From Paludibacteraceae bacterium (GTDB lineage Bacteria; Bacteroidota; Bacteroidia; Bacteroidales; Paludibacteraceae), in assembly GCA_017457295.1 (NCBI GenBank), contig JAFTHS010000042.1, positions 1-35,139 of the forward strand: 35,139 bases of DNA, in the 5' to 3' direction. Under the pieces are notes generated by a model that had not been told where the DNA came from, made no database searches, and saw nothing but the letters and a program-made list of their open reading frames with translations. Of this stretch, positions 1-35,139 are shown one piece after another (position 1 is the stretch's first letter; each line of letters opens with the position of its first letter). The translations under genes and the position numbers were made by a program.

Positions 1-1
1 A

Positions 2-640
2 ACATGTAAAGGTTCGGGACGTGTGGTGAGTGCGCAACGCAGTATCTTCGGTATGATGCAGGTGCAAAATGAGTGTCCGACCTGCCATGGCGAGGGCAAA
101 ATCATCAAAAATAAGTGTACACATTGCCAAGGTAATGGCGTGGTACGTGAGGAGGAAATTATTGAGATTCATATCCCCGCTGGTGTGGCTGGTGGTATGC
201 AGATTCCAGTGCATGGCAAAGGTAATGCGGCTCCTCATGGCGGCGTGAATGGCGATTTGCTGGTACTGATTGAGGAAGAAGAGCATAAAGATTTCTTGCG
301 CGATGGTAGCGATTTGGTGTATAACTTGCTGCTGGATATGCCGACTGCTATTTTGGGCGGCCAAGTGCAGATACCAACTTTGCAGGGTGAAGCGAAGATT
401 ACTATCACTCCTGGTACACAACCTGGCAAAGTACTCCGCATGCGCGGAAAAGGTCTGCCAATGATAGACCAATATGCCCGCCAATATGGCACAGGCGATA
501 TGCTTATCAATGTGGGTGTGTATATCCCAGAACACCTCAATAAAGAGGAAAAGAAGATGATTGAACAACTGCAAAAGAGCGAGAATGTCCGCCCTGGCAG
601 CAGCGATAAGAAGAATTTCTTTAAGAATCTGTTCGGATAA
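2..640 (+). CDS. dnaJ: Chaperone protein DnaJ, C-terminal part (5' end outside window)
   Basis: This is the back two thirds of the Hsp40 co-chaperone that stimulates DnaK ATPase activity and hands it unfolded clients in the cytoplasm. The reading frame is open from base 2, before any start codon, so the gene is cut by the window edge. A GTG at 23 is internal and not a real start. The fragment opens inside the zinc-binding region: half of one CxxCxGxG repeat (TCKGSG), then CPTCHGEG and CTHCQGNG. The substrate-binding C-terminal beta domains follow (IHIPAGVAGGMQIPVHGKGN, then MRGKGLPMI), then a short charged tail ending NLFG. The J domain and Gly/Phe linker are missing because they lie upstream. 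The next gene begins 40 bp downstream on the same strand with no terminator seen between them. Confidence 0.95.
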   Translation, partial: TCKGSGRVVSAQRSIFGMMQVQNECPTCHGEGKIIKNKCTHCQGNGVVREEEIIEIHIPAGVAGGMQIPVHGKGNAAPHGGVNGDLLVLIEEEEHKDFLRDGSDLVYNLLLDMPTAILGGQVQIPTLQGEAKITITPGTQPGKVLRMRGKGLPMIDQYARQYGTGDMLINVGVYIPEHLNKEEKKMIEQLQKSENVRPGSSDKKNFFKNLFG

Positions 641-680
641 AAATGGATTCGGGAATCAGGTTCAGGAATAAAGACAAATT

Positions 681-3164
681 ATGAAAAAGACTATTTTATT
701 GGTAATGAGTATATGCCTCAGTGCGCTGGTGCGTGCTGAGGTTTTTCCGTCTTTTGGAGTAGATAGCGTGAGTAGCGAGTTCTTTCGTGAGTGGTATATC
801 AATGGGGATTTAGGACATTATCTGGATAATTATTCGGATTATGTGGTGTATGAAGCGGAAACCACAGGCGAATGGAACTTGGGCGATATGAATATCTTTT
901 CGATTGCAGGCAACTCGTTTCGTCAGAATAAATATTCGCTAAATGGCATGCGCATAGATAGCCGCTATCAAGTGGGCAGTACTATGCTGTATACCAATAT
1001 GTTACGCACGGACTATGTGCTGGATTACCACGAGGGAAAGATTCATTTTACAGATGCCGCCGATCAAAGCCAATCGCTGACACTGAAAGGTAATGCAGGC
1101 AACTTGGGCGGTATATCGCCTGGAACATGCGAGTTGATCAACTTGTTCCACTCATCGGGTGAAGAGCGAACGATGGATAGTCGCCCGATAGAGATGCGTA
1201 ATCATGTGATAGGTGCGGGTAGTGTGGAGGCGAGTTTCGCTATTCCTGCGTATGGCAAACGGTATTATCAACATGCGTACGCTCAATATGGTTCGCGCAC
1301 GCAGACAGCATTTGACCACACAGGTATATCTGGGATGTATGCAAGTCCCTATTATACAGCGCAATTGGATGGCGAACTGCCTATGGCAACGAATAATGTG
1401 CTGGATAAGTTGAACTATTATTTTGTAGCGCAGGGTAGGGGAGATATGTATTCGGAGTTGCTGTATAATCGCAATGAAGTGGCAGAATTTTTAGGCTATA
1501 CGGCTGCAGTGTATGGAAGCAAGACCTTTGCTAATGGTGGTAGACTGGTGGCAGGTTTGAGCTGGGCGTTGAGCGATGTGCAGCACGATAGTTTGTCGTT
1601 TGCTCGCAATCTATTGGACCACGATGGCGAGGCGTTTGACCCATGGTATGCTGATGGTAAGACAAATGAGGCAAGTTTGTCGTTGCAATATGATCAGCGT
1701 TTGTTGCCATGGTTGCGTGTACATGCTTCAGGGTATAACTCTTTTGTGCATTTCAGTCCGACTACAGCGACTTGGAGCAACGATGTGTATATGCAGAGTA
1801 TAGCCGATAAATCGCGTACACAATTATATACATGTCATTGGCAATCAGCGGCTTATATGGCGGGATTGTTGGAGAATGAAGCTATGGTGGTGGCAGAACA
1901 TGAATTGGCGCGTGGACTACGTATTCAAGCGCATTTGGGTGTTTCGTTGGACGGAATACTGTTGCATGGGAAATCAGTGGTAAGTCCGAATTGGCTGGCG
2001 AAGTTTGCCTTGGACTGGAAGCCCAATTGGTGGTTTCAAATGGGGTTGAACCTCTCGCATAATCGTATGAATTACACCATGAACGAGGTGCAATACTTGA
2101 GCAATGATTATATGAATGGCGAGATTCGCTATGCAGATGGCACCTTGCTTGCCACAACGGGAGGCAAATATCATGCCATAGATAAGAACTTATGGGCACA
2201 TCAGCCATCATATGCCGTATTGGATATCCCTATTCGCTTTACTTTCGATAAGCAGTCAAGGCATCAGTTCTCGCTGCTGTCAAGTATTCGCAAGTATTAT
2301 AACATGTGGTTTACCGATTATAGCAATGGCCTGGAGGCGAATATGTTTGAACAAGATGATTTGTACTATTGGCGTGAGGGTGAGAAACATTATACAGTAG
2401 GTCTGCAACCAATGGATTTGATGAGTGGCACTGTGGGTGGACGTACCCCTTATTATATGTCGAACGTGGCAAAGTATTCGTACACGGGCAAGAAATGGTT
2501 CGTTAGTGTATCATGGCAGAGTTATTTGATGGCAGGACTCTCTACGATTGGTAATGGTCCGTTGCACAATAATATCGGTGTGTTGGCAGAGTCAAGCGCG
2601 AATCCGAATGCATATAAAGTGATGAGTTATGGTAGCTTGCCTTATCAAGGAAATTGCCGTTTGAATCAAGATAAGTCTTTTATTTTGCGTTTGCAAGTTA
2701 CCTACAACCCATGCGAATACTTCTCTGTAAGTCTAAATGGAAAGTTCAAAGATGGCCAACCATTTGCTACTTTTGTAGCTAAACCAGTGACCGCAAATGG
2801 CCATACACAAGTAGCATTGTGCGGCAACGATGCAAAAGGAATCAATATGGCCAATGGTGCCTTTGGAAAACGAGAAGATGCGTTCTTCAATTTTGATTTG
2901 CGTATGACAGGCCGTTGGTGGATAAAGCAAATACCTTTCCAATTGGATGTGACGTGCTATAATATCTATGACTTTGGAACAGCATTGACGGAATATGTAT
3001 TTGATGGATACGACCATCCTACATACCCTTATTGGACCAATGATAGAGGAATTGCCACTATGCAAGATAGTCGCACATCCATGTCATTGTGTATTCCCCG
3101 TGGATTGCTCATTAGTTTGCGTATCGGATTGGAGGCGGATAAGCACCATCCACACGCACCATAA
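681..3164 (+). CDS. TonB-dependent receptor-like outer-membrane beta-barrel protein
   Basis: An 827-aa protein with an N-terminal signal peptide (MKKTILLVMSICLSALVRA). There is a plug-like region at about residues 60-150 (FSIAGNSFRQNKYSLNGMRI), followed by a long barrel of alternating aromatic and polar strands. It should sit in the outer membrane. It has no carboxypeptidase-regulatory-like N-terminal domain and no obvious TonB box, so energy coupling is uncertain and the substrate is unknown. The C-terminus is unusual. Such barrels normally end on an aromatic residue (expected here around SLRIGLEF), but this one reads SLRIGLEA followed by eight extra residues. The last 81 bp overlap, tail to tail, the 3' end of the O-antigen ligase gene on the other strand. 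Family assignment rests on overall character only; a TonB-receptor relative is the best guess. Confidence 0.7.
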   Translation: MKKTILLVMSICLSALVRAEVFPSFGVDSVSSEFFREWYINGDLGHYLDNYSDYVVYEAETTGEWNLGDMNIFSIAGNSFRQNKYSLNGMRIDSRYQVGSTMLYTNMLRTDYVLDYHEGKIHFTDAADQSQSLTLKGNAGNLGGISPGTCELINLFHSSGEERTMDSRPIEMRNHVIGAGSVEASFAIPAYGKRYYQHAYAQYGSRTQTAFDHTGISGMYASPYYTAQLDGELPMATNNVLDKLNYYFVAQGRGDMYSELLYNRNEVAEFLGYTAAVYGSKTFANGGRLVAGLSWALSDVQHDSLSFARNLLDHDGEAFDPWYADGKTNEASLSLQYDQRLLPWLRVHASGYNSFVHFSPTTATWSNDVYMQSIADKSRTQLYTCHWQSAAYMAGLLENEAMVVAEHELARGLRIQAHLGVSLDGILLHGKSVVSPNWLAKFALDWKPNWWFQMGLNLSHNRMNYTMNEVQYLSNDYMNGEIRYADGTLLATTGGKYHAIDKNLWAHQPSYAVLDIPIRFTFDKQSRHQFSLLSSIRKYYNMWFTDYSNGLEANMFEQDDLYYWREGEKHYTVGLQPMDLMSGTVGGRTPYYMSNVAKYSYTGKKWFVSVSWQSYLMAGLSTIGNGPLHNNIGVLAESSANPNAYKVMSYGSLPYQGNCRLNQDKSFILRLQVTYNPCEYFSVSLNGKFKDGQPFATFVAKPVTANGHTQVALCGNDAKGINMANGAFGKREDAFFNFDLRMTGRWWIKQIPFQLDVTCYNIYDFGTALTEYVFDGYDHPTYPYWTNDRGIATMQDSRTSMSLCIPRGLLISLRIGLEADKHHPHAP

Positions 3165-4370
3165 GGCAATACCATCGAACATACCCCACATACAGTCAGT
3201 GAGCATATTGAGTGCGTAAAGCGTGAATAACATCATCGCAGATTTACGCGCTCTTTTTTGTGTGAAATATGGAATACTAATCCAAGCGAGTATGAAGAAT
3301 AAAAGTCCAGGAATACCAATCTCCATCCATTCGGCGAGATACTGGTTATGTGCTGCGAATCCGAGTTCGACATGCATATTTAACCCTGCTTCGGCATATT
3401 TTTGTTGCAGATATGGAGTGCTCTGTCCTGCTCCCAAACCATATAGTGAATAATCTTGTGGTGAACCTAATGCAGCTCCCCAAATATTTAATCGCACATT
3501 ATGATCTTCTGCGGTTTCACGAATAGAAAGCAAATCTGTGTAATCAAACTCTTGCATGCGAGGATGCTGAGTCAATGCGAATAATCCTATTCCACACGCC
3601 AATAAAACCAATGCTATTCTATAGCGTATGCGTCGGATAGGAAGTTTATATAATAGCCATATAGTCAATAATGCAACTCCAGATAGTATGGAGGCTCGTG
3701 AACCAGTTGCTAATATGAGCGCAAGCATACTTGTGAGACCAATAATAATGATAATCCATCCTTTTATAGTACCATATTTGCATAATATATCCTTGCGCAA
3801 GTATAGAAGCGCCATCATTCCCATCATCTGGGTGCTACACAAAAAAAGTCGATGCTTTATATAAGATACTTTATCTGCAAAAAACTCTATAGGAAGTTCT
3901 TGTTGTGCATAAATACCAATCGCATAATTAAACGCTTGAGCATTGTATACCCAATATAAGGTGAATGCATATACTCCTGCGGATGCAACACATGATACAG
4001 TCAACACCTTGCAAATTTGTTTCCAATCGTAGTTCTTGTTAACACCCCAAATACCGATAGGAACTAATAATCCAAATGCCATATATCGCTCTAACTGCCA
4101 AGAATATGCATCTTGGTCTGCTGCCCATAGACCAGATATAATCTTCCATAGATACCATATTCCAAACATTATGAATGGCATCATTTTGCGCCAATCTTGT
4201 ACATTAGGTTTTTGCACAAATCTACCTTCTAATAGCCATGTGCAAATCCATATGACACAAGCATAGCGTAAAAATACCTGTGGAAAAGGCAATAATGCTA
4301 CAACTATTAAAAAAAGAATGTAGTTGAGTTGTCCCATTACGGACTGATATTTTTGTAAAAAATTAGTCAT
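3084..4370 (-). CDS. O-antigen ligase / Wzy-type polymerase family membrane protein
   Basis: A 428-aa polytopic inner-membrane protein with about ten to twelve hydrophobic segments, starting near residue 15 (YILFLIVVALLPFPQVFL). A large periplasmic loop carries the Wzy_C/WaaL signature region: GLGAGQSTPYLQQKY, then AAHNQYLAEWMEIGIPGLLF, with the conserved His in the HNxYL motif. Members join polymerised glycan to lipid A-core, to another acceptor, or polymerise repeat units; which of these cannot be told from sequence. The start overlaps the end of the upstream glycosyltransferase-kinase gene by 8 bp, so the two are translationally coupled. It is the last gene of the minus-strand envelope run, and its 3' end overlaps the convergent barrel gene by 81 bp. 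The last ~15 residues (QSDTQTNEQSTGNTQ) are a soluble tail. Confidence 0.85.
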   Translation of the reverse strand: MTNFLQKYQSVMGQLNYILFLIVVALLPFPQVFLRYACVIWICTWLLEGRFVQKPNVQDWRKMMPFIMFGIWYLWKIISGLWAADQDAYSWQLERYMAFGLLVPIGIWGVNKNYDWKQICKVLTVSCVASAGVYAFTLYWVYNAQAFNYAIGIYAQQELPIEFFADKVSYIKHRLFLCSTQMMGMMALLYLRKDILCKYGTIKGWIIIIIGLTSMLALILATGSRASILSGVALLTIWLLYKLPIRRIRYRIALVLLACGIGLFALTQHPRMQEFDYTDLLSIRETAEDHNVRLNIWGAALGSPQDYSLYGLGAGQSTPYLQQKYAEAGLNMHVELGFAAHNQYLAEWMEIGIPGLLFFILAWISIPYFTQKRARKSAMMLFTLYALNMLTDCMWGMFDGIALWCVWMVLIRLQSDTQTNEQSTGNTQ

Positions 4371-5775
4371 ATAAATTTGTTATTCCTTGTTTTATGTGTT
4401 TTCTCCAACGATGGGTGATAATATAATTAATTACAAATTCAGTATCCAATTCCAATTCTTGTGCAAAAGCAGTGCCCATTATGGACAAAGCATCTTTGTC
4501 AATATTGAGTCTTTCAAACATTTTAAGCCCTTTTTTGATAGGAATATAACGATAAAATATGATACGATTAAGGTCAATAATTTCAATCTTACTTCCATCT
4601 TCATTGAAGAGAATATTGCCTCCAGAATAATCTTGGTGGAATATTCCGCGTTTATACAATTCTGCAGAAAAGCATCCTATCTCTTTTAGTATTTGTGTGC
4701 GATTAGGAAATGATTTGTTATGAATCAAATTGTTAAAGGTATATTTGCACTCAGATTGCTTACATACATACCAACTTTGGCGTAGAATACCGATATAGCG
4801 TATTTCTCGATATGCTACAGGTGTCGGAGTAAGACCTGCTATACGTTTCGCATATTCATAACTGCGTTGTGCCTTTGACTTACAAAACCAACCATATATG
4901 ATTCCTCTCCACCAAGAAGGTGTAGTGAACTGCTTAGAAATGAAGCCATTAGAATTGCGTAATATATTTCGCTTTGCATAAATGATTTCTCCTTCATCCC
5001 AATTTACATAATTACCTAAAATCGTTTCGCTGCGGAAGAAATTGATAAAACGCGACCATGAACGGTGGTAATGTAGCGGTCCACCCAAATATTTTTGCAT
5101 ATATGCTGGATGTCGATGATTGATGGCATCAACGATACGTTTCTTTTTTCCTTTAGCAAGGCTACGGCGTGATTTTGCAGAAATGCGATAATAAAAGAGT
5201 ATCTCATCCAGCTTGTAGAACGTACCTCCTAATTCCATCATACTTAACCAGAAATCCCAGTCTTCGCGATATATCTCTTCTTCGCAGTATCCGCCGCATC
5301 GTTCCCAATCTGCTTTGCGATACAATGCTGTGGCGGGAATCATATTTTTTCGTGCAAGTAAGGCATGACTGAATTCTGGTAATTTCCACTCTTTGTTTTC
5401 TGCTCCAAACATCCAGCAACGACAACCAACTACGCGTATACCATCATTATTCTCAATTACTTTTACTGCTTTTTGAATAAATGTATCTGCAATCTTATCA
5501 TCGGCATCTACGGGCAAGATATATGTTCCTTTGGCATTTCGAATTGCTTTGTTGCGGGCTGCTGAGACACCTTGATTTGCTTGTGCTATAACTGTGCACT
5601 CAGGATGATTGGTACAATAATCTTGAGCGATGTTTAGGCTATCGTCTTTGCTGCCATCATCTACCATCACAATTTCAATCGGGCGATAAGTTGAGGCAAT
5701 AATGCTATCCAATGTCTCTTTGAGGAAAGGCGCAGCATTATATATAGGCACTATGACACTAACAAAGGGATTCAT
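4363..5775 (-). CDS. Two-domain protein: GT2 glycosyltransferase fused to LPS/Kdo-kinase-like domain
   Basis: A 470-aa protein from the ATG at 5775. That start forms an ATGA overlap with the stop of the upstream gene; an in-frame ATG at 5808 would only add residues before the first beta strand. Residues 1 to ~240 are a GT-A family 2 glycosyltransferase: SVIVPIYN at 6-13, DDGS at 39-42, the metal-binding DAD at 90-92, and ED at 171-172. Residues ~255-470 look like a protein-kinase-fold sugar kinase of the WaaP/InaA/Kdo-kinase type: candidate ATP lysine K281 (FISKQF), catalytic loop HQDYSGGN with D382 and N387, and a metal-binding D401 in IIDLNR. It probably adds a sugar to an LPS-core-like acceptor and phosphorylates the same or a nearby residue at the inner face of the inner membrane. 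The GT call is firm; the kinase call rests on motifs. Confidence 0.85.
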   Translation of the reverse strand: MNPFVSVIVPIYNAAPFLKETLDSIIASTYRPIEIVMVDDGSKDDSLNIAQDYCTNHPECTVIAQANQGVSAARNKAIRNAKGTYILPVDADDKIADTFIQKAVKVIENNDGIRVVGCRCWMFGAENKEWKLPEFSHALLARKNMIPATALYRKADWERCGGYCEEEIYREDWDFWLSMMELGGTFYKLDEILFYYRISAKSRRSLAKGKKKRIVDAINHRHPAYMQKYLGGPLHYHRSWSRFINFFRSETILGNYVNWDEGEIIYAKRNILRNSNGFISKQFTTPSWWRGIIYGWFCKSKAQRSYEYAKRIAGLTPTPVAYREIRYIGILRQSWYVCKQSECKYTFNNLIHNKSFPNRTQILKEIGCFSAELYKRGIFHQDYSGGNILFNEDGSKIEIIDLNRIIFYRYIPIKKGLKMFERLNIDKDALSIMGTAFAQELELDTEFVINYIITHRWRKHIKQGITNLYD

Positions 5776-6491
5776 ATGCGGTCTTTCTTTTGTGTGATTT
5801 TGCGCCAATAGTATAGCAATGGATTAGTATATTTCAGTCGTTTCCAAGGACGTGAAGCATGTGGAAAATGCAATACAGGATTACCCAACATTAATAAATT
5901 GCGCAAACCAAGTTGCACTGACCAATGCGATATGGTAACATCATACCAGTTTTTTGTAGGGTCTAGCAATTGAAAATCTGCTTTTTGTAGTAGTTCGTTG
6001 GTAAGCAATGTACAGCAAAATGAAAATCGCTTTTTCGTAGCGATTGTATTTTTACCAAGAATACGATACTGCCAACGACGCATGTAGTGATATGGGAAAT
6101 TATATGTACCATGTTCATCTACCGTCACTGCAGCAACCATGCCTACTCCTGCTTGCACTTCCGCTTGCATCTTATCCAATGTGTCCGATTGTACAATCAC
6201 ATCACTCTCTACGATAACCAAGTGCTTGTTCTCCGCAATGACCTGTTGCTGGGCCTTTTGTAGTACCAATCGATAATTGGGAGAAGGATGATCTGTCAAA
6301 TCGGAAATATGTACTACTTGAATACCCAATTCCGTTGCCAACCCATCTAATCGGTGTGCATTTTCAGGTAATGAGTTATCATCATATACATACAACGTAT
6401 GCCCGCTATCGACGATAGCACGAATAGCTTTTTCTGCTATCTCAAGCGAGTCCTTGACTGGCATAATAATATGTAATTCTTCGTTTACCAT
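5772..6491 (-). CDS. GT-A fold glycosyltransferase (family 2-like)
   Basis: A 239-aa cytoplasmic glycosyltransferase, probably using a nucleotide sugar in LPS or capsule synthesis. The ATG at 6491 overlaps the last sense codon and stop of the Wzi-like gene by 7 bp and places LHIIMPVKDS directly at the N-terminus, as expected for this fold. A longer in-frame start at 6596 would add 35 basic/aromatic residues that look like read-through of the neighbour and was not used. Visible motifs are DDNS at 37-40 and ESDV at 95-98, where the metal-binding DxD normally sits (here ESD). The C-terminal part carries conserved-looking aromatics (HFPHASRPWKRLKYTNP). Its stop overlaps the next glycosyltransferase-kinase start (ATGA), so the two enzymes are probably made together. 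Donor and acceptor cannot be predicted. Confidence 0.8.
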   Translation of the reverse strand: MVNEELHIIMPVKDSLEIAEKAIRAIVDSGHTLYVYDDNSLPENAHRLDGLATELGIQVVHISDLTDHPSPNYRLVLQKAQQQVIAENKHLVIVESDVIVQSDTLDKMQAEVQAGVGMVAAVTVDEHGTYNFPYHYMRRWQYRILGKNTIATKKRFSFCCTLLTNELLQKADFQLLDPTKNWYDVTISHWSVQLGLRNLLMLGNPVLHFPHASRPWKRLKYTNPLLYYWRKITQKKDRI

Positions 6492-7963
6492 TGGGCAATA
6501 ATTCCTTGTTTTCGAATAGTTAGCATAGCACCAAATTGATTTCCGAACTGCGAACCAAAATCTCCTGCCAACGAGATACCAAAATCTAATTCCCAAGCTT
6601 TTTCCACATGTTTGGTAACTTCCAATAATGCTGCAGTATTTGTGGATAATAGCAATTTGGATGTGTTGTTATTGCCAAAGTTACGTACATACGAACATAG
6701 CAATCGGTATTTGAAACCACAAATATCACCTCTTACTCCCACATGATGTAGTCGCACGCGACTATTCAATGTATAAATCGTACCGTCGGTATTGTACAGA
6801 GGTGAGGTGATGAATGGAGTACCCATAGAACGGTAGAAGTAGTTCCATCCGTTTTGGAATACGCTGTTGCGATAATACGAGTCATTTGCTCCGTAGCATA
6901 ATCCATCCCGATCATGCCATGGACCCGATTGATCTGTAGTATTCATATATTCGTATGTTACACCTTGGATGAATGGCCAACGAGTTTGTTGAATAGATAT
7001 ACCCCATATTCCATCAGGAAGATTTTGTCCAATACCAAGAAATGCAAAATTATCGTCGAAAAAGTTTTGCCAATATGCAGTCACATTCCATCCCTCTCCT
7101 TTAGCTGTAAGTGCCAATTGTTGACTACCTACATGATTACCTTGTGCATTCTTCTGGTCATTAGACATTGTTCCACCTGCTTGGGCAAACAGAACATTGA
7201 TGAATGACTGAAAATCACTGCCCACATCACCAAATACAGGAGATATCCCTCCCCATTCTGCTGCATGATGAAATTCGTAACTCACATTTACAGGCAGTTT
7301 CCCTCCAAATCGTAGTGCTGCAAATTTATGATGAAAGCGACAATTTTTGATGTAGGCATTATCCACCATCCATGCATAGGTTAATCCCCCTTTAAGTTCC
7401 ATATACCCATATAATCCTGGAAATGGAATGTATTCATCTATTCCCACAGTAATGCGAGGCAACGGTTGGCTATTTCCAGATAGAATCATGCTACCACTAG
7501 AAAGCATTGGGTCAACAGCCTCATATATTAATGGCTTTATACCCGCAGTAATATCGATAAAGTACAATCGAGTATGCGCATATAGTTGATTAAAATATCC
7601 TGTGACGTTTTTCTCGTAGGGCTTTAATGGAGTAGGGATGTCGCTTTGTACACGTCCTGTTAATTGCACCGCAAAATCGTAATCAAACCATCTTTGAGGT
7701 TGAGTGGCTGGCTTGCATAGTCCTATTGATATATTTCCACTATATGGAGACGCTGATATATTGCCATTACGATTGCTTTGTAGCCAAAACGGAGCACATG
7801 TGCCAGATGAAGCCACTCCTAATACTTTAGCATTGTAATATAGCGTATCGCCTATCAGTTTGTCGTGTGTTAGTCCTAAAGGCCACCATTGCCAATTTTG
7901 TGCCGTGGTAGATTGGATTGTCAAACAAAAGAAGATAATATGTAGAAGTGTTTTATTTTTCAT
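6485..7963 (-). CDS. Capsule assembly Wzi-like outer-membrane beta-barrel protein
   Basis: A 492-aa protein with a signal peptide (MKNKTLLHIIFFCLTIQSTTAQ) from the ATG at 7963, preferred over an in-frame ATG at 7984 because the peptide then has a normal basic start. The early SGTCAPFWLQSNRNG segment and alternating aromatic strands resemble the Bacteroidota Wzi-family capsule-assembly proteins, outer-membrane barrels that help anchor surface polysaccharide. Its position among glycosyltransferase and polymerase genes fits that role. It overlaps the Kelch lipoprotein gene upstream by 11 bp and the next glycosyltransferase downstream by 7 bp. It ends IIAQW rather than on a strand plus Phe, although the last strand (FGAMLTIRK) is clear. 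An uncharacterised porin-like barrel is the alternative. Confidence 0.75.
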   Translation of the reverse strand: MKNKTLLHIIFFCLTIQSTTAQNWQWWPLGLTHDKLIGDTLYYNAKVLGVASSGTCAPFWLQSNRNGNISASPYSGNISIGLCKPATQPQRWFDYDFAVQLTGRVQSDIPTPLKPYEKNVTGYFNQLYAHTRLYFIDITAGIKPLIYEAVDPMLSSGSMILSGNSQPLPRITVGIDEYIPFPGLYGYMELKGGLTYAWMVDNAYIKNCRFHHKFAALRFGGKLPVNVSYEFHHAAEWGGISPVFGDVGSDFQSFINVLFAQAGGTMSNDQKNAQGNHVGSQQLALTAKGEGWNVTAYWQNFFDDNFAFLGIGQNLPDGIWGISIQQTRWPFIQGVTYEYMNTTDQSGPWHDRDGLCYGANDSYYRNSVFQNGWNYFYRSMGTPFITSPLYNTDGTIYTLNSRVRLHHVGVRGDICGFKYRLLCSYVRNFGNNNTSKLLLSTNTAALLEVTKHVEKAWELDFGISLAGDFGSQFGNQFGAMLTIRKQGIIAQW

Positions 7964-8960
7964 AAATGCAATACAAATCTCCACATACTTCTATGTCTTC
8001 GTTTTCTCCTAGTCCTACATACACCTTATTGCCAATGCTAAATGCAATATGATTCATTCTGCCTCCATTAGGCAAATTGCCTACATGGCACCAGTTATCT
8101 GCGTGTATATCATATTGCTGAATATCCGTTAACACTTTGCCGTCTGTATTCACTCCTCCGAAATACATTCCTCCGATTACATATACATAATTCTTCGTTG
8201 CAGTACATGCAGCTGTAGTACGTTTATAACCGGGTACATTTTTTCGTTTTATCCATTGAGCATTGATTGGATCTAATTCTCCCCACCAATTGAGACTATA
8301 TGCTCTAAAACCAGTTCCTGCGAAATGTCTTCCTTGGCACGTACAACCAACTCCTCCAAAACTACGCATAGGGAAGGTGAATGCCTTTCGATCTAATTGC
8401 ACATCAATCAACTTCCATGTATCTGTTTCTATATGATATCGATACATATCTCGTTCATATGTCCAGCAGAAACCGTAACCGACATACAATTCTCCATCCC
8501 CAACCATACTGATTGCTCTTGCTGTAGTATTTGCGGGATAATCGCTTAGTTGTTTCCATGTATTAGTAGTGGGATTATACGACCACCAATCTGTCAAATA
8601 ACCAGTTGAGTTATTGTATTTACCATTAAACCCCAGTCCTATATATGCTATTCCGTCATACACGCATGCTGTTGCATTTACGCGAGGTGTCATAGGTGTC
8701 TCTCCTAAATCAGTCCACGTGTCTAATGCAGAATCATATTGCCATAAGCCATTTTGATATATACCTTGTTGATCTCGCCCGAATAAAACGTAAGTTTTAT
8801 CTGCCATTACAAAACAAGTTGCTGAAGCTAATGGAGTAGGAATAGATGCACATTGCTTAATTTGTAATTGCGTATCAAGGTAAGAATTGTCGCATGAAAC
8901 AATAGCCAAGGTCATTATCCATGGCAAAATCTTACTCATATAAAAATGCCAATATTGCAT
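7953..8960 (-). CDS. Kelch-repeat lipoprotein
   Basis: Up to 335 aa. The lipobox AIVSC near the N-terminus predicts a lipoprotein anchored through Cys about 23 residues from the first Met. The rest is a series of Kelch-type blades with the usual features: WQYDSALDTWTDLG, WSYNPTTNTWKQLS, YRYHIETDTWKLID and QQYDIHADNWCHVG, with glycine pairs between them. This predicts a six- or seven-bladed propeller, probably in the periplasm or on the outer membrane. The ATG at 8960 overlaps the lptB stop as TAATG, typical of coupled translation; an in-frame ATG at 8939 gives a more compact signal peptide, so the start is unsettled. No enzymatic motif is seen. Its place directly before the Wzi-like barrel suggests a scaffold or partner role in surface-polysaccharide export, which is inference only. 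Confidence 0.8.
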   Translation of the reverse strand: MQYWHFYMSKILPWIMTLAIVSCDNSYLDTQLQIKQCASIPTPLASATCFVMADKTYVLFGRDQQGIYQNGLWQYDSALDTWTDLGETPMTPRVNATACVYDGIAYIGLGFNGKYNNSTGYLTDWWSYNPTTNTWKQLSDYPANTTARAISMVGDGELYVGYGFCWTYERDMYRYHIETDTWKLIDVQLDRKAFTFPMRSFGGVGCTCQGRHFAGTGFRAYSLNWWGELDPINAQWIKRKNVPGYKRTTAACTATKNYVYVIGGMYFGGVNTDGKVLTDIQQYDIHADNWCHVGNLPNGGRMNHIAFSIGNKVYVGLGENEDIEVCGDLYCIYEK

Positions 8961-9706
8961 TATTCCTCAACCTTCGTCTTTTTCTTCAATTCAAAATCTC
9001 TACCCAAATAATTCTTTCTCACCACGGGGTTTGCCGCCAATTCTTCTGGTGTTCCGTGGAAAAGAATCTTACCTTCAAAGAGCAAATATGCACGATCGGT
9101 AATCATCAGTGTTTCATCCACGTTGTGGTCAGTAATCAAGATGCCGATATTCTTGTCTTTCAGTCGCCACACCACATCCTGAATCTCTTGCACCGCAATT
9201 GGGTCCACACCTGCAAATGGTTCGTCAAGCATCACAAACTTTGGCTCGATAGCCAAGCAGCGTGCAATCTCTGTACGCCTGCGTTCGCCGCCCGACAAAC
9301 GGTCGCCGATATTTTTGCGTACATGTCCTAGGTTAAACTCTTTAATCAGTTGTTCCAATTTCTCTTTTTGGTATTCTTTCGTAAAATCGGTCATCTCCAA
9401 CACCGAACGGATGTTGTCTTCCACTGTCATCTTTCGGAAAACGCTTGCTTCTTGGGGCAGATAGCCGATTCCCAATTTCGCACGACGATACATAGGCATA
9501 TTGGATATATCCAAATCATTTAGATAAATCTTTCCACTATTGGGCAATACCAATCCTGTTGTCATGTAGAAAGTGGTCGTTTTACCCGCACCATTGGGTC
9601 CAAGCAATCCCACAATCTCACCTTGCTCAAGGTAGATGCTTACATCATTTACCACAGTACGCTTGCCGTACTTTTTGTATAAATGTTCTGTTCTTAATCT
9701 ATCCAT
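8960..9706 (-). CDS. lptB: LPS export ABC transporter ATP-binding protein LptB
   Basis: A 248-aa ATPase that powers LptFG-driven extraction of lipopolysaccharide from the inner membrane and its transport to the cell surface. All nucleotide-binding motifs are present in order: Walker [11 protein letters not shown]-loop [17 protein letters not shown], signature [16 protein letters not shown], Walker [14 protein letters not shown] and switch His ITDHNV. The [13 protein letters not shown] and FAGVDP wording is characteristic of LptB rather than of LolD or amino-acid transporters. The ATG at 9706 gives [16 protein letters not shown], the usual N-terminus; an in-frame ATG at 9718 overlapping exodeoxyribonuclease III is possible. 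The C-terminus ([14 protein letters not shown]) is slightly extended and charged. LptFG partners are not in the window. Its stop is coupled to the Kelch lipoprotein start. Confidence 0.93.
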
Positions 9707-9710
9707 ATCT

Positions 9711-10475
9711 CTAAACACTCAACTCTAAACTAACCGGACAATGATCCGAATGTACCACATCGGCTAATATCTTTGCATCTGTTATGCGTTCTTTCATTGG
9801 CTCGCTAATCCAATGATAATCAATTCTCCATCCTACATTCCTTGCTCTGGAAGCGGCACGAAAACTCCACCAGCTATATTTCTCACCGCTTTGGTCAAAC
9901 ATACGGAAGCTGTCCACCATACCGCTTGCTTCCCATTTATCCAACCATGCTCTTTCTTCGGGTAGGAACCCACTTACACCCACTTGACGTTCGGGATGAT
10001 TAATATCTATTGGCTTGTGAGCGATGTTATAGTCGCCACATACCACGATGTTTGGTCTTTCTTTTCGCAACTCATTGATCCACACCAAGAAATCCTCCAA
10101 AAAATCCATCTTATATTCGTATTTAGGACCTTCTGCCTCGCCCGATGGAATATATACGCACACCACGGTTACATCGCCAAAGTCTGCACGAATTACGCGT
10201 CCTTGACAATCATATTTCTGATTCCCCATGCCTACCACCACGCGGTCGGGTTCTATGCGAGTAAAGATGGCTACTCCTGAATATCCTTTCTTCTCTGCCG
10301 AGTGAATATAACTTTGATAACCAAGTTCTTGCATGGTCATCACGTCTATTTGTTCGGGCTGTGCTTTGCTCTCTTGAATGCAAAACACGTCGGGCTGTTC
10401 TGCTGCAAGCCAATCAAATAGTCCCTTGCTGATAGCACTGCGAATGCCATTCAAGTTGTACGAAATGATTTTCAT
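9711..10475 (-). CDS. xth: Exodeoxyribonuclease III (AP endonuclease, ExoIII/APE1 family)
   Basis: A 254-aa DNA-repair enzyme that cuts the backbone at abasic sites and removes 3' blocking groups in base-excision repair. It spans the whole family fold. Visible motifs are the N-terminal YNLNGIRSA (Asn7), metal-binding IQESKAQ (Glu35), the catalytic GDYNIAH, the DNA-contacting WRIDY, and C-terminal [11 protein letters not shown]. The length matches family members. The ATG at 10475 shares a base with the stop of the M6 protease gene (TAATG), indicating translational coupling inside the minus-strand run. It is a housekeeping gene lying between envelope genes with no evident functional link to them. 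The gene symbol could equally be exoA, as used in Gram-positive bacteria. Confidence 0.95.
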
Positions 10476-12109
10476 TATCGAATAATTATTTTCTTTGTTC
10501 CTTGTGTCGTTTTCACTATATATGTACCCTCGGATAGTGCTTCAATCTTTTTTGTAGTCATTTTCTGTCCTAATACATCATAGATAGCTATGATATCGTT
10601 GTTCAACACCACTTCCGAAGTTGCGGTGTTACTGCGTCCTCCTTTGTACTTAAAGGATATAACTCCATTGTTTTCGCTCACTTCTTCGATACTATGGTCT
10701 TTTATTCCTAGATACTCTGTTGCCCCTGCAGGAAACAAATCACTCGCCTTGCCAGTGTATCCATCTTCCGAACTACTAGGTGTCTTCCCATCGGCTTCTA
10801 TCAAATCCACACCCATTCGATTAGATAAATTATTTACGCTGTTGTCACTCCAAGACCATTGATTGTATACTATTTTCGTCAACATTAATCCATGTCCAGG
10901 TAAATACTCATCCCAACCCACTTGTTGGCGATTCTCTAGTAGATAAAAGGTCGTTGGACTAGGGTCGTTACCTTTCAGATTGTGTTGATCGCTGGTCGAA
11001 ATCAGCAACGCGCTATTGCTTTCTTGCAACTCTTCCAACTCTACATCTTCTGCCTCTACAATCAATCGTGGTGTCAACCAACCCATCATAAATCGCTCAT
11101 ATGCCGAGTAAGCGGGTGGAGTATTCATATCATTGTTGTATGGACCATAGTCCAAAATGTCCCAACTTCCTAATGTCTTATGTGTTTGACCTTCGGTAGT
11201 ATACAGGTCAGGCAGTCCTAGTACATGGCTAAACTCATGGCAGAAAGTACCAATGCCAGTATGATGTTTTGTGTAATAGTCCAACTCATTGCCGCAAGCA
11301 TACAAATCCACGTACTTACCATCCACCTTACAGGTAACTCCTGATTCAAAGAGCCAATACGAATGAGGCCAAATAGTATTCGCTGCGCCACCATCTGCTT
11401 CGCCATAACCAGCATAAACTACATACACAAAATCCACATAACCGTCTTTGTCATTATCATACAAACTGAAGTCCACGCTATCATTCACTAATTCGCACGC
11501 CTCTTTTACCATGTCCCAAGGCGCTGCATCAAAGCTGGTAGTTGGGTTATTTTTGCCATAGTAATCCATGTTTTTTCTCACCGTCACTGGACCTACTACA
11601 TCGAATTGCGGACTATATTGTCCATTCGAGGATTCATAGAAATACTGCCATGCAGACCCGTTAGAGGTAACAAAATATTTTCTTCCTCCATACATATAAG
11701 AATAGTCTCTGCTATAGTTTTTCCCTGTCAGCATACTATCTAATTCTGCTTTATTGGTTTCAAATTTCACATCAGCAAAATTCACCAATATCACCAGTCC
11801 GCGTGGAGCAATATTCAGTGGGGTAGCTGCTTTTTGTGCTTGTGCAATGCGACTTGGTGCAGCCATCTGCTTGACTCTAATTTCTTCTGCATTTAATGCT
11901 TCTGTCACTTGATAGAATCCGTTTTTATCTACCTCTAGCCATTCGCCTTTCTCATTGGTTATCCAGCGAAAATGCTCATCGCCATGTTGATACACAGTTA
12001 TTTGCGTGCCATCAGGTTGTGTTTTGACTATCCCACCTCTGCGTGCTGGTACGCCCCAAACGGAACATACTACAGTACAAAACAATATCAATAATCCGAT
12101 TTTTCTCAT
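10475..12109 (-). CDS. Secreted M6-family metalloprotease with type IX secretion C-terminal tail
   Basis: A 544-aa secreted zinc protease of the immune-inhibitor-A (M6) type. Domains in order: signal peptide (MRKIGLLILFCTVVCSVWG); M6 propeptide region at about residues 22-75 with the signatures QPDG and HGDEHFRW; catalytic domain with the zinc motif HEFSHVLGLPD (H291, E292, H295, third ligand probably D301); and a short C-terminal sorting region of about 40 residues (AIYDVLGQKMTTKKI, then GTYIVKTTQGTKKIIIR) resembling type IX (Por) secretion signals. It should cross the outer membrane and act on extracellular proteins; the substrate is unknown. It begins one base after the stop of a 99-aa gene whose product resembles this protease's own propeptide, so the two are almost certainly made together. 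Confidence 0.9.
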   Translation of the reverse strand: MRKIGLLILFCTVVCSVWGVPARRGGIVKTQPDGTQITVYQHGDEHFRWITNEKGEWLEVDKNGFYQVTEALNAEEIRVKQMAAPSRIAQAQKAATPLNIAPRGLVILVNFADVKFETNKAELDSMLTGKNYSRDYSYMYGGRKYFVTSNGSAWQYFYESSNGQYSPQFDVVGPVTVRKNMDYYGKNNPTTSFDAAPWDMVKEACELVNDSVDFSLYDNDKDGYVDFVYVVYAGYGEADGGAANTIWPHSYWLFESGVTCKVDGKYVDLYACGNELDYYTKHHTGIGTFCHEFSHVLGLPDLYTTEGQTHKTLGSWDILDYGPYNNDMNTPPAYSAYERFMMGWLTPRLIVEAEDVELEELQESNSALLISTSDQHNLKGNDPSPTTFYLLENRQQVGWDEYLPGHGLMLTKIVYNQWSWSDNSVNNLSNRMGVDLIEADGKTPSSSEDGYTGKASDLFPAGATEYLGIKDHSIEEVSENNGVISFKYKGGRSNTATSEVVLNNDIIAIYDVLGQKMTTKKIEALSEGTYIVKTTQGTKKIIIR

Positions 12110-12110
12110 G

Positions 12111-12410
12111 TTATTTTTTCTTTTCTTGTTTCACTTTTCTGCACGTCGCCACAATCCGTCCGTCTTTCTTTTTCTTCGCGTAGCAGATATATCCCTTTTT
12201 ATTTTCTTTTACAAGTGTCACACCATCTTCCAGCGTCATCCAATGCTTTCTTTCATCGCCGTGCAATCGCACGTAGATGGTATCGCCATTGGGTTGTACA
12301 CGTTCTATAACTCCCTGATATGCAGGCACTCTCGCTGGTCGTTGCTGCGCCATAGCACCCATTGCCCACACGCTGCAACTTATTGCTAAAATATACATTA
12401 ATCGTTTCAT
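12111..12410 (-). CDS. Small secreted protein resembling a stand-alone M6 protease propeptide
   Basis: A 99-aa protein with a signal peptide (MKRLMYILAISCSVWAMGAMAQ). Mature residues ~24-85 match the prodomain pattern of the neighbouring M6 protease. Shared elements are PAR after the signal cleavage, then G-V-----QP-G--I-V--HGDE----W-T---G, then N-KGY---A. The small protein reads VQPNGDTIYVRLHGDERKHW; the protease has TQPDGTQITVYQHGDEHFRW. It lacks a catalytic domain and ends in a lysine-rich stretch (KKKDGR, then KVKQEKKK). Its stop lies one base before the protease ATG. Roles to consider are a trans-acting propeptide (folding helper or inhibitor) for the protease, or the remnant of a duplicated protease that lost its back end. 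The propeptide similarity is seen directly; the function is inference. Confidence 0.7.
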   Translation of the reverse strand: MKRLMYILAISCSVWAMGAMAQQRPARVPAYQGVIERVQPNGDTIYVRLHGDERKHWMTLEDGVTLVKENKKGYICYAKKKKDGRIVATCRKVKQEKKK

Positions 12411-12420
12411 GTTCTCTAAA

Positions 12421-13191
12421 TTAGCGCGCCGCGCTCTTCACTTTCTTAAACAATTCGCTCGCAAACACAAAATCATTCAACGCCTCATTCTCTGATTGAA
12501 ATATCTCATGCCTACTGCCTTGCCATTCTTTTACGCCATTGCGTAGGAAGACAATGTTGTCGCCAATCTCCATAATGGAGTTCATATCATGGCTATTCAC
12601 GATAGTACAAATGCCATATTCTAGTGTAATGTCTTGAATCAGTTTGTCTATCACCAAACTAGTCTTTGGGTCTAGTCCCGAGTTTGGTTCATCGCAGAAT
12701 AGGTAGCGAGGGTTAAGTGCAATCGCACGAGCAATTGCTACACGTTTCTGCATACCGCCACTTATCTCGCTGGGCATCAAACCATACGCTCTTTCGGGCA
12801 TATCCACACGCGAGAGGCAGAAGCGAGCGCGCTCCACCATTTCTTCTTTGCTCATCTGCGAGAACATCTCCAGCGGATACATCACGTTCTCCTGCACGGT
12901 CATGCTGTCGAACAATGCTGCTCCCTGAAACAGCATTCCCACTTCTCTATGCAACAACCGCACCTCTTTCTCTGCCATCTCCGCCAAGTTCTGTTGTCCT
13001 TGGCGTGTATCAAATATAATCTCGCCAGAATCAATAGTATGAAGTCCAATCATCGACTTCATCAGTACGGTCTTACCTGAGCCAGACTGACCGATGATCA
13101 TATTCACTTTTCCGTCCTCAAAGTCTGCAGAGATATGGTCAAGCACCACATTCCCGTCAAAACTTTTTACTACATCTTTTACCTGTATCAT
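12421..13191 (-). CDS. mlaF: Phospholipid/intermembrane transport ABC ATP-binding protein (MlaF-like)
   Basis: A 256-aa ATPase of the Mla/Ttg2/Mkl type, which keeps outer-membrane lipid asymmetry by moving phospholipids between the membranes. Motifs: Walker A GQSGSGKTVLMKSM, Q-loop LFQGAALFDSMTVQENV, signature SEISGGMQKRVAIARAIA, Walker B YLFCDEPNSGLDP and H-loop NSHDM. The QGAALFDSMTVQEN and SGGMQKRVAIARA wording is diagnostic of the MlaF branch. It follows the permease gene by 24 bp and precedes the 99-aa gene by 10 bp. The usual third partner, the MCE-domain substrate-binding protein MlaD, is not next to it, so it must be encoded elsewhere. Start ATG at 13191 gives the normal N-terminus MIQVKDVVKSFDG. 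Confidence 0.93.
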   Translation of the reverse strand: MIQVKDVVKSFDGNVVLDHISADFEDGKVNMIIGQSGSGKTVLMKSMIGLHTIDSGEIIFDTRQGQQNLAEMAEKEVRLLHREVGMLFQGAALFDSMTVQENVMYPLEMFSQMSKEEMVERARFCLSRVDMPERAYGLMPSEISGGMQKRVAIARAIALNPRYLFCDEPNSGLDPKTSLVIDKLIQDITLEYGICTIVNSHDMNSIMEIGDNIVFLRNGVKEWQGSRHEIFQSENEALNDFVFASELFKKVKSAAR

Positions 13192-13215
13192 AACTCCTTA
13201 CCTTTACACCATCCA

Positions 13216-13956
13216 CTAATTCAGCATCAAATTCGTCAGCACCACATCCAACAGCAATATTACGATACTGCTGTTTACCACGGCTTTTGTGCTGGCTTTA
13301 CCCACTTCCAGTGCGCCGCCTCGTGCGTAGTAACCGTAGTACGAAGCCATACTCGCTATCACAAACGCGAAGATCACTGTCTTGATAAACGAGTACCACA
13401 CATAGAATGGTATAAACGCATACTGAATACCCAGCAGATACTCCGAAATCGGCAATACGTTTGTGATGGCACTAATGCCATAACCGCCCAACAATCCCAT
13501 GAACATAGAGAGTGTTACCAGCAGCGGCATCATCACCATAAACGCTACTATCTTTGGCAATATCAAATAGTTAGCCGAGTTTACACCCATAATCTCCATG
13601 GCATCAATCTGCTCAGTGATACGCATGGTACCAATCTCTGAGGCAATATTACTGCCCACTTTACCTGCCAATAGCAAACACAAGATTGTGCTTGAGAACT
13701 CTAGCAGGATACAATCGCGTGTCACCAAACCAGTAGAGTAGGCAGGTAGCAGCGGATTCTCTGTGTTCAGTTTGGTTTGCAAGGTCATGATTGCACCCAT
13801 GAACACGCTCACGATCAACGTGATAAGTATGGACTGCAATCCTTGTTTTTCCATTTCTTTGCTCATTTGTCGCCAGAACATACGCCAGCGATCGGGTAGG
13901 CGAAACACTCGCCCCATTAGCAAAAAGTACTCTCCTATTCTTTCTATTCCGTTCAT
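13216..13956 (-). CDS. mlaE: MlaE-family lipid transport ABC permease
   Basis: A 246-aa inner-membrane permease, partner of the MlaF-like ATPase 24 bp downstream. An amphipathic N-terminal region (RVFRLPDRWRMFWRQM) is followed by about five or six membrane segments. Conserved family stretches are visible: VSVFMGAIMTLQT, LAGKVGSNIASEIGTMRITEQIDA (the EQIDAMEIMGVN coupling-helix region typical of MlaE/YrbE), LPKIVAFMVMMPLLV, and the late FKTV/GYYARGGALEVGKAST-type loop. The length is normal for the family. It is the first gene of the minus-strand run. A Bacteroidota-type promoter lies about 130 bp upstream of its ATG on the minus strand. The lipid substrate is assumed to be phospholipid by homology. 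Confidence 0.93.
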   Translation of the reverse strand: MNGIERIGEYFLLMGRVFRLPDRWRMFWRQMSKEMEKQGLQSILITLIVSVFMGAIMTLQTKLNTENPLLPAYSTGLVTRDCILLEFSSTILCLLLAGKVGSNIASEIGTMRITEQIDAMEIMGVNSANYLILPKIVAFMVMMPLLVTLSMFMGLLGGYGISAITNVLPISEYLLGIQYAFIPFYVWYSFIKTVIFAFVIASMASYYGYYARGGALEVGKASTKAVVNSSIVILLLDVVLTNLMLN

Positions 13957-14084
13957 TATCTGTATGTTATTTATTTTGCCATTGCTGGTTATTATGGTTC
14001 TTTTCGTTTTTCTATCTCCTTTATAACGACCAACGGCTCTATTATTAATATATTAGCATACTTTTCTTTACTCAAAAAAGCCTG

Positions 14085-14115
14085 CAAAGTTACAAAAAAA
14101 TCTTGATATATGCAA
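14085..14115 (-). promoter_or_regulatory. Bacteroidota-type promoter for the mlaE-to-ligase run
   Basis: On the minus strand a perfect TAnnTTTG -7 box (TAACTTTG, 14092-14085) is preceded by TTG (14115-14113) with a 20-bp spacer, matching the Bacteroidota sigma-ABfr pattern. Transcription would begin near 14078, leaving a leader of about 120 nt before the mlaE ATG at 13956. Confidence 0.5.
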
Positions 14116-14231
14116 CATAATACAAATATTGTATTATAATTCGTCTCTTTTTCTTTCTTCTGCAAATACTGTGCCATCCTTTTCGTGTTTCCGCCTTTCC
14201 GTTTCCCGCTATCCTTATTATTTGCTGTCTT

Positions 14232-14297
14232 TAATTAGTGATTAATTAGTGATTAATTAGTGATTGATTAGTGATTAATTAGTGATTGATTAGTGAT
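14232..14297. repeat. Six tandem copies of an 11-bp repeat (TAATTAGTGAT)
   Basis: Six head-to-tail 11-bp units run without interruption. Units 1, 2, 3 and 5 are TAATTAGTGAT and units 4 and 6 are TGATTAGTGAT. A period of 11 bp puts each copy on about the same helix face. The array lies ~145 bp upstream of the sigma-54-like promoter of the barrel gene. It could bind a cooperative protein, act as a bent-DNA element, or be a slippage-prone simple repeat. Confidence 0.9.
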
Positions 14298-14441
14298 TAA
14301 CCTGCCTTCAACCTATCTTCAACCTGAAGTGTCCCTCAAAAGTTAGATACATTACCCTGCCAAAAACCACTTGAAACGCCTCTCCATCTCTCTTTTTTTA
14401 TGCTATTTTTCATCAAAATATCGTTTTTTAGGGATGGGGTT

Positions 14442-14458
14442 TTGGCACAGTTTTTGTA
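14442..14458 (+). promoter_or_regulatory. Sigma-54 (RpoN)-like promoter upstream of the OMP-barrel gene
   Basis: The sequence TTGGCACAGTTTTTGTA matches the -24/-12 consensus (TGGCAC, then TTGC) with GG at 14444-14445 and the correct 10-bp gap to the -12 dinucleotide, which is GT here instead of GC. Transcription would begin near 14469, about 33 nt before the preferred ATG at 14502. No TAnnTTTG box was noticed at a suitable distance. Confidence 0.5.
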
Positions 14459-14501
14459 GCAAAAAGATAGATTGGTTTGATTTTTAATGACATTCAATGG
14501 T

Positions 14502-17462
14502 ATGAAAAAGTTTCTTCTCAGCTGCGTATATTTTCTCTCTTTGGTTAATATACCTCTTTTGGCGCAACATACTTTGTCGGGTACTATCTTGTCAAAAACC
14601 GATGGTGCTCCTGTAGAAATGGCCACGGTACGTCTCTTTTCGTATCATCAGAACGAGCAAGGTGCTGATTCTGTGCTAGTTCAGGGTGCGCAGACTGCCT
14701 ATGATGGCATCTTTGTTTTGTCGAATATCGCTCCAGGTAAATATACGTTGCGCATCTCTTCGGTCGGTTTTGTTGAAATCGCTTCTCAGGTCACGATGCC
14801 CAATAGCAATCTGGATCTTCCTCCTTTTCGTTTGGTTGAGCAAGTCCAGCACTTGGCGGAGGTGAATGTGCAAGGGCGTGCGGCGGAGATGACGGTCAAG
14901 GGCGATACCATTGAGTACAATACAGCCGCATACCAAGTCGCCGAAACGGCTATGGTCGAAGACTTGCTCAAAAAAATGAATGGCGTGGACGTGGATAAAG
15001 AAGGTAATGTGACAATCAATGGCGAAGAAATCAAAGCCGTTCGTATCGATGGCAAGAAGTTCTTTGGCGACGACGTGCAAACAGCCACTAAGAATATCCC
15101 TGCCGAGATGATTGAGAAGATTCAGGTCATTGATGAGAAAAGTGATATGGCGAAACTCACTGGTTTTGAGGACGATGACACTGAGCGTATCATCAATCTC
15201 AGTCTAAAGAAAGACCGTAAAAAAGGTCTCTTTGGCAACTATTCTGGGGCGTTAGGTGCCGACTTAGTTACGGCCAACGAACAGTGGTTCGGTTATTCCG
15301 ACCCTGCTCTTGGTGCTTCTCCTTCAGAGCGTGCCCTCCATTTCTTCCAGGATGATTTCCGATATAGTGCGAACATCTTTACCAATATCCTCTTAGGCGA
15401 AAGCCAAACAACGATTATTGGTAGTGCCAACAATACCAACGATATCCGTTCACGACGTGGACGTGGTGCTTGGGGGGGACAAAACGCAGGTATCACATGG
15501 TCAGAGAACTTAGGGGTTAACACCAATGTGGATTTCACTGGCAAAATCAAAAAACTCGACAATACCTCATTCTTGCTGATGGGTGGAGATGCTTCATTCA
15601 ATCATTCTATGAACGACACCCGCACACAATCCAACAAAGAGAGTTATACCGATGAGTTTACCTATATCAATAATGATTCGACCAATAAACTATCGCACTC
15701 GTGGGATGCACAATTGCGATTGGAATTGGAGTACCAGATTGATACGCTCAACAAACTGATTCTCAGACCTACTATCAGTTATACCAACAACGAATCTGCC
15801 TCCAACAACGCCTACACTTTCGACCGCGACACGGTCATTGACACCCTCAATCAGGTGGTGCGTATCAACGATGGTTATCAACACCAGCAGAGTCTGTCCG
15901 AAGATATTTCTGCGGGATTACGAGCTATCTACAATCGCAAGTTCCTTCGCCCGGGACGGTCTTTGACCATGCAAGCCAATCTCAATTTCACCAACACCAA
16001 GGGCACCACGCAAACCTATGCTTTCGACCAGTTGCGTGGACTGGCATTGGTGGATCAACGAACACTTTCGGGCAACGATGCCTTCAGATACTCTTTGCGT
16101 ACCTCGTATGTAGAACCTCTCTACAAGAACAATCATCTCTTGGAAATGGTATTGTCTCTCTCAGGCAGCAATCGTATCTCCGAGAAAAATCAGTATGCTA
16201 AGGACTCTCTTACGGGCGAATATACTATCTTTGATAGTATTTATTCCAACAATTTGCAAAATAGTTTGTATTCCGAGCAGTTAGAACTCAACTACCGTTG
16301 GGTAGATGAGAAGTTCGATTTGATGATTGGAGCACGGGCTATTGCGCAGCAAACCCACTCACGCACTTTCTATGGGGGTATCCTTGCGCGCGATACGTTA
16401 TATAATAACTGGAATTTCTCGCCAAACCTAAACTTCCGATATAAATTCGAACGAAAGAAGTTTGCACGAATCATTTATCGTGGTACTTCGCAGCAACCTT
16501 CTATCACGCAGATGGAACCGGTGCGCAACAACTCCGATGCGCTCAACGAGACGGTGGGTAATCTGGCTCTCCAACCAGCATATCGCCACAATCTCTTCAT
16601 GATGTATTCCAGTTTCAATCAAGAGAAGTTCTCTAGTTTCATGACGGGATTACGCGCCACTATTACCGAAGATGCGCTTACCAACAATACCATCTACGAC
16701 CAAACGGGCAAACGATACATGCAAACCGTCAATGCAGATATTATCCCTTGGAATATTGGTTGGGACATGATGTCCAACACTCCTTTCTGCAACAAGATGT
16801 TCCAGTTCCACTCGCGTACAGCGGTCAACTACAACGAACGGGTAGCATACGTCTTGCGCGAACAAAATGCTGCTGACATCGAGCAGATGATTGATGCGGG
16901 TACGTTGCCTTTGGGCGAGGCTTCCCACACGGGCAACCTACGTGTGAGTAGCGATTTATCATTGCGTTTCACGCACAAGATTGTGGACATTGGTATCCGC
17001 AACTCCAATATCTATTCGCTTACTCGCAACTCGCTCAACGACCAAAGCAAAAGCCATATTGGCGACTGGATTATCACGGGCGATATCACGTTCCATTTGC
17101 CTAAAGCATGGAATATCTCTACCGATATTGGTTATACTGGACGCTATGGCTATACTGGAATTGACGATCCAAATGAAATCCTATGGAATGCCTCTGTGGA
17201 CAAAACGTGGGGAAATGCTACGCTCACTCTCAAGGTTTATGACCTATTGCACGACAAAAAGAATATTGTTCAGACCGTAGGCGAAGATTACGTTAGTTAC
17301 AAGAAATTCAATACCTTACCTACCTATGCTATGCTTACCTTTACCTATAAACTCAATCGCATGGGCAATCTCAAGGCCAAAGGTGCAGCAGCATGGCAGC
17401 AACAGATGATTGAAAGTGCAAGACCTGGTGGTGGCCGCCCACCAATGGGCCCCCCAAGATAA
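14502..17462 (+). CDS. Outer-membrane beta-barrel protein with CarboxypepD-reg-like N-terminal domain (TonB-receptor-like)
   Basis: A 986-aa protein from the ATG at 14502, which gives a standard signal peptide (MKKFLLSCVYFLSLVNIPLLAQ); an in-frame ATG at 14487 would place five residues before it. Domains in order: signal peptide; a transthyretin-like carboxypeptidase-regulatory fold at about residues 22-115 (LSGTILSKTDGAPVEMATVRL, then GKYTLRISSVGF); a plug-like region at ~120-230 (GDTIEYN, LLKKMNGVDVDKEGNVTING, KKFFGDD, IEKIQVID); then a large barrel. The DTIEYN and VDKEGNVTINGE wording is typical of the Bacteroidota outer-membrane barrel group related to TonB receptors but not of SusC. The C-terminus ends in a Gly/Pro/Arg tail (PGGGRPPMGPPR) after the last strand. 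Ligand unknown. It stands alone, convergent with the DeoR-type gene 39 bp away. Confidence 0.85.
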   Translation: MKKFLLSCVYFLSLVNIPLLAQHTLSGTILSKTDGAPVEMATVRLFSYHQNEQGADSVLVQGAQTAYDGIFVLSNIAPGKYTLRISSVGFVEIASQVTMPNSNLDLPPFRLVEQVQHLAEVNVQGRAAEMTVKGDTIEYNTAAYQVAETAMVEDLLKKMNGVDVDKEGNVTINGEEIKAVRIDGKKFFGDDVQTATKNIPAEMIEKIQVIDEKSDMAKLTGFEDDDTERIINLSLKKDRKKGLFGNYSGALGADLVTANEQWFGYSDPALGASPSERALHFFQDDFRYSANIFTNILLGESQTTIIGSANNTNDIRSRRGRGAWGGQNAGITWSENLGVNTNVDFTGKIKKLDNTSFLLMGGDASFNHSMNDTRTQSNKESYTDEFTYINNDSTNKLSHSWDAQLRLELEYQIDTLNKLILRPTISYTNNESASNNAYTFDRDTVIDTLNQVVRINDGYQHQQSLSEDISAGLRAIYNRKFLRPGRSLTMQANLNFTNTKGTTQTYAFDQLRGLALVDQRTLSGNDAFRYSLRTSYVEPLYKNNHLLEMVLSLSGSNRISEKNQYAKDSLTGEYTIFDSIYSNNLQNSLYSEQLELNYRWVDEKFDLMIGARAIAQQTHSRTFYGGILARDTLYNNWNFSPNLNFRYKFERKKFARIIYRGTSQQPSITQMEPVRNNSDALNETVGNLALQPAYRHNLFMMYSSFNQEKFSSFMTGLRATITEDALTNNTIYDQTGKRYMQTVNADIIPWNIGWDMMSNTPFCNKMFQFHSRTAVNYNERVAYVLREQNAADIEQMIDAGTLPLGEASHTGNLRVSSDLSLRFTHKIVDIGIRNSNIYSLTRNSLNDQSKSHIGDWIITGDITFHLPKAWNISTDIGYTGRYGYTGIDDPNEILWNASVDKTWGNATLTLKVYDLLHDKKNIVQTVGEDYVSYKKFNTLPTYAMLTFTYKLNRMGNLKAKGAAAWQQQMIESARPGGGRPPMGPPR

Positions 17463-17501
17463 GGAAAAAGGGTATGTAAGGTTTATGCCAAAGAAATCGC
17501 C

Positions 17502-18299
17502 TTAAGCTAAATATAGTTTGATGTTCTTTTCATTCAACCTACTCTTATAGCCTATAGGTATGTTTTTGTCTGTCACGATAGCATGGATCTGCTCTGCATT
17601 GGCAATATGGCAAAAGCTACGCTTGTTAAATTTTGAACTATCAAACACAGCTATGACCTCACTGGCTTGAGCTATCATGGCTTGGTTCAATATGGCCTCC
17701 TCCATATTGGGGGTAGATATGCCATTCTCAAACGAAAAAGAATCTATACCTAAAAACAATTTGTAGTTGGTAAAGTGGCTTAAATCTTTTAATGCAATCG
17801 GTCCTATAGTGGAATGACTATTTATACGCACATGCCCGCCTAGCATTACTACCGTAAAACGTTTATATTTCATCAGCTCTTCCGCAATATTCAGAGCATT
17901 AGTCACAATAGTCAGGTCGGTGAACTTATCCAGATTCTTGGCTATTTCCATCGTTGTTGTACCACTATCCAGCAAGATGTGATCACCGTTCTTTATCAAG
18001 GTTGTGGCCAACTGTCCGATACGCTCCTTCTCTTGAAAGTTAAACATACGCTTTTGTGAAATGGCAGTATCTTCATTCAAGTTCTCCACGGGACGGCGAA
18101 TAGCTCCTCCTCTGGTACGAACCAGCAGGTTTCTATTCTGCAAATTGGTCAAATCTTTGCGAATAGTCACTTCTGAAGTACCCAATGCTTTGCTCAATTT
18201 TGTTACGGACACTTCATTTTCTTTGTCAAGTAGTGTCAATATCATAGCCCTACGTTCTTTAGCGGAAGAGTGATAATCTAGTCTCATAATCAGGTGCAT
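17502..18299 (-). CDS. DeoR/AgaR-family transcriptional regulator
   Basis: A 265-aa repressor-type regulator (261 aa if translation begins at the in-frame ATG at 18287, giving MRLDYHSSAKERR). The N-terminal winged helix-turn-helix is clear at about residues 10-65 (RRAMILTLLDKENEVSVTKL, then TSEVTIRKDLTNLQNRNLLVRTRGGA). The back part is the DeoR sensor domain, related to ribose-phosphate isomerase, with the sugar-phosphate-binding features DSGTTTMEIAKNL, VVMLGGHVR and the late FDSSKFNKRSF. Such regulators sense a phosphorylated sugar made by the pathway they control. It is divergent from the beta-helix/phosphatase gene, and palindromes with TTTCGAAA cores lie in the shared gap and upstream of agaS. 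Control of the downstream amino-sugar locus and of itself is the likely job. The inducer is probably a GalN-6-P or tagatose-6-P type compound, by inference. Confidence 0.9.
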   Translation of the reverse strand: MHLIMRLDYHSSAKERRAMILTLLDKENEVSVTKLSKALGTSEVTIRKDLTNLQNRNLLVRTRGGAIRRPVENLNEDTAISQKRMFNFQEKERIGQLATTLIKNGDHILLDSGTTTMEIAKNLDKFTDLTIVTNALNIAEELMKYKRFTVVMLGGHVRINSHSTIGPIALKDLSHFTNYKLFLGIDSFSFENGISTPNMEEAILNQAMIAQASEVIAVFDSSKFNKRSFCHIANAEQIHAIVTDKNIPIGYKSRLNEKNIKLYLA

Positions 18300-18314
18300 T
18301 TTTGTTTTGCAATG

Positions 18315-18346
18315 CGAAGTTACGATAAATTTTCGGACTATACAAA
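18315..18346 (-). promoter_or_regulatory. Probable promoter of the DeoR-type regulator gene
   Basis: On the minus strand TTTG (18346-18343) is followed after 20 bp by TAACTTCG (18322-18315), one mismatch from TAnnTTTG, about 16-30 bp before the possible ATGs. The palindrome at 18331-18353 covers the spacer and -33 box, which would allow self-repression. Confidence 0.4.
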
Positions 18347-18385
18347 TCCGAAACTTCGCCGCTTTCGTTTCGAAACATATCGAAA
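18331..18385. promoter_or_regulatory. Palindromic operator cluster for the DeoR-type regulator
   Basis: Two inverted repeats lie in the divergent gap: TTTCGGA (18331-18337) with TCCGAAA (18347-18353), and the perfect 10-bp palindrome GTTTCGAAAC (18367-18376) flanked by outer arms TTTCG (18363-18367) and CGAAA (18381-18385). AgaR/DeoR-family sites often contain TTTC-type half-sites. The same core recurs at 21811-21828 upstream of agaS. Confidence 0.6.
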
Positions 18386-18482
18386 CTAATTTTTATATGG
18401 ATATAATAATATATGTGTTTGTAAATTAAATTATTACTGATGCAATAAAAATATTATGTTGTAAAACATATTTTTCGCTCTG

Positions 18483-18511
18483 TTTGCCAACAAAACTTAT
18501 GACTAATTTTG
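18483..18511 (+). promoter_or_regulatory. Bacteroidota-type promoter of the beta-helix/phosphatase gene
   Basis: TTTG (18483-18486), a 17-bp spacer and TAATTTTG (18504-18511) match the TTTG/TAnnTTTG pattern. Transcription would begin near 18518, which rules out the in-frame ATG at about 18484 and supports translation from 18562, where the signal peptide begins. Confidence 0.65.
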
Positions 18512-18561
18512 CAACAAAATCACTTGATTTTATAGCAAAACACACGCAAAATACATGCAAA

Positions 18562-21500
18562 ATGAAACGAATAATTTGTCTTTTTTTCTCCTATTGTGCC
18601 CTACTTCCTCTTTCAGCAGCTAATCATTATGTGGCTGTTTCGGGTAATGATGCACAAGATGGATTATCATGGGCTACTGCCGTATCTACTATCCAAACTG
18701 CCGTCAATGCGGCAGACAAAGGCGATACCGTTTTTGTCTCTGCAGGTGCGTACCAGCAGAGTATTACGCTCAAAGATGGTGTCAATGTCTTCGGTGGGTA
18801 CGATGCCACTACGGGCGAACGCAATGTAGATGCCAACCTTACTATTCTTGATGGCACAACATTGAAAACTCCTTTGGTTATTGCCACCAAAGCCAATACC
18901 AACCCAGTATATGTAGATGGATTTATTTTGCAAAACGCTAACCATACTTCTGCGGGAGGAGCTGCGGTGCTCAAAGCGAATGCGATTCTCAATCATTGTA
19001 CAATTCGCAACTGCTATACCAGCGGCAGCGGAGGTGGAGTGCACAATGCGGGTGTCGTTTCCAACTGCATCATTGAGTTGTGCGAAGCCCTTGGCGCAGG
19101 CGGAGCGGTACACAATGTCGGAGGAGTGGTAGAGAATACTATCATCCGTGGTTGCAAAGGCAATTATGCTGCCATTCGCAACGAAAACAATGGTATAGTG
19201 CGCAACTGCCTATTGCACAACAATGAACCTTCTAATTCAGCATGGCCAAATTCTGGTGGTATCTACAACCCGAGCGGGGTAGTCTATAATTGTACTATGG
19301 CATGCAATTTCGGCAGCCAATATGCGGGCTTCCATAGTGATAATATTGCCTACAACAATCTTATGTGGAACAACCAATCCGAAGAGGGTTTTGCAGATCC
19401 TGCCAATTTTGTTTCTGGAGAAAACACAAAGGCAGGTTCAGGATACAATGCGGCAGACTATTATTTCGAAGCAGAAAATTTCACAGTCAAGTTATCTCCC
19501 GATAATATGGCAACCAATGGCCCTCATTTTGTTGCACCAACCAATTTTGTGGGAGCACCTAAAAATGCTGCTGAGATTGCTGCTATGCGTGCAGCCAATT
19601 TCGCTATTACGGCGGAGTCGCCTGTAATCAACCAAGCCAAGGCAAATACCGATTTGGCATACGATATCGAGAATACTCCTCGTCCTATAGGTTCCCATGC
19701 GGATATTGGATGCTACGAGTACAATCCCAATGCGCCTATTGTAGCTGTTACGGGGGTGCTGTTGAATATGGATACGCTTCATGTTTATACCACAGACACT
19801 GCGCTAATCACCGCTATATTGCTACCTACTAAAGCCACGAATCGCAATGTCGTATGGAGCATTGCAGATACCACTATTGCTCAAGTAGAAAACGGAGCAG
19901 TTATCGGAGTTCGGGAGGGACAAACTACTGTCAGTGTCACTACCGAAGACGGCGGTTTCTCGGCAGAGGCAGTGGTAGTGGTAGAGTTGAAGCCAATCGT
20001 GATTATTCATCCAGAAGTGCTCTTGGCTGATAGTTTATATCGTGTAGAAGATTTCACTATCCCGTCTTATATTCCATTCCTAATTGCTAAGGAGGCTGCG
20101 CGAGATGATTCTACGGAAGTAAACCTGCAAGCATTGCGCGACAAGATTACTCAGCTTTTGCCTTATCAAATGCCATATAATGTGGTCACTAATATCAACG
20201 GAGACCCTACCACACGTATGGCGTTCTGCTGGTTTACCAACGAACGAATGACCGATGGAGTAGTGGAGCTTATGCCTATTTCTGGCGACCAATTGCCTAC
20301 AGCTGATGCCTTTCGTCCTACACTATCTGTGTCTGCTACGCCTACTATCACCAAGCCGCTCAATTATGCTACGTCGCTTTCTGGTATTCTCAAAGCAGCT
20401 AAAATGTCTGCTACGCAAAAATATACCTACGTCAGTCATAAGGCAATCGCAGAAAACCTCTCTCCCAATACCACCTATGCGTATAGGGTGGGAGTAGAAG
20501 GCTACTGGAGTGAAATAGGCAAGTTTACCACAGCTTCAGACAATCAATCTCCTTTCACGTTTATCTATATGACCGATTCGCACATCCAAGACCAAGAGTA
20601 TATCAATGATGCGCGTTTATGTGCAGAGGCCGCTGCCAAAGCAACACCAGAAGCGCGATTCTGTGTCTTTCCAGGTGATTTCGTAGAAACGGGTACCAAT
20701 CGCAATTCGGAATGGGAATGGGAGCGTTGGTTTGATGAGGCACTACGACCCGTTGTGCAGCAAATGCCTATCGTTCCTACCGATGGCAATCATGATGACT
20801 CTAGCAATCAAAACTATACATATCATTTCAATACCGACAACCAGTTCAAAGAGAATGCTAAGGTCAAACCTCAATTCGATGGCACTACCTATTCCTTCAT
20901 GTATGGTGATGTGTTGTTCTTAGTATATTCATTGCAAGATTATTGGAAGGGTACATACAGTTTGTCCACCCTCACTTCTACCTACTTAACCAATGATGTG
21001 GGAAATTGGTTCCGAGAGCAGGTGGCTGCTCACCCAGAAGCAAAATGGCGCATTGCATTAGTGCATAAAAATGTATTCTCGGGCTCTGGGCATCAGGAGG
21101 ATGAGGAAACACCTCTATTCCGTGAGACGATGTTGCCAATATTCAAGGATTGTGAGATAGATCTTGTTCTTCAGGGGCACGACCACTGCTATGAAATTAT
21201 TGGTCCTGTTAATCCTGATACCCGTACTCCTATTCTCGATGCTATTACGGATGTGGAAGAGGTCCCTGTTAATATGGTCAATAATATGACAGGCAAGAAG
21301 GGGGGTACATTCAGCGTGGATGATGGTACATTGTATTTCATCGGAGCTACTTGTGGTACAAAACGCTACAATCCTAATCATAAATTAACGATGGAGGCTG
21401 ATTACGAAAAGCATAAAGTAGAAAACTATTACGATTTATTCACGGGTATGTTTGGGCAACCTGGCAGACCTTCATATTCGTCATTCACTGTAGATGGCAA

Positions 21501-21741
21501 TACGATTACGGTCAATTCGTATAAAGTGTACAAAGATATCGACCCTGTCCTATTCAATACTTTCTATATCAAGCGCACAAAAGAGCATAATTCAGGTGAT
21601 AGACAGGGCCCTATCTCTCTAGAGCAACTCATCCAAGAGAATGGGACGGCCAAAATTATCTATGATGGTTCTATGTTCATTGTTCGTGAGAATATAGCAT
21701 ACAATGCGTTAGGACAGATTGTTTTTGATAAACGTAATTGA
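18562..21741 (+). CDS. Secreted beta-helix / Ig-like / calcineurin-type metallophosphatase fusion protein
   Basis: A 1059-aa exported protein; the start at 18562 fits the signal peptide (MKRIICLFFSYCALLPLSA) and the promoter just upstream. Domains: right-handed parallel beta-helix at ~22-385 (HYVAVSGNDAQDGLSW opening, glycine-rich rungs such as SGSGGGVHN); BIG_2-type Ig domain ~390-476 (VTGVLLNMDTL, then VVWSIADTTIAQVENG); an Fn3-like purple-acid-phosphatase N-domain at ~520-665 (LSPNTTYAYRVG); metallophosphatase ~668-960 with D672/H674 (DSH), D706 (PGDF), N743-H744-D745, H835 and H873/H875 (GHDH). The final ~30 residues (DGSMFIVRENIAYNALGQIV) look like a shortened type IX sorting tail. It probably removes phosphate from, or cuts a phosphoester in, a surface or extracellular substrate, with the helix binding glycan. 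Control by the divergent DeoR-type regulator is likely. Confidence 0.85.
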   Translation: MKRIICLFFSYCALLPLSAANHYVAVSGNDAQDGLSWATAVSTIQTAVNAADKGDTVFVSAGAYQQSITLKDGVNVFGGYDATTGERNVDANLTILDGTTLKTPLVIATKANTNPVYVDGFILQNANHTSAGGAAVLKANAILNHCTIRNCYTSGSGGGVHNAGVVSNCIIELCEALGAGGAVHNVGGVVENTIIRGCKGNYAAIRNENNGIVRNCLLHNNEPSNSAWPNSGGIYNPSGVVYNCTMACNFGSQYAGFHSDNIAYNNLMWNNQSEEGFADPANFVSGENTKAGSGYNAADYYFEAENFTVKLSPDNMATNGPHFVAPTNFVGAPKNAAEIAAMRAANFAITAESPVINQAKANTDLAYDIENTPRPIGSHADIGCYEYNPNAPIVAVTGVLLNMDTLHVYTTDTALITAILLPTKATNRNVVWSIADTTIAQVENGAVIGVREGQTTVSVTTEDGGFSAEAVVVVELKPIVIIHPEVLLADSLYRVEDFTIPSYIPFLIAKEAARDDSTEVNLQALRDKITQLLPYQMPYNVVTNINGDPTTRMAFCWFTNERMTDGVVELMPISGDQLPTADAFRPTLSVSATPTITKPLNYATSLSGILKAAKMSATQKYTYVSHKAIAENLSPNTTYAYRVGVEGYWSEIGKFTTASDNQSPFTFIYMTDSHIQDQEYINDARLCAEAAAKATPEARFCVFPGDFVETGTNRNSEWEWERWFDEALRPVVQQMPIVPTDGNHDDSSNQNYTYHFNTDNQFKENAKVKPQFDGTTYSFMYGDVLFLVYSLQDYWKGTYSLSTLTSTYLTNDVGNWFREQVAAHPEAKWRIALVHKNVFSGSGHQEDEETPLFRETMLPIFKDCEIDLVLQGHDHCYEIIGPVNPDTRTPILDAITDVEEVPVNMVNNMTGKKGGTFSVDDGTLYFIGATCGTKRYNPNHKLTMEADYEKHKVENYYDLFTGMFGQPGRPSYSSFTVDGNTITVNSYKVYKDIDPVLFNTFYIKRTKEHNSGDRQGPISLEQLIQENGTAKIIYDGSMFIVRENIAYNALGQIVFDKRN

Positions 21742-21755
21742 ATTTGTAATTTGTA

Positions 21756-21780
21756 AAAGGCACTACGAATTGCCTATTTT
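21756..21780 (+). terminator. Possible weak intrinsic terminator after the phosphatase fusion gene
   Basis: AGGCA (21758-21762) pairs with TGCCT (21771-21775) across an 8-nt loop, with flanking A and T runs (AAAA before, ATTTT after). The stem is only five to seven pairs, so termination may be partial. Confidence 0.35.
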
Positions 21781-21802
21781 AAGCGAAAAACGATAGATGC
21801 AT

Positions 21803-21847
21803 AACGGTTCTTTCGAAATGTTTCGAAATAGAATATTTGAAACCGTT
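21803..21847. promoter_or_regulatory. Second operator cluster (TTTCGAAA repeats) upstream of agaS
   Basis: Two TTTCGAAA palindromes spaced 10 bp apart (21811-21818 and 21821-21828) sit inside an outer inverted repeat AACGGTT (21803-21809) / AACCGTT (21841-21847). The core is the same as in the gap beside the DeoR-type gene. The cluster lies about 100 bp upstream of the apparent -7 box. Confidence 0.6.
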
Positions 21848-21944
21848 TTTATGTAATATGCTGATATGTAGCTTGTTATCTGTTTTGCACAAAAATATGT
21901 TCTTTAACATGTTTTTTAGGGATATAAATTGTCTTTTACGTAGT

Positions 21945-21952
21945 AACTTTGC
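21945..21952 (+). promoter_or_regulatory. Probable -7 box for the agaS-susD operon
   Basis: TAACTTTG is an exact TAnnTTTG match, 36 bp before the agaS ATG. No good -33 TTTG is seen at the normal distance, so the promoter may be weak without an activator. Confidence 0.5.
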
Positions 21953-21988
21953 AGAAAAATTAGGAATAATTTAACGGTTTTTTATCAT

Positions 21989-23104
21989 ATGGAAACTTTT
22001 ACCTATAAGGAAATTTTGCAACAACCTTCATGTTGGATGAAGGAGTACGAGGTGTTGCTAAGTGAGAAAGCGAAGATTCAGGCTTTCTTGGATAAGTATT
22101 TAACCAATGACACAGACATTGTGCTAACAGGTGCAGGTACCTCAGCGTTTATTGGCGATGCCATTGCTCCATTGCTTCGTGGTGTATGGAGAAATGTTCG
22201 TGCGGTGGCAACTACCGATATTGTTACCAATGCGGCAGATTATTTGGCAGCCGACAAGCCATTGCTTTTGATTAGTTTTGCTCGTTCAGGTAATAGCCCA
22301 GAGAGCGTGGCAGCTGTCAACTTGGCAAATGCTATTTGCAAAAACGTGGCTCACATCTATATCACATGCAACAAGAATGGCCACTTGGCTCAATCGGCCA
22401 ATGCTGAGAATATCCTTTCTCTCCTTCTTCCAGAGGAGACCGATGATAAGAGTCTTGCAATGACTAGCAGCTTCTCTACAATGCTACTCACCTGCTTGAT
22501 GATTAGCCAAATCGATCATATCGAAGCAGAGCGTGAGCGCATCGAGGCTGTGGCTGCCAACGCACAAGCCATCTTGTCTGACTATGCAGGTGCTATTGAG
22601 GCAATAGCTGCTCGTCCATTCGAACGTGGCGTATTCTTGGGTTCAGGTCCTATGAAGGGTATTGCTGAGGAGTGCCACCTCAAGCTCCAAGAGCTCACCG
22701 ATGGTGGTGTGGTATGCAAGTTCGATAGTTTTCTCGGATTCCGTCACGGACCAAAAGCAGTGGTAAACGAGCAGTCTATCATGGTATATCTCATGCAGGA
22801 TGACGAAGCTATTCAGCGCTATGAGCGCGACTTGGTTAAGCAAGTCAGTGGTAACAATAAATTGGTAGCGCAAATCATCGTATCCGCAGGCGCGCGCGTG
22901 AATATAGAAGGTGTACAAGAAGATTTGCAAGTGGTAATGCCTAATGGATTGGCAAAAACGGGTATCTACAGCGTATTGCCATACGTATTAGTAGGCCAAC
23001 TATTGGGCTTCTATACATCTGTCGCTCATGGCCTTTGCCCAGACACTCCGTCTGTATCTGGCAATATCCACCGCGTAGTAGAAGGCGTTATCATCTACGA
23101 ATAA
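21989..23104 (+). CDS. agaS: AgaS-family SIS-domain sugar isomerase/deaminase (galactosamine-6-phosphate type)
   Basis: A 371-aa cytoplasmic protein with two SIS (sugar isomerase) domains. Members of the AgaS group convert D-galactosamine-6-phosphate to tagatose-6-phosphate and ammonia. The first SIS domain shows LTGAGTSAFIGD and SFARSGNSPESVAAV (the phosphate-binding Ser/Thr loops). The second shows FLGSGPMKGIAEECHLKLQE and FRHGPKAVV, the usual AgaS/GlmS-type isomerase signatures. The length matches the family. It is the first gene of the plus-strand catabolic and uptake run and is followed 28 bp later by the aldolase subunit gene. The precise substrate is by homology, but the tagatose-pathway neighbours support galactosamine rather than glucosamine. 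Confidence 0.88.
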   Translation: METFTYKEILQQPSCWMKEYEVLLSEKAKIQAFLDKYLTNDTDIVLTGAGTSAFIGDAIAPLLRGVWRNVRAVATTDIVTNAADYLAADKPLLLISFARSGNSPESVAAVNLANAICKNVAHIYITCNKNGHLAQSANAENILSLLLPEETDDKSLAMTSSFSTMLLTCLMISQIDHIEAERERIEAVAANAQAILSDYAGAIEAIAARPFERGVFLGSGPMKGIAEECHLKLQELTDGGVVCKFDSFLGFRHGPKAVVNEQSIMVYLMQDDEAIQRYERDLVKQVSGNNKLVAQIIVSAGARVNIEGVQEDLQVVMPNGLAKTGIYSVLPYVLVGQLLGFYTSVAHGLCPDTPSVSGNIHRVVEGVIIYE

Positions 23105-23132
23105 TTCACTAAACACTAAACATCAAAAGATC

Positions 23133-24368
23133 ATGGCTAAAACCGAAAATATCCTCCGCGTGATGGAGGAACTCAAACAAACCACTGGCGTGCCACGCAC
23201 ACTTTTTGCTGCATGCCCTAACTCATTGTCAGTAATCAAGGCGTCTTTCCGCGCGGCTAAGCGTAATAATGCACCTATCTATTTCGCTACCACGCTCAAC
23301 CAAGTAGATACCGATGGTGGTTACACAGGTATGACTCCTGCAGAGTTTACCAAAGTGCTCGCTCGCGAGGCTGCTGCTGTGCATTATACTGGTCCTTACG
23401 TAGTGGCTATCGACCACGGAGGCCCATGGTTGAAGGATATCCAAACCCAACAACGTTGGGATACCCAACGCGCTATGCAAGGCGTGAAGGAGAGCTACGA
23501 GGCAGCTATCTTGGCTGGCTACGACTTGATTCACGTGGATCCAACCGTAGATATCTTCTTGCCAAAGGGTGAGATTATTGATATTCATGTAGTGGCACAA
23601 CGCACCGTAGAACTCATTCTCCATGCTGAGAACTTCCGCAAGGCGAATGGTATCGCTCCTATCTCTTATGAGGTAGGTACCGAAGAGGTGCATGGTGGCT
23701 TGGCTGACCCTACTACTTTCGACACCTTCCTTTCTGACCTCAAAGAGGGCTTGAAGAATGTCGGTCTCGAGGATGTATGGCCATGCTTCATCGTAGGTAA
23801 AGTGGGTACTGATCTCCATACCACCCTCTTCGATCCTGAAGTAGCACGCGACTTGACTGCTAAGGTGCGTCCTTATGGTAGCTACATCAAGGGTCACTAT
23901 AGCGACGATGTGGACAACCCACAAGACTATCCAACATCGGGTATGGGTGCTGCTAACGTAGGTCCAGAGTTCACAATGAATGAGTTTGATGCTCTCGCTG
24001 AACTGGAGGCTGAGGAGAAAAAGCAATTCGAAGCGGGTCGTATTCCACAACTCAGTAATATGGGTAAAGTGCTCTGGCAAAAGGTATATGAGTCAGGCCG
24101 TTGGAAAAAATGGTTGCAACCTGATGAGCAAGGCAAAGACCTCGCTGAGGTATCTGAGGAGCGTCAACAATGGCTCGTTAAGACTGGCTGCCGCTATATC
24201 TGGCAAGCACCAGAAGTGCTCGTAGCACGTCAAAAACTCTATGATAACCTCGCTTATGTGGGTATCGATGCTGAAGATGTAGTACTCATGCGCATCGAGC
24301 ATAATATGGATAAATACTATTATGCGTTCAATATTGTTAATTTGAATGATCACCTTAAAAATATCTAA
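23133..24368 (+). CDS. Tagatose-1,6-bisphosphate aldolase subunit, GatZ/KbaZ family
   Basis: A 411-aa protein of the GatZ/KbaZ family, known in enterobacteria as the non-catalytic subunit needed for activity and stability of the class II tagatose-bisphosphate aldolase (with GatY/KbaY). Family wording is visible near the start (SVIKASFRAAKRNNAPIYFA, then GYTGMTPAEF) and in VVAIDHGGPWLKD, LIHVDPTVD and SYEVGTEEVHGGL. The length is close to the enterobacterial proteins (about 420). No KbaY/GatY catalytic subunit is encoded in the window, so it must lie elsewhere, or this protein works alone or with another aldolase. The downstream kinase begins after only 3 bp. Codon use is strongly biased (Gln almost always CAA, Leu often CTC or TTG), suggesting high expression. 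Confidence 0.9.
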   Translation: MAKTENILRVMEELKQTTGVPRTLFAACPNSLSVIKASFRAAKRNNAPIYFATTLNQVDTDGGYTGMTPAEFTKVLAREAAAVHYTGPYVVAIDHGGPWLKDIQTQQRWDTQRAMQGVKESYEAAILAGYDLIHVDPTVDIFLPKGEIIDIHVVAQRTVELILHAENFRKANGIAPISYEVGTEEVHGGLADPTTFDTFLSDLKEGLKNVGLEDVWPCFIVGKVGTDLHTTLFDPEVARDLTAKVRPYGSYIKGHYSDDVDNPQDYPTSGMGAANVGPEFTMNEFDALAELEAEEKKQFEAGRIPQLSNMGKVLWQKVYESGRWKKWLQPDEQGKDLAEVSEERQQWLVKTGCRYIWQAPEVLVARQKLYDNLAYVGIDAEDVVLMRIEHNMDKYYYAFNIVNLNDHLKNI

Positions 24369-24371
24369 AAG

Positions 24372-25319
24372 ATGAAACCTTTTGATATCGTTGCTTTAGG
24401 CGAATTGAATGTCGATCTTATTCTCAATCAAATTGATGGTTTCCCAGAGGTAGGAAAAGAGAAGTTTGCCAAGCAAATGACATTGACATTAGGTAGCTCC
24501 ACAGCAATCTTCGCGGCCAATGCAGCAGCATTGGGCGTGAAGGTGGCTTTCTGCGGAATGGTGGGTAATGACCAATTTGGCGATTTGGTAGAATCAAGCT
24601 TACAATCCAAAAAAGTGGATACCTCCTATCTTATCCGTACCAACGAGCACGCCACGGGTGCTACTATCTGCATGAGCTATGATGAAGACCGTGCTAACCT
24701 CACCTACCAAGGCGCAATGGACGTGATGGCGCTCAAGGATATCAATCCTGAGGTGTTTACAAATGCGAAGCACATCCATATCTCTTCTATCTTTATGCAA
24801 AGCGGTTTGAAGAAGGACCTTATCGAGATTCTCAAACTCGCTCAAGCCAACGGTGTGACCACCTCGCTCGACACCCAATGGGATCCAGTAGAGGAGTGGG
24901 ATTTGGACTATGCGAATGTATTGCCACTCATCACCGTCTTTATGCCTAACGAGACAGAGCTCAAGGCGCTGACTCACAAGGACAATATCGATGATGCTAT
25001 AGCATGCATTGCACCTTATATCAATAATGCAATCATCAAGCAAGGTAGTCGTGGCTCATTGCTCATCAAGAAAGATGGTACACGCCACCAAATGGCTGCT
25101 ATGCTCAACGAGAACGTAGTGGATTGCATTGGTGCGGGCGACTCATTCAACTCGGGCTTTATTGCTCAGTTTGTGCAAGGTGCATCTCTCGAAGATTGCC
25201 AACGCTATGGTAATATGACGGGTGCTGTCAATACCACCGCTGCGGGCGGTACTACCGCTTTCACATGTCTCGAGGACGTTGAGCGCGTAGCAAAAGAGCG
25301 TTTTGGCTTCGTAAAATAA
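24372..25319 (+). CDS. PfkB-family sugar kinase (probable tagatose-6-phosphate kinase)
   Basis: A 315-aa cytoplasmic kinase of the ribokinase/PfkB fold. It has the N-terminal substrate region (VALGELNVDLIL), a conserved glycine-rich stretch (LTLGSSTAIFAANAAALG), and the C-terminal signature with the catalytic Asp (CIGAGDSFNSGF). The ATG lies 3 bp after the aldolase-subunit stop, so translation is coupled. In this setting the most sensible reaction is phosphorylation of tagatose-6-phosphate to tagatose-1,6-bisphosphate, feeding the aldolase. PfkB kinases are substrate-promiscuous across the family, so the sugar is an inference from neighbours. No truncation or missing motif is seen. Confidence 0.88.
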   Translation: MKPFDIVALGELNVDLILNQIDGFPEVGKEKFAKQMTLTLGSSTAIFAANAAALGVKVAFCGMVGNDQFGDLVESSLQSKKVDTSYLIRTNEHATGATICMSYDEDRANLTYQGAMDVMALKDINPEVFTNAKHIHISSIFMQSGLKKDLIEILKLAQANGVTTSLDTQWDPVEEWDLDYANVLPLITVFMPNETELKALTHKDNIDDAIACIAPYINNAIIKQGSRGSLLIKKDGTRHQMAAMLNENVVDCIGAGDSFNSGFIAQFVQGASLEDCQRYGNMTGAVNTTAAGGTTAFTCLEDVERVAKERFGFVK

Positions 25320-25338
25320 TCTAATCAACTGATAAACA

Positions 25339-26436
25339 ATGAAACGAATCCTTTTATATTGCGCTGCAGCATTAGTCCTGATGGGCTGCTGCAAGACCCA
25401 AGAGCAACCAAAGGGTATCACCGAGACCTTGCTCTTGAACGATTTCCGCCCGGTTAGCGTGAACAATATTCCGCAAACGTTTGTTGAAAAGGCTAAATAT
25501 CCTGTCATCGACATGCACTCGCACGATTATATTGCTGCTCCAGAGGATGTGGATGCTTGGGTAGAGGCAATGGATGCATGTGGTATCCAAGAAACTCACA
25601 TCATGCACTGCTCTTGGATTGGCAAACCTTTCGAAGAGGTGATGGCTCCATATGCTAAGTATGGCGACCGCTTCCGTTTCTGGTGCTCGCTCGATTATAC
25701 CCAATTGCTCAAAGACGGTTCTGCTGATGAGTGTATCGCTTATTTGGAGAAATGCCACGAGATGGGCGCTGTAGGTATAGGTGAGATGGGCGACAAAGGG
25801 CAAGGCGACCTCTATGCACGTCCTACCGAGGGCTATGGTCTCCATATCGATGACCCACGCCTCAAACCCGTTTGGGCAAAGTGCGCTGAACTCAAGATGC
25901 CTATCAATATCCACGTAGGCGAACCATACTGGATGTATCTTCCACAAGATGCTACCAACGATGGTCTGCCTAATGGTGCCGTTTGGCATGTAGATACTAC
26001 TGCAGCGGATTGCCTTGGTTATGAGGGGCTTATGACTACCTTTGAGAATGCACTTCGCGAGAATCCTGCTACTATCTTTATCGCTTGCCACTATCTCAAT
26101 ATGAACCAAGACCTCCCACGCTTGGGTGCCATGTTGGATAAGTACCCTAATATGTATATCGACATCTCTGCACGTGTAGCAGAGTCTGCCCATACACCAC
26201 GCGCAACGCGCGAGTTCCTCATCAAGTATCAAGACCGTGTGCTCTTTGGTACCGACAACGGTATGGCAGCAGATATGTACCGTAATATCTTCCGTATCTT
26301 GGAGACTGAGGACGAGCATATCTATATCCACGATTACAACTATCATTGGCCATTGTCAGCTTTTCACTTGCCTGACACTGTGCTTGAGAAAATCTACAAC
26401 AAGAATGCAAAGCGCATCTTGACTGAGTATAAATAA
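25339..26436 (+). CDS. Amidohydrolase-superfamily lipoprotein
   Basis: A 365-aa protein with a lipoprotein signal (MKRILLYCAAALVLMGC, lipidated Cys17) and a TIM-barrel metal-dependent hydrolase of the amidohydrolase_2 type. Metal and catalytic candidates are H60 and H62 (DMHSHDY), E147 or a nearby acidic residue in the GIGEMGD stretch, H192 (INIHVGEP), H251 (IACHYLN) and D306 (FGTDNG). The lipid anchor places it in the periplasm or on the outer membrane, away from the cytoplasmic sugar-phosphate enzymes, so it is not a GalNAc-6-phosphate deacetylase of the NagA/AgaA type. It may act on a non-carbohydrate or acidic part of the imported glycan, for example a lactone, ester or carboxyl group; the reaction is not predictable. 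The gaps to its neighbours are 19 and 23 bp. Confidence 0.8.
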   Translation: MKRILLYCAAALVLMGCCKTQEQPKGITETLLLNDFRPVSVNNIPQTFVEKAKYPVIDMHSHDYIAAPEDVDAWVEAMDACGIQETHIMHCSWIGKPFEEVMAPYAKYGDRFRFWCSLDYTQLLKDGSADECIAYLEKCHEMGAVGIGEMGDKGQGDLYARPTEGYGLHIDDPRLKPVWAKCAELKMPINIHVGEPYWMYLPQDATNDGLPNGAVWHVDTTAADCLGYEGLMTTFENALRENPATIFIACHYLNMNQDLPRLGAMLDKYPNMYIDISARVAESAHTPRATREFLIKYQDRVLFGTDNGMAADMYRNIFRILETEDEHIYIHDYNYHWPLSAFHLPDTVLEKIYNKNAKRILTEYK

Positions 26437-26459
26437 TTCTTAATTCAAAATTCATAATT

Positions 26460-28346
26460 ATGAAAACAAACTCCATTAATTGGTTGTTCATTATAATTTG
26501 TGTTGTGGCACTCTTCGTGGGTTGTTCTCCTAAAGCGGAGACCGATCTGCTTGAGTGCGATGCTGCTACAATGACCCAGTTCCCATATAATGAGAATGGC
26601 GTCATTGTAGCTAAGCATCAGAAAATCACCCATGTTGTGGATCACCCTGGAATGGTGAAGATCGAGACTTACTATGTTAACGAGGGCAAACCTATCACCG
26701 TTCGCGCATACGAGATGTGCCGTACCGAGGTAGAGGCTGCTGATTCAGTAGTATGGTCCCTCCAACCATCTTCCACTAATGGTCGTCTCGACTGGGTATT
26801 GCCAGTCACTGAGGGCTTCAAGAAAGAGAACTATTTAGGTATGAACAACTCCGACTACGGAGGCGGTATCCCAATGGTTGACTTGTGGCAACGCGATGGC
26901 GGTGTAGCTATCGGTCTCATCGAACCAGTGTTGCGTATGATCTCTATGCCTGTAGAGTGGAAACGTTACGAGAATAAAGTCAGCATGTCTTTGCGTTATG
27001 AGTTTGAATGGCCTGTAGAACTTAATACGGGTGATACGCTCCATACCTTCACCGCTTTCCGCTATGAGCATGAGGGTGACTATTTCAACGCGCTCCGCAC
27101 TTTCTCTGAGGTGATGCAATCCGAGGCAGGTATCGAGTTGCCTGCATCCGAGCCGGAGGCTTTCGAACCAGTATGGTGCGCATGGGGCTATGAGCGTACA
27201 TTCACTATCAACGAAGTGATTGGTACCTTAGATAAGGTAGCAGAACTTGGCTTCAAGTGGGTGGATGTGGATGATGGCTTCCAAATCGCTGAAGGCGACT
27301 GGGAGACCAACGACCGTTTCCCTGGTGGCGACCGCGATATGCGCCGTATGACCGATGAGATCCACCGCCGTGGTATGTTGGCTAAGCTCTGGTGGGCTCC
27401 TCTCGCTGCTGACCCTGGTACTAATCTGCTGAAGAAACACCCTGAAATGATGTTGCTCACCGATGAGTGGACACCTGAGTATATATCTTGGTGGGATAGC
27501 TACTACCTCTCTCCAGTCAACCCTCATACTACCGAGCATACTAATATGCTCCTCGACCGCTTCCTTAATAAGTGGAATTTCGACGGACTCAAGATCGATG
27601 GTCAACACCTCAATTGCTGCGAGCCAGACTACAACGAGCATTCTTGCCTTGAGTATGCAGCACAATCAGTAGAGTTGCTACCTTCCTATTTCCAAAACGT
27701 ATTTGAGAAAGCTCGCGCTATTCATCCTCACGCAGTGGTGCAAATATGCCCTTGCGGTTGCGCAATGAACTACTACCTCTTGCCATACTTCAACCAAGCT
27801 GTGGCATCCGACCCAACTTCTTCCAAACAAGTGCGTATGAAGCGCAAAGCGTATGCGGCTATGGCTCCACAGATGGCATACTATGGCGATCACGTTGAGC
27901 TCACCGATGGCGGCACTGACTTTGCTTCACAAATTGGTACGGGTGCAGTCATTGGCTCTAAGTTCACCTATCCAAAAGACAATCCTAACGTGAAGACCAG
28001 TTTCCTCCTTACTCCTGAGAAAGAGGCACTCATCCGTCACTGGATGCGTATCTTCAAGGAGAAGAACCTCGCCCGCGGCGAATACCTCAACCTCTACACA
28101 TGGGGCTTTGACTACCCAGAGGCACACGTCATCCGCCAAAACGACGCGCTCTACTATGCCTTCTATACCGATGCTGATGCGTTCAAGGGTCAAATCGAAT
28201 TGCGTGGTTTGGAGAAAGGCAAGACTTATACCGCTACTACCTATGCAGCACTCGAACCTGTTTCTTTCCAAGTGGATGGCAACAACCCTGTAATCGAAGC
28301 TGATTTTGTAGGCAACTATCTCTTAGAAGTTAAAGAAAACAACTAA
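26460..28346 (+). CDS. GH36-like glycosidase lipoprotein (alpha-galactosidase or alpha-N-acetylgalactosaminidase type)
   Basis: A 628-aa protein with a lipoprotein signal (lipobox LFVGC, Cys22). An N-terminal beta-sandwich (~30-235) precedes a TIM barrel (~240-550) and a C-terminal beta domain. The barrel carries melibiase-like features: WCAWGYERTFTI at the first strand, FKWVDVDDGFQ, LAKLWWAPLAADPG, then FDGLKIDGQ with D380 as the likely nucleophile, QICPCGC, and ASDPTSSKQ with D451 as the likely acid/base. This is the GH36/GH27 clan-D arrangement. Because the operon also encodes a galactosamine/tagatose pathway, alpha-linked GalNAc or galactose is the probable substrate. The lipid anchor places it in the periplasm or on the outer membrane, next to the SusCD importer encoded just downstream. 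Fold assignment is good; substrate is inference. Confidence 0.8.
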   Translation: MKTNSINWLFIIICVVALFVGCSPKAETDLLECDAATMTQFPYNENGVIVAKHQKITHVVDHPGMVKIETYYVNEGKPITVRAYEMCRTEVEAADSVVWSLQPSSTNGRLDWVLPVTEGFKKENYLGMNNSDYGGGIPMVDLWQRDGGVAIGLIEPVLRMISMPVEWKRYENKVSMSLRYEFEWPVELNTGDTLHTFTAFRYEHEGDYFNALRTFSEVMQSEAGIELPASEPEAFEPVWCAWGYERTFTINEVIGTLDKVAELGFKWVDVDDGFQIAEGDWETNDRFPGGDRDMRRMTDEIHRRGMLAKLWWAPLAADPGTNLLKKHPEMMLLTDEWTPEYISWWDSYYLSPVNPHTTEHTNMLLDRFLNKWNFDGLKIDGQHLNCCEPDYNEHSCLEYAAQSVELLPSYFQNVFEKARAIHPHAVVQICPCGCAMNYYLLPYFNQAVASDPTSSKQVRMKRKAYAAMAPQMAYYGDHVELTDGGTDFASQIGTGAVIGSKFTYPKDNPNVKTSFLLTPEKEALIRHWMRIFKEKNLARGEYLNLYTWGFDYPEAHVIRQNDALYYAFYTDADAFKGQIELRGLEKGKTYTATTYAALEPVSFQVDGNNPVIEADFVGNYLLEVKENN

Positions 28347-28365
28347 TTTATAAACAATTAAAAAC

Positions 28366-31300
28366 ATGAGAACATTTTCTGTTATTTGCATGAGTCTTCT
28401 TTTGGCAATTGCTCCTGCGTTTGCGCAGACGGTTGTAAAAGGAACGGTTACCTCTGCTGACGACGGCATGCCTATGATTGGTGTGAGTGTTGTAGAGCAA
28501 GGTACAACAAATGGTACGGTTACTGATATCGACGGTAACTACGAACTCGAAACAACTAAAGATGCGACAATCCAATTCTCGTACATCGGCTTCAAGACCC
28601 AAACTGCTAAGGCCGCTTCTGTCCTTAACATTATTATGGAGTCTGATGCCATCATGATGGAGGAGGTTGTTTCTTTGGGTTACTCTTCTCTCAAGAAGGC
28701 AGAGTTGTCTTCTGCTGTCGTTACAGTTTCCAGCGAAGCATTGACCGACGTTACTTCTTCGGATATTGGTAACATGCTCCAAGGTAAAGTAGCTGGTGTA
28801 CAAATCACCAACGCAGGTGGTCAACCTGGCGATGCTGCTGAAATTCGCATTCGTGGTACGGGTTCTATCACTGCTTCCAGCGCTCCTGTTTATGTGGTGG
28901 ATGGTGTCATGGGTGGCTCGTTCAACCCTCAAGACGTAGAGACCATCTCTGTGCTTAAGGACGCAGGTGCTACGGGTATTTATGGTGCTGCCGCTGCTGG
29001 TGGTGTCATCGTTGTGACTACCAAGTCGGGTAAGAAAAACGAGAAAATCACTGTGGACGTCAAAGCTACTGCTGGTGCAAAGCAAGCACTCTACAAAAAC
29101 TATCGTATGATGGATTCTGAAGAACTCTATAACTTCCACAAGAAACTCTATTCTAAGAGTCTTTTCGGCGCATTGTATCCTAAGACATTGCTTGAGCAAG
29201 ACTACAACTGGCGAGACGAGTTCTTCCGCACAGGTGTTATTCAAGACTACTACGTTTCTGTAAAGGGTGGTTCAGAGAAAGTAGGTTACTATGCTGGTCT
29301 CAACTACTACGATGAGCAAGGTACACTCATCACCACGGGTATGCAGAAGTTCAGCGCAAACCTCAATCTTAACGCACAAATCACCAAGTGGTTGGATATG
29401 AAGGCCAAGGTTACTTTCACCAAGTCAACGGTAGATTACCCTTCTTCTTGGACTATGCTTGACGATGCGTTCAACAAAATGCCTTGGGACAACCCATACG
29501 AGCTCGATGCTGAGGGCAAATCTACTGGCAAATATTTATATGTAGATAAGAACAAACGTTCTGATAACGGAGAAGATTGGTGGTCTCAAAATACTTGGAA
29601 CTCACTCCACTCTACCTATTATAACTATAGCACATCTAATAACTTCGACTTCAGTGGAATGCTCCAACTCAATGTTCATTTCACCGATTGGTTGAACTTC
29701 TCTACCACCAATACTTTTGGTTCTGGCTACTGGAAATCAACATCTTATGTTGACCCACGTGCTTATGACTCCAGCTATGCAAACGGCTACTTGGAGAACT
29801 CGATTGGTATCAGCAAAAGCTTCGGTACTACTAACATTCTCAAGGCTTCTTACCAATGGGGCGATCACAGCGTAAATGGTATGCTCGGTTGGGAGTGGGG
29901 TACTTGGAAATCTGAGTACACTACCGCTTCTGGTACTGGTATGCCTAACGGCGTAGACGCACTCAATGCTACTTCTCCTTTCGGTGTTAGTGGTTATGAG
30001 ATTCCTGGTGCAAGTTGGGCTGGTTTTATCCAAGCGCAATACGATTATGCAAAACGCTACTTCGTTACTGCTACTTTCCGTGCTGAGGCAAGTTCTATCT
30101 TTGCTCCTGAGAACCGCGTAGGTTACTTCCCATCAGTGGCTGCTTCTTGGTTGATTAGCAACGAAGACTTCATGAAAGACCAAGACGTCGTTTCATTCTT
30201 GAAACTCCGTGCAAGTTATGGTATCACAGGTAACAACAATATCCCTGCTTACAAGTACTTGGCTACTTACGCACTTAGCGCATTGTATCAAAACCAAGTG
30301 GCTGCTACTCCAAGTCGTTTGGCTAACCCTCTCCTCCACTGGGAGACTGCTAATATGGCTGCTGTAGGTATTGACCTCACCTTTATCGACCGCGTTGATA
30401 TGTCTATCGACCTCTACAATACCGACAACACAGGTCTGCTCCTCAACGTACCTGTAGCTCCATCTACTGGTTTCTACGAGGTTACAAAGAACGCAGGCTC
30501 TGTTCGCAACCAAGGTATTGAATATCGCATTGATGCTAATATCATCAACCTTGGCAAATGGTCTTGGGATCTCGGCTTCAACATCGGTTTCAACAAGAAC
30601 CGCGTGACCGATCTTCCTAACCACGAGCCATTCCTCCAAACTGCAAGCTCTGTGAGCCAACAAGTTAAAGAGGGTCAAGATATCTATTCTTGGTACATGA
30701 AAGAGTGGGCTGGTGTAGATCCTGAGAATGGTGACCCATTGTGGTACGTAGTAGATGCTAAGGGCGAATATGTGCTTGACGCAGATGGTCAAAAGACTAC
30801 TACCAACGACTACAACGCTACTCAAGCTATAGTAGTTGGCAAAGCTACTCCTCTCTTCTCGGGTGGTTTGAACACACAAGTTTCTTGGAACGGTATCTAC
30901 CTTCACATCAATACCAACTTCATGTATGGCAACAAGATCTACAACTACACTCGTCAATCTACCGATGCTGACGGTGCATACGTAGGCTACAACCAACTCT
31001 CTATCGACAATTCTATCCAAGGTTGGAGCCGTTGGGAGGAGAAGGGCGACATCGCTACTCACCCAAAACCAATGCTTAATGGTAACAAGAACTCCAATGC
31101 TATCAGCTCACGTTACCTCGAAGATGGATCATACTTCCGTATCAAGAACCTCACCGTTGGTTATGAATTCCCTAAGTCTCTCATCAAGAAGGCTTACATG
31201 ACCCGCTGCCGTATTTATCTCTCTGCTGACAACCTCTGGACGGCTACTAAGTTCTCAGGTATGGACCCAGAGATCACCCTGTCAACTTCTACATATAACC

Positions 31301-31371
31301 TCGCTGGTATGTACTCAAGCAACTATCCTGTTGGTCGCACCTACCAAGCTGGTGTAGAAATTAGCTTCTAA
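28366..31371 (+). CDS. susC: SusC/RagA-family TonB-dependent glycan transporter
   Basis: A 1001-aa outer-membrane TonB-dependent transporter that imports oligosaccharides together with its SusD partner. Order of parts: signal peptide (MRTFSVICMSLLLAIAPAFA); carboxypeptidase-regulatory-like domain at ~22-95 (VVKGTVTSADDGMPMIGVSV, then FSYIGFKTQ); plug domain at ~115-220 with the SusC-type wording LQGKVAGVQITNAGGQPGDA, IRIRGTGSI, PVYVVDGV, and LKDAGATGIYGAAAAGGVI; then a 22-stranded-barrel-sized region ending in an aromatic (GRTYQAGVEISF). All family parts are complete. It lies 19 bp after the GH36-like gene and 67 bp before susD. The susC symbol is used for the family; the glycan is unknown but probably contains alpha-Gal/GalNAc. 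Confidence 0.96.
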   Translation: MRTFSVICMSLLLAIAPAFAQTVVKGTVTSADDGMPMIGVSVVEQGTTNGTVTDIDGNYELETTKDATIQFSYIGFKTQTAKAASVLNIIMESDAIMMEEVVSLGYSSLKKAELSSAVVTVSSEALTDVTSSDIGNMLQGKVAGVQITNAGGQPGDAAEIRIRGTGSITASSAPVYVVDGVMGGSFNPQDVETISVLKDAGATGIYGAAAAGGVIVVTTKSGKKNEKITVDVKATAGAKQALYKNYRMMDSEELYNFHKKLYSKSLFGALYPKTLLEQDYNWRDEFFRTGVIQDYYVSVKGGSEKVGYYAGLNYYDEQGTLITTGMQKFSANLNLNAQITKWLDMKAKVTFTKSTVDYPSSWTMLDDAFNKMPWDNPYELDAEGKSTGKYLYVDKNKRSDNGEDWWSQNTWNSLHSTYYNYSTSNNFDFSGMLQLNVHFTDWLNFSTTNTFGSGYWKSTSYVDPRAYDSSYANGYLENSIGISKSFGTTNILKASYQWGDHSVNGMLGWEWGTWKSEYTTASGTGMPNGVDALNATSPFGVSGYEIPGASWAGFIQAQYDYAKRYFVTATFRAEASSIFAPENRVGYFPSVAASWLISNEDFMKDQDVVSFLKLRASYGITGNNNIPAYKYLATYALSALYQNQVAATPSRLANPLLHWETANMAAVGIDLTFIDRVDMSIDLYNTDNTGLLLNVPVAPSTGFYEVTKNAGSVRNQGIEYRIDANIINLGKWSWDLGFNIGFNKNRVTDLPNHEPFLQTASSVSQQVKEGQDIYSWYMKEWAGVDPENGDPLWYVVDAKGEYVLDADGQKTTTNDYNATQAIVVGKATPLFSGGLNTQVSWNGIYLHINTNFMYGNKIYNYTRQSTDADGAYVGYNQLSIDNSIQGWSRWEEKGDIATHPKPMLNGNKNSNAISSRYLEDGSYFRIKNLTVGYEFPKSLIKKAYMTRCRIYLSADNLWTATKFSGMDPEITLSTSTYNLAGMYSSNYPVGRTYQAGVEISF

Positions 31372-31400
31372 CATTTAAATTTTCTAAATTACCTTTAGAA

Positions 31401-31427
31401 CGTTTAAAACCTTTAAAACTTTTAAAA
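31401..31427. repeat. Three 9-bp direct repeats in the susC-susD gap
   Basis: Three contiguous AT-rich 9-bp units (CGTTTAAAA, CCTTTAAAA, CTTTTAAAA) lie in the 67-bp gap before susD. The gap is probably an unstructured leader that helps ribosome loading; no stem or terminator was seen. Confidence 0.6.
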
Positions 31428-31438
31428 CATTTTATAAT

Positions 31439-33112
31439 ATGAAAAAGATAGCTTTAATAATGGCTCTTGTGGCAGGGGTATTGTTCACTTCTTGTGATCT
31501 CAACTTCTTCCCATCTGATGAGCTCAACTCCGATGTGTTGCTCCAAGATGAAGCAGGAGCGGCATACATCATGGATGGTTGCTATGCATTCCTCAAAGAC
31601 GAGATCGATTTCTTGGGATATGCCAGTGGTAATACTTTCACACGCCACTATTTCCAAATGTCTGAGTTCCCTGCAGACAACACTTGTCTTTCTTCACATA
31701 CTACCGACCCTCTCTACGAGGCTACTGCGTATGCGATGACTGATAACCTCAAAAACGTAGGTACACTCTGGATGGTTGCTTACAAAGCAATCTATATGGC
31801 TAACACCGTTATCACATCTTTCGAGGAAGGCGCATCTGCTGATGGTGACCAACTTCTCGGCGAAGCATACTTCATGCGTGCACTCATGCACCTCAACCTC
31901 GTGACCCTTTATGCGAAACCTTATTCACATGGTCGCGACAATATCGGTATTCCTTTGCATATCTCTACCAGCAACGAGACTATCACTCGCGCTAAAGTAG
32001 GTGATGTGTACGACCAAATCTTGAAAGACTTCACCAAGGCTTCCGAGCTCATGGGGCCTTCTCGTGGCAACAAGGGTTATCCAAGCAAAGACGCTGCACT
32101 CGGTATGCTCTCTCGCGTTCACCTCTATATGGAGAACTGGGAAGCTGTAGTCAACACCGTTAACACCATGCTCGGTGGTGCCGCTCCTGCATCTAAGTTG
32201 GAGAGTGATTTCGTGGCTCTCTTCCCTAATGCTAAGACTGCCAACGAAACGCTCTTCTGCATCGCACACGAGGCTACTGACACACGTGGTCAATCTTCTA
32301 TCGGTTCTATGTATCTCAAAGATGGTATGGGATGGGGCGAGATTTATCCTTCTAACACCCTCCTCTATCTCTACGAGCGTTACCCTTCAGATGTACGTTA
32401 CAGTGGTATCATTCTCCCACAATATTTGGAGGCGGGTACTATGACCGCGTATTTGCCTATCGAAGCACAAGAAGGTGGCATCTCTACAGGTCGTTCCAAT
32501 ATGATTGCTAATGCTACTCCTGATGGCGACAATTACACCTGTACTGTGGACGGAACCAAATACACCATCGAGAAACGTACCATCAATGGCGAATATACCG
32601 AGTATTGGATGAACTACAAAGGCGAGGATTTGCAAGTACGCGTTCACCCTGTAATGCAAAACCGTAAGCAAATTCCTATCTACTACATCAACAAGTTCTC
32701 TTACCAAGATGGCGACCCAATGCTTTCTTCTCCTATCGTTTGCCGCTGGGGTGAGGTGATCCTCAACCGCGCTGAGGCTTATGCGCACATGGGTGGTAAA
32801 GATGCTGAGGCATTGGCTGATGTCAACGTACTCCGTGAACGTGCAGGTATCCCTGCTGAGGGTATGTTCGCGGCTGATAAGATGCACGGTTATGCATCTG
32901 CACTCGATGTAGTGCTTGACGAGCGCCGTCTTGAGTTGGCATTCGAAGGCCACCGCCTCTTCGACCTCATCCGCAACAAACGCACTATCGACCGTCGTTT
33001 CCCTGGTGCACAACCTTGGGAGGTAGTAGAACCTACTTACGAGAAACTCCAATACCCTATTCCTAACAACGAATGGACGGTTAGCGGTATTCAACAAAAC
33101 CCAACTTATTAA
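31439..33112 (+). CDS. susD: SusD/RagB-family outer-membrane glycan-binding lipoprotein
   Basis: A 557-aa cell-surface lipoprotein that closes over the SusC barrel and captures the glycan. Lipoprotein signal: MKKIALIMALVAGVLFTSC with lipidated Cys19. The N-terminal SusD domain has the tetratricopeptide-like helices (AYIMDGCYAFLKDE, then LLGEAYFMRALMHLNLVTLY, the usual RAxxYxxLVxLY-like signature). The C-terminal part contains the standard RWGEVILNRAEAYAHMGG, LADVNVLRERAG, and LDERRLELAFEGHRLFDLIR motifs. Length is typical and no part is missing. It is the last complete gene of the sugar locus; a small lipoprotein gene begins 50 bp downstream but is cut short. The substrate is undetermined. 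Confidence 0.96.
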   Translation: MKKIALIMALVAGVLFTSCDLNFFPSDELNSDVLLQDEAGAAYIMDGCYAFLKDEIDFLGYASGNTFTRHYFQMSEFPADNTCLSSHTTDPLYEATAYAMTDNLKNVGTLWMVAYKAIYMANTVITSFEEGASADGDQLLGEAYFMRALMHLNLVTLYAKPYSHGRDNIGIPLHISTSNETITRAKVGDVYDQILKDFTKASELMGPSRGNKGYPSKDAALGMLSRVHLYMENWEAVVNTVNTMLGGAAPASKLESDFVALFPNAKTANETLFCIAHEATDTRGQSSIGSMYLKDGMGWGEIYPSNTLLYLYERYPSDVRYSGIILPQYLEAGTMTAYLPIEAQEGGISTGRSNMIANATPDGDNYTCTVDGTKYTIEKRTINGEYTEYWMNYKGEDLQVRVHPVMQNRKQIPIYYINKFSYQDGDPMLSSPIVCRWGEVILNRAEAYAHMGGKDAEALADVNVLRERAGIPAEGMFAADKMHGYASALDVVLDERRLELAFEGHRLFDLIRNKRTIDRRFPGAQPWEVVEPTYEKLQYPIPNNEWTVSGIQQNPTY

Positions 33113-33162
33113 TAGACAATCAATCAACAACAATTTATAAACATTTTTAATAATCGATTATT

Positions 33163-33267
33163 ATGAAGAAATTTAAATTTGCACTTATGTGCGCTGCCGC
33201 TTTGGCATTTATCGCTTGTGAACCAAAGAACGGACCAGAAGGTGAAGGTGAAGGTGAAGGTGAAGGT
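33163..33267 (+). CDS. 5' fragment of a SusE/SusF-position surface lipoprotein, cut at a sequence junction
   Basis: Only about 35 codons look native: a lipoprotein signal (MKKFKFALMCAAALAFIAC) with lipidated Cys19, then EPKNGPEGEGEGEGEG coded by GAAGGT hexamers, and a stop-free run-on. The position directly after susD and the signal make a SusE/SusF-like or other surface glycan-binding lipoprotein likely, but no diagnostic domain remains. Downstream of ~33,267 the same frame stays open to 34080 but reads the antisense of a foreign acyltransferase gene, with no protein-like content. The truncation comes from the join, not from a stop codon. Confidence 0.6.
33238..33267. repeat. Five tandem GAAGGT hexamers at the composition junction
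   Basis: Five exact GAAGGT units run from 33238 to 33267. The last unit lies in an inverted repeat GTGAAGG (33260-33266) / CCTTCAC (33276-33282) with a 9-nt loop. Gene content, GC level and promoter type all change here, so the repeat is the probable point of joining. Confidence 0.85.
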
Positions 33268-33666
33268 AAACACGTCCTTCACAAGGAACTGGGGCGAATA
33301 GTGCAGCTTCCACGGGATGGCCACGAGGAAAAGCATCGCCAGCGTCACAAAGTAGAAGGAGGGAACCACGCGCATGATTCTTCTGCGGTAGAACCACGTT
33401 CTGTCGGGTATGGGATCGCCCTCGGACATGGAGCGGGCGTAGGGCAGGAACAGCAGGAACGCGCTGAGCAGTATGGTACCGTCCACCGGCATGTAGCCCG
33501 AACGCACCAGAAAATCCAGCGAGACCCCTCCGATATAGGGCGTCAGCCAGCTCTGCTGCCAGAAGTGATACCAGCTGACGATAAAGACGAGAATCACCCG
33601 CAGGCCGTCCAGCTCGGGAATGCGGCGGCTCGAGGGCAGATAGGGCTTGCGGGACAAGGGGATCAC
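33268..33666 (-). CDS. Acyltransferase 3 (OafA/YrhL-type) membrane protein, N-terminal part only
   Basis: About 130 native residues remain of an integral membrane acyltransferase of the kind that adds acetyl or other acyl groups to surface polysaccharides. The family signature is present: RIPELDGLRVILVFIVSWYHF (first helix and catalytic-type His), then GYMPVDGTILLSAFLLFLPY and WFYRRRIMRVVPSFYFVTLAM. After about VKDV the reading frame runs into the GAAGGT repeat and becomes FTFTFTF, so the back two thirds are absent. The furthest start is GTG at 33666, but the AAGGAG at 33668-33673 is only one base away; TTG at 33657, ten bases from it, may be the true start. It is divergent from the GH13 gene and clearly foreign to the Bacteroidales part. 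Confidence 0.8.
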
Positions 33667-33687
33667 GCTCCTTCACAGCATGCCTAC

Positions 33688-33716
33688 AGTATAGCAGAGG
33701 AAAATGCCAGCGTCAA
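33688..33716 (-). promoter_or_regulatory. Sigma-70/sigma-A-type promoter of the acyltransferase gene
   Basis: On the minus strand TTGACG (33716-33711) and TATACT (33693-33688) are separated by exactly 17 bp, with AAGGAG further downstream. This promoter form is normal in Bacillota and Proteobacteria and not in Bacteroidota, supporting a different source for this segment. Confidence 0.75.
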
Positions 33717-33799
33717 ACTGAATCCGCACCGGGCAGGAATCCGGCTTCCCCGCGTCAAACCTTACCGGGGTGCAATACCCGTGAAAGGAAGCGAAAGCA

Positions 33800-35089
33800 A
33801 TGGCTTTGAATACCGATATCCGTCTGCGCAATCAGGTGATATACTCTGTCTTTGTCCGCAATTACAGCAGGGAGGGCACCTTCCGCAGGGTACAGGAGGA
33901 TCTGGACCGCATCAGGTCTCTGGGCGTGGATATTATCTGGCTGATGCCCATTCATCCGCTGGGCGAAAAGAACCGCAAGGGCTCGCTGGGCAGTCCCTAC
34001 GCTATCCGGGATTACCGGGCGGTAAACCCCGAATTCGGCACAATGGAGGACTTCCAGGCGCTGGTGGAGGCGATCCATGACCGGGGGATGAAGTGCATCA
34101 TCGACGTGGTGTACAACCATACCGCGCCGGATTCATGGCTGCGGGAGCATCATCCGGAGTGGTTCTACCGAAAGCCTGACGGCAGCTTCGGCAACCATGT
34201 GGGCGACTGGTGGGACGTGATTGATCTGGACTACAGTCACCGGGAGCTGTGGGACTACCAGATTGAGACGCTGAAGATGTGGGCGGAAATCGTGGACGGC
34301 TTCCGCTGCGACGTGGCGACCATGGTGCCCCTTGCCTTCTGGCTGGAGGCGAGGAAGCAGGTGGAGGCGGTGCGTCCCGGCTGTCTGTGGCTGGCGGAAT
34401 CGGTAGAGCCGGAGTTCATCTGCGCGCTGCGGGAGCAGGGGCTGTGGGCGTCCTCGGACAGTGAGATCTATCAGGCCTTCGACATGGCCTACGATTACGA
34501 TATCTGGGGCGAGTATACCAAAGCCCTTACCGGCGAGGGCACGCTGCAGGCCTATCTGGACAGGGTGAACCTGCAGGAGGCGATTTATCCCGCCAATTAT
34601 GTGAAGCTGCGGTGCCTGGAGAATCACGACCGCATTCGAGCCGCGGCGCTGATTCCCGATGAGCGCGCCCTGCGCTGCTGGACAGCCTTTGCCTATTTCC
34701 AGAAGGGCGTTACGCTGATCTACAACGGTCAGGAGGTCTGCTGCGAGCACCGGCCCAGCCTGTTTGACAGGGACACCGTTCCGTGGAACACCGGGCGGGA
34801 TCTGTCCGGGCTGATGCGCCGCCTGTACGCCATCCGTCAGGATCTGTTGATGAAGGACGGCGCCTACAGCGTGCGTGCGGCGGGGCATGACGACGTGATT
34901 GTGGCGGAACACCGCTGCGGAGGCGAGCGGCTGATCGGCCTGTTTGCGGCGAAGGGTCAGGCCTGCAGCGTGAAGGCTGACGTGCACGACGGACGCTACG
35001 TCAACCTGATCGACGGTCAGAGCGTGGCGGCGGAGCAGGGCGTGGTAATGCTGCGCGGCGAGCCGGTGATCATTCGCATTGAGGGGTAA
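33800..35089 (+). CDS. GH13 alpha-amylase-family glycosidase (cytoplasmic)
   Basis: A 429-aa alpha-glucan-active enzyme without a signal peptide, so probably cytoplasmic and acting on imported malto-oligosaccharides. All four GH13 conserved regions are present: DVVYNHT (D102, N106, H107), GFRCDVATM with nucleophile D171, LWLAES with acid/base E200, and LENHD with the transition-state Asp277. The barrel opening IYSVFVRNYSREGTFRRVQE and the SPYAIRDYRAVNPEFGT segment are classic for the family. A short C-terminal beta domain follows (LIGLFAAKGQACSVKADVHDG). AAAGGAAG at 33784-33791 serves as ribosome site. GC-rich codons (CTG, GGC, CAG) differ from every Bacteroidales gene before 33,240. Subfamily, and so exact substrate, is not resolved. 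Confidence 0.9.
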   Translation: MALNTDIRLRNQVIYSVFVRNYSREGTFRRVQEDLDRIRSLGVDIIWLMPIHPLGEKNRKGSLGSPYAIRDYRAVNPEFGTMEDFQALVEAIHDRGMKCIIDVVYNHTAPDSWLREHHPEWFYRKPDGSFGNHVGDWWDVIDLDYSHRELWDYQIETLKMWAEIVDGFRCDVATMVPLAFWLEARKQVEAVRPGCLWLAESVEPEFICALREQGLWASSDSEIYQAFDMAYDYDIWGEYTKALTGEGTLQAYLDRVNLQEAIYPANYVKLRCLENHDRIRAAALIPDERALRCWTAFAYFQKGVTLIYNGQEVCCEHRPSLFDRDTVPWNTGRDLSGLMRRLYAIRQDLLMKDGAYSVRAAGHDDVIVAEHRCGGERLIGLFAAKGQACSVKADVHDGRYVNLIDGQSVAAEQGVVMLRGEPVIIRIEG

Positions 35090-35091
35090 AC

Positions 35092-35123
35092 AAAAAGAAG
35101 GAAGCTGCAGCTTCCTTCTTTTT
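35092..35123 (+). terminator. Intrinsic terminator of the GH13 gene
   Basis: A perfect 32-bp palindrome (arms 35092-35107 and 35108-35123) gives a GAAGGAAGC/GCTTCCTTC stem with a TGCA loop, preceded by A residues and followed by TTTTT. It begins 3 bp after the amylase stop and could work in both directions. Confidence 0.9.
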
Positions 35124-35139
35124 CTTCATTACAGCCCTT

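Follow-up and report, generated by a model that had tools for sequence, protein, structure and literature searches.

Inter-genomic chimeric contigs are known from short-read metagenome assembly, and the portion of a review that concerns them describes single contigs that combine two organisms joined at common short words (PMC7299287). In that portion, the organisms are closely related species and the words are common through sequencing errors (PMC7299287). The contig described here appears to share this build, but its putative parents are far apart, and the word they have in common reflects the likeness of two low-complexity coding tracts. The contig can also be compared with a SusCD-type polysaccharide utilisation locus, in which genes for SusC, SusD, a SusE-position lipoprotein and a glycoside hydrolase follow one another; the same order is found here.

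The window we analysed is the entire contig JAFTHS010000042.1 (C38), 35,139 bases long, from a 2.19 Mb draft genome (G000) of 145 contigs with 94.8% completeness and 0.66% contamination. We are nearly certain that C38 is a chimeric contig. Its native part runs from base 1 to about 33,265 and is assigned to Bacteroidales because of its SusCD genes, and its last 1.87 kb most likely come from an unrelated Clostridia species. A scan of the window for tRNA genes found none.

An earlier note had described an abrupt change in composition at the join, and GC content, tetranucleotides and codons all bear this out. GC content is 0.437 left of the join and 0.601 to its right, while overlapping 1,869-base chunks of the left part (34 in all) span 0.367-0.485. 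By tetranucleotide composition the right arm lies 0.68 away from the left centroid, whereas no left chunk of this size exceeds 0.363 (34 chunks, leave-one-out); from the Clostridia parent's flanking DNA the arm is 0.218 away. Codon choice changes in parallel. Glutamine is encoded by CAA in 32 of 34 instances in the SusC gene and 15 of 15 in the SusD gene but in none of 15 in the amylase gene of the right arm, and leucine by CTG in 2 of 66, 0 of 48 and 33 of 37 instances, respectively. Smaller signals proposed for the right side and the join fared less evenly. The promoter-like TTGACG-17-TATACT is present on the minus strand (33716-33688), although our scan gives about 1.0 such site per shuffle. 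The terminator proposed at the right end corresponds to a self-inverted hairpin with a T-run (35089-35126), located by a self-inverted match, which is absent from the terminator-scan list; C38 ends 13 bases past it. The GTGAAGG/CCTTCAC inverted repeat is also there, but the intact Clostridia parent carries the same repeat, so we dropped it as a mark of the junction.

On the left, the native locus comprises a SusC/RagA TonB-linked outer-membrane transporter gene (28366-31371, plus strand; TIGR04056, 772 bits, above cut-off) and, adjacent to it, a SusD/RagB lipoprotein gene (31439-33112, plus strand; PF07980 and PF14322, both above cut-off). A SusE-position lipoprotein gene follows on the same strand and is cut at the join after its first 36 codons (33163-33270), in line with the roughly 35 that had been estimated. 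Searching the own genome with the join region located the true continuation: window positions 33134-33270 are 98% identical to the end of a second contig, C42 (22178-22314, minus strand). Read from that end, C42 has the lipoprotein gene from its beginning, through a repeat tract of its own in which one hexamer is GACGGT, to the last of its 258 codons, so that an intact SusE-like gene, which the earlier note had suggested looking for, does exist in the same assembly. The two alleles are distinguished by two bases that lie before or within the tract. The next gene in C42 encodes a lipoprotein-like protein with a DUF4874 domain. Within the own genome the SusD gene has a single DNA-level match, on C38 (16 of 16 candidates scored), leaving no other SusD gene for C42 to follow.

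Gene order in congeneric genomes points the same way. We compared nine loci, drawn from the six best other genomes by SusE protein and three by SusD DNA; the latter are three of the four best genomes, G103 being left out. SusC, SusD, SusE-position and DUF4874 genes are consecutive in seven of the nine, and in the other two, whose contigs start inside the SusD gene (L119) or the SusE gene (L121), the remaining order agrees. Identity of the SusE-position gene across the nine loci is 35-62%. In one genome (G064) three more C42 genes follow, with protein identities of 97, 99 and 93%; another C42 gene, C42g05, is absent from that row. Given the overlap, the intact gene, the single SusD gene and the conserved congeneric order, no other continuation of C38 is as well supported as C42. 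The earlier advice not to read the SusE-like gene and the DNA beyond it as one locus needs one correction: the gene is a true member of the locus, and the DNA from about 33,265 is foreign. With C42 placed after C38, nothing unusual is seen relative to other SusCD-type loci, the one difference being that the 258-aa SusE-position lipoprotein (L002 835-1608, minus strand) matched no Pfam or NCBIfam model at E 0.001. Matches to this protein, some of them weak, occur in 10 of the 40 relatives searched.

Several observations concern the surroundings of the reconstructed locus. Between 17502 and 33112 and on C42, the SusCD genes lie beside genes for a DeoR regulator, a GatZ/KbaZ-like protein, a PfkB kinase, an AgaS-like sugar isomerase (below the curated cut-off), an amidohydrolase and a melibiase-like hydrolase. 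These neighbours suggest use of a galactosamine or galactose-type glycan. Further along C42, a 694-aa protein (reverse complement 10614-12695; L004) matches SusE-position genes over residues ~57-249 and DUF4874-type genes of relatives over residues 265-694, a fusion hinting that the separate SusE-position and DUF4874 proteins work together. The window also encodes a large protein with Ig-like and purple-acid-phosphatase/metallophosphatase domains (18484-21741), and a C42 gene (8713-10521, reverse complement) has near its start a stretch that by eye resembles it.

The right arm (33265-35139, plus strand) is collinear with positions 4466-6340 of L005 (JAFURI010000141.1), which belongs to a draft genome of a Clostridia species whose label reads roe deer rectum, with 3 differences in 1,875 bases. 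It holds an acyltransferase-3 N-terminal fragment (33268-33666, minus strand) and a complete GH13 alpha-amylase family gene (33800-35089, plus strand; PF00128, 108 bits; L005 5001-6290). The amylase protein matches JAFURI010000141.1 at 100% over the best segment, and the next best match among the best 80 of 570 confirmed loci is at 69%. For the acyltransferase, about 133 codons are left (33666 down to about 33268), close to the ~130 given before, and an intact gene, which the earlier note had also proposed looking for, is present in the Clostridia assembly, where the open frame continues past the join (L005 2540-4867, minus strand). The L005 protein covers positions 2-324 of the 326 in the acyltransferase profile and lies above the Pfam cut-off, whereas the window fragment alone falls below it. 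The acyltransferase region is also present, at 72-77% identity, in 13 of 17 further genomes searched from the Clostridia genus. In L005 no stop codon separates the acyltransferase frame (2540-4867) from an M29-type peptidase (PF02073), for which a ribosome site of its own can be seen by eye; across the 92 loci searched, the peptidase was seen only in L005 and its twin L128, the sequences of the other homologues having short flanks. SusD-SusE DNA was not found in the Clostridia genome, a search that had no positive control for that query, although the arm query was answered there.

Each side of the join thus matches a different genome that continues beyond it, C42 and congeners on the left and L005 on the right. 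Draft genomes do contain misplaced contigs, and C38 might on that ground be a correct contig in the wrong bin. We regard such a binning error as having next to no chance of being the whole explanation: misplacing a contig cannot give it two parts that match two different genomes, both of which run on beyond the join.

The two parents meet in coding repeats. The five GAAGGT hexamers that had been reported at the join are present (33238-33267, plus strand) and encode the Gly-Glu linker that follows the lipoprotein signal; on the minus strand, the corresponding tract in the Clostridia genome encodes the end HLTFTFTFW of the acyltransferase sequence. Both genes are cut in a low-complexity tract, as the earlier note had remarked, because each parent carries its own copy of the repeat in coding sequence. 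At the join (GAAGGT)3 has the same orientation in both parents, and neither strand of the left 33.27 kb or of the 11.3 kb of L005 has it anywhere outside these two tracts. Window and L005 have in common an exact 21-base word, CCAGAAGGTGAAGGTGAAGGT (33235-33255, plus strand; L005 4439-4459). The longest common word in 50 simulated pairs of the same first-order composition was 13-16 bases, in a model that leaves low-complexity coding tracts outside its scope. The breakpoint itself is GGTA (33265-33268), found at the same place in the C42 allele and in L005.

A rival reading is a real recent transfer: a Bacteroidales strain would have taken up the Clostridia fragment by microhomology at the GAAGGT tract, with the C42 strain keeping the intact gene. 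The two-base difference between C38 and C42 does imply that more than one allele was sequenced, and near-identity of the arm to a gut species is what a very recent transfer would leave. Yet C38 and C42 would each need a SusD gene as left neighbour, and the genome yielded a single copy; the contig ends within the arm, with no return boundary seen; and the two genes of the arm, an acyltransferase fragment and an amylase, are neither of them mobility genes. In the own genome the arm lies on C38 only. We also searched 178 congeneric genomes, the own genome included, with positions 33238-34100 and scored two candidates in each. Some match was found in 41, and beyond C38 these were mostly to the conserved amylase start (67-75% identity). 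A few others span 28-47 bases (81-97%), and three of these are the repeat; none of the matches outside C38 exceeds about 145 bases. The arm was thus in none of the 177 other congeneric genomes, nor in any of 40 relatives (up to 11 candidates scored in each), of which nine gave matches, all at the amylase start (68-76%). IMG/VR held no exact 32-base match to the junction, which means little for bacterial DNA. On this evidence a transfer is highly improbable, and the earlier preference for a chimeric contig over a real recent transfer is supported. Equally improbable is its more elaborate form, in which a minority Bacteroidales strain would have captured the Clostridia fragment by microhomology with the help of slippage, and low-complexity lipoprotein linkers would act as capture points for foreign DNA.

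How the chimera would have arisen is a separate matter from whether C38 is one. A read, or a path taken by the assembler, may have switched genomes at the short identity while a mixed gut metagenome went through sequencing or assembly. Strain variation in the Bacteroidales tract, where the C38 and C42 alleles differ, would perhaps have aided the switch, and the chimeric arm would then have been binned with the long Bacteroidales part. MEGAHIT 1.1.1 starts from a word size of 21 bases. One project used that version for co-assemblies of each gut region (PMC8199421), and, from its isolate name and sample label, L005 seems to belong to this project. The near-identity of the arm suggests that G000 was drawn from that sample set or one like it.

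The exact bases of the join set a limit on the simplest form of this explanation. Between the 21-base word and GGTAAACACG, the window reads GAAGGTGAA where L005 reads CAGGTG, so that 6 bases of L005 stand opposite 9 bases of repeat. A pure crossover at the 21-base word was rejected as a source of this sequence, since it would have kept CAGGTG. A crossover at the common word characterises simple graph collapse rather than every chimera, and here the join departs from it; a chimeric read, a repeat indel or an unsampled allele is also needed. The misfit therefore bears on how the chimera formed and not on whether C38 is one. One candidate for the additional step is a Clostridia allele that naturally has the extra repeats and lacks His-Leu. 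The acyltransferase search of 92 loci matched nine (L131-L139) besides L005 and its twin L128, and L005 and the nine homologues, when aligned, keep His-Leu/Phe before Thr-Phe-Thr, residues that are lost across the join; such an allele is accordingly unlikely.

Within the chimeric explanation, the molecule may already have been hybrid before assembly, through PCR or ligation in the library together with repeat slippage. A join made from the known alleles keeps only GGTA, without the CAGGTG of L005, which fits such an origin, and graph collapse of the known alleles alone would not yield the observed join. Against it, a single chimeric molecule would have low depth, and assemblers usually prune such paths. 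We consider this origin a serious contender, at somewhat under even chances.

Taken as a chimera, the junction is most likely an artefact without biological meaning, neither a real feature nor a gene transfer. The GH13 amylase and the acyltransferase fragment (33,265-35,139) should not be credited to the Bacteroidales species, and this segment should not be taken for an inter-phylum transfer. For one draft genome, the record is corrected to a reading order of C38 followed by C42. Beyond that, the join illustrates a plain route to false transfers: the GAAGGT codons of a Gly-Glu lipoprotein linker read as Phe-Thr codons of a membrane protein on the opposite strand, and for this reason unrelated genomes can have some 20 bases in common at such a linker.
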